Origin: Bacteroidetes bacterium RIFCSPLOWO2_12_FULL_35_15
GTDB lineage: Bacteria > Bacteroidota > Bacteroidia > 2-12-FULL-35-15
Direction: 5' to 3'
Length of the DNA: 39,392 bases
NCBI GenBank assembly: GCA_001769385.1
Contig: MEPB01000035.1
Coordinates: 1-39,392, forward strand
Of this stretch, positions 1 to 39,392 are shown one piece after another. The position numbers were made by a program, and so were the translations under genes. Every line of letters begins with the position of its first letter. Position 1 is the stretch's first letter. The notes beneath the pieces are model-generated. The model had not been told where the DNA came from. It was given only the letters and a program-made list of their open reading frames with translations, and did no database searches.

Positions 1-1845
1 AAAGGATTCACAGTAACAACAACAGTTGCTGTTTTCACACAACCAAGTGCAGAAGTGCCGGTAACAGTATAAGTAGTTGTTGCAGCTGGGTTAGCTGTTA
101 CAGAAGCTCCTGTTGTAGCGCTTAATCCAGTTGCAGGAGCCCAAGTATATGTGGAAGCACCTGATGCAGTTAATGTTCCGGACAATCCCGCACATATAGC
201 AATAGGAGAAACTGTTATTGTTGGTAATGGATTAACTGTAATTGTTGCAACAGCAGTGCCTGTACAACCAGCAGCAGTACCTGTAACGGTATAACTAGTT
301 GTTGTAACAGGAGAACCGGTAACTGTTGCTCCTGTTGTTGAACTTAAACCTGCAGACCAGGCAAAGGTTGTAGCATTTGCCGCTGTTAATGTAGCGGTTT
401 GTCCGGCACAAATTGTTGGCGAGTTTACCGTTGGAGTAATGCTCCCGCCAATAGTTATCGTAGCAATAGCAGTACTGGAGCATCCTAAGGAAGTTCCGGT
501 AACGGTATAACTTGTGGTTGAAGCTGGCGATCCTGTTACAGAAGAACCCGTTGTTGAACTCAATCCTGCTGTCCAGGAATAGGTTGTTGCACCACTGGCT
601 GTTAGAGTAGCCGTTTGTGTCGGACAAACTGATGCCGATGTTACTGCTGTTACTGGTATTGGATTTACTGTAACGGTTACTGTTGTTGTATTAACGCATC
701 CTGCAGCTGAAGTACCGGTAATAGTGTATGTAGTTGTTGCAGCAGGATTTGCTGTTACAGAAGTTCCTGTTGTAGCGCTCAATCCACTAGCCAGAGCCCA
801 CGAATAAGTAGATGCTCCTGATGCTGTTAATGTTCCCGATGTTCCTGCGCACAATGTAATAGGAGCAGCTGACACAGTTGGTAAAGGATTCACAGTAACA
901 ACAACAGTTGCTGTTTTCACACAACCAAGTGCAGAAGTGCCGGTAACAGTATAAGTAGTTGTTGCAGCTGGGTTAGCTGTTACAGAAGCTCCTGTTGTAG
1001 CGCTTAATCCAGTTGCAGGAGCCCAAGTATATGTGGAAGCACCTGATGCAGTTAATGTTCCGGACAATCCCGCACATATAGCAATAGGAGAAACTGTTAT
1101 TGTTGGTAATGGATTAACTGTAATTGTTGCAACAGCAGTGCCTGTACAACCAGCAGCAGTACCTGTAACGGTATAACTAGTTGTTGTAACAGGAGAACCG
1201 GTAACTGTTGCTCCTGTTGTTGAACTTAAACCTGCAGACCAGGCAAAGGTTGTAGCATTTGCCGCTGTTAATGTAGCGGTTTGTCCGGCACAAATTGTTG
1301 GCGAGTTTACCGTTGGAGTAATGCTCCCGCCAATAGTTATCGTAGCAATAGCAGTACTGGAGCATCCTAAGGAAGTTCCGGTAACGGTATAACTTGTGGT
1401 TGAAGCTGGCGATCCTGTTACAGAAGAACCCGTTGTTGAACTCAATCCTGCTGTCCAGGAATAGGTTGTTGCACCACTGGCTGTTAGAGTAGCCGTTTGT
1501 GTCGGACAAACTGATGCCGATGTTACTGCTGTTACTGGTATTGGATTTACTGTAACGGTTACTGTTGTTGTATTAACGCATCCTGCAGCTGAAGTACCGG
1601 TAATAGTGTATGTAGTTGTTGCAGCAGGATTTGCTGTTACAGAAGTTCCTGTTGTAGCGCTCAATCCACTAGCCAGAGCCCACGAATAAGTAGATGCTCC
1701 TGATGCTGTTAATGTTCCCGATGTTCCTGCGCACAATGTAATAGGAGCAGCTGACACAGTTGGTAAAGGATTCACAGTAACAACAACAGTTGCTGTTTTC
1801 ACACAACCAAGTGCAGAAGTGCCGGTAACAGTATAAGTAGTTGTT
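1..1845 (-). repeat. Exact 882-bp tandem duplication inside the adhesin gene
   Basis: Bases 1-882 and 883-1764 are identical base for base in a line-by-line comparison, and the identity continues for another 81 bases to 1845. The third copy then diverges (tgcagctg becomes tgtagccg). The period is 294 codons, so the frame is kept; it corresponds to four Ig-like units of about 73 residues. Each unit within the 882 bp is clearly different from its neighbours, so the duplicated block is the four-unit set and not the single unit. Zero differences over more than 960 bases means a very recent duplication, ongoing homogenisation, or an assembly effect. The copy number may extend beyond the left edge. 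Confidence 0.95.
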
Positions 1846-4800
1846 GTAGCCGGGTTAGCTGTTACAGAAGCTCCTGTTGTGGCGCTTAATCCAGTTGCAG
1901 GAGCCCATGAATAAGTAGAAGCTCCAGAAGCTGTTAACGTTCCGGATAATCCAGCACAAATAGTAATTGGAGTAGCGGTAACAGTTGGTAAAGGGTTAAC
2001 CGTAACAACAACAGTAGTTGTGTTAATACAACCCAATGCAGATGTTCCTGTTACCGTATAAGTAGTTGTAGCAGCTGGATTTGCTGTTACTGAAGTACCT
2101 GTTGTGGCGCTTAATCCTGCAGCCGGTGCCCAAGTATAGGTAGAAGCTCCTGATGCAGTTAATGTTCCTGATAAACCAGCACAAATAGCTATTGGAGGAA
2201 CAGAAATTGTTGGCAATGGCTTAACGGTAACAACAACAGTTGTAGTGTTTACACACCCTGCAGCAGAAATGCCGGTAATCGTATATGTTGTTGTTGCAGC
2301 TGGATTAGCTGTTACAGTAGTACCTGTTGTTGCACTTAATCCGGTAGCAGGAGCCCATGTATATGTAGAAGCACCTGATGCTGTTAAGGTTCCTGACAAT
2401 CCTGCACAAATAGAAATAGGGGAAACCGAAATAGTTGGCAAAGGATTAACTGTAACCACAACGGTTTTAGTGTTTACACATCCGGCAGCAGAAGTACCGG
2501 TGACTGTATATGTAGTAGTGGCAGCAGGACTAGCAGTAACCGAAGTCCCTGAAGTAGCACTAAGTCCGGTAGCTGGAGCCCATGAATAAGTAGAAGCTCC
2601 AGAGGCGGTTAGCGTTCCAGATAGCCCGGCACAGATTGTTAATGGAGGAACAGTAATTGTTGGCAAAGGGTTTACAGTGATAGTAACGGTAGCAGTTCCA
2701 ACACATCCATTTGCAGAAGTCCCGGTAACAGTATAAGTTGTGGTTGCAGCAGGATTCCCTGTAACTGTAGCACCTGTTGTTGCACTCAATCCAGTTGCCG
2801 GAGCCCATGAATAGGTAGATGCACCTGCAGCAGTTAAGTTATTAGCTGTTCCAGCTCCAACACAAATTGGAAACGAAGGAGTAACTGTAACTACGGGCAT
2901 TGGGTATATAGTAACGGTAGAGGTTGTGGTTGAAGTACAACCACCTGCACCAGTAACAACATGGGTTACGGTATATGGCCCACCAGCTGGTGAAAATGAA
3001 ATGCCACTCGGACTCAGAGCTGTTGAAGTTCCAGGTGTACCATTTGCAAATGTCCAGGAATAAGTTGATCCATATAAACCGGTATTTGTGAAAGTAAACG
3101 AATTACCTGTTAAGCAAGCATTGGCTGTTTGTGTGTATGTTGATGTTGGTTGAGGTTTAACTGTGATAGTATATGTTATTGGCAAGCCAATACACCCAGC
3201 TAATGTTGGTGTAACAGTAATGGTAGCAGTTATTGTACCTGCTGAAGCATTAGTACTGGTAAATCCTGGAACTTGCCCTGAGCCACTTGCTCCCAAACCA
3301 ATTCCAGTATTGCTATTTGTCCAGGTATATGTTGCTCCCGCAGGAACACTCACAAAAGCGCTAGCAGCAACTACAACTCCTGCACAAACAGAGATATTTG
3401 CAGGCGCAGTAATAACAGGTTTGGGATTTACAGTAACATCTACAAAATCAGTTGCACTGCAGCCTTGTGCATTTGTTCCGGTAACTGTATAATGTGTTGT
3501 CGCCGCAGGTGTAAATGGAGTTCCATTTATTACTCCACCAGACCATATATAAGAAGTCGCACCAGAACCAGATAAAGTAACTGGAATACCTTGACAAACG
3601 GTTTGATCGATACCAGCGTTTATTACAGGTATAGCAGGTGAAGTGTAGGTTTTTGAGAACGTACAAGCAGGATCAGCAGAAAAAGTAGCCGTAACTATAC
3701 ATGAAGCACCAGTAGCACTAATACCTGCAATGCTATAATTTATCGATGCTGCAAACGGAGCATTAAAAACTTGTGAACCACCACATGAATTGGAAACAGT
3801 TAATGAACCACCTGCAGGTGGATTACTTACCAATATAGTTCCACTAACCGTATATTGGTTAGATGCATTACAACCTGTAGGAGTTGCTGAAACAGATGAA
3901 ATTGCACAAGTTGGTCCAACAATTATACAATTGGTAGCTCCAGTACCTCCTGTTTGAGAAAACTGGAAATATCCGGCAGCACCGTTATAGTTTGTTATTA
4001 ATAACATATAAAACTGACCAGCCACGGCACCAACAATGTTTCCAGTTTCGGTTGCATCTGGCAAATAAGAACAATCTACTTGCGGTGTTGCACCGGTAAT
4101 TGGACAAGCAGCAGCTAGACTAGCATAAGGTCCATATAATGCAAAGTCGACATCAATTGGTGCTCCTGCCGTTGTAAATTGTTGCATATAAATATCTATA
4201 TTGCCACTTGTAGCAATATTCAAATACATCCACATGGGATTAGGCGTGGTACTAAGACATCCGTATGCACCAGCACTTGCGACACCAGTGGTATTACAAT
4301 AAGTATAAGCTGTTCCGGTACAAAATGGATCAGCCGTAGCACAACTATTATTTGAACCACCAGTGCAAGGAGGAGGAGGTGTAGGAGATATAACACAAAT
4401 ACTAAAAGTTGATGTTGTAGGAATACCAGAATAATAATCATACACTCTAACCCAATAAGTACTACCTATTGTTAATCCGGTAAGTGTATTAGAACCAACG
4501 GCACCAGTTGTATATGACCCATCATCACAATCAAAAGAAGTTAATGCCCCACATGCACCACCAGAAAACACTTGAATTACAGGATCAAAACTTGCAGAAG
4601 CTGAAAGTGTAATAGTTTGAGAAGTGGCTGCCGCAACAAACTTATACCAAACATCGTCATTAGCTGTGCCAGAACAACCTGCAAGTGATTGAGTAGCACC
4701 TGCTGTAGTGCCAGCAGTATTATTGCAAGTAGAGTTTGGTGTTAAGGAAATTGCACCGCATGCATTATCATTTACAGGAGCGGGGGGTGCCGGAGTCCCT

Positions 4801-5231
4801 GAAGTGGTTACTACAGTTGAAGTTCCACAATTTGATGCTGTTCCACAAGAAGAACAGTTTGTGTTATAAGATAAATAATATGTCCCAGATGTAGCTGGAT
4901 TAAACGTAAGTGGTTGTGTGCCAAAAGCAACAACAGGACCTGTACCACTACCACTATGTACTGTTACACAACCACCCAAACTATACGTTAATGAATATGT
5001 ATTTCCAGCAACAAAACCGCTAACAGTACTATATTCTGATTGGTAATTACAAGTGCTGATAGAAACTGTTGTACCTGTTGTAGTTGACGCTGTTGCGGAA
5101 CCATAAGAGGAAGTATTAACACTACATTGACCAAAAGAAAAATAGTTTATAAATAGTAATACAAAAAAGCACACTACCTTTTTTGAGATATGTATAGTAG
5201 TTTTGTTCGTCATTTTATTTATAGATTTCAT
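1..5231 (-). CDS. Giant modular secreted adhesin, N-terminal part (C-terminus off the left edge)
   Basis: The minus-strand frame is open from an ATG at 5231 (a second in-frame ATG lies at 5213) to base 1, giving 1743 codons and no stop. A signal peptide with hydrophobic core VVCFFVLLFINYF is followed by QC at the mature start. In order come: a Cys-rich N-terminal domain; a jelly-roll (PPC-like) domain starting NDNACGAISLTP (about residues 148-280); a second domain starting CTGTAYTY (about 298-440) that also begins the 971-aa protein of this window; one ~85-residue Cys-rich module; then Ig/PKD-like units. From about residue 768 on, roughly thirteen units of 73-74 residues carry the pattern LTASGASTYxWAP..GLSATTG..VTANPAATTTYTVTGTSA.GC. 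The Bacteroidota surface-adhesin architecture (SprB-like in style) predicts a T9SS sorting domain beyond the edge, which cannot be seen here. Role is inferred: adhesion or gliding. The 882-bp exact duplication is annotated separately. Confidence 0.85.
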   Translation of the reverse strand, partial: MKSINKMTNKTTIHISKKVVCFFVLLFINYFSFGQCSVNTSSYGSATASTTTGTTVSISTCNYQSEYSTVSGFVAGNTYSLTYSLGGCVTVHSGSGTGPVVAFGTQPLTFNPATSGTYYLSYNTNCSSCGTASNCGTSTVVTTSGTPAPPAPVNDNACGAISLTPNSTCNNTAGTTAGATQSLAGCSGTANDDVWYKFVAAATSQTITLSASASFDPVIQVFSGGACGALTSFDCDDGSYTTGAVGSNTLTGLTIGSTYWVRVYDYYSGIPTTSTFSICVISPTPPPPCTGGSNNSCATADPFCTGTAYTYCNTTGVASAGAYGCLSTTPNPMWMYLNIATSGNIDIYMQQFTTAGAPIDVDFALYGPYASLAAACPITGATPQVDCSYLPDATETGNIVGAVAGQFYMLLITNYNGAAGYFQFSQTGGTGATNCIIVGPTCAISSVSATPTGCNASNQYTVSGTILVSNPPAGGSLTVSNSCGGSQVFNAPFAASINYSIAGISATGASCIVTATFSADPACTFSKTYTSPAIPVINAGIDQTVCQGIPVTLSGSGATSYIWSGGVINGTPFTPAATTHYTVTGTNAQGCSATDFVDVTVNPKPVITAPANISVCAGVVVAASAFVSVPAGATYTWTNSNTGIGLGASGSGQVPGFTSTNASAGTITATITVTPTLAGCIGLPITYTITVKPQPTSTYTQTANACLTGNSFTFTNTGLYGSTYSWTFANGTPGTSTALSPSGISFSPAGGPYTVTHVVTGAGGCTSTTTSTVTIYPMPVVTVTPSFPICVGAGTANNLTAAGASTYSWAPATGLSATTGATVTGNPAATTTYTVTGTSANGCVGTATVTITVNPLPTITVPPLTICAGLSGTLTASGASTYSWAPATGLSATSGTSVTASPAATTTYTVTGTSAAGCVNTKTVVVTVNPLPTISVSPISICAGLSGTLTASGASTYTWAPATGLSATTGTTVTANPAATTTYTITGISAAGCVNTTTVVVTVKPLPTISVPPIAICAGLSGTLTASGASTYTWAPAAGLSATTGTSVTANPAATTTYTVTGTSALGCINTTTVVVTVNPLPTVTATPITICAGLSGTLTASGASTYSWAPATGLSATTGASVTANPATTTTYTVTGTSALGCVKTATVVVTVNPLPTVSAAPITLCAGTSGTLTASGASTYSWALASGLSATTGTSVTANPAATTTYTITGTSAAGCVNTTTVTVTVNPIPVTAVTSASVCPTQTATLTASGATTYSWTAGLSSTTGSSVTGSPASTTSYTVTGTSLGCSSTAIATITIGGSITPTVNSPTICAGQTATLTAANATTFAWSAGLSSTTGATVTGSPVTTTSYTVTGTAAGCTGTAVATITVNPLPTITVSPIAICAGLSGTLTASGASTYTWAPATGLSATTGASVTANPAATTTYTVTGTSALGCVKTATVVVTVNPLPTVSAAPITLCAGTSGTLTASGASTYSWALASGLSATTGTSVTANPAATTTYTITGTSAAGCVNTTTVTVTVNPIPVTAVTSASVCPTQTATLTASGATTYSWTAGLSSTTGSSVTGSPASTTSYTVTGTSLGCSSTAIATITIGGSITPTVNSPTICAGQTATLTAANATTFAWSAGLSSTTGATVTGSPVTTTSYTVTGTAAGCTGTAVATITVNPLPTITVSPIAICAGLSGTLTASGASTYTWAPATGLSATTGASVTANPAATTTYTVTGTSALGCVKTATVVVTVNP

Positions 5232-5242
5232 ATTTTATTTAT

Positions 5243-5926
5243 CTATTTATTTGAAGATTTCTTTTTTTCAATATCTTTTGAATGTTCCATACCAGTAGCA
5301 TCTTTATAACTTCTACCTGTAATTTTCTCAACTTCATCGGGATAATTTTTAATCCAATCTTCTTTTGCCTGACCATACCTAGCATTATCATATTCAGGAT
5401 TACCTGTATTAAAAAAAACAGGATAGTGTTCGGGCAATCCTTGTAGTTTATTAAAGGCATTTTTATATTTTTTTTCCCAAACAATTAAAGCTTTTAGATA
5501 CAAGCTTGAAGATAATTCTTGATAAGGACCCATTACTATTTGTTTAGGTATATTTTTTGAAAATTCTGCTTTTTCAAAACCACCACGTTTCATATACATT
5601 TCTAAAAAACTTTCTTCGGTTAAAGGAATTTCCTCAAAACTGCTGAAAGAAAAATCTTTTTCATTGTTCAATGTTTTTTCAATTTCCTGAATTTTATTTA
5701 AATTATCGACAATAAAATAACCCATACTTGTTGTTGGGTCAACAAATGAAAATATAGCAAGCTGTAATTTCTCCATTTGCCTTTCAATATTATCAGCTTT
5801 AACAAGATTGTCAGCGCCTTTCATTGTTATTTTATATGCTTTATTTTTTTCAAAATTAAACACAGGTCCTACTTGTGAGAAACAAGTACTTGATATAAAA
5901 ACAAACAGAATTAATAATTTTTTCAT
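5243..5926 (-). CDS. Secreted protein of unknown function (227 aa)
   Basis: It has a clear signal peptide (MKKLLILFVFISSTCFSQ, cleavage expected after CFS or at the Q). I do not recognise the family. The mature part is mixed alpha/beta, rich in Lys and Glu, with no Cys and no repeats, and ends in a basic tail (KKKSSNK). The stop lies only 12 bases before the upstream limit of the adhesin start at 5231, on the same strand, so this gene could be the first of a two-gene transcript with the adhesin. A TAAATTTG element (minus strand, 5961-5968) lies about 35 bases upstream of the ATG and would suit a Bacteroidota -7 box. Secretion is well supported; function is unknown. Confidence 0.75.
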   Translation of the reverse strand: MKKLLILFVFISSTCFSQVGPVFNFEKNKAYKITMKGADNLVKADNIERQMEKLQLAIFSFVDPTTSMGYFIVDNLNKIQEIEKTLNNEKDFSFSSFEEIPLTEESFLEMYMKRGGFEKAEFSKNIPKQIVMGPYQELSSSLYLKALIVWEKKYKNAFNKLQGLPEHYPVFFNTGNPEYDNARYGQAKEDWIKNYPDEVEKITGRSYKDATGMEHSKDIEKKKSSNK

Positions 5927-5960
5927 TGTCGCGCCTTTTTATTTATATAGTAATTTATTT

Positions 5961-5968
5961 CAAATTTA
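5961..5968 (-). promoter_or_regulatory. Possible -7 promoter box for the 227-aa secreted protein
   Basis: Minus-strand TAAATTTG matches the Bacteroidota -7 consensus TAnnTTTG and would put transcription start roughly 25-30 bases before the ATG at 5926. No convincing TTTG -33 element is found at the usual 19-21 nt spacing, so this is weak. Confidence 0.3.
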
Positions 5969-6101
5969 TACTGATTTGATGCAATACATACATTCTTATT
6001 TTGATCCAAATTAATAGAAAGACATTACAATCAAAATAAATTATTGATAATCTATTTTGATAAAAGAACAATTTAATCAATGCACTGTTTCAACAAGTTT
6101 G

Positions 6102-9017
6102 TTATTTTACCATAGAAACATGACCGATCAACTTCTTTTTCCTACCTTTTAGATCTCGATAATTTACATGATATACATAAACATCTTCCTGAACCACATC
6201 GCCATGATTATTAATTGCGCCATTCCATCCTTCATATAGATCATTCGTTTTAAAAATTTTATTTCCCCACCGATCAAAAATTAGCAGTTCAAAATCTTTG
6301 GAATCAATCCCATGGGAATAGATGTTAAAAATATCGTTTACACCATTTCCGTTAGGGGTAAATGCATTAGGGACATAAACAGTAAGAACGTCATTGATCA
6401 AAACAAAATAGGTAATAGAATCAATGCATCCATCTGAATTTGAAGAATAAAGTGTAACCGGAAATGTACCGATTTGAGGATAAGCATGTTCCGGATTTTG
6501 AGACGAGGAGAATGTAGTATCACCAAAGTTCCATACCCAAATTGATGAAGAAGTTGACATGTTTGTAAAAAATGCTGTTGGATTCAATATATCTATTTCA
6601 CTTGGTGAAATTAAAAAATTCGCATCCGGTTGAGGAGAAACATCAATCATACAAGGAATAGAATCTTTAGTAGAACAATTTGCCGCAAAACTAACAGTTA
6701 AAATAACTGTATGGCACCAATTGCTGGTGTAAAAATGAGAGGAGCTTGCCCCGGTTCCTGTGGTTCCATCCCCAAAATCCCAATTGTATGTTGCACCTGT
6801 GTTACCTGCTGTGTTTGCTGTGAATACTACAGAAATGGGATTACATCCGTTTAGCTTATCTGCTGAAAAATTTACAATTGGTAGTGGTGTTGTAGTAACA
6901 GTTGAAACAGCTGTGCCGGTACATCCATTGGTTGTTCCAATAACAGTATATGTTGCTGTTGTTCCAGGAACAGTAATGGCTGATGTGGTTTCAGTAGTTG
7001 ACCAAACATAGGTTGCAGCACCTGTTGCAGTAATTGTAGCAGAAACACCTATACAAGTTGTTGGGGAGTTTACGGTTACCACCGGATTTGGATTTACCAC
7101 AACATTGGTAATGGACGAACTGTTACAAAGCGGTGATGCAACATTTACTGAAACAGTATAGTTTCCATTCATTGCAGAAGTTACATTAGTCAGTATTGGA
7201 TTTTGCAGTGCAGATGTAAATCCATTCGGCCCTGTCCAGCTATAAGTAGCGTTTACAACAGATGTAGCTGTTAAATTTAATGTTTGACCGGGACAAAACG
7301 GTCCATTATTTCCTGCTGTAACAGGGCAGGAAGAACAGGATGCAGGTGCAATATATGTTTGAGTCAACGTACATGCTGTGTTCGCAGAAAAAACCGCTGT
7401 TACAATACCTGTTGCTGCATCGGATGTTAATCCACCTAATGAATATGTATAAGGACTCACAAAAGGAGCGTTGAATATTTGCGGGCTACCTCCAGAAGAG
7501 GAGGAAACAGTGAGCGTTCCCGAAGAGGGTGGATTTACAAATGAGATATTTCCTGTAACAATATAATTATTCGTAAGTGGGTCGCAAGCTGAAGGCGTTG
7601 CCGTTAAAGTAGTAATTGAACAGGAAACAGGACATGGTGCAGGAGCAGTATACGCTTGTGTTAATGTACATGTAACATTAGCAGAAAATGCAGCCGTGAT
7701 ATTACACGCTGCACTATTTGCACTTAATCCTGTAAATGTATAGGCAACAGGACTAGTAAATGGGGCATTTAGAACAACCGGTGTTCCTCCACATGAATTA
7801 GTGAATGTTAAAGTGCCTGAGGTCGGTGCATTGACAAAGGTTGAACTGCCACTTACATCATATTGCTGAGTAGCAATATTACAAGTAGTTGGCGTTGCAG
7901 TTAATGAAGTAATTGAACATGAAACTGGACATGGCGCAGGAGCTGTATAGGCTTGCGTTAATGTACAAGCAACATTAGCAGAAAATGTAGCTGTGATATT
8001 ACACGCTGCACTATTTGCACTTAGTCCTGTAAATGAATAGGCCGCAGGACTAGTAAATGGTACATTCAGAACAACCGGTGTTCCTCCGCAGGAGTTAGAA
8101 ATCGTTAAGGTGCCTGTTGCGGGAGCATTAACGAAAGTAATATTTCCACTTACATCATATTGCTGCGTAGCAACATTGCAAACTGTTGGCACAGCGGTGA
8201 TTGCTGTAATACCACAATTTACTGTACAAGGAGCAGGTGCTGTAAAATTTGTTGTGAATGTACAAAGCGGATCACCCGAAAAAGTTGCAGTAACAGAACA
8301 TGTACCTCCGTTGGAGGGCAAACCGGCTAAAGAATAACTGACGGATGTGGCTGCAAATGGCGCATTGAACACTTGAGTAACTCCACTACAGGTATTTGTA
8401 ACTGTTAGAGTACCAGATGTTGGAGGGTCGGAATAATTGATAACACCGGTAACGGCAAAGGTATTTGTTGCAGGATTACAAGCTCCCGGAACAGCCGTTA
8501 AGCCAGACATGGAACAAAGAATATTGCAATTTGTACTGCCTGTTCCGCTACTCTGTCCGAAGGTAATATCAGCGGGTTGTCCGGAATAGTTTGTCAACAA
8601 TAAAATATAAAACTCACCAGTAACAGCATTTGGAATAGTACAGGTTTCAGTTGCAGCCGCCGAAAAACTACAATCGACTGCAGAACTAGTTAAACCGGAT
8701 GCACATCCTGCCGAAGGAGATGTAAATGGGCCCCAACAAATAAAATCAACATCCTGCCCTACCCCTGAAGCATCTGTCTGACTAATATCGAGAACAAGAT
8801 TTCCGGAATTAGCGATTTGAAGATAATACCAGGCAGGGTTAGGTTGAGATCCCAAGCAACCGTAATTTGGGCCAGTTTGAGCTGTTGTTGTTGTTGAAGC
8901 CGGAAAGGTATATGTTGTACCGGTACAAAAACCCTCGGCAGTATTACAGTCTCCCCCTTGTGCCTTAATGGCGATATTAACAAAAAGAATAATGGTAATT
9001 ACAAAAAACTTTTTCAT
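6102..9017 (-). CDS. Modular T9SS type-B surface protein (971 aa) with PKD domains
   Basis: Signal peptide MKKFFVITIILFVNIAIKAQ. Residues ~24-165 form the CTGTTYTF / GCLGSQPNPAWYYL domain shared with the giant adhesin at 1-5231. Four repeats of about 99 residues follow (~168-560; hallmarks TATP..C, VSG.I.FVNAP..GTL, NSCGGTPVVLN.PF, LTQAYTAPAPC). Next are two Ig/PKD-like units (~570-712), a PKD domain with NWDFGDGTTG, and a second with WVWNFGDTTF. The C-terminal ~85 residues are the gliding-motility-associated type-B sorting domain: VPNAFTPNGNGVNDIF, LLIFDRWGNKIF, and a final GHVSMVK. Family knowledge: such domains direct outer-membrane export by the T9SS and attachment to the surface. The ligand is unknown. 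It is divergently oriented to mdh, with 299 bases between. Confidence 0.9.
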   Translation of the reverse strand: MKKFFVITIILFVNIAIKAQGGDCNTAEGFCTGTTYTFPASTTTTAQTGPNYGCLGSQPNPAWYYLQIANSGNLVLDISQTDASGVGQDVDFICWGPFTSPSAGCASGLTSSAVDCSFSAAATETCTIPNAVTGEFYILLLTNYSGQPADITFGQSSGTGSTNCNILCSMSGLTAVPGACNPATNTFAVTGVINYSDPPTSGTLTVTNTCSGVTQVFNAPFAATSVSYSLAGLPSNGGTCSVTATFSGDPLCTFTTNFTAPAPCTVNCGITAITAVPTVCNVATQQYDVSGNITFVNAPATGTLTISNSCGGTPVVLNVPFTSPAAYSFTGLSANSAACNITATFSANVACTLTQAYTAPAPCPVSCSITSLTATPTTCNIATQQYDVSGSSTFVNAPTSGTLTFTNSCGGTPVVLNAPFTSPVAYTFTGLSANSAACNITAAFSANVTCTLTQAYTAPAPCPVSCSITTLTATPSACDPLTNNYIVTGNISFVNPPSSGTLTVSSSSGGSPQIFNAPFVSPYTYSLGGLTSDAATGIVTAVFSANTACTLTQTYIAPASCSSCPVTAGNNGPFCPGQTLNLTATSVVNATYSWTGPNGFTSALQNPILTNVTSAMNGNYTVSVNVASPLCNSSSITNVVVNPNPVVTVNSPTTCIGVSATITATGAATYVWSTTETTSAITVPGTTATYTVIGTTNGCTGTAVSTVTTTPLPIVNFSADKLNGCNPISVVFTANTAGNTGATYNWDFGDGTTGTGASSSHFYTSNWCHTVILTVSFAANCSTKDSIPCMIDVSPQPDANFLISPSEIDILNPTAFFTNMSTSSSIWVWNFGDTTFSSSQNPEHAYPQIGTFPVTLYSSNSDGCIDSITYFVLINDVLTVYVPNAFTPNGNGVNDIFNIYSHGIDSKDFELLIFDRWGNKIFKTNDLYEGWNGAINNHGDVVQEDVYVYHVNYRDLKGRKKKLIGHVSMVK

Positions 9018-9316
9018 AAAAAATTGGAGTTCTAATTTTTGTTTTCCGAAAGTTTCAAAATCATTCCTGGCACTATAAATTCACTAAATGCCTTATTTTA
9101 AGAATTACAAATTAAAAGAAAAAATGTGGCGCAATTCTCATAATTTACGAATATATAATTTTTTTTAATTATATTGTAATTCCAAGATGAAAAAAGTGGG
9201 TGAAAAGTTGCATCCTTTTTTTTGCATAATAAAAACTGTTATAAATCATAGTTCCATTACTATTTCTTTTCTATTTTAGCGTAAAATTTTTAAACCCATA
9301 AAAACCTATAAATATT
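9018..9316. other. Divergent intergenic region between surface protein and mdh
   Basis: This AT-rich stretch has no ORF of note. It must hold both the minus-strand promoter of the 971-aa protein and the mdh promoter. I find no strict TAnnTTTG box on either strand; TATTTTAG at about 9273-9280 is the nearest approximation upstream of mdh. No RNA gene was recognised. Confidence 0.4.
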
Positions 9317-10261
9317 ATGAAAATAACAGTCGTAGGGGCAGGTAACGTTGGCGCAACTTGTGCTGATGTGATAGCTCACAAGGAATTAGCAAATGAAGTG
9401 ATTTTGCTGGATATTAAAGAAAATTATGCCGAAGGAAAAGCCCTTGACATATGGCAAACTGCGCCAATTAATTTGTATGATACACGTGTAAAAGGTTCAA
9501 CAAACGATTATTCAAAAACTGCGAACTCTGATGTTGTTGTAATTACTTCCGGATTACCTCGCAAACCAGGCATGAGTCGTGATGATCTTATTTCAACAAA
9601 TGCAGGTATTGTAAAAACTGTTACAGAAAACATTCTGAAACATTCGCCTAAAGCAATTATTATTATTGTTTCCAACCCATTGGATGTAATGACCTACTGC
9701 GCATATTTAACTTCAAAAATTGATTCGAAACGAGTATTCGGTATGGCAGGCATTCTTGATACTGCCCGTTATCGTGCATTCTTGGCAGATGAATTAAATT
9801 GCTCACCAAAAGATATCCAGGCCGTATTAATGGGAGGGCATGGTGATACCATGGTTCCATTGCCACGTTACACCACTGTTGCAGGAATTCCGGTTACTGA
9901 ACTTATTTCAAAAGAAAAATTAGATGCAATTATCGACCGTACTAAAAAAGGTGGTGGAGAAATTGTTAATTTACTTGGCACCTCAGCATGGTATGCTCCA
10001 GGAGCTGCTGCAGCACAAATGGTAGAAGCTATTGTTCGCGACCAAAAACGTATTTTTCCTGTTTGCGCCTGGTTAACCGGTGAATATGGTTTAAAAGACA
10101 TTTATCTTGGAGTACCGGTAGTATTAGGTAAAGCCGGTATTGAAAAAATCATTGAATTAAAATTAAATGATGAAGAGAAAAAATTACTTGCAGACTCTGC
10201 GAAAGCGGTGAAAGAAGTGATGGACGTGTTAGATAAAATGAACACTTCAGTTCCTCATTAA
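9317..10261 (+). CDS. mdh: Malate dehydrogenase (LDH-like type)
   Basis: Catalyses NAD-dependent interconversion of malate and oxaloacetate in the cytoplasm (TCA cycle). At 314 aa it has the usual length of the LDH-like MDH family. The Rossmann glycine motif GAGNVGAT starts at residue 7. The acidic residue in LLDIKE after the second strand favours NAD. The mobile-loop arginines are in LPRKPGMSRDDL, the conserved VSNPLDVMTY follows, and the catalytic histidine is in GGHGDTMVPLPR. The frame is full-length, starting at ATG 9317. It is monocistronic: a strong hairpin terminator follows 20 bases after the stop. This is the one core-metabolism gene in the window and is flanked by surface-protein genes. 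Confidence 0.97.
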   Translation: MKITVVGAGNVGATCADVIAHKELANEVILLDIKENYAEGKALDIWQTAPINLYDTRVKGSTNDYSKTANSDVVVITSGLPRKPGMSRDDLISTNAGIVKTVTENILKHSPKAIIIIVSNPLDVMTYCAYLTSKIDSKRVFGMAGILDTARYRAFLADELNCSPKDIQAVLMGGHGDTMVPLPRYTTVAGIPVTELISKEKLDAIIDRTKKGGGEIVNLLGTSAWYAPGAAAAQMVEAIVRDQKRIFPVCAWLTGEYGLKDIYLGVPVVLGKAGIEKIIELKLNDEEKKLLADSAKAVKEVMDVLDKMNTSVPH

Positions 10262-10280
10262 TAGTTTATATTTTTTTCAT

Positions 10281-10313
10281 AAGGCTTCGCATTTTTTGCG
10301 AAGCCTTTTTTTT
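10281..10313 (+). terminator. Rho-independent terminator of mdh
   Basis: A perfect 10-bp stem AAGGCTTCGC / GCGAAGCCTT (10281-10290 and 10298-10307) with a 7-nt ATTTTTT loop is followed directly by a run of T. It sits 20 bases after the mdh stop codon. Confidence 0.92.
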
Positions 10314-10335
10314 ACAATCAATTAAATTTATTCTT

Positions 10336-10770
10336 GTGATTACAAAAATTCCTTTTAAAATACTTTCCATCAATGATGAAGGATTTCATTTGACAATGAA
10401 AATAATTATCAATGGAAAATCTGCAACTATTATTATCGATACAGGAGCGTCAAAAACAGTATTTGATAAAACAAGAATTACAAAATTTATTACGAATAAA
10501 ATATTCGATGAGAATGAAAAACTATCAACCGGCTTGGGCACAAGTACCATGAAAAGCCATATGACAAAAATAAAAAAAATGAAAATCGGGGCGATTGAAA
10601 TTTTAAATTACGAAACTGTATTGTTAGATCTGTCACATGTAAACAAATCATACAAACAAGTAGGGTTAAAACCTATTGAAGGTGTTTTGGGCAGCGATAT
10701 TCTTGTGAAATATAATGCTATAATCGATTATGAAAAAAAAATCTTGAAACTAAAATTCAATAAAAAATAA
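10336..10770 (+). CDS. Retropepsin-like aspartic protease domain protein (144 aa)
   Basis: A single-lobe retroviral-type aspartic protease fold, which would act as a homodimer. The active-site motif IIDTGASK lies at about residues 33-40, and the second hallmark GVLGSDIL near residue 120 is followed by IDYEKKILKL, typical of bacterial retropepsin-like proteins. The start shown is GTG at 10336. The next ATG, at 10396, would remove the N-terminal strand (KIPFKIL) that normally belongs to this family, so the GTG is preferred. No signal peptide is visible, so it is probably cytoplasmic; substrate unknown. It lies after the mdh terminator and is therefore probably transcribed on its own. It ends before a bidirectional terminator-like hairpin facing the 1720-aa protein gene. 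Confidence 0.8.
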   Translation: MITKIPFKILSINDEGFHLTMKIIINGKSATIIIDTGASKTVFDKTRITKFITNKIFDENEKLSTGLGTSTMKSHMTKIKKMKIGAIEILNYETVLLDLSHVNKSYKQVGLKPIEGVLGSDILVKYNAIIDYEKKILKLKFNKK

Positions 10771-10811
10771 TGTTCAACCTGTAATCCATTCAATAAAAAA
10801 TAATCCCAGTT

Positions 10812-10898
10812 GAAATATAAAATAGTCGAATCATCCTCTTCTTTTTTTCAAACGAGAGGGTTTGGGTGAGGTTTTAAAAAAGGACTATTTTATATTTC
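10812..10898. repeat. Palindromic intergenic element with 16-bp perfect inverted repeat
   Basis: GAAATATAAAATAGTC at 10812-10827 is the exact reverse complement of 10883-10898. The 55-base interior contains a nested pyrimidine/purine pair (cctctt ... gagaggg, then tgggtgagg). It lies between the retropepsin-like gene and the convergent 1720-aa protein gene and is not part of either. It looks like a small repeated palindromic element (REP/MITE type) or a long hairpin in the 3' UTRs. A related CCCTC/GAGGG hairpin is seen at 26674-26692. Confidence 0.6.
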
Positions 10899-10910
10899 CC
10901 TTTGGTATAA

Positions 10911-10939
10911 AACCTCAATTTACAAATTGAGGTTTTTTT
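10911..10939. terminator. Bidirectional terminator between convergent genes
   Basis: AACCTCAAT pairs with ATTGAGGTT around a TTACAA loop (10911-10934), with T-rich sequence on the plus side and A-rich sequence before it, so it can work on both strands. It lies after the retropepsin-like gene (+) and 50 bases downstream of the stop of the 1720-aa gene (-). Confidence 0.75.
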
Positions 10940-10988
10940 ATTTTATCGATATAGATCGAAAAACAAAAAGAGAAACTTTGTTGAATTA

Positions 10989-13900
10989 TTATTTCAAAAG
11001 CGTCAGATATCCTTTGTATTCATGATCGGTTCCATCAGAAGCTGTTACTTTTATAATATAATAATAAGTGCCGTCCTTTGCTTCTGCACCACTTTTTGCA
11101 CGACCATTCCAACCACCTGAAACATCATGCCATTCATACATTTTTAAACCCCACCGGTCATAAATTTCCGCATCAAATGTTGATACTCCTGTTGCAGTTA
11201 TTTTATAAATATCATTGGTGATATCTCCATTGGGGGTAAACACATTCGGAATTATTATAGAATAATTGTCATAAACAATTACAGTTGCACTCGTACTGTT
11301 TGTGCAGGAAGTGACATTATCCGATACTGTTAATACAACAGAGTAGATTCCCGTTGTATAGGTATTATTTGAAGGATTTGCAGATGATGAAGTACTCCCA
11401 TCACCAAAGGCCCATGAATATGAAGTTGCATTTTGACTTGTATTTGTAAAACTAACAACCAATGGACTTGCTCCAGTTGCAGGATTAGGTGAAGTTGTGA
11501 ATGAAGCGGTTGGATTAGAATTAACAAAAACAGAAGTTGTTCCCTGCAAACTTGTACAACCAGCCACAGTAACGGTAACAGAGTACGTTCCAGACATTGC
11601 AATTGTTGAATTTACGCTTACTGTTGGATCTTCAATTGATGAAGTAAATCCATTCGGACCCATCCAACTGTAAGTAGCTCCTGAAATTATATTGGAAGTT
11701 AAATTTAACTGTGCGCCTTCGCAAATGGGGCCATTGTTTCCGGCAACCGGTGTTGGCGGTAAAGGATTCACAATTATATTACCATTTGCAGTTGCCTGAC
11801 TGCAACCTCCGGTGGTGGTTACGGTATAGTTGTATGTTCCAGATGTTGTTGGTGTTCCGCTTATTGTAAAAACTCCCCCTGCATATGAGCCTGTCACCCC
11901 GGAAGGCAATCCTGTTACACCTGCTCCTGTTCCTCCTCCTGTTACTGAATAAGTAATGGGTGTGATCGCAGTATTGATGCACAAGGTTTGAGCATTGGTT
12001 CCTACGGCAGAGGTTATAGCAATGGCTGCATTCGTACTTACAATTATGCTTCCTATTGCGGTTGTTTGAGCACAAGTTCCTGTAGTGGTCACGGTATAGT
12101 TAAAGGTGCCTGTGGTGGTTGGTGTTCCGCTTATCGTATATACGCCAGCTGAATAAGAACCTGTTATACCATTCGGTAATCCGGTAATGCCTGCTCCTGT
12201 TCCACCTCCGGATACAGAATAGGTAATTAAAGTCATTGCTGTATTAACACACAAAGTCTGGGTATTGGTTCCAACAGCTGAGGTTAAAACAATGGCAGCA
12301 TTCGGAGTTACAATTATGCTTCCTGTTACTGTTGGTTGAATACATGTTCCGCTTGTAGTTATTGAATAATTAAATGTGCCGGTTGAGGCCGGGGTTCCGC
12401 TTATTGTAAATATTCCACCTGAATAAGAACCTGTTACACCTGTCGGTAATCCTGAAACACCTGCCCCTGTTCCACCACCTGTTACATTGTAGGTAATAGT
12501 CGTCAATGCTGTATTAGCACACAAGGATTGCGCATCTGTCCCCACTACTGAGCTTAAAGCGATGGATGCATCCGGAGTAACTAGTATATTTCCTGTTGCT
12601 GTAGCCGGGGTACAAGCGCCTGTTGTGATTACAGAATAGCTAAATGCTCCTGTTACAGTAGGAGTTCCACTAATTGTAAACACTCCCGCTGAGAAAGATC
12701 CTGTGACACCTGCCGGCAATCCTGTTATACCGGCTCCTGTTCCACCATTTGTTATTGAATAGGTAATTTGATTTAATGCTGTATTGATACATATAGTTTG
12801 AGCATTTGTTCCAGCTGCTGATGTTAATGTGATCACTGCACCTGGATTGACAGTTATACTCCCTGTTGCAGCTGCCTGAGTGCAAACTCCCGTTGTTGTT
12901 ATAGAATAATTAAACGTGCCTGTTGCGGTTGGTGCTCCATTTATTGTAAATACTCCTCCTGAAAATGAACCTGTTACCCCTGTCGGCAATCCTGTTATAA
13001 TTGCTCCTGTTCCACCAGCTGTTACAGAATAAGTAATAGGAGTGATTGCAGTATTAACACACAAAGTTTGTGAATCAGTTCCAACAACTGAGGTAAGAGC
13101 AATTATAGCATCCGGATCAATAATAATACTTCCCGTTGCTGTTGCAGGGGTACAAGCTCCAGTTGTGGTTACTGTATAGTTAAAAATGCCTGTTCCAGAG
13201 GGAGTTCCGCTAATTGTAAACAATCCTGCTGAAAAAGATCCTGTTACACCTGTCGGCAAGCCTGTTACACCTGCTCCTGTTCCACCATTTGTTATTGAAT
13301 AGGTAATTGAATTTAAAGCGGTATTGATACATACTGTTTGTGCATCTGTTCCCACTGCTGATGTTAAGGTGATCACAGCACCGGGATTAACTGTTATACT
13401 TCCGGTTGCTGTTACCTGAGTACAAACTCCGGTTGTAGTTACTGTATAATTAAATGTGCCCGCTACGGTTGGTGTTCCAGTGATCGTAAATACTCCTCCT
13501 GAAAAGGAACCTGTTACACCAGACGGCAATCCCGTTACACCGGCTCCTGTTCCACCAACTGTTACAGAATACGTAATGGGTGTGATAACAGTATTGCTGC
13601 ACAAGGTTTGAGCATTGGTTCCTACTGCTGATGTTAAGGCGATAACTGCATTATGATTTACAATTACACTTCCGGTTGCTGTTGTTTGCGCACAAGTTCC
13701 CGTTGTGGTTATTGTATAATTAAATGATATTGTTGGTGTTCCACTGATTGTAAATACACCTCCTGAAAAGGACCCTGAAATACCAACCGGTAACCCTGAT
13801 ATACTCGCTCCAGTGGCTCCTCCTGTCAATAAATAAGAGATCGGAGTGATGGCCGAACCGGCACAAATTGCTTGGGCGTTGGTTCCGACAGCAGACGTTA

Positions 13901-16151
13901 AAGTAATCAGTGCATCTGGATTAACTGTAATAGTTGTAGTTGCAATACAGGTTGACAGAGCCGTTGTGGCAGTAATTGTATAGGTATAAGTGCCAGAAGT
14001 AGCGGAAGCAAGAATTCCTGTTGGATTTTGTGTATTGGAAGTGTATCCAGATGGCCCAACCCAAGAATAACCAACTACATCAACAACATTGCTTGCTGTT
14101 AAACCAAAGGTTCCATTGGGACATACAGGGCCATTATTTGTTGCTGTAACGGTACAAGAACAATCATTAATTGTAACCAAAGCAGTATCCGTTACAACGC
14201 ATCCATTTGTATAGCTCACCGTATATGTTTCAGTGCTGAGTGGAGAAATTAGTATTGATTGTGTTGTAGCTCCACCCGGTGCCCACAAGTATGTTCCTCC
14301 TGCTAAAGAAGGTGTAGCCGTCAATGTAGTGGAATCTCCTAAACAGATAGTCACCGCATCAACTGTAACAGTTGGAGCAGAGTTAACAGTTACAGTAGTA
14401 GTTAAAGTGAAATAGCATGGCACTGTTCCCTGAGTTGTAATATCACACGTATAAGTAGTTGTACTTGCAGGACTAACCGTAATTGTAGAGGTAGTATCAC
14501 CACCCGGACTCCATAAATAAGCGGCAGATCCGGCAGGTGCAGAGAGGATTGCAGATGCTCCCTGACAAATTACAGCAGGACTAATGATACCATATGCAAA
14601 ACAGGAACAATCAATATAGGCATATCCATAATGAGCCCCCAATGAACAATCTGAAGTTGTGAACTTTACAGTTACCGTTTGCCCGATATAACTATTTAAG
14701 TTAACACTAACTGTAGTCCAGGGCTTATACCAAATATCAGAAGTGGGAGTTGTTTGAGTGTATCCGGTACCTGGAGCAGCATCTTCATATAATCCGCAGG
14801 AAACCGGGACTCCGTTTTGATCATACACATCCGCTTTAAAAAAGGGCTGCTCATAATCAGGATGGGCGCCATCTTGAAAAACTACGGCATAATTATAAGT
14901 AAAATTTGTATTTGTTGCAGTAACCTGAAAAGTTTGTTGAATTGATGCAGCATTATGAGTCTCGTAAGTTGCAGAATTACCCAACCGAATAGAGTTTGTT
15001 CCGCTGAAAACAAGGGGAAATCCTGCTATAGGATCTGTACCGGCAGTTACCAGGGTAAAATTTGTGCCTGCGGTTGTATTATAAACTGTAGGCTGATAAA
15101 CAGGTGTTGAAGCTCCTGCCAAACCACTAACCGAATTTCCGACTGTTCCATACCATCCTGTAAAACCACTTTCAAAGCCTAAATTGGTACATGGAAGTTC
15201 TATGGGTGGTGGTGGTGGTGCTGTAACACAAATTCCAAATGTTCCATTGTTATTATTACCGTATTCCCAAAATCTAACCCAAATAGTATCTCCCTGACTT
15301 AAACCTGTTGCTGTTATCATTGGCATCAAGCCATTAGGGCTCCCATCATCATTACAAGAAATTAAGGCAAGAGCTCCGCATGTACCTGAATAAATTGCCA
15401 TACCACCATCTGTTATTATACCGGTTTGTGTATCAAAGTTTAAAATTCCACCGGCAGGAACAATCACATTAAACCAAACATCCCCACCTGAATATGAGGC
15501 ACATCCCGGTGCAGGCACACCAGCAGATGGTGTTGCACCGGCATTTGTATAGGTTGTGTAGGCGCAGGATGCTGTTGGAGTTATTGTAATCGCATTACAA
15601 GGATCATCATTTGTTAAGGGAGGAGGAGGTAGAGGAGCTGTAACACATATCCCAAATGTCCCATTGTTATTGTTTCCATATTCCCAAACGCTGATCCAAA
15701 TTGTATCACCCGGAGTTAGAGTAGTTGTAGAAATCATTGGCATCAAACCATTTGGACTCGAATCATCGTCACAAGAAATTAAGGTAAGCGCTCCACATGT
15801 ACCTGAATAGATAGCCATACCACCATCTGTTAATACACCTGTTTGTGTATCAAAAACCAATAAACCTGTGGCAGGAACTGTTACCTGAAACCAGACATCC
15901 GCACCGGAATAAGAAGCACATCCCGGTGCAGGAACTCCTGATGAAAGAGTTGCAGCAGCATTTGTATATGTTGTGTAAATACAAGATGCTGTTGGAGTTA
16001 ATACTATCGCATTACAAGGGTCGTCATTGGCAGGCTGCGCAATTGATAGTCCTATAAAACAAAATATACTACTGATAGTTATTGCAATTTTTTTTGAAAA
16101 AAAATGAAGCAAAATTTGATTCGAATAATTTTTTAATAAATATGAATGCAT
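10989..16151 (-). CDS. Giant modular T9SS type-B surface protein (1720 aa)
   Basis: N-terminal hydrophobic export signal (IAITISSIFCFIGLSIAQ). Two near-identical ~135-residue PPC-like jelly-roll domains follow (about 41-175 and 182-317; NDDPCNAI..TPTASC.YTTYTNA, DGGMAIYSGTCGAL, EYGNNNNGTFGICV). After a proline linker comes a lectin/MAM-like jelly roll (~322-520; LGFESGFTGWYG), then Ig-like units. Eight repeats of about 90 residues follow (~745-1460; GTNAQTLC.NTAITPITYSV..GGTGAG..GLP.GVTGSFSGGVFTISGTP). Then an Ig unit, a PKD domain (YSWAFGDGS) and a type-B sorting domain at the C-terminus (IPNVFTPNGDITNDIY, AEIYDRWGLKMYEW, YKGYLTLLK). Known for the family: T9SS export and surface display. Adhesion is inferred. 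Confidence 0.9.
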   Translation of the reverse strand: MHSYLLKNYSNQILLHFFSKKIAITISSIFCFIGLSIAQPANDDPCNAIVLTPTASCIYTTYTNAAATLSSGVPAPGCASYSGADVWFQVTVPATGLLVFDTQTGVLTDGGMAIYSGTCGALTLISCDDDSSPNGLMPMISTTTLTPGDTIWISVWEYGNNNNGTFGICVTAPLPPPPLTNDDPCNAITITPTASCAYTTYTNAGATPSAGVPAPGCASYSGGDVWFNVIVPAGGILNFDTQTGIITDGGMAIYSGTCGALALISCNDDGSPNGLMPMITATGLSQGDTIWVRFWEYGNNNNGTFGICVTAPPPPPIELPCTNLGFESGFTGWYGTVGNSVSGLAGASTPVYQPTVYNTTAGTNFTLVTAGTDPIAGFPLVFSGTNSIRLGNSATYETHNAASIQQTFQVTATNTNFTYNYAVVFQDGAHPDYEQPFFKADVYDQNGVPVSCGLYEDAAPGTGYTQTTPTSDIWYKPWTTVSVNLNSYIGQTVTVKFTTSDCSLGAHYGYAYIDCSCFAYGIISPAVICQGASAILSAPAGSAAYLWSPGGDTTSTITVSPASTTTYTCDITTQGTVPCYFTLTTTVTVNSAPTVTVDAVTICLGDSTTLTATPSLAGGTYLWAPGGATTQSILISPLSTETYTVSYTNGCVVTDTALVTINDCSCTVTATNNGPVCPNGTFGLTASNVVDVVGYSWVGPSGYTSNTQNPTGILASATSGTYTYTITATTALSTCIATTTITVNPDALITLTSAVGTNAQAICAGSAITPISYLLTGGATGASISGLPVGISGSFSGGVFTISGTPTISFNYTITTTGTCAQTTATGSVIVNHNAVIALTSAVGTNAQTLCSNTVITPITYSVTVGGTGAGVTGLPSGVTGSFSGGVFTITGTPTVAGTFNYTVTTTGVCTQVTATGSITVNPGAVITLTSAVGTDAQTVCINTALNSITYSITNGGTGAGVTGLPTGVTGSFSAGLFTISGTPSGTGIFNYTVTTTGACTPATATGSIIIDPDAIIALTSVVGTDSQTLCVNTAITPITYSVTAGGTGAIITGLPTGVTGSFSGGVFTINGAPTATGTFNYSITTTGVCTQAAATGSITVNPGAVITLTSAAGTNAQTICINTALNQITYSITNGGTGAGITGLPAGVTGSFSAGVFTISGTPTVTGAFSYSVITTGACTPATATGNILVTPDASIALSSVVGTDAQSLCANTALTTITYNVTGGGTGAGVSGLPTGVTGSYSGGIFTISGTPASTGTFNYSITTSGTCIQPTVTGSIIVTPNAAIVLTSAVGTNTQTLCVNTAMTLITYSVSGGGTGAGITGLPNGITGSYSAGVYTISGTPTTTGTFNYTVTTTGTCAQTTAIGSIIVSTNAAIAITSAVGTNAQTLCINTAITPITYSVTGGGTGAGVTGLPSGVTGSYAGGVFTISGTPTTSGTYNYTVTTTGGCSQATANGNIIVNPLPPTPVAGNNGPICEGAQLNLTSNIISGATYSWMGPNGFTSSIEDPTVSVNSTIAMSGTYSVTVTVAGCTSLQGTTSVFVNSNPTASFTTSPNPATGASPLVVSFTNTSQNATSYSWAFGDGSTSSSANPSNNTYTTGIYSVVLTVSDNVTSCTNSTSATVIVYDNYSIIIPNVFTPNGDITNDIYKITATGVSTFDAEIYDRWGLKMYEWHDVSGGWNGRAKSGAEAKDGTYYYIIKVTASDGTDHEYKGYLTLLK
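11760..13920 (-). repeat. Eight ~270-bp protein-coding repeats in the 1720-aa gene
   Basis: Eight in-frame copies of a ~90-codon unit. There is a second-order period of about 540 bp: units 3 and 5 share INTALN.ITYSITNGG, while their neighbours use other versions of this segment. This suggests growth by duplication of two-unit blocks. The copies are diverged, unlike the exact 882-bp repeat at 1-1845. Confidence 0.8.
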
Positions 16152-16196
16152 GTGTACTAAATTTAAAAATTTTGCCTGATCCTTTATTTTATTAAA

Positions 16197-16649
16197 TTAA
16201 TTTTTATACATCCGTTCAACATAATCGATTGCCGGAACTTTATTTCGACTCATTATCTCCTTTATTATCGGGAATTGCTCCGAGCTATTTTCTCTCGAGC
16301 ATTTTACAATAACTGCTTTGTTTTGTATATCGATATTAATATCAATAACGCCTGCAATATTTTTTATTTCAGAAATAATTTCTCCCGAATACTTTGAAGC
16401 TTCTTCCGGTTGATCTATTGTAATGGTGTATTGTATATTGATCCCTTTGTATTCAGGTAATCCTTTCTGGAGGTTTTCATGAATTGCTTTTTCTACTGCA
16501 GGTCCTTCCAAAAAATTAACTGATGTTTGTGCAACTAATCCGCAATTAAATTTCCAGATAAAAAAGAATAAAAAAAGCATTTTCAAAACGCGTTGATACA
16601 AGCCTGTTATCATATTTTTATTTCTTATATTTAATTTTATATTCTTCAT
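16197..16649 (-). CDS. Small exported protein with HMA-like ferredoxin fold (uncertain)
   Basis: The open frame reaches a GTG at 16667. I chose the ATG at 16649 (MKNIKLNI); an ATG at 16613 (MITGLYQR) would give a more typical signal peptide. The hydrophobic segment MLFLFFFIW ends near GLVAQ, so the product is probably exported. The C-terminal ~75 residues show a beta-alpha-beta pattern (ISEIKNIAGVIDINIDIQNKAVIVKC) resembling HMA-type domains, but the metal-binding CxxC is absent. Function unknown. It is on the same strand as the 1720-aa gene, upstream of it with 45 bases between, so the two may be co-transcribed. Confidence 0.6.
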   Translation of the reverse strand: MKNIKLNIRNKNMITGLYQRVLKMLFLFFFIWKFNCGLVAQTSVNFLEGPAVEKAIHENLQKGLPEYKGINIQYTITIDQPEEASKYSGEIISEIKNIAGVIDINIDIQNKAVIVKCSRENSSEQFPIIKEIMSRNKVPAIDYVERMYKN

Positions 16650-16667
16650 TCGGACTAAAAATTCCAC

Positions 16668-17088
16668 ACTTGATTATTCAACAATCAGCTTATGTAAATT
16701 ACTATTTTTGATTACACCAAAACTAATGTCCAAGTTTAAAATCCTCAACAGAATTCATCAAGTTTTAAAACCGACAAAAGTACATATAAAATTTATTATT
16801 AGGGGCGAATTGCTATCTCATAAGGATCAACTGAGACTTCAATTTTTTTTGTACCCGGACCTGTTTGAATTAAGGCTATGGTACTCATGTCGATGAACGT
16901 TACATAACCGTTCCTTCTTTATGACGTGCACTAAAAGAAATTAAAATAATCCCAACCAAAAAGAGATACCCTCTTTTTTTGAAACTTCAAAAACGTGTTT
17001 CTATTATTTTTTTATTAAAAGTAGATATTTTTTGTCAATTGATCTTTGCTTTTGTAGCACCCATTTTTAATATGTAAACACAAAATTA
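16668..17088. other. Intergenic region with a possible small plus-strand transcript
   Basis: No gene is firmly supported. On the plus strand there is a TATTTTTG -7-like box (16703-16710), a 56-codon frame from ATG 16726 to about 16896, and a hairpin with T-run at 16958-16980. Together these could mark a small mRNA or sRNA of about 260 nt. The frame's protein (MSKFKILNRIHQVLK...) is not recognised and no -33 element stands at the right spacing. Confidence 0.3.
16958..16980 (+). terminator. Hairpin plus T-run in the intergenic region
   Basis: AAAAAGAG (16958-16965), ATACC loop, CTCTTTTT (16971-16978) and more T. It has the form of a rho-independent terminator on the plus strand, although no annotated plus-strand gene lies directly upstream. 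On the minus strand it is about 108 bases downstream of the DCC-family gene and could serve that gene instead, since the A-run becomes a T-run there. Confidence 0.55.
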
Positions 17089-17499
17089 TTACAAAATAAA
17101 TTTAGCTTTTTTTTCCTCAGACATTATTAAACAGGTTTCTTTTTTTCTAAACCACTTCCTGCGATTTTTTGAAATAAGATCATATAGGAGATCCCTGAGG
17201 AAAGATGGTATAAATATAAATGCATAAAGTAATGGATATGGGAAACTTAGGCGCTTCGAAATCCGCAATACAGCAGTTGATCTTAAATATATCTTATCTT
17301 TTTCAATAAGAATAATACTATCGATAGCATCATCGATATCAACTTTTTTAATCCAAATTTTTCCGATTTCTGATTGAAGTGCCGCGAAACGAAATTGATC
17401 TTTTTTGTCGTGACGAATAATAAAATTAACTGATGAATTGCAAAAATTACATTCTCCATCAAAAAGCACAATGCTATTATTTCTATTGTTCGCCCCCAT
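17089..17499 (-). CDS. DCC-family (DUF393) thiol-disulfide oxidoreductase-like protein
   Basis: 136 aa, full-length for the DCC/DUF393 family (YuxK-like). The family signature is at the N-terminus: LFDGECNFCN, with Cys17 and Cys20 forming the CxxC-like pair after Asp14. Further typical features are RFAALQS, a hydrophobic middle (PYPLLYAFIFIPSFLRDLLYDLI) and the ending RKWFRKKETCLI. The exact reaction is not established for most members; the CxxC suggests thiol redox work in the cytoplasm. It starts at ATG 17499 and is divergent from the phosphatase operon, with 156 bases between. Single gene, no operon partner. Confidence 0.88.
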   Translation of the reverse strand: MGANNRNNSIVLFDGECNFCNSSVNFIIRHDKKDQFRFAALQSEIGKIWIKKVDIDDAIDSIILIEKDKIYLRSTAVLRISKRLSFPYPLLYAFIFIPSFLRDLLYDLISKNRRKWFRKKETCLIMSEEKKAKFIL

Positions 17500-17599
17500 T
17501 ACAACAAGATAGTGATTTTATTTAATTTCATATATAAGCATTATCAAATTAAAATTTATCGATGTTCAAAAAACTCAAATTAAATCTAAAATAATTTGA

Positions 17600-17607
17600 T
17601 AGATTTG
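17600..17607 (+). promoter_or_regulatory. -7 promoter box of the tandem phosphatase genes
   Basis: TAGATTTG matches TAnnTTTG and lies 48 bases before the TTG start at 17656. The -33 region has no clear TTTG, so confidence is limited. Confidence 0.4.
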
Positions 17608-17655
17608 TTCGGTTCGATAAAAATATTTATGAACTAATTTTTTCTATTCCAATAC

Positions 17656-19944
17656 TTGAAACAAAAACTAACATATCAATTGTATTTCCCTCTTGTATTT
17701 GTTGCAATTTTGATGAATAGCATGAAACTCCATGGGCAAAACAAAACTATCGATTCCCTGTTAACTATTCTTAAAACAACGAAGGAAGACAGCACAAAAG
17801 TAAACACCTTCCATACTCTTTTTTTACAATTTGAATTTGAAGATGATGAAAAAGCCAAGGAATATTTGAACAAAGCATTGGAGTTATCTCAAAAGATTGA
17901 TTATAAAAGAGGACTTGCAACTACCTATACCTATTTTGGTTTCTTGGAAGAAGATAAAGGAAATTATCAGCAAGCTGTTATTCACTATCAGGCATCATTA
18001 AAAATCTCTGAAAAAATTTCTGACAAAAAAGGCATTGCCTCTTCTTTCAATAATATTGGAGTTATTTATTATAATCTGGGTAATTATCCGGAGGCATTAA
18101 AAAATTACTTCGCTTCTTTGAAAATGGACGAAGAGATGGGCGATAAAAAAGGTATTGCGAGCTCTTACAATAATATTGGACTTGTTTATGAGCACCAAGG
18201 CAATTATCAGGCAGCACTTAAAAATTTCCTTGCTTCCTTGAAAATAAAAGAACAGTTAGGAAACAAAAGTGCCATTGCCACGGCATACAATAATATAGGA
18301 ATGAATTATGACGACCAAGGTAATTATTCCGAAGCATTAAAAAATTATACCACCTCCTTTAAAATAAGAGAATCAATAGGTGATAAAGATGGAATTGCTA
18401 ATTCATTAAACAATATTGGCGGTATTTTTTACTCACTCGGCAATTATTCGGATGCATTAAAAAATCACTTTGCTTCCTTGAAAATAGAAGAAGAATTAGG
18501 TAACAATGCTGGCATTATTCGTTCTTATATTAATATTGGAAATATTTATGCAATTCAAAAAAAACACAATGAATCAAGTAAATACCTGATAAAAGCTAAG
18601 GAATTGTCGAAAGAGATAGGGCAAAAAGAATTACTTCGAGATTCTTACAGTGAATTAACAAATTTAGATAGTGCAAAAGGAGATTTTAAAGAAGCTTTTA
18701 GAAATCACAAACTTTATATCCTGTACCGCGATAGTTTGGACAATGAAGAAACACGTGACAAAACGATACAGAGTCAAATGACCTATGATTTTGAAAAAAA
18801 AGAAGCCATTGCAACGGCAGAACACAGGAAAGAATTAGAAAATCAAGAAGCTTTAGCTGAAGAAAAAAGCAGAAAACAAAAACTTATTTTGCTCTTTGTA
18901 CTCGTTTCTTTAGCCCTGGTTGTGCTTTTCGCAGGTTTTATTTTCCGCTCATTACGTATTACGCGTAAACAAAAACATATCATTGAATTGCAAAAAAATC
19001 GTGTAGAGCAACAAAAGCAAGAAGTTGAACATCAAAAACACCTTGTAGAAGAACATCAAAAAGAAATTATTGATTCCATTACTTATGCAAAACGATTGCA
19101 ACAAGCCATCTTACCTTCTGATGAAGAAATAATAAAATACCTGCCCGATAGTTTTTTACTTTACCAGCCAAAAGATATTGTTGCCGGAGATTTTTATTGG
19201 ATGCATGTTGTTTCATTTGAAGATTTGAAAACAAGTAAACCTGCACCGCAGGCAGAGGTTAATGAAAAAAAAGAAAATAATGCAGTGCCTCAAATTATTT
19301 TCATTGCAGCCGCTGACAGTACAGGACATGGTGTACCAGGTGCAATGGTAAGTGTGGTTTGTAGTAATGCGCTCAACAGAGCAGTTAATGAATTTAATTT
19401 ATTTGATACCGGAAAAATACTAGACAAAACCCGTGAGTTAGTTTTAGAAACATTTGCGAAGAGTGGTGAAGAAATAAAAGATGGAATGGATATTTCCCTT
19501 TTAAGTTTAAAGTTTGAAGCTGAAAGTTCAAAGCTGATTGCCATACAATGGAGCGGAGCAAATAATCCTTTGTGGTACACGCAACAAATCCACTCTTTGA
19601 ATGAGTACACTTTTGAAAGTGCGAAGCAGGAGGAGGTTATTTTTCATGAAATAAAACCCGATAAACAATCCATCGGACAAACAGAAAATCCTCAATCCTT
19701 TACATCACATAACATCGAATTAAAAGCCGGAACAACGTTTTATTTAATGACCGATGGTTATGCTGATCAGTTTGGCGGCTCGAAAGGGAAAAAATATAAA
19801 TACAAGCAATTGCAAGAAAAATTGATTGCCACTTCTAATTTACCGCTTGCAGAACAAAAAGAAAAACTTGCGATCTCTTTTGATGAATGGAAAGGGAATT
19901 TGGAACAGGTTGATGATGTTACAATTATTGGAATTAAAATTTAA
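17656..19944 (+). CDS. Periplasmic-TPR / membrane / SpoIIE-type PP2C phosphatase, paralogue 1
   Basis: 762 aa. A TTG start is chosen because it supplies a full signal peptide (KQKLTYQLYFPLVFVAIL..LHGQ); the first ATG at 17713 would destroy it. Residues ~30-345 hold about seven TPR-like repeats of ~40 residues (NNIG.IY...GNY.EALKNY.ASLKI.E). A membrane segment follows near residues 410-435 (LILLFVLVSLALVVLFAGFIF), then a coiled coil (ELQKNRVEQQKQEVEHQK) and the SpoIIE/PP2C domain: QPKDIVAGDFYW, AADSTGHGVPGAMVS, LMTDGYADQFGG, EQVDDVTIIG. These carry the metal-binding Asp/Gly of the family. Predicted topology: sensor outside, phosphatase in the cytoplasm, dephosphorylating Ser/Thr of a partner protein. 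The paralogue follows after 15 bases, so the two form an operon. Confidence 0.9.
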   Translation: MKQKLTYQLYFPLVFVAILMNSMKLHGQNKTIDSLLTILKTTKEDSTKVNTFHTLFLQFEFEDDEKAKEYLNKALELSQKIDYKRGLATTYTYFGFLEEDKGNYQQAVIHYQASLKISEKISDKKGIASSFNNIGVIYYNLGNYPEALKNYFASLKMDEEMGDKKGIASSYNNIGLVYEHQGNYQAALKNFLASLKIKEQLGNKSAIATAYNNIGMNYDDQGNYSEALKNYTTSFKIRESIGDKDGIANSLNNIGGIFYSLGNYSDALKNHFASLKIEEELGNNAGIIRSYINIGNIYAIQKKHNESSKYLIKAKELSKEIGQKELLRDSYSELTNLDSAKGDFKEAFRNHKLYILYRDSLDNEETRDKTIQSQMTYDFEKKEAIATAEHRKELENQEALAEEKSRKQKLILLFVLVSLALVVLFAGFIFRSLRITRKQKHIIELQKNRVEQQKQEVEHQKHLVEEHQKEIIDSITYAKRLQQAILPSDEEIIKYLPDSFLLYQPKDIVAGDFYWMHVVSFEDLKTSKPAPQAEVNEKKENNAVPQIIFIAAADSTGHGVPGAMVSVVCSNALNRAVNEFNLFDTGKILDKTRELVLETFAKSGEEIKDGMDISLLSLKFEAESSKLIAIQWSGANNPLWYTQQIHSLNEYTFESAKQEEVIFHEIKPDKQSIGQTENPQSFTSHNIELKAGTTFYLMTDGYADQFGGSKGKKYKYKQLQEKLIATSNLPLAEQKEKLAISFDEWKGNLEQVDDVTIIGIKI

Positions 19945-22083
19945 TTGTAAATTAGGTTTATGAAGAAACGATTCCTTCCTGTTATTTTTTATTATTTATT
20001 CTTCCTTTTTCATTCGCTTTGCTTTTCCCAAAATGCTGAGATTGACTCTCTTCTTCATTTTCTTAAACGTGCACCAGAAGACAGCACAAAAGTAAACACC
20101 TTCCATACTCTTTTTTTACAATTTGAATTTGAAGATGATGAAAAGGCAAAAGAGTATTTGAAAAAAGCATTGGAGTTATCACAAAAAATTGATTATAAAA
20201 AAGGACTTGCTACCACTTATACCTATCTTGGTTTTTTTGCTGAGGACAAAGGCGATAACCGTCAAGCTGTTATTCATTATCAAACCTCTTTAAAAATTTC
20301 AGAAAAAATAGGCGATAAAAAAGGTGTTGCCTCTTCATACAACAATATCGGGGCAATTTACTACGCACAAGGCAATTATCCGGAAGCATTAAAATTTTAT
20401 TTTGCTGCGTTAAAAATCAGAGAAGCTATAAATGATAAAATTGGCATCGCTGCTTCATATAATAACATTGGAGTTTTTTACGCTGATCAAAACAATGTTT
20501 CGGAAGCATTAAAAAATCACTATGCATCATTGAAAATTGAAAAAGAAATTAATGATAAATATGGTATCGCAGCTTCTTACAATAATATTGGAATCATATA
20601 TAAACAACAAGGAAATTATCAGGAGGCTTTAAACAATTATTTTGCATCTTTAAAAATAAAAAAATTAATTGGTGACAAAACAGGCATGGCTGCGTCATAT
20701 AATAACATTGGCAATATTTATACAATACTTGGAAATTATTCAGATGCATTAAAAAACCAAATAGCTTCTTTAAAAATTGAAGAAGAAATAGGGGACAAAG
20801 AAGGAATTGCTTTGTCTTATAGTAATATTGGTGACCTTTACTCCAAACAAAAAAGATACAAAGAAGCAGAAGAATATCTTATCAAGTCAAAAAAATTAGC
20901 ATTAGAAATCGGTCATAAAGAATGTTTAAGGTTTGTTTACAACACATTAGCTGATTTGGATAGTGCAAAAGGGGACTTCAAAAGAGCATATAAAAATTAC
21001 AAGCAATCTATTTTTTATCGCGATAGTTTAAACAATGAAGAAACACGTGGCAAAACATTGCAGAGTCAAATGACCTATGATTTTGAAAAAAAAGAAGCCA
21101 TTGCAACGGCAGAACACAAGAAAGAATTAGAAAATCAAGAAGCATTAGCTGAAGAAAAAAGCAGAAAACAAAAAATTGTTTTACTTTTTGTACTCGTTTC
21201 TTTGGTCCTGGTTGTGCTTTTCGCAGGTTTTATTTTCCGTTCATTACGTGTTACACGTAAACAAAAACATATCATCGAATTGCAAAAAAATCGTGTAGAG
21301 CAACAAAAGCAAGAAGTTGAATATCAAAAACACCTTGTAGAAGCACATCAAAAAGAAATTATTGATTCCATTACTTATGCAAAACGATTGCAACAAGCCA
21401 TCTTACCTTCGGATGAAGAAATAATAAAATACCTGCCCGATAGTTTTTTACTTTACCAGCCAAAAGATATTGTTGCCGGGGATTTTTATTGGATGCATGT
21501 TGTTCCATTTGAAGATTTGAAAACGAGTAACCCTGCACTGCAGGCAGAGGTTAATGAAAAAAAAGAAAATAATGCAGTGCCTCAAATTATTTTTATTGCA
21601 GCCGCTGACAGTACAGGACATGGTGTACCGGGTGCAATGGTAAGTGTGGTTTGTAGTAATGCGCTCAACAGAGCAGTTAATGAATTTAATTTATTTGATA
21701 CCGGAAAAATATTAGACAAAACTCGTGAGTTAGTTTTAGAAACATTTGCGAAAAGTGGTGAAGAAATAAAAGATGGAATGGATATTTCCCTTTTAAGTTT
21801 AAAGTTTGAAGCTGAAAGTTCAAAGCTGATTGCCCTACAATGGAGCGGAGCAAATAATCCTTTGTGGTACACGCAGCAAATCCGCTCTTTGAATGAAAAT
21901 ACTTTTGAAAGCGCGAAGCAGGAGGAAGTTATTTTTCATGAAATAAAACCCGACAAACAATCTATTGGACAAACAGAAAACCCTCAATCCTTTACTTCCC
22001 ATAACATCGAATTAAAAGCCGGAACAACCTTTTATTTAATGACCGATGGTTATGCTGATCAGTTTGGCGGATCCAAAGGAAAG
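18739..22083 (+). repeat. Near-identical 3' blocks of the tandem phosphatase genes
   Basis: About 1.05 kb at 18739-19787 and at about 21029-22083 are almost identical at the DNA level, with only scattered substitutions such as tttcatttg/ttccatttg. The TPR-coding stretches before them and the last ~150 bases after them are clearly diverged. A second short identical block is at about 17790-17855 versus 20080-20145. This is the pattern left by gene conversion after tandem duplication. Confidence 0.85.
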
Positions 22084-22236
22084 AAGTTTATGCATAAACA
22101 ATTGGAGCAACTATTGAAAGAAAATAATTATCACAACTTATTAAACCAAAAAGAAATTTTAAGTGAAAACTTCGAAAACTGGAAAGGAAATTTAGAACAA
22201 GTGGATGATGTTACAATTATCGGAATACGAGTTTGA
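19960..22236 (+). CDS. Periplasmic-TPR / membrane / SpoIIE-type PP2C phosphatase, paralogue 2
   Basis: 758 aa with the same plan as its upstream neighbour: signal peptide (FLPVIFYYLFFLFHSLCFSQ), TPR-like repeats (~60-345), membrane segment (IVLLFVLVSLVLVVLFAGFIF), coiled coil, and SpoIIE/PP2C domain with GDFYW, DSTGHGVPGA, LMTDGYADQFGG and EQVDDVTIIG. ATG start at 19960, 15 bases after the previous stop. Its identity to paralogue 1 is mosaic. The block after the signal peptide (DSTKVNTFHTLFLQFEFEDD) and the membrane-to-phosphatase part are almost identical. The central TPRs and last ~50 residues differ. The same catalytic output is therefore probably linked to a different sensed ligand or partner. 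Enzyme class is well supported; pathway unknown. Confidence 0.9.
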   Translation: MKKRFLPVIFYYLFFLFHSLCFSQNAEIDSLLHFLKRAPEDSTKVNTFHTLFLQFEFEDDEKAKEYLKKALELSQKIDYKKGLATTYTYLGFFAEDKGDNRQAVIHYQTSLKISEKIGDKKGVASSYNNIGAIYYAQGNYPEALKFYFAALKIREAINDKIGIAASYNNIGVFYADQNNVSEALKNHYASLKIEKEINDKYGIAASYNNIGIIYKQQGNYQEALNNYFASLKIKKLIGDKTGMAASYNNIGNIYTILGNYSDALKNQIASLKIEEEIGDKEGIALSYSNIGDLYSKQKRYKEAEEYLIKSKKLALEIGHKECLRFVYNTLADLDSAKGDFKRAYKNYKQSIFYRDSLNNEETRGKTLQSQMTYDFEKKEAIATAEHKKELENQEALAEEKSRKQKIVLLFVLVSLVLVVLFAGFIFRSLRVTRKQKHIIELQKNRVEQQKQEVEYQKHLVEAHQKEIIDSITYAKRLQQAILPSDEEIIKYLPDSFLLYQPKDIVAGDFYWMHVVPFEDLKTSNPALQAEVNEKKENNAVPQIIFIAAADSTGHGVPGAMVSVVCSNALNRAVNEFNLFDTGKILDKTRELVLETFAKSGEEIKDGMDISLLSLKFEAESSKLIALQWSGANNPLWYTQQIRSLNENTFESAKQEEVIFHEIKPDKQSIGQTENPQSFTSHNIELKAGTTFYLMTDGYADQFGGSKGKKFMHKQLEQLLKENNYHNLLNQKEILSENFENWKGNLEQVDDVTIIGIRV

Positions 22237-22302
22237 GCGCTGCTCTGATTTTTAAATAAAATAGGGTAATTTTTCAAACACTTTATAATTCGTTCTTTTT
22301 TG

Positions 22303-22310
22303 TACATTTG
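22303..22310 (+). promoter_or_regulatory. -7 promoter box of the M16 peptidase gene
   Basis: TACATTTG matches the Bacteroidota -7 consensus TAnnTTTG. It lies 54 bases upstream of the ATG at 22365, in the 128-base gap after the phosphatase operon. The -33 element is poor. Confidence 0.5.
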
Positions 22311-22364
22311 AATCCGTAAAAAATAATTGAACAACCTAAATCTCATCGTATAAAAATCAGTGTC

Positions 22365-25226
22365 ATGAAAATCAAAAAACTAATCGTAAGTATTTTAAGC
22401 TGTTTTTGTTTAACCATAGCTATGGCTCAGCCTCAATTAATTGAAAAAGTGGAGGCGAAAGCAGATAAAGTAGTAATCCCCTATGAAAAATGGAAGTTAT
22501 CAAACGGATTAACAGTCTTATTGCACGAAGATCATTCTGATCCGGTGATCAATGTGATGGTTACTTACAAAGTTGGATCTAACCGCGAAAGTATTGGAAA
22601 ATCAGGATTTGCTCACTTTTTTGAGCACATGATGTTTCAAGGTTCAAAACACCTGGCCGATGAGGAACATTTTAAGATCATCTCCACTGCAGGAGGAGAA
22701 ATGAACGGATTTACCGAAAGAGATAAAACCGTTTATTTTGAAACTATGCCTTCAAATTATCTGGAAACAGCTTTGTATTTAGAATCTGACAGGATGGGGT
22801 CTTTGTTAGATTCATTAACTACAAAAAAATTCGAAAATCAACGTGATGCTGTTAAGAATGAAAAATCTCAAAACGTAGAAAATCAGCCTTACGCATTAGC
22901 TTTTGTAGAAGAAATAAACAAAATCTTATATCCTGACAGGCATCCATACAGCTGGCCGGTGATTGGTTATGTAGATGATCTGAACAGGGCAAGTGTTGAT
23001 GATGTTAAAAATTTCTTTTTACGCTGGTATGGACCAAACAATGCTATTATAGCAGTTTCAGGCGATTTTAATTCTGCAGAGGCTTTAACAATGATCGATA
23101 AATATTTTGGCACCTTGAAACAATGCCCGGAGGTAAAAAAATTACCAAAAACACCGGTAATAATTCCAACAGATAAATATACTGCTTATAAAGACCGCAC
23201 CTATTTCCCATTGAATCTGCGCGTTTACCCAACAGTGCCTTTGTACCACAGAGATGAACCCGCTTTAGACCTTTTAGGTATTATGATGGGAAGTGGAAAC
23301 AATTCAATTTTTTACAAGAATTTTGTGAAAAGCAAATTAGCGGTTCAGGCAGGTGTTAACCACCAATCAAGTGAATTAGCAGGTGAATATTCTATACAGA
23401 TTTTTGCTTATCCTCCTGATGATTTTAATTTAGAAAAACTTTTCCTTGACCTTGATGCAAAAGTAAAAACTACTATTGACGAATTCGAAAAAACCGAGAT
23501 CACAGCTGAAGCATTGCAAAGAGCAAAAGCACAAATTGAATCAAATCAGTACAATGGAATCTCCACCGTTTTTGAAACAAATGCCACTATCTCTGAGTGG
23601 GAACGTTTATTGGGACATTCATCAACTATTTCTGATGAAATTGAACGTTATAATAAAGTAACAATTGAAGATATTAGCCGAGTATTCAATAAATACATTA
23701 AGGGTTCAGGCGCTGCTATTTTAAACACCTACCCTATCATGAATCAAAAAGATTCAGTAAAAAGTATCAATCCGCATGGAGGAGAGACATTCCCTCCTAA
23801 CCCTGAATACGCAGGCTTAAGTTATACTCCTGTTCCCGACAAGTTCGACAGATCTGTTAGGCCGGCTGCAGGATCAGCTAAACTTGTAAAAGTTCCTGAC
23901 TTCTATTCATTTAAAATGAAAAATGGTATCAGTGTTATTGGAACAAAAAATACTGAAACACCGGAAATTACAATGGTATTGAATATTGATGGAGGAAGTC
24001 TTGTTTTACCGGCTGACCAACTAAAGAAAATTGGTATTGCTGAACTTACAGCAAGTATCATGAATGAAGGCACAAAAAATTATTCCACCGAACAAATAAG
24101 TGCCGAACTGGAAAAACTAGGAAGTAATATTTCTTTTAGTGCCTCTAAAACGAATTCTACAATTCAGGTTTCTTGTTTGAAGAAAAATTTAGATGCTACT
24201 TTAAAAATTTTAGAAGAGAAATTATTAAGTCCGGGATTTAAAGACGAGGATTTTAAATTAGCAAAAAAACAATACAAAGAAAGTATCAGAAATGAACAAA
24301 CAAGTGCTAGTGCAATAGCTACCAAAACATTCAATTTTGCACTTTACGGAAGCTCTGTGTTGGGTTTACAACCTACTTCAAAATCAATAGAAAATATTGA
24401 ATTAAACGATCTAAAAGATTATTACACCAATTTTTATTCTCCTTCAGTGACCAATTTAATAGTTGTAGGTGATATAGATGAAAAAGAGATCACTTCAAAA
24501 ATTGAATTTTTAAATAAATGGCAAACAAAAGAAGTGAAAATCCAACCCATTCCTGAGCCTGTTGCTGCTACAGAACAACAGTTTTTCATTTCTGATAAAG
24601 CCTTCGCACCATCTTCTGTAATAATGATGGGAAATACTTCCTTGAAATACGATGCAACCGGTGATTTTTATAAAAACCGTATCGCTAATTTTTGTTTAGG
24701 AGGAAACTTTAACAGCCGCTTAAATTTAAATTTACGTGAAGAAAAAGGCTATACTTATGGTATATACTCTGGTGTTAATGGAAATAAATATACTGGAACG
24801 TTTATGATCAGCTCTTCAGTAAAACGGGTTGCAACTGCCGCATCTTTATCAGAGGTTATTAAAGAATATAACAATTTTACAGCAAATGGTATTACAGATA
24901 AAGAGCTGGAATTCACAAAAAATTCCTTACTTAATGAAGAAGCTTTAAATTATGAAGCTCCTTACCAAAAAGCGACATTCTTATCTAACATTGTTCGATA
25001 TAATTTAGATAAAGATTATACAGCTAAACAAAATCAGTTATTAAAAAACATCACCAAAGAAGAAGTAAACCAACAAATAAAAAAATACTTCGATCCTAAT
25101 AAACTGACAACAGTTATAGTTGGTGATAAATCAATAATTGAAGCACAACTGGACAAAGCCGCAAAAGATGCCAAAACAAAAGAATCATTAAAAAATGTTA
25201 AGCTTAAAAAAATCACTGTTGATTAA
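22365..25226 (+). CDS. M16-family zinc metallopeptidase, two-domain (953 aa)
   Basis: The signal peptide (LIVSILSCFCLTIAMAQ) places it in the periplasm. The N-terminal M16 catalytic domain has the inverted zinc motif HFFEH (His84, Glu87, His88) within SGFAHFFEHMMFQG, preceded by LSNGLTVLLHEDHSDP; the third zinc ligand is expected among the Glu residues near 160-175 (NEKSQNVENQPYALAFVEE). Each M16 half is completed by an M16_C domain. The second half (from about residue 510, SFKMKNGISVIG) lacks HxxEH, as usual for the non-catalytic half of such clam-shell peptidases. It is also where R and Y of the substrate-tail-binding region would lie (REEKGYTYGIYS). Probably degrades peptides in the periplasm. 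A TPR protein follows after 78 bases. Confidence 0.93.
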   Translation: MKIKKLIVSILSCFCLTIAMAQPQLIEKVEAKADKVVIPYEKWKLSNGLTVLLHEDHSDPVINVMVTYKVGSNRESIGKSGFAHFFEHMMFQGSKHLADEEHFKIISTAGGEMNGFTERDKTVYFETMPSNYLETALYLESDRMGSLLDSLTTKKFENQRDAVKNEKSQNVENQPYALAFVEEINKILYPDRHPYSWPVIGYVDDLNRASVDDVKNFFLRWYGPNNAIIAVSGDFNSAEALTMIDKYFGTLKQCPEVKKLPKTPVIIPTDKYTAYKDRTYFPLNLRVYPTVPLYHRDEPALDLLGIMMGSGNNSIFYKNFVKSKLAVQAGVNHQSSELAGEYSIQIFAYPPDDFNLEKLFLDLDAKVKTTIDEFEKTEITAEALQRAKAQIESNQYNGISTVFETNATISEWERLLGHSSTISDEIERYNKVTIEDISRVFNKYIKGSGAAILNTYPIMNQKDSVKSINPHGGETFPPNPEYAGLSYTPVPDKFDRSVRPAAGSAKLVKVPDFYSFKMKNGISVIGTKNTETPEITMVLNIDGGSLVLPADQLKKIGIAELTASIMNEGTKNYSTEQISAELEKLGSNISFSASKTNSTIQVSCLKKNLDATLKILEEKLLSPGFKDEDFKLAKKQYKESIRNEQTSASAIATKTFNFALYGSSVLGLQPTSKSIENIELNDLKDYYTNFYSPSVTNLIVVGDIDEKEITSKIEFLNKWQTKEVKIQPIPEPVAATEQQFFISDKAFAPSSVIMMGNTSLKYDATGDFYKNRIANFCLGGNFNSRLNLNLREEKGYTYGIYSGVNGNKYTGTFMISSSVKRVATAASLSEVIKEYNNFTANGITDKELEFTKNSLLNEEALNYEAPYQKATFLSNIVRYNLDKDYTAKQNQLLKNITKEEVNQQIKKYFDPNKLTTVIVGDKSIIEAQLDKAAKDAKTKESLKNVKLKKITVD

Positions 25227-25252
25227 AAATAAATTGGAATAATAATTGAAGG

Positions 25253-25279
25253 CGCATACTGTATAAATTACAGTATGCG
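25253..25279 (+). terminator. Strong hairpin between M16 peptidase and TPR gene
   Basis: A perfect 11-bp stem CGCATACTGTA / TACAGTATGCG with TAAAT loop, 26 bases after the peptidase stop. It is followed by TTAAATAAAT and not by a pure T-run, so it may be a weak terminator, an mRNA-stabilising hairpin or an operator for the next gene. Confidence 0.5.
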
Positions 25280-25304
25280 TTAAATAAATAAAAAGAATAT
25301 TCAG

Positions 25305-26447
25305 ATGAAAGCAATTTTTTCCGCCCTATTAATTTGTATTGTTACACTAGTTAGTGCACAAAATAACCAGGTTCAAAACGCAAATAATTATTTAAGAAAT
25401 CAGGAATACGACAGAGCAAAAGTAGCAGCCGATGCTGCCGCTATTCATGACGCCACAAAAAGCAGTGCAAAATTATGGATGTACCGAGGAATGATCTATC
25501 AGTCTATTTATGAATCAAAAAAACCTGAGGAAAATAAATTAGATGAAGAAGCACAGGAAAAAGCGGTGGAGAGTTATATCACCTGCCTGAAATTAGATAA
25601 AGACAATATTTATAAAGATCAGGTAAAAGGAGGTTTAGTTCAAAGCTCTGCTGCTTTGTTTTATAAAGTTCAATATCTTACCCAAACAAAAGAATTTGAT
25701 AAAGCACTTAAAGGATTAGATCTTCTGGATGCTGCTTTGCCTTATGATTTTGAACAAGGATTAAAACGAAATAACATTACCAAAGAAGGTTTATTATATA
25801 ACCGTTTTAAAATAAATGCTTTATCGGGTAACAAAGAAAAAACAAAAGAGTTTGCCGATAAGCTAATAGAAATAAAATATAAAGATCCCATCATTTATAC
25901 CAATATGGTTAAGATCTGTTTGACTGATAAAGACACCGTTAATGCATTGAAATATATTGACAAAGGGAAAATTCTTTTTGAAGACAATGCAGAATTAATA
26001 AATCTGGAAATCAATATTTATCTGGCACAAAAGAAAACCGACCTTCTGAAAACAAAACTACTCGATGCAATTGAAATTTCACCCGACAATGAAGTATTAC
26101 ATTCTGTTTTAGCAAATGTGTATGAAAAAACAAATGACTCTGAAAATGCAGAAAAAGAATATTTAAAAGCTCTGGAAATTAAACCTGATTATGAAATAGC
26201 AAATTACAACTTAGGTGTTTTGTATTTTAACAAAGGAAATGAATGGAATGAAAAATTAAATGCATTACCAATCAGCGAAACAAAAAAAACAAAAGAGTAC
26301 GAAGTCAAAGCAAAAGAATATTGGGGAAAAGCAGTTGTTAATTTTGAAAAATCGTATGAAGTAGCTCCTGACAAAGCAACGAAACAACGTTTAAGACAAT
26401 TATTTTTGAAGCTTGGAAATATTGAAAAAGCCGATAAATACAAATAG
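25305..26447 (+). CDS. Exported TPR-repeat protein (380 aa)
   Basis: Signal peptide MKAIFSALLICIVTLVSAQ, so probably periplasmic or lipid-free outer-membrane associated. The mature part is all-helical. TPR-like pairs are visible at about residues 20-110 (NNYLRNQEYDRAKVAADAAA, WMYRGMIYQSIYES) and 235-345 (HSVLANVYEKTNDSENAEKEYLKALEIKPDYEIANYNLGVLYFNKG). TPRs mediate protein-protein contact; no catalytic domain is present. It starts at ATG 25305 and ends before a clear terminator at 26469. It is placed directly behind the M16 peptidase, a common association that hints at a shared envelope role, but the partner is unknown. Confidence 0.85.
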   Translation: MKAIFSALLICIVTLVSAQNNQVQNANNYLRNQEYDRAKVAADAAAIHDATKSSAKLWMYRGMIYQSIYESKKPEENKLDEEAQEKAVESYITCLKLDKDNIYKDQVKGGLVQSSAALFYKVQYLTQTKEFDKALKGLDLLDAALPYDFEQGLKRNNITKEGLLYNRFKINALSGNKEKTKEFADKLIEIKYKDPIIYTNMVKICLTDKDTVNALKYIDKGKILFEDNAELINLEINIYLAQKKTDLLKTKLLDAIEISPDNEVLHSVLANVYEKTNDSENAEKEYLKALEIKPDYEIANYNLGVLYFNKGNEWNEKLNALPISETKKTKEYEVKAKEYWGKAVVNFEKSYEVAPDKATKQRLRQLFLKLGNIEKADKYK

Positions 26448-26468
26448 TAAAGTATTCTTCATTATTAA

Positions 26469-26501
26469 AAAAGCTCTGAAAAGGTTATTTTCAGAGCTTT
26501 T
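26469..26501 (+). terminator. Rho-independent terminator after the TPR gene
   Basis: A perfect 14-bp stem AAAAGCTCTGAAAA / TTTTCAGAGCTTTT with a GGTTA loop, 21 bases after the TPR gene stop, ending in T. Confidence 0.9.
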
Positions 26502-26523
26502 CATTTTTATAATAAATAATACT

Positions 26524-26722
26524 ATTAGCTTATATAAAAAAGTTTTTTTTCTGACCTCACGCTTAATAGCAACTATATTTATAAAATGGTCCAATGCGTG
26601 AAGTCCGTCAGAGTTTGTCGAAGACTGTGCGCGGGAATTTGTTGGACCAAAATATATTTGTAATTGGTATAATCCCTCTCCGAAAGGGAGGGAACTAATT
26701 GGTATATTTTATATAAGCTAAT
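26524..26722. mobile_element. MITE-like element with 16-bp perfect terminal inverted repeats
   Basis: ATTAGCTTATATAAAA (26524-26539) is the exact reverse complement of 26707-26722, bounding ~199 bases. Nested inside are TGGTCCAA/TTGGACCA (26587-26594 and 26642-26649), the hairpin CCCTCTCCGAAAGGGAGGG (26674-26692) and a direct repeat AATTGGTAT (26662-26670 and 26697-26705). It contains no real ORF and has a locally GC-rich centre (gtgcgcggg) unlike the surrounding AT-rich DNA. It fits a non-autonomous palindromic element. No target-site duplication is obvious and no transposase is present here to match it. Confidence 0.5.
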
Positions 26723-26749
26723 GATATAACCCTCGCAATACAATTGAGC

Positions 26750-26781
26750 TTTGCACATTTATCAAATAATGTTTAACTTTG
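26750..26781 (+). promoter_or_regulatory. Consensus Bacteroidota promoter of the His/Cys-rich protein-TonB receptor operon
   Basis: -33 TTTG at 26750-26753, a 20-base spacer, and -7 TAACTTTG at 26774-26781: a full match to TTTG-n19-21-TAnnTTTG. The ATG of the next gene begins at 26786, only 4 bases after the -7 box, so the transcript would be leaderless or almost so. Confidence 0.75.
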
Positions 26782-26785
26782 AATA

Positions 26786-27100
26786 ATGCAAAAATTAAAA
26801 AACATACTTTCTGTTTTCATTTTACTTGTATTCCTTTTTCCACTTGCTGAAAAAGGGATACATGATTTTTCGCATATCAATGAAACGCATTGTATTTCTT
26901 CTGATAAGCATTTTCATTCACCAGAGCACCATTGCGAAATATGTGATTTCACCAATGATTTTAATGGTCTGCCTTCTTTCCATCACTCCGATCTACTCAT
27001 AAGTAAACCAGCTGATCTGGATTTCTTCTTCACACAAAACAATATCCTTCTTCAGGAAAAACATTTCCATTCTCTTCGTGCCCCACCTTCTTTGGTTTAA
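26786..27100 (+). CDS. Small exported His/Cys-rich protein before a TonB receptor
   Basis: 104 aa. A hydrophobic signal (ILSVFILLVFLFPLAEKG) is followed by a His/Cys-rich segment: His26, His30, His35-Cys36, His42, His44, His48-His49-Cys50 and Cys53, in the pattern KHFHSPEHHCEICDF. The chain ends in RAPPSLV. Such small H/C-rich proteins are known to me from Bacteroidota next to TonB-dependent receptors, without an established function. The ligand set strongly suggests binding of a transition metal (Zn, Cu or similar) in the periplasm or at the outer membrane. The receptor's ATG follows 82 bases downstream with no terminator, so the two are probably co-transcribed. The start is fixed by the signal peptide. 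Confidence 0.75.
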   Translation: MQKLKNILSVFILLVFLFPLAEKGIHDFSHINETHCISSDKHFHSPEHHCEICDFTNDFNGLPSFHHSDLLISKPADLDFFFTQNNILLQEKHFHSLRAPPSLV

Positions 27101-27182
27101 TTTTTCTTCCGTTAATTAACGGTTGTTTACACCTGCCATTCCGGGAGTAAATACTATTGATCTGAAAAAACATTACACCAGA

Positions 27183-29645
27183 ATGAAAAAAACATTTCTA
27201 ATAATGTTTGGAATAATCGCTTTTATTTCAAGCTCATTCTCCACTACTTTTTATTCAAAAAACACCCTTAGTTTCCAAAAAAAAACATTGTCAGGTAAAA
27301 TTACCGACAAAAAAACAGGCGAACCACTTCCCGGAGTAAGCATATACATAACAGATTTAAAGACCGGTACCACTTCCGGAACTGATGGGACTTATAAAAT
27401 TGAAAACCTTCCACAGTCAAGAGTATTGGTGCAAGTAAGTTTTATCGGATATAAATTAATTATCGAAACCATTGACCTTTCAGTAACTACAACAAAAGAT
27501 TTTGCACTTGAAGAATCAATTGCGGAACTGAATGAGATAGTCGTAACAGGTTTATCCAAAGCTGCTGAAAAAAACAGAACACCAACTCCTATTTCAACTA
27601 TATCACCCATCCAGCTGTTACAGAATTCCTCCACAAATATTATTGATGCACTTGCTAACCAGCCCGGTATTTCGCAAGTAACAAGCGGTGCAGGAATTTC
27701 AAAACCTGCTATTCGTGGTTTAGGTTATAATCGAGTAGTAACGGTTATTGATGGTATCCGTCAGGAAGGACAACAATGGGGTGATGAACATGGGATCGAA
27801 ATTGACGAGTTTGCTGTAAATAAAGTAGAAATTTTAAAAGGCCCCGCAAGTTTATCATATGGATCAGATGCCATGGCAGGGGTTATTAATATGTTATCAG
27901 CACCAACCTTACCCGATGGAAAAATCATGGGAAACATTTTGGCAAACTACCAAACAAACAATGGCTTAATTGCCTATTCCGCAAATTTTGCAGGAAATCA
28001 AAAAGGCTTTATCTGGGATATTCGTTATAGCAATAAAATGGCACATTCGTATCAGAATAAATATGATGGTTATGTTTTTAATTCGGGCTATAAAGAAAAT
28101 ACCTTCGGTGGAATTATAGGTTTTAACAAATCCTGGGGCTATTCGCATTTGCATTTTAGTGTGTATAATTTAAACCCCGGTATTGTAGAAGGGAAGCGCG
28201 ACAGCGTAAGCGGAAAATTCTTAAAACCCATCACACTTAATGATTCTACGGCAGATGCCACCATTGCCAGTGAAAGCGATTTTAAAAGCTACACGCCACT
28301 AACACCTTATCAAAAAATCCATCACTACAAAGTGGTGTTAAACAATAGTTTCATTATTCGTAACGGAAGTTTAAAAGCAACAATTGGCTGGCAACAAAAC
28401 CAGCGACAAGAGTATGCCGACATTCTGAATGTTAATCGTTACGCACTTTTTTTCTTACTCAATACCATTAATTATGATTTGCGATACATCCTTCCCGAAA
28501 AAAACAATCTTTCTATTTCATTCGGAGCAAACGGAATGGGACAAACATCGCAAAACAAAGGCGTTGAATTTTTAATTCCCGAATATAATTTGTTTGATTT
28601 GGGAGTTTTTTTTACAGCAAAAAAAACTATCGAAAAATTAGATATCAGCGGAGGACTACGTTATGACAGGCGTAACGAAAAAGGAAAAGATCTGTTTCTG
28701 AATGCCGCAGGGGAAAAAGTTGATAGCCCTGATACAAGCAGCTTTCATCAATTTAATGCATTCAATTCTACTTTTTCAGGAGTATCGGGAAGCATCGGGG
28801 CAACGTATCAATTAACTGAAAACGTTTTCACAAAAATAAATATTTCAAGAGGTTTTCGTGCACCTAACATTGCTGAGATTTCAGCCAATGGCACCCATGA
28901 AGGTTCACTCAATTATATTATTGGTGTTCCAACATTGAAAGCCGAAAGCAGCTTACAATTTGACTATGCCCTCGGATTAAATTCAAACTATATTACTGCC
29001 GAAATTGATTTATTCAGCAATTATATAAGTAATTACATTTTTTTGAGTAAACTCAATAGCGCCTCAGGTGGCGATTCACTTACAGATGGTTTCAGCACGT
29101 TCAACTATTCTTCCGGAAATGCTAATTTATCGGGTGGAGAGGTTTCTATTGACATACACACCCGCAAACTGGAATGGTTGCATTTCGAAAATTCTTTTTC
29201 GTATGTTCAGGCTGTTCAAAAGAATCAACCGGATTCAACAAAATATCTTCCTTTTACGCCTGCTCCTAAATATACTTCTGAACTTAAAATTTCAAAAAAG
29301 AAATTAGGAAAATATTTCTCGAACTCCTACTTTAAATTTGGTATTGATTATTATTTCAGTCAAAATAAATTCTATGCTGCATTTGGTACAGAAACCGAAA
29401 CAAAAGGATACACTCTTTTAAATTGCGGGATGGGTACGGATATATTATCAAAAAATAAAATACTTTTTTCGATTTACATCAATGCGAATAATATTACTGA
29501 CATAGGATATCAGAGTCATCTCAGCCGGTTAAAATATGGAGATGTAAATAATGTAAGTGGTCGTACAGGAGTTTTCAATATGGGAAGAAACATTAGCTTT
29601 AAACTCATTGTGCCGCTGGATTTTAGAAGAAAGAAAACAGATTAG
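27183..29645 (+). CDS. TonB-dependent outer-membrane receptor (820 aa), probable metal or chelate uptake
   Basis: The open frame reaches a TTG at 27123, but the ATG at 27183 gives the proper signal peptide (MKKTFLIMFGIIAFISSSFS). A carboxypeptidase-regulatory-like domain lies at about residues 38-120 (GKITDKKTGEPLPGVSIYI, VSFIGYK). The plug follows (PISTISPIQLL, PAIRGLGYNRVVTVIDGIRQ, VEILKGPASLSYGSDAMAGVINML), then a 22-strand-type barrel to the end (GRNISFKLIVPLDF). The plug segment QWGDEHGIEIDE resembles the loop of ZnuD-like zinc receptors, and the upstream gene encodes a His/Cys-rich protein, so metal uptake is inferred. It would depend on the TonB-ExbBD complex, whose genes are not in the window. 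Confidence 0.9.
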   Translation: MKKTFLIMFGIIAFISSSFSTTFYSKNTLSFQKKTLSGKITDKKTGEPLPGVSIYITDLKTGTTSGTDGTYKIENLPQSRVLVQVSFIGYKLIIETIDLSVTTTKDFALEESIAELNEIVVTGLSKAAEKNRTPTPISTISPIQLLQNSSTNIIDALANQPGISQVTSGAGISKPAIRGLGYNRVVTVIDGIRQEGQQWGDEHGIEIDEFAVNKVEILKGPASLSYGSDAMAGVINMLSAPTLPDGKIMGNILANYQTNNGLIAYSANFAGNQKGFIWDIRYSNKMAHSYQNKYDGYVFNSGYKENTFGGIIGFNKSWGYSHLHFSVYNLNPGIVEGKRDSVSGKFLKPITLNDSTADATIASESDFKSYTPLTPYQKIHHYKVVLNNSFIIRNGSLKATIGWQQNQRQEYADILNVNRYALFFLLNTINYDLRYILPEKNNLSISFGANGMGQTSQNKGVEFLIPEYNLFDLGVFFTAKKTIEKLDISGGLRYDRRNEKGKDLFLNAAGEKVDSPDTSSFHQFNAFNSTFSGVSGSIGATYQLTENVFTKINISRGFRAPNIAEISANGTHEGSLNYIIGVPTLKAESSLQFDYALGLNSNYITAEIDLFSNYISNYIFLSKLNSASGGDSLTDGFSTFNYSSGNANLSGGEVSIDIHTRKLEWLHFENSFSYVQAVQKNQPDSTKYLPFTPAPKYTSELKISKKKLGKYFSNSYFKFGIDYYFSQNKFYAAFGTETETKGYTLLNCGMGTDILSKNKILFSIYINANNITDIGYQSHLSRLKYGDVNNVSGRTGVFNMGRNISFKLIVPLDFRRKKTD

Positions 29646-29965
29646 TTTATAAAACCTAGTTTACCAACAGGCTCGTTTTAGTTAAAGTTTTTCTTAAAAC
29701 TTTTTCTGATGATAAAATTTTTATCTTTTCAATACAAGAATAAAAAAAAGGACTAAGTAGCCACAGATTCGCAAATAAAAAAAAGATTTATTGTCACTGG
29801 CAATGATCAATGTGGAATTTAAACGTAACACTATAATCCCAGAATCTAGTGCAAAACATTTGCCCCTAAGCAAATGGCACTTAGCAGATAGATTTCTGCA
29901 ACCTCTTCACTTAATTAAATTTATACCATCTTTTCTGTTCGTAATCATATTTTTCAGTCCCTGAA

Positions 29966-30011
29966 ATGAATTGTTTTAAGAAAAAACAATTCATATATCA
30001 AATTAATTTTG
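29966..30011 (+). promoter_or_regulatory. 12-bp inverted repeat plus -7-like box upstream of the third phosphatase
   Basis: ATGAATTGTTTT (29966-29977), AAGAA loop, AAAACAATTCAT (29983-29994) is a perfect palindrome. Nine bases later comes TAATTTTG (30004-30011), matching TAnnTTTG. The palindrome covers the place where a -33 contact would fall, so it may be an operator. No terminator-type T-run follows it. Confidence 0.45.
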
Positions 30012-30021
30012 ATTCTTAAAT

Positions 30022-30171
30022 ATGACTATTGTCAATGTTTATAAACAATTAATTAAAGACTTTTGTACTCAATTTACTTTTGATCCTTACTTATTTGAGG
30101 ATTTTAAATTTGTTACACGTAATTATTTAGGAACAAAAATAATTAAGAGATTGAAACTATTTTCTTACTAA
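30022..30171 (+). CDS. Possible small protein (49 aa) ahead of the phosphatase gene
   Basis: ATG at 30022 to TAA at 30169-30171; the product begins MTIVNVYKQL and ends RLKLFSY. It contains aromatic-rich DPYLFEDFKF and a basic end. No signal peptide and no known domain. The ORF lies 10 bases after a -7-like box and 26 bases before the ATG of the TPR/SpoIIE gene, in the right place for a leader or small partner protein. In AT-rich DNA a 49-codon open frame can occur by chance, so this is tentative. Confidence 0.3.
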   Translation: MTIVNVYKQLIKDFCTQFTFDPYLFEDFKFVTRNYLGTKIIKRLKLFSY

Positions 30172-30197
30172 GAATACGCCTGTTATTAAAATCCATT

Positions 30198-32015
30198 ATG
30201 ACTGAAGTGCTTGAAATGAGAGAAATAGCAAACGAGATCAATGAGAATATTTCAATTGAAAAAATTGACCAACTCAATCAAAATGCCTGGGACATAAGAC
30301 GTTCAAACCTAGTTACATCATGGAAATTTGCCAATAATACCGAACAAATTTCTATCATAAAATCGTATGATAAAGGATTAGCTGAGAGTTTACGAACGCT
30401 TGCATATTGCTTATGGCATTTCGGGGAATATCCATTATCCCTGGAAAAATCAATGTTTGCAGTTAAATTATTTCGTCTCTTAAAAGATAAAAAAGGAGAA
30501 GCCGATGCATTAAATATTATTGGCGCTGTTCTTTTTATGTACCAGGGAGATAATGAAAGCAGATTAAAATATAATCAGTTGTGTTTGCAACTACGCATTG
30601 ATAGCAATGATACAGAAGGCATTGCCGGTTCTGAAAATCACATTGGCGAAACATATATGGATATGGGAGATTTTGTGGAGGCGGATAAATGGTTTACCAG
30701 ATGTTTAAACAATCCCGGTGCCATTGGTCAATTTCGAGCCCTGGCACATCATAATAAGGGAATACTTTTTTTTCGAAAAAAACAATATAAAGAAGCAATT
30801 ACCTCCTTTTATAAAAGTTTACATCTAACGGATGCTTTGAATTATGATCTGTTATCTGTTTCCACTCATTTGAATATTGCAAAAGTATTGATTGAATCGG
30901 ATGTGTTTCTGGATGAAGTAGATTTTCATTTGAATATTGCATTGGAAATGTCATACAGAAAAGGATTAAAAGAAGATCTTCATAAAATATTTTTAGCCTA
31001 TTCTGAACTGGAAGAAAAACAAGGAGATATTTCAAAAGCATTCAAATGGTTCAAAAAGCATAACCATGCACATAATGAATTGTTTAATGAAGTGAATAAC
31101 CGAAAAATAAATAATATTCAAACACAATTTGAAATTGAAGTCCTTAGGAGAGAAGCAGAATTTGAACGAATAAAACATTTAGAATTAGAGAAACTGATTG
31201 AGCAGATCAATATTCAAAAAAATGAAATTTCCCGAAAAAACAGTGAGATAACAGATAGCATTAAATATGCAAGCCGCATCCAACATGCTGTACTAACCAC
31301 CTTCAACTACATCAGAAAAAATTCACCTGTTGATTTTTTTATTTTTTATCAACCAAAAGATATTGTAAGTGGTGATTTTTATTGGGCAACACGAAAAGAT
31401 GATAAATTTTATGTTGCCGTTTGTGATTCCACAGGGCATGGTGTTCCGGGAGCATTTATGAGTTTGTTGAATGTTTCTTATTTGCATGAAGCAATTAATG
31501 AAAAAAACAAAGTGGAACCAAATCTTATTTTGGATTATGTACGAAAACGATTGATACAAAACTTATCACATGAAGAACAGCAAGATGGGATGGATGGTGT
31601 TCTGCTTTGTATTGATTATTCGAAAAAGAAAATCACTTACGCAGCATCTTATAATGCTCCAATAATAATAAGGAATAACAAAATAATTAAACTGGAAGCG
31701 GATAAAATGCCGATCGGTAACGGAATAAAAACTGACCCTTTTAAATGTTATGATCTGGAATATGTAAAAGGTGATATGATTTATTTGTTTACCGATGGCT
31801 TTGCCGACCAGTTTGGAGGAACAAAGGGTAAAAAATTAATGAATAAAAATTTATATACATTGATGGCTGAAACTGCAAAAATGCCGATTGATCAGCAATC
31901 GCAAAAATTCAAAAAGATCTTCGAAGATTGGCAAGGAATGCTTGAACAAGTGGATGATGTAACTATTGTCGGGTTTAAGATAGATTTAAAAAATAGTTTG
32001 ACGAAGAATTCATAA
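30198..32015 (+). CDS. Cytoplasmic TPR / SpoIIE-type PP2C phosphatase (605 aa)
   Basis: No signal peptide or membrane segment, unlike the two tandem relatives at 17,656-22,236. Residues ~60-285 are TPR-like (LRTLAYCLWHFGEYPLSLEK, NIIGAVLFMYQGD, ENHIGETYMDMGDFVEADKW, HNKGILFFRKKQYKEAITSF). A coiled coil lies at about 290-350 and the SpoIIE/PP2C domain at about 365-595: QPKDIVSGDFYWA, VCDSTGHGVPGAFMS, DGMDGVLLCID, LFTDGFADQFGGTKGKK, EQVDDVTIVGFK. The catalytic Asp and Gly positions are retained. Role: Ser/Thr phosphatase, probably acting on a partner-switch protein. Its 3' end faces, 34 bases away, a convergent small gene for a SpoIIAA/STAS-like protein, a candidate substrate (inference). Confidence 0.88.
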   Translation: MTEVLEMREIANEINENISIEKIDQLNQNAWDIRRSNLVTSWKFANNTEQISIIKSYDKGLAESLRTLAYCLWHFGEYPLSLEKSMFAVKLFRLLKDKKGEADALNIIGAVLFMYQGDNESRLKYNQLCLQLRIDSNDTEGIAGSENHIGETYMDMGDFVEADKWFTRCLNNPGAIGQFRALAHHNKGILFFRKKQYKEAITSFYKSLHLTDALNYDLLSVSTHLNIAKVLIESDVFLDEVDFHLNIALEMSYRKGLKEDLHKIFLAYSELEEKQGDISKAFKWFKKHNHAHNELFNEVNNRKINNIQTQFEIEVLRREAEFERIKHLELEKLIEQINIQKNEISRKNSEITDSIKYASRIQHAVLTTFNYIRKNSPVDFFIFYQPKDIVSGDFYWATRKDDKFYVAVCDSTGHGVPGAFMSLLNVSYLHEAINEKNKVEPNLILDYVRKRLIQNLSHEEQQDGMDGVLLCIDYSKKKITYAASYNAPIIIRNNKIIKLEADKMPIGNGIKTDPFKCYDLEYVKGDMIYLFTDGFADQFGGTKGKKLMNKNLYTLMAETAKMPIDQQSQKFKKIFEDWQGMLEQVDDVTIVGFKIDLKNSLTKNS

Positions 32016-32049
32016 AAAAGATTGACCGGCAATCGCCTTGATATTCCAT

Positions 32050-32457
32050 CTATTTTTGATGTGGTGCAATGGCTTTGATCCAATTCAAAGAATCGTTGAA
32101 ATTATTAAAAATCTTAAAAGGAACCTGCGGAGTAACTTTTCTTTCATAGGACTTGCCCATCATGTTATGTTGTATGCCTGTTGTGTACATGGCGGTTGCC
32201 AAAGCAATTTCATCTTCGTAATTTGTTTCGCTGACATATCTCCACGTTTCTATATCAAAATTCATCGAAACCGGTGCTTCTACTATAAAATAACACTTTC
32301 CGAATTTTTCAACATAAACTCTCGTTACTGATAACATTTCAAGAAAATCCTTTTTAGAAACATAATTTTCTTCGTGGTATTTCCAGAACAATATGTTTCG
32401 TTCAACAACAATTATCTCAGCTGCATCATTACTTAATAAAGTAGTGTTTGAATTCAT
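32050..32457 (-). CDS. Small SpoIIAA/STAS-like protein (135 aa), uncertain
   Basis: The N-terminal strand-strand pattern (EIIVVERNILFWKYHEENYVSKKD), a helix, then the core strand CYFIVEAPVSMNF, a helix, a strand IALATAMYT, and the ending VPFKIFNNFNDSLNWIKAI match the order of secondary structure in SpoIIAA-like STAS proteins, whose end typically reads like P.K.F...EAL.WL. No strict DSSG phosphoserine motif is present; Ser64 in APVSM is the nearest candidate by position. Members of this Bacteroidota group are poorly studied. It is convergent with the cytoplasmic phosphatase gene. Function is inferred from fold pattern and neighbours only. ATG start at 32457. Confidence 0.6.
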   Translation of the reverse strand: MNSNTTLLSNDAAEIIVVERNILFWKYHEENYVSKKDFLEMLSVTRVYVEKFGKCYFIVEAPVSMNFDIETWRYVSETNYEDEIALATAMYTTGIQHNMMGKSYERKVTPQVPFKIFNNFNDSLNWIKAIAPHQK

Positions 32458-32742
32458 TTGCTTAAATTTAATAATTACTTTGTTTGCCGGATTGACTCCA
32501 ATTTAATTTTGTAATAAAGTCCTTTGTTTATAACCCTTAATTTACACATGCCTGCCTGCCACAAGCGATCTCTAAAAGTTCAGCATTTTTTTTAATAGAG
32601 TTGCAAAAAAAATTGAAGGTATTGGCATACAAATTCACATCCATAAATTTGTCCTGATACAAGTTTGCAAGTTTATTAAATATGTTTAAGCAATTTTTGT
32701 TTTGTCATTTTTTCGGATATCCCTTGTTTTATTTCCCCTTCT

Positions 32743-33159
32743 TTAATTTGATAATTTAAAGTCGATTAATCTCTTAATGTCTTGCATGATCAATACACTT
32801 TTAATATCGATTCTGATTCCACGCCCTTCTGCATATACTTTGGCCGATTGAAGTTCCAATTTGATCTCGTTTGAAATAGGACTTTTCAAAATTAAATCAA
32901 CTGCTTTTTGTCCAAATACAAATGCTACTTTAAAAAATTTATCCCGAGGTAACATATAAATCAGTATCCGTTTTTTATCTTTGACCCGAAAGCTCCAACC
33001 GAATTTATCTCCTGAATAATTCCACTCTTCAACTCCTTTTGGGTACTTCAAAATGACATAATCAAAAATCACTTGCCAGAATTGGTAGGTATCTCCTAAG
33101 GATTTTATTAAATCATTTGTAGCAGGAGTCTTATTCTTATCAGAAAATATGCTCTTCAT
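32743..33159 (-). CDS. DUF3788-like protein (138 aa)
   Basis: The frame extends to a TTG at 33171, but ATG at 33159 (MKSIFSDKNKTP) is the natural start. The chain has features I associate with the DUF3788 family: a short helical N-terminus, a central GVEEWNYSGDKFGWSFRVKDKKRILIYMLP segment with Trp and Lys, FFKVAFVFGQKAVDLI, and AEGRGIRIDIKS before a C-terminal helix. The overall shape resembles the YdhG/DUF1801-type fold. No signal peptide, so it should be cytoplasmic. Function unknown. It is upstream of nothing on its strand within about 290 bases and is separate from the MerC gene by 65 bases, same strand, so the two could be one transcript. Confidence 0.7.
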   Translation of the reverse strand: MKSIFSDKNKTPATNDLIKSLGDTYQFWQVIFDYVILKYPKGVEEWNYSGDKFGWSFRVKDKKRILIYMLPRDKFFKVAFVFGQKAVDLILKSPISNEIKLELQSAKVYAEGRGIRIDIKSVLIMQDIKRLIDFKLSN

Positions 33160-33224
33160 TGTAAATGTCAATTTTTTCTATTCATTTTCTGCCTTGCTTT
33201 TTTTTGTTACACCATAACCAGTGC

Positions 33225-33833
33225 TTAACAACAATTTTCTCCAGCCTGAATAGGCGGACACTTTAGGCTTCCGTAGCTGCAATACACACAACAATCACCT
33301 GGCAATGGTTTGAGCCGTGTTTTGCATTTTTCACATTCGTAAAAATAGACGCAAGCATCGGTCGGCATTAACTCCGTTTTTTTGTGTCCGCAGTTTGGGC
33401 AGGTTAATGTTGATTGTAATTCAACCGTCTTGCCGTTATTAGTTGCACAGGTTTTACATGTCATGGATTTTTTGTTGATGTAATAATTAATTCCGGTTGC
33501 TGATAAAAGTCCGAACATACCCATATATAGCAAGATTGTCCAGTTATCATTGTCGTAAAAATTATACGAATAAATAATTAGGCCGCCCGAGATAATGGCA
33601 ATAACTGTTGGTAAACTATTTCTGTGTTTTCGATAATTAAGATAAAGTCCAACGATTGATATGACTGCCATTGCCTGAAAAACCCACATGGTCCAGCCAC
33701 CGAAAAGTTCAAAACTACCAAGTCCAAGTGCAGAAGCAACAACCGCAAATAATGGAAAACAACAAGGAGAAAGAAGTGCAGTCAGAAAAAGTCCTGCTGT
33801 TCCCAATTTATCGATGTTGTTTGTTAACTTCAT
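33225..33833 (-). CDS. MerC-family membrane protein fused to a C-terminal GDCCVxC domain
   Basis: 202 aa. The N-terminal half is a four-helix MerC-type membrane protein with the vicinal cysteine pair Cys24-Cys25 in LLSPCCFPLFA, the place where MerC binds mercury. After a linker with CKTC, the C-terminal ~60 residues form a GDCCVxC domain: LTCPNCGHKKTELMPTDACVYFYECEKCKTRLKP, then PGDCCVYCSYGSLKCPP and a final ENCC. The domain is also known with selenocysteine, but here all codons in the motif are Cys codons. Both parts suggest handling of Hg or another soft metal. No merR, merA or merT is adjacent. A minus-strand TATATTTG (33877-33884) may be its -7 box. Confidence 0.85.
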   Translation of the reverse strand: MKLTNNIDKLGTAGLFLTALLSPCCFPLFAVVASALGLGSFELFGGWTMWVFQAMAVISIVGLYLNYRKHRNSLPTVIAIISGGLIIYSYNFYDNDNWTILLYMGMFGLLSATGINYYINKKSMTCKTCATNNGKTVELQSTLTCPNCGHKKTELMPTDACVYFYECEKCKTRLKPLPGDCCVYCSYGSLKCPPIQAGENCC

Positions 33834-33876
33834 ATTCTCTTCACTAATTTTGTTAGTTGACTCAGTACATAACGGT

Positions 33877-33884
33877 CAAATATA
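33877..33884 (-). promoter_or_regulatory. Possible -7 box of the MerC-GDCCVxC gene
   Basis: On the minus strand this reads TATATTTG, matching TAnnTTTG, 43 bases before the ATG at 33833. No clear TTTG at -33 is seen, so support is partial. Confidence 0.35.
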
Positions 33885-34019
33885 CGATACAGTGGGTTAG
33901 GTTTTTTGAAGTGTATGATATTGTATATTTTATATTACCCAAAGTACAATTTTTTATTTTCGGTGGTACTGTCAACGTGAGAGAAACAACGTTATGCAAA
34001 AGCAATTTTCAGGGTGAAA

Positions 34020-36962
34020 TTATTTGTCCACAATTACTAATTTGTTTATGGCTAAAGTTTTATGGTCCGCTGACAGCCGAATGAAATACAATCCGTTCGG
34101 AAGATTGTCACGCGAGAGAACAACTGTCTGTCCGGAAATATTTTTTATTTGTTTTACTGCCTGCCCGAAAGAGTTGTAAACAGTGAGAGTTGCATTTTTT
34201 AAAAAAAAGTCTGTCTGCAAAGTTGTGTGTGAGGAAAACGGATTTGGATAAGCAGAGAAATTGTCTCCTTTGCTATATTCAGAAATTTTAGTTATGATAA
34301 TATTGTAACAAGCCGATGTATCTGTACATCCGCCTTGAGTGATAGCAGATGTATAATTTCCGCTTACTGTTGCTGAATAAATTTGATTGGTTGCGCCTGG
34401 AATTACAGCAAAATTATTATTACAGTCAAGCCATTGATAACTTGCTCCTATGGCGTTTGCTGTAAGCGAATTAGCGGAAACAGATACGGAGGTGTCCACA
34501 GTGTTTATCGTAAGGTTCAGCGTCATCACGCTGTCGCAGCCCGTAACGTTGAGAATGGTATCGGTAAAAGTTCCCGAAAGGGTATAGGTATTACTTTGCC
34601 ATGTGTAGCTGAAGCAGGCGGTTTGATTCAAGGAGGAACTTGAAACGGATTTTACAGTAAGGGTTGTAATAATTATGCTGTCGCAGCCATAAATCGTTTG
34701 CAGCGTATCGTAATAAGTTCCTGAGGAGGTTTGGTAATTTCCTCCTGCCCAAATGCTGTCACCGTTGCAAATTGTCAATGCAGCCGGAGTGATGAATTGT
34801 GAATTTAAAGCGAGTGTTGTTATTAAAACGCTGTCGGAACCACATACGGTGGAAAGTGTATCGTAATAAGTTCCTGCCGTTGTTTGGTAATTTCCCTGCA
34901 GGAAAATACTATCCCCATTGCAAATTGCTATAGTTGACTGCACAGAGTAGGATTGATTTACGGAGAGAGCAGTTTGAAGCACACTTATGCATCCTGCCGG
35001 GGAAATAATAGTATCGTAATATATTCCTGATGCGGTTTGATATGCACCCTGCAGGAACAGGCTGTCACCACTGCAAATTCCAATCTGCTGATTAGTGGTA
35101 ATCATCTGGTCAATTCCTCCTGTAACTGTTTTAAGAATGGTTCCGTTATCGCCTGCGATATAACCGGTATTAGTATCTGTAAAATAAATTGAGTTTAAAA
35201 TATAATTTGTGCCCACTGCCTGCGCAGTCCAGTTGTTGCCTCCATCTATAGTTTTCAGAATTATGCCTCCTCCGCTGGATGCATAGCCGATATTAGGAGC
35301 GGGAAAACAAATTGAATTAATTGAACCTGATATTCCGCTTGCCTGCGGAACCCAGTTGGCACCCCCATCAACGGTTTTAAGAATTGTTCCAAACCCGCCT
35401 GCCGCATAACCGGTATCTGCAGAGAGGAAAAAAAGAGAATACAGGTATTGCGTGGTGCCGCTTGTCTGTGCAGTCCAGTTGGTGCCGCCATTTACTGTTT
35501 TATAAATTGTGCCGCCTGAGCCCGATGTCCATCCGGTATCTTTCGAAGTAAAAAATACTGACCTTAAAAACGGTGTTCCGGGGGGCTGCTGCGCAATCCA
35601 ATTTGCTCCGCCATCAACGGTTTTTATAATTCTTTCCCCGCTGCTGCTGGTTCCGCCAACTGCATAACCGTTGTTTGCATCGGTGAAATGAATCGAATAT
35701 AATACATTAGTTCCTGAAGGCATTTGCTGTGCAGCCCAGTTTGCTCCGCCATCAATTGTTTTGTAAATGGATGAGCTGCTTGCCGCATATCCTGTATCGG
35801 CTGATGTAAAAAAAACATCCTCTATGGTGCCGGACATTGAAACATTTAATTTCGTCCAGGCAGCACCCCCATTTACAGTTTTAAGAACATTGTTGGATGC
35901 ACCGGCAGCGTAGCCTAAACTGCTGTTTACAAAAAACACAGCGTTCAGGTGAGAAGAACTTCCGCTCGAAATAAAATTCCAGTTTGTGCCGGCATCAATG
36001 GTTTTAAGAATTAAACCCACAGCAAATTCTCCTGCGGCATAGACAGTATCAGTGCCTGTACCAGAAACTGAGTTTAATGTCAAAGTTCCGAGGATTGTTT
36101 GAAGAATCCAGTTTGCACCGCCATCAGAAGTTTTAAGAACTACGGCTCCGTTTAGTGAATTACCGTTGCCAACTGCATAGCCATTACTGGTAGTAGAAAA
36201 ATATACTGAATACAATGAATAAGTTGTGCCGCTTGTCTGTTGAACCCAGTTTGTTCCGGCATTCACGGTTTTAAGAATTGTTCCCCCTGCCCCTGATACA
36301 TAACCGGTATCGGCATCCGGAAAGTAAACAGAATATAAAGTACCTGTTACTCCGCTGGTTTGCGCAGCCCAGTTTGTTCCGCCATTAACGGTTTTAAGAA
36401 TTGTTCCGCCTGCACCCGATACATAGCCCGTATTGGCATCGGTAAAAAAAACGGAGCGTAATGACTGGGTCGTTCCGCTTGTTTGCGTTGTCCAGTTTGT
36501 TCCTCCATTTACTGTTTTACGAATTGTTCCGTTTGCTCCCGCCAAATAACCCGTATTGGCATCGGTAAAAAAAACAGAACGCAGATTCTGAGTTGTCCCG
36601 CTCGTTTGAATTGTCCAGTCAAATCCTCCGTTGGTGGTTTTCAAAATTCTTCCGGCATCGCCTGCTGCATAACCAATGCTGGTATTTATAAAATAAACTG
36701 CATATAAATCATTTGTTGTTCCGCTTGTTTGCACTATCCAGTTTGCTCCTCCATCAAATGTTTTAATAATTGTTCCCCAGTTGCCCGCTGCAAATCCGGT
36801 ATCGGATGCCGGAAAAAAAACAGCATTCAAATGATTTCCCTGAGGCAGCGGATTTTGCCAATTCCAGGGAGGAGCGCATTGTGCGGAAAGGGAAGGGGAA
36901 AGATACAAAGAAGAAAAAAGGAATAGAAAAAAAGAAAACAGAGGAAGAAAATTTTTTTTCAT
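34020..36962 (-). CDS. T9SS type-A secreted double beta-propeller protein (980 aa)
   Basis: Signal peptide (LFSFFLFLFSSLYLSPSLSAQ). Fourteen YCF48/BNR-like repeats of about 42-47 residues cover residues ~40-650, with the pattern SVFFTDANTGYVAG..GTILKTVNGGTNW..QTSGT. Fourteen units would make two seven-bladed propellers. Four to five repeats of ~50 residues follow (ICNGDSIFLQGNYQTTAGTY, then YDTL...GCDS), an Ig-like stretch (ASYQWLDCNNNFAVIPGATN), and the type-A sorting domain (SAYPNPFSSHTTLQTD, TVYNSFGQAVKQ, LPNGLYFIRLS, end KLVIVDK). Known: type-A domains direct T9SS export and cleavage or anchoring. The ligand is unknown. The downstream MerC gene is 186 bases away and probably independent. 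Confidence 0.92.
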   Translation of the reverse strand: MKKNFLPLFSFFLFLFSSLYLSPSLSAQCAPPWNWQNPLPQGNHLNAVFFPASDTGFAAGNWGTIIKTFDGGANWIVQTSGTTNDLYAVYFINTSIGYAAGDAGRILKTTNGGFDWTIQTSGTTQNLRSVFFTDANTGYLAGANGTIRKTVNGGTNWTTQTSGTTQSLRSVFFTDANTGYVSGAGGTILKTVNGGTNWAAQTSGVTGTLYSVYFPDADTGYVSGAGGTILKTVNAGTNWVQQTSGTTYSLYSVYFSTTSNGYAVGNGNSLNGAVVLKTSDGGANWILQTILGTLTLNSVSGTGTDTVYAAGEFAVGLILKTIDAGTNWNFISSGSSSHLNAVFFVNSSLGYAAGASNNVLKTVNGGAAWTKLNVSMSGTIEDVFFTSADTGYAASSSSIYKTIDGGANWAAQQMPSGTNVLYSIHFTDANNGYAVGGTSSSGERIIKTVDGGANWIAQQPPGTPFLRSVFFTSKDTGWTSGSGGTIYKTVNGGTNWTAQTSGTTQYLYSLFFLSADTGYAAGGFGTILKTVDGGANWVPQASGISGSINSICFPAPNIGYASSGGGIILKTIDGGNNWTAQAVGTNYILNSIYFTDTNTGYIAGDNGTILKTVTGGIDQMITTNQQIGICSGDSLFLQGAYQTASGIYYDTIISPAGCISVLQTALSVNQSYSVQSTIAICNGDSIFLQGNYQTTAGTYYDTLSTVCGSDSVLITTLALNSQFITPAALTICNGDSIWAGGNYQTSSGTYYDTLQTIYGCDSIIITTLTVKSVSSSSLNQTACFSYTWQSNTYTLSGTFTDTILNVTGCDSVMTLNLTINTVDTSVSVSANSLTANAIGASYQWLDCNNNFAVIPGATNQIYSATVSGNYTSAITQGGCTDTSACYNIIITKISEYSKGDNFSAYPNPFSSHTTLQTDFFLKNATLTVYNSFGQAVKQIKNISGQTVVLSRDNLPNGLYFIRLSADHKTLAINKLVIVDK

Positions 36963-37056
36963 TGTATTTTAGTTTTTATTTTTGTCGTTGTCAAACTTGA
37001 AATAGTTTGTCTGCCATGAAACTGCATGACCCGTTTGATTGTTCTAATGGATCACT

Positions 37057-37083
37057 GCTAAAAAAGTCCGGTTTTACTTGCAC
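37057..37083 (+). repeat. Island repeat, copy A
   Basis: The most diverged of three direct copies of a motif of the form GCTAAA..A..TnCGGATTTACTTGCAC. Shared core TTTACTTGCAC is at 37073-37083. The other copies are at 37413-37440 and 38901-38927. Confidence 0.6.
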
Positions 37084-37305
37084 AAAAATGTCTTGACCGA
37101 TAAACTTTATTAAATGTACTGAACTAAGATGGCAAATGCAAAAAAAAATTGCAGTTAAAAAAAACCAAGAGAGGAGGAGATTTTTTAACCTAATTTTCTC
37201 TGCAGAAAGAGAGAATTGCAAGAGCAATATTTTAATGCGAACTCAACTGCTCAAATTTACTATGAAGCAATTTTTTTAGTCGATGTTAATGGCCAAGGCA
37301 TTCTT

Positions 37306-37418
37306 TTACTTTCCTTTCAAAAACTGTTCTGCTGTCATTACAGATATCTCAGCGATTTTATAGTCTTTTAAATTTCTCGTTAAAGAGTTTTAATATTGTT
37401 TTCAGTAATGCAGCTAAA
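37306..37418 (-). pseudogene. C-terminal remnant of a PIN-domain (VapC-like) toxin
   Basis: On the minus strand, codons from 37380 down to the stop at 37308-37306 read TRNLKDYKIAEIS then VMTAEQFLKGK, the typical C-terminus of PIN/VapC ribonucleases (TRN.KDF...). Just upstream, in a second frame, the codons at 37418-37383 end with ENNIKTL. Inserting one base at about 37382 joins both frames into IKTLVTRNLKDYK, the expected family sequence. So a one-base deletion, plus loss of everything further upstream, has destroyed the gene. The break lies next to repeat copy B (37413-37440). No VapB-like antitoxin is seen. Confidence 0.65.
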
Positions 37419-37440
37419 TGAAGTGCGGATTTACTTGCAC
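37413..37440 (+). repeat. Island repeat, copy B (left of the TA pair)
   Basis: Reads GCTAAATGAAGTGC followed by GGATTTACTTGCAC; the core TTTACTTGCAC is at 37430-37440. AAGTGC...GCACTT (37421-37442) can form a small hairpin with the conserved GGATTTACTT as its loop. It stands 209 bases before the antitoxin start and in the same orientation as copy C after the toxin. Confidence 0.7.
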
Positions 37441-37588
37441 TTTTCAGCTAGTGTACTAAAAAAAGGGAGGCTTACAAGGTGGTTTTAGCGTTTTATTGTT
37501 ATTCCTTTGTCGTGTCGTACAGTTCAAGTTTCATCATGTGCCTGCAAATGAGCCATGGAATTGCCAGTTTAATAAATCAGAACAATTA

Positions 37589-37620
37589 TTTGTTTCATTT
37601 TGAAACAATGTCTATCTTTG
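37589..37620 (+). promoter_or_regulatory. Autoregulated-type promoter and operator of the Panacea TA operon
   Basis: -33 TTTG at 37589-37592, 20-base spacer, -7 TATCTTTG at 37613-37620: full Bacteroidota consensus. A perfect palindrome TTGTTTCATTTTGAAACAA (37590-37608) overlaps the -33 element and most of the spacer. This is just where the XRE-type HTH of the antitoxin would bind to repress its own operon. The ATG follows at 37649. Confidence 0.8.
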
Positions 37621-37648
37621 TCCAGTTAAACATAAAACATAAATTGAT

Positions 37649-38452
37649 ATGAACATAAAACTGTCACAAGAGCAAATTGGTCAAAGGATAGCCAAACTTC
37701 GTAAAATGAAGGGGTTGTCTCAGGAAGATTTAGCAAAAAGTGTCAAAATATCCCGACCGTCTTTGGCTCAGATAGAGCTTGGAAACAGAAGTGTTGATGT
37801 TCTTGAATTTCAAAGATTATCAATGGTCTTAGGTTTTTCCTTAGATGATTTTATGTCTAGAGATTTTTCTGTCAGTCAAGATACTGAAGGTAAAGCCGAA
37901 TCAAAAATAAAAAAAGCAGATGAACGTATTTCTGTTCCAACCCTGAAGGTCAGCAAGTTTAAAAATGTATTACTCTATATTTTAGAACGATGTGCAGGTA
38001 AACCAAATGTTGGAGAAACAGTTCTTTACAAACTGCTGTATTTTTCCGACTTCAACTATTACGAATTGTATGAAGAGCATTTAACTGGTGCCAAATATCG
38101 TAAGTTACCTTACGGACCTGTTCCACAAAAATTAGATACTATTATCGGTCAAATGATGGAAAGCGGACAGATAAAAAGAATAAAAACAGAATATTTTGGC
38201 AAAATACAAACTCGTTACATTCCGCTTACGAAAGCAGATTTAAAAGAATTGAGAGCAAGTGAAAAAGAAGTCATTGACAAAGTTATTGAACAACTGTCTG
38301 ACTGGTCGGCTGCCGCAATAAGCAATTATTCTCATAAGGATATGCCTTGGGTAGCTTCCAAAGAAGGGGAAGAAATAAATTATGAATTAGCTTTTTATAG
38401 AGATGCTCCCTTCTCTGTAAGAAATTACGGGGACGAAATCGAGGAACAATGA
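37649..38452 (+). CDS. XRE-HTH / Panacea (DUF4065, SocA-like) antitoxin
   Basis: 267 aa. Residues ~8-70 are an XRE/Cro-CI helix-turn-helix (RIAKLRKMKGLSQEDLAK, ISRPSLAQIELGNRSV). Residues ~105-250 are the Panacea/DUF4065 domain: GKPNVGETVLYKLLYFSDF, GAKYRKLPYGPVP, TKADLKEL and SNYSHKDMPW are its typical landmarks. The Panacea domain is known as an antitoxin domain that neutralises many unrelated toxins, often joined to a DNA-binding domain as here. The toxin gene overlaps the stop by 4 bases (ATGA), so translation is coupled, and a palindromic operator covers the promoter. Cytoplasmic. The N-terminal start at 37649 fits the promoter and the HTH. Confidence 0.9.
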   Translation: MNIKLSQEQIGQRIAKLRKMKGLSQEDLAKSVKISRPSLAQIELGNRSVDVLEFQRLSMVLGFSLDDFMSRDFSVSQDTEGKAESKIKKADERISVPTLKVSKFKNVLLYILERCAGKPNVGETVLYKLLYFSDFNYYELYEEHLTGAKYRKLPYGPVPQKLDTIIGQMMESGQIKRIKTEYFGKIQTRYIPLTKADLKELRASEKEVIDKVIEQLSDWSAAAISNYSHKDMPWVASKEGEEINYELAFYRDAPFSVRNYGDEIEEQ

Positions 38453-38793
38453 TTTTTGATGAACTGATTGAATTTAAAAAGGATTTGAAAAACCTTTTAA
38501 AAAAATACCGAACGCTAAACGATGATTTGGAAGTAGTAAAACAAGTATTAACAGCTGCTCCAAATGAAAGACCACCGTTTAGTTTTCGTATTGATAATTT
38601 AGGTTTGGAAACGTGTGTTATCAAAGTAAAAAAGATTGCTTGTAAAGCATTAAAAGGTCGTGGTGTAAATTCAGGTTTACGATTAATTTATGCCCACTTT
38701 CAAGAAGAAAATAAAATAATCCTTATTGAACTCTACCATAAGAATGATAAAGAGAATGAGGATAAACAAAGAATTTTAATCAATTTCAAATAA
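38449..38793 (+). CDS. RelE/ParE-like toxin partner of the Panacea antitoxin
   Basis: 114 aa, overlapping the antitoxin by 4 bases. The helical N-terminus (FDELIEFKKDLKNLLKKYRTL) is followed by strands in the RelE/ParE order: VIKVKKIACKALKG, SGLRLIYAHFQEENKIILIELYHK, then KENEDKQRI. This order and the (R)LIYA.F.EE..I.LIE.YHK segment resemble RelE-superfamily toxins. RelE relatives cut mRNA in the ribosome; ParE relatives poison gyrase; which applies here cannot be told. Small size, gene order and overlap support a toxin role. It is followed within 10 bases by the DUF2188 remnant. Confidence 0.75.
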   Translation: MIFDELIEFKKDLKNLLKKYRTLNDDLEVVKQVLTAAPNERPPFSFRIDNLGLETCVIKVKKIACKALKGRGVNSGLRLIYAHFQEENKIILIELYHKNDKENEDKQRILINFK

Positions 38794-38801
38794 ACACTAA
38801 A

Positions 38802-38873
38802 ATGTCAAAAGGTAAAAATCAATACGTTGTGCCAACAAAATAAGGTTGGGGTGTGAGAAGTCAAGGAAGCGAC
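38802..38873 (+). pseudogene. Remnant of a DUF2188 gene interrupted by a stop
   Basis: ATG at 38802 reads MSKGKNQYVVPTK, then TAA at 38841-38843, then in the same frame GWGVRSQGSD. DUF2188 proteins begin MSK.NQHVVP...GWAV(R/K)GEGNS, so the two parts are its start, with the stop falling where a loop residue should be. Beyond 38873 the reading frame no longer matches; a shift gives ATITGNERS, perhaps the next strand (normally ATKI.NTQ.EA). The rest is lost. It starts 8 bases after the toxin stop and may once have been a third gene of the operon. Confidence 0.55.
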
Positions 38874-38886
38874 TTGCAACAATTAC

Positions 38887-39059
38887 TGGTAACGAACGAA
38901 GCTAAAAGATTGTGGATTTACTTGCACTCTGCTTTTCCGTTACCACAAATATAAATTAAAAGCACAACTGCTCCCTGCAAATGTTTAGAAATAAATTTAT
39001 ACCGCTGTGACAAACATTTGCAGCTTGCACTTGCTCCGCATTTATAAGAGGTGGTGTTA
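38887..39059. repeat. Long imperfect inverted-repeat site (attC-like?)
   Basis: Two arms of about 45 bases (38942-38986 and 39012-39055) are imperfect reverse complements. Both start or end with the inner perfect 12-mer CTGCAAATGTTT / AAACATTTGCAG, continue through AGCA.../...TGCT and TATAAAT/ATTTATA, and finish at ACCAC/GTGGT. The loop is 25 bases. A second hairpin, TGGTAACG / CGTTACCA (38887-38894 and 38938-38945), overlaps the left arm. The block is bounded by TAAC (38890) and GTTA (39056), as in integron attC sites, but the R boxes do not fit the strict consensus. It lies directly after the TA operon and the DUF2188 remnant. Confidence 0.5.
38901..38927 (+). repeat. Island repeat, copy C (right of the TA pair)
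   Basis: Reads GCTAAAAGATTGT followed by GGATTTACTTGCAC; core at 38917-38927. Direct orientation with copy B, about 1.49 kb away, so B and C flank the antitoxin-toxin pair and the DUF2188 remnant. Confidence 0.7.
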
Positions 39060-39069
39060 GTGGCAGATT

Positions 39070-39336
39070 TTATTTTATATAATTTATAACCCGTGACTTT
39101 AAATAATTTAGTTCCGAAATATCCACTTCTTTTGACAGTTTATATGTAAAGGAATCTAAATTTAACTGAAAAATAAGTGACAAATTCTCAAGTCTGCTTT
39201 TTATTAGGTTGAGCAAATATTTACCAGGAATGTTTGATAAGGCGATTTCTAAAGTTTTGAAATGCGATTTTAATTTTTTAATTTGACTTTTGAGTGTAAA
39301 TTTTCTGTTAATATTTTTTAATGGGTATAATAGCAA
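39070..39336 (-). CDS. Possible partial helical protein at the right edge
   Basis: The frame is open for 88 codons from a TTG at 39336 and for a few more back to a stop at 39364-39366; no ATG is present. The product is Lys/Leu-rich and would be helical (LKSQIKKLKSHFKTLEIAL, KSRLENLSLIFQLNLDSF). I recognise no family. It may be the 3' part of a damaged gene or a chance frame. Listed only because the last ~330 bases of the window hold nothing better. Confidence 0.2.
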   Translation of the reverse strand: MLLYPLKNINRKFTLKSQIKKLKSHFKTLEIALSNIPGKYLLNLIKSRLENLSLIFQLNLDSFTYKLSKEVDISELNYLKSRVINYIK

Positions 39337-39392
39337 AAAATAGTTGGTAAAACAACCTATAATCTAATATAGGTAAAGGATTGAAGGAAGGA

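Follow-up and report, generated by a model that had tools for sequence, protein, structure and literature searches.

The window analysed here, the whole 39,392-nucleotide stretch of Bacteroidetes bacterium RIFCSPLOWO2_12_FULL_35_15, contains two tandem TPR-SpoIIE genes, A and B, with B downstream of A across a gap of 15 bp. A third gene of this type lies outside the mosaic described below. The genes and their parts, each with its basis, are as follows.

17656..19944, + strand: gene A, 762 aa, TTG start (ORF analysis)
19960..22236, + strand: gene B, tandem paralogue of A, 758 aa, ATG start (ORF analysis)
17743..18732, + strand: TPR sensor of A, aa 30–359 (AF2 helices)
20035..21024, + strand: TPR sensor of B, aa 26–355 (aligned to A)
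18877..18951, + strand: membrane helix of A, approximately aa 408–432 (hydropathy and sequence)
21169..21243, + strand: membrane helix of B, approximately aa 404–428 (hydropathy)
18970..19110, + strand: coiled coil and hinge EIIDSITYAKRLQQAIL of A, aa 439–485 (AF2 helix 439–485)
21262..21402, + strand: coiled coil and hinge of B, aa 435–481 (aligned to A)
19150..19938, + strand: PP2C/SpoIIE fold of A, aa 499–761 (sequence and fold match to SiaA-PP2C, 6k4e)
21442..22230, + strand: PP2C/SpoIIE fold of B, aa 495–757 (Pfam; alignment to A)
30198..32015, + strand: third TPR-SpoIIE gene of the window (Pfam)

Gene A encodes an N-terminal signal-like stretch, a TPR solenoid, a membrane helix, a coiled coil and a SpoIIE/PP2C phosphatase. 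Pfam detects TPR_12 (1.4e-46 in A, 4.7e-47 in B) and SpoIIE (45.2 and 43.7 bits, respectively, with a cut-off of 25); both proteins are thus assigned to the SpoIIE/PP2C family (PF07228), and phosphatase activity is predicted. The AF2 model of A has block pLDDT values of 78–97 over residues 31–360 and contains a helix from 364 to 426, and basic residues lie at the C-terminal side of the membrane helix. The sequence-only reading had proposed an all-in-one plan of periplasmic TPR sensor, single membrane helix, coiled coil and SpoIIE domain. The order of parts, with one internal membrane helix, agrees with this plan, and we infer that the TPR part faces the periplasm.

We compared A and B by sliding NG86 windows of 40 codons, using the codon numbers of A. 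Silent divergence is high in the sensor, where dS is 0.61–1.25 in windows starting at codons 41–81 and at least 0.94, often saturated, in those starting at codons 101–341. It drops to 0.04–0.26 in windows spanning codons 361–660, climbs to 0.36–0.79 in windows starting at codons 641–681, and reaches 1.28–1.54 from codon 701 onward (the final 2-codon window aside). In a piecewise fit of silent identity, five segments performed best, lowering the BIC from 646.8 to 559.1.

A codons 2–36: silent identity 0.08
A codons 39–65: silent identity 1.00
A codons 66–361 (sensor): silent identity 0.56
A codons 363–707 (membrane helix, coiled coil, phosphatase): silent identity 0.92
A codons 708–760 (tail): silent identity 0.52

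A two-state HMM, whose blocks were unchanged across the three switching rates tried, recovers near-identical blocks at codons 44–87 (94% nucleotide identity) and 372–707 (96%), with 42, 69 and 62% identity in the remaining stretches. The resulting tracts and tails are these.

17785..17916, + strand: first near-identical tract in A, codons 44–87 (two-state HMM)
20077..20208, + strand: first near-identical tract in B, codons 40–83 (two-state HMM)
18769..19776, + strand: second near-identical tract in A, codons 372–707 (HMM; silent-site z)
21061..22068, + strand: second near-identical tract in B, codons 368–703 (HMM; silent sites)
19777..19944, + strand: diverged C-terminal tail of A, codons 708–762 (piecewise fit, HMM, silent-site z)
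22069..22236, + strand: diverged C-terminal tail of B (piecewise fit, HMM, silent-site z)

The first tract, a post-signal block of ∼44 codons, has a 68-bp exact run at its core. The second tract spans the membrane helix, the coiled coil and most of the PP2C domain; it is not identical between the genes, because 44 nucleotides differ in 1035. Its 3′ part (643–707) is more diverged than the remainder (0.82 versus 0.94), although splitting the block at 643 did not improve the BIC. Uninterrupted identity extends over at most 42 codons (P = 0.0009, 20,000 shuffles), and identity switches 160 times along the pair, compared to a shuffle mean of 212 and a shuffle minimum of 178. Thus, sliding dS, piecewise fit and HMM all bear out the earlier observation that the output half and a short post-signal block are nearly identical in DNA while the sensors and the tail differ. 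Uniform divergence, which had been named as evidence to the contrary, is excluded by the silent sites.

To set these values in context, we computed silent identity for the remaining paralogue pairs among the 53 family ORFs of the genome, some of which have truncated N-termini because the family loci carry flanks of 1.5 kb. Relative to this background, A and B stand out in the core (z = 7.2) and hardly or not at all in the sensor (z = 1.1) or tail (z = −0.1). Silent identity in the sensors (56%) and the last 55 codons (52%) is no higher than in other paralogues, and outside the first tract the sensors lie close to the background. For the core, other pairs average 0.51 (sd 0.06, maximum 0.83, 1276 pairs). 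A general silent constraint on the core is ruled out, since these other pairs are saturated there. A sharp local fall in silent divergence is the hallmark of a gene-converted paralogue pair, and it is what we see here.

Pieces are shared elsewhere in the family. Blastn between paralogues omitted A and B, presumably because the match extended below the identity cut, and we used codon-window scans instead. When the family ORFs of this genome were compared in 1409 pairs (some ORFs with truncated N-termini, and after removal of the top pair, a single gene sitting in two overlapping loci), only A/B, C77/C84 and C22/C40 attained 97% identity or more in any 40-codon window; the next pair reaches 85%. 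C77 and C84 have the output in common, whereas C22 and C40 share the sensor and differ in output. Among 361 pairs in other genomes, tandem pairs from CAISYK (97.5% in a C-terminal window), JAKAOA (100% over membrane helix and coiled coil, up to the contig end) and JAHEYB (92.5%) rank highest, with the next pairs close behind at 89 and 88%; in one relative, the tandem pair has mainly the C-terminal end in common. Shared segments have their edges close to conserved motifs, namely YRDS.DNEETRKKTIQ where the sensor meets the membrane part, SITYAKR.Q between coiled coil and phosphatase, and TDGYADQFGG close to the gene end. Conversion is therefore not peculiar to the output module. The proposal that conversion keeps the output the same describes A/B and C77/C84 and is too narrow for C22/C40; what stands is segmental recombination in the output half of A and B, as gene conversion or an equivalent process, which the silent sites support well. 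Residues 521–545 and 646–661 were considered as insertions of A and B alone and rejected: 5 other rows out of 70 fill each region, making these stretches weak markers.

The pair itself was sought in relatives. A and B are absent just upstream of the syntenic M16-TPR block in all 10 fetched regions, one of which (L215) held only 2.7 kb of upstream sequence, and no orthologous pair was found in the relatives examined; family matches below 25% identity were dropped. In one region (L217), a homologue with 40% identity lies about 11 kb upstream of the block. A quick tree search on the sensor (codons 101–361, 40 rows) places A and B as sisters (SH-aLRT 96), and with a similarity of 0.63 each is the other's nearest relative, followed by 0.60. 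The C-terminal tree has too few columns to discriminate, with the tree constrained to join A and B scoring 7.6 log units above the free search (AU p = 0.63), and gives no support for separate origins of the two tails. No donor or recipient can be read from the tracts.

With the sensors as sisters, old duplication followed by later conversion is the simplest history. Under it, A and B would be tandem paralogues within a large TPR-SpoIIE family of an uncultured Bacteroidota lineage. After duplication of an ancestral gene, the copies would have diverged until silent sites saturated; homologous recombination, as gene conversion in at least two tracts, would then have re-homogenised codons 44–87 and 372–707, the other sensor regions and the tails retaining the old divergence. 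Paralogues of this family may habitually exchange pieces in this way, with edges near conserved motifs. We assign a probability of roughly 0.7 to this history taken together with its functional half, namely that the sensors respond to signals and that a SiaC- or STAS-like target is dephosphorylated.

Three other origins can be weighed against it. A recent whole-gene tandem duplication, after which sensor and tail of one copy were replaced from other paralogues, would make the common core young by descent rather than by conversion. The low silent divergence of the core would follow directly, C22/C40 shows that parts are exchangeable, and the tail of A has closer matches than the tail of B in 25 of 69 sequences. 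Nevertheless, we consider this unlikely: the two sensors are mutually nearest and sisters, the tract at codons 44–87 requires another event, and the tail tree leaves A and B unseparated. A collapsed or chimaeric assembly is much less probable still. It is true that the window is an entire contig of a 110-contig assembly, and that two other contigs of this genome break off within genes sharing such a core (C84 in the middle of the phosphatase, C77 close to the gene end), but 44 differences in the second block and open frames throughout speak for two real copies, and comparable tandem mosaics occur in other assemblies. The least credible origin is a single old duplication of uniform age, with purifying selection on the output, fast-changing sensors and no recombination. 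Output domains are indeed better conserved than TPR sensors family-wide (28-row alignment). This account is contradicted by silent sites that differ as sharply as the amino acids, by saturation of the same core in other paralogue pairs, and by the lower BIC of the five-segment fit.

The predicted phosphatase is SiaA-like. The domain of A matches SiaA-PP2C (6k4e) in sequence (6.1e-19), by profile (2.2e-42) and in fold (Z 29.1, rmsd 2.4 over 244 residues), the fold hits being dominated by TPR structures and hence saying nothing about families missing from them. SiaA-PP2C is the only PDB sequence below E 0.1 with the phosphatase profile. The acidic metal-site positions D512, D609, D612, D700, D753 and D754 show little or no variation in the 28-row alignment, which includes one row without the domain; D700 and D704 align to SiaA D600 and D604. 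The hinge EIIDSITYAKRLQQAIL is the same in A and B, and only 6 amino acids differ within residues 486–713 of A. By approximate mapping, A and B show no differences in the segments assigned to switch loop, flap and loop residues 701–713, the docking-loop stretches agreeing through residue 713. Changes begin at residue 714; two positions earlier is the counterpart of SiaA F612, a residue in a loop modelled to dock SiaC (accessible text of PMC7647112). Of the last 49 residues (714–762), 23 differ.

That A and B combine the same switch with different targets, the tail being kept apart for specificity, is possible though doubtful: the changes in the tail start next to the putative docking position, while the mapped loops are identical and residues 486–713 nearly so. 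Judging from the sequences, A and B would most likely respond to different ligands yet share some or all of their targets, because they have in common the switch helix and those parts of the docking loop that could be mapped. It is accordingly plausible that, as had been suggested, two signals feed one target. In the favoured scheme, a periplasmic ligand would bind the TPR superhelix, the signal would pass through the membrane helix, coiled coil and switch helix would in turn set the PP2C dimer, and a SiaC- or STAS-like regulator would be dephosphorylated by the enzyme. Coiled-coil control with exchangeable sensors has been proposed for this phosphatase class in the available portion of PMC12143880. 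A more speculative idea, to which we give little credence, is that the TPR-SpoIIE family forms a combinatorial receptor system whose parts are swapped both by recombination and by protein assembly. Were this true, the shared coiled coil could join sensor-only relatives that end just past the hinge to phosphatases, either full-length or stand-alone, several envelope signals could converge on one enzyme, and conversion of hinge and output in A and B would preserve the capacity for mixed dimers.

A membrane-anchored PP2C signalling phosphatase is already known in SiaA of Pseudomonas aeruginosa (SiaABCD module; PDB 6K4E), which, like A and B, has a membrane part and PP2C domain in one chain. SiaA spans the membrane twice and contains a HAMP domain (PMC7647112, in part), whereas A and B have a TPR sensor and one internal helix, with no Pfam match to HAMP at E 0.001; also unlike the SiaA case, their contig lacks a SiaC gene. 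SpoIIE and RsbU of Bacillus subtilis share the SpoIIE Pfam domain with A and B, and the linker-dimer model, as given in the portion of PMC12143880 consulted, likewise places a helical linker or coiled coil ahead of the PP2C domain, although the phosphatase profile of A and B misses these proteins in the PDB below E 0.1. A figure legend in a 2025 survey lists TPR among the domains on bacterial PP2C phosphatases; neither the membrane TPR-SpoIIE plan nor mosaic evolution is described in its accessible sections (PMC12088040). Among the literature matches listed, we found no open-licence study of TPR-SpoIIE proteins of Bacteroidetes. The TPR superhelix of A resembles those of Rap and NprR in overall fold (Z about 25–30), and peptide complexes of these proteins are named in the structure titles of the matches. 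Rap and NprR are cytoplasmic peptide receptors and, unlike A and B, have neither membrane helix nor PP2C domain; fold likeness is no proof of a common ligand. For two-component sensor families, duplication and domain shuffling are seen as generating diversity, with shuffling regarded as rare and domain loss followed by gain suspected (PMC4603909, partial text). By comparison, the shared segments of A and B are young enough for their edges to be visible, which makes the pair an example of sensor diversification, old sensors on recently shared output, that can be read from silent sites.

Candidate targets were sought among neighbouring genes. STAS, the substrate type of the SpoIIE/RsbU phosphatases, was rejected as the usual neighbour, as none of 5 STAS matches in this genome lies within 3 kb of a SpoIIE domain. 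For DUF7793 the count is 2 of 12, one such protein (32050–32457) adjoining the third SpoIIE gene of the window; as a substrate it was set aside, since its AF2 model, from a two-row alignment, is useless (mean pLDDT 39.6). SiaC (PF09345) has no match on the contig of the window and hence none beside A and B, and 6 of 78 named homologue loci carry a SiaC gene. The number of SpoIIE domains per genome ranges from 1 to 67 across 36 genomes of this genus; genome size and completeness both confound its correlation with SiaC number (Spearman 0.63), which was discarded. We counted 14 SiaC matches in this genome, including one with internal stop codons (C70:96194–96541), after dropping 1 of 15 as a fragment overlapping another. 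The 11 SiaC-adjacent phosphatases rank 17–48 of 52 in similarity to A. SpoIIE genes are present in 10 of the 11 SiaC clusters, a linkage that narrows the question of what these phosphatases act on and yields a short, testable list of candidate targets.

Genes A and B lie on the same strand, 15 bp apart; residue and codon numbers below are those of A.

17656-19944, + strand, gene A, 762 aa, TTG start
19960-22236, + strand, gene B, 758 aa

Pfam assigns TPR repeats plus a SpoIIE/PP2C domain to each; each also has a single internal membrane helix (hydropathy) and a signal-like N-terminal stretch, which passed the hydropathy threshold of 1.6 in B and missed it in A. An AlphaFold2 model of A (alignment of 28 sequences, mean pLDDT 81.3) contains a TPR solenoid at residues 30-359 (block pLDDT 78-97), an extended helix at 364-426 covering the greater part of the membrane segment, a second helix at 439-485 read as a probable coiled coil, and a PP2C fold (499-761), although the low pTM (0.50) means that the relative placement of these parts is not reliable. 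The signal, the one membrane helix and the basic residues behind it suggest that the TPR domain is periplasmic. The parts of the all-in-one sensor-phosphatase plan proposed by the sequence-only reading are present, its periplasmic side being likely. The architecture is known in kind, and agrees with a proposal in an eLife 2025 paper (PMC12143880) that coiled-coil linkers connect exchangeable sensors with PPM phosphatase dimers and carry the signal between them.

The same reading had described the two genes as mosaic in identity, and silent sites bear this out. In sliding windows, dS between A and B is low across codons 361-660, climbing towards codon 700, intermediate around codons 41-120, and high or saturated elsewhere. 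The best piecewise model of silent identity has five segments (BIC 559.1, versus 646.8 for one).

Silent identity of A and B by segment (codons of A)
2-36: 0.08
39-65: 1.00
66-361: 0.56
363-707: 0.92
708-760: 0.52

A two-state HMM returned near-identical tracts at 44-87 and 372-707, unchanged over three switching rates. The decisive control is the within-genome background, for which we computed silent identity in pairs drawn from 53 family ORFs of the same genome, requiring at least 30 shared residues per region (713 pairs for the sensor, or TPR part; 1276 for the core, codons 363-707; 92 for the tail, the last ~55 codons). Mean values for these paralogues are 0.48, 0.51 and 0.52, respectively, compared to 0.56 (z = 1.1), 0.92 (z = 7.2) and 0.52 (z = -0.1) for A and B. 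Sensors and tails are thus at the level of ordinary paralogues, and the core is young. The 60 nt upstream of A and of B are no more alike than expected by chance (score -7.0, against a mean of -9.2 for shuffled sequence).

The most parsimonious history has one gene duplicate in tandem long ago, with two tracts converted later. A possible alternative is that A and B duplicated recently and had their ends replaced afterwards. The sensors (codons 101-361) are mutually closest by a small margin (0.63, versus 0.60 for the next sequence), and A and B are sisters in a quick-search tree of this region (40 rows, SH-aLRT 96). In the tail (55 residues), A has 25 neighbours nearer than B among 69 sequences; the tail tree nevertheless leaves A and B unseparated, a tree holding them together being 7.6 log units better than the free-search tree (AU p = 0.63). 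We also retrieved the surroundings of the M16 protease gene, which here lies downstream, from 10 of the 12 genomes of the genus with a full-length match of at least 58%. The M16 gene and the following TPR gene adjoin each other in all 10, and neither A nor B lies directly upstream in any (upstream sequence: 2.7 kb for L215, 9-14 kb for each of the remaining nine); one region (L217) has a 40%-identical homologue ~11 kb upstream. Among 40 relatives, the best-scoring homologue outside this genome is 62% identical. As far as sampled, then, the pair is specific to this lineage at this locus, and these relatives, having no orthologous pair, give no date for it. Gene conversion between A and B, as originally proposed, remains the most likely explanation.

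That conversion keeps the output the same while sensors diversify describes only some cases. The genome has 52 SpoIIE domains, and among 1409 pairs of family ORFs (excluding one pair that was a single gene counted in two loci that overlap) three contain a 40-codon window of at least 97% identity: A/B, C77/C84 and C22/C40, named by contig; the next pair reaches 85%. From the membrane part through the coiled coil to the phosphatase, C77 and C84 match at 81-97% of nucleotides (25-codon windows), against 53-76% in the sensors. C22/C40 (L012:121-2088 and L143:1371-3374) show the reverse of A/B, being alike in the sensor (77-97%) and unlike in the output (40-56%). Contig C84 stops mid-phosphatase and C77 a few residues short of the gene end, the assembly perhaps having been interrupted by common repeats; if so, mosaic pairs are undercounted. 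Elsewhere, three tandem pairs top a list of 361 within-genome pairs from 73 genome labels, which are incomplete samples, some labels possibly denoting one genome. The JAKAOA010000026.1 pair is 100% identical in the membrane and coiled-coil part, after which the contig ends. The CAISYK010000272.1 pair (L139:1615-5962) has a C-terminal window at 97.5%, the last ~65 residues being almost identical by eye, and phosphatase cores that differ (windows of 41-68%). The JAHEYB010000047.1 pair, at 92.5% in the coiled-coil end, is not sharply set off from the next pairs (89%, 88%, 88%). Recombination thus seemingly moves pieces in several combinations, with a uniform output one outcome among several. In the closely inspected pairs, the edges of shared pieces lie, by eye, near conserved motifs.

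Motifs near the edges of shared pieces
YRDS.DNEETRKKTIQ, sensor end
SI.YA.R.Q, hinge (coiled coil/phosphatase junction)
TDGYADQFGG

With the phosphatase profile, no PDB entry other than SiaA-PP2C of P. aeruginosa (6k4e; 2.2e-42) falls below E 0.1, and the modelled fold of A matches it, with Z 29.1 and an rmsd of 2.4 over 244 residues. According to PMC7647112, SiaA dephosphorylates SiaC at T68, and the SiaA loop between alpha5 and alpha6 (G611, F612) is modelled inside a SiaC pocket. In the profile alignment, the counterparts of G611 and F612 in A are residues 711 and 712. A and B differ at 6 residues in 486-713 and at 23 in 714-762, and so diverge two residues past the F612 counterpart. For SpoIIE/RsbU, a JBC 2024 paper (PMC11418112) assigns docking to the switch loop, the flap and the alpha3/4 loop; the putative counterparts (604-610, 667-684, 701-713), mapped approximately via predicted secondary structure, are identical in A and B. 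We put the probability that the two act on the same or an overlapping target at about 0.65.

A SiaC-like target is a more tentative proposition. The genome has 15 SiaC-family (PF09345) matches, of which 14 were counted (an overlapping fragment was left out; one of the 14 has internal stops). Thirteen of these, or 10 of 11 clusters, lie within 3 kb of SpoIIE genes, a zone covering 5.8% of the genome; none of five STAS matches lies within that distance. Such clustering is seen on contigs C38, C70, C24, C16, C22, C92, C40 and C19. In the C40 cluster (L143:22-6307), SpoIIE genes are interspersed with SiaC and DUF6272 genes, including one protein with two SiaC stretches; the cluster looks like a kinase/SiaC/phosphatase set, DUF6272 presumably being a SiaB-like kinase. 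Against SiaC as the target of A and B, a PF09345 profile search found no SiaC gene on the window's contig, SiaC matches lie within 3 kb of just 11 of the 52 SpoIIE domains, these 11 rank 17 to 48 of 52 by similarity to A, and a home-made profile found SiaC genes in 6 of 78 named homologue loci (with at most 6 kb of flanking sequence).

Some close relatives of these sensors elsewhere have no phosphatase and end ~29 residues past the hinge. Such ORFs number 34, come from 15 of the 78 named loci and stand in arrays, the longest with six members (L077); the arrays of L087 and L092 are followed directly by a SpoIIE gene that stands alone (236-237 aa).

L077:1440-10457, L081:1294-8971 and L087:76-5960, sensor-only TPR-membrane-coiled-coil arrays, hinge SI.YARRIQ
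L087:5968-6678 and L092:7493-8200, stand-alone SpoIIE phosphatase genes after arrays

The stand-alone type is present in 10 of 36 genomes of the genus (at least 72% identity, open frame of 239-252 aa). Its upstream neighbour is a sensor-only gene whose end lies no more than 10 bp away in three (one being L087 itself), a full-length SpoIIE gene at 35-57 bp in three and another gene in two; in the last two, no ORF of 150 codons ends nearby. Given the directly adjoining sensor-only genes, it is a reasonable hypothesis that several sensors feed one phosphatase at some loci. In the window's own genome none of 21 matches ends at the hinge; on C110 (L151:893-2959), a TPR-membrane ORF stopped just before a separate SpoIIE ORF (238 aa) is a split or decaying gene.

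This Bacteroidota TPR-SpoIIE family is also represented by one gene in a record titled Candidatus Saccharibacteria (L076, CAJCJB010000252.1), possibly a misbinned contig. In the window, a third TPR-SpoIIE gene (30198-32015) stands tail to tail with a DUF7793 gene (32050-32457, - strand), one of 12 DUF7793 matches in the genome. A protein of 1720 aa (10989-16151, - strand) contains many near-repeated stretches of ~80 residues, by eye. At 37649-38793 (+ strand), an HTH and Panacea (SocA-like antitoxin) gene is followed by a short overlapping ORF, a possible toxin-antitoxin pair.
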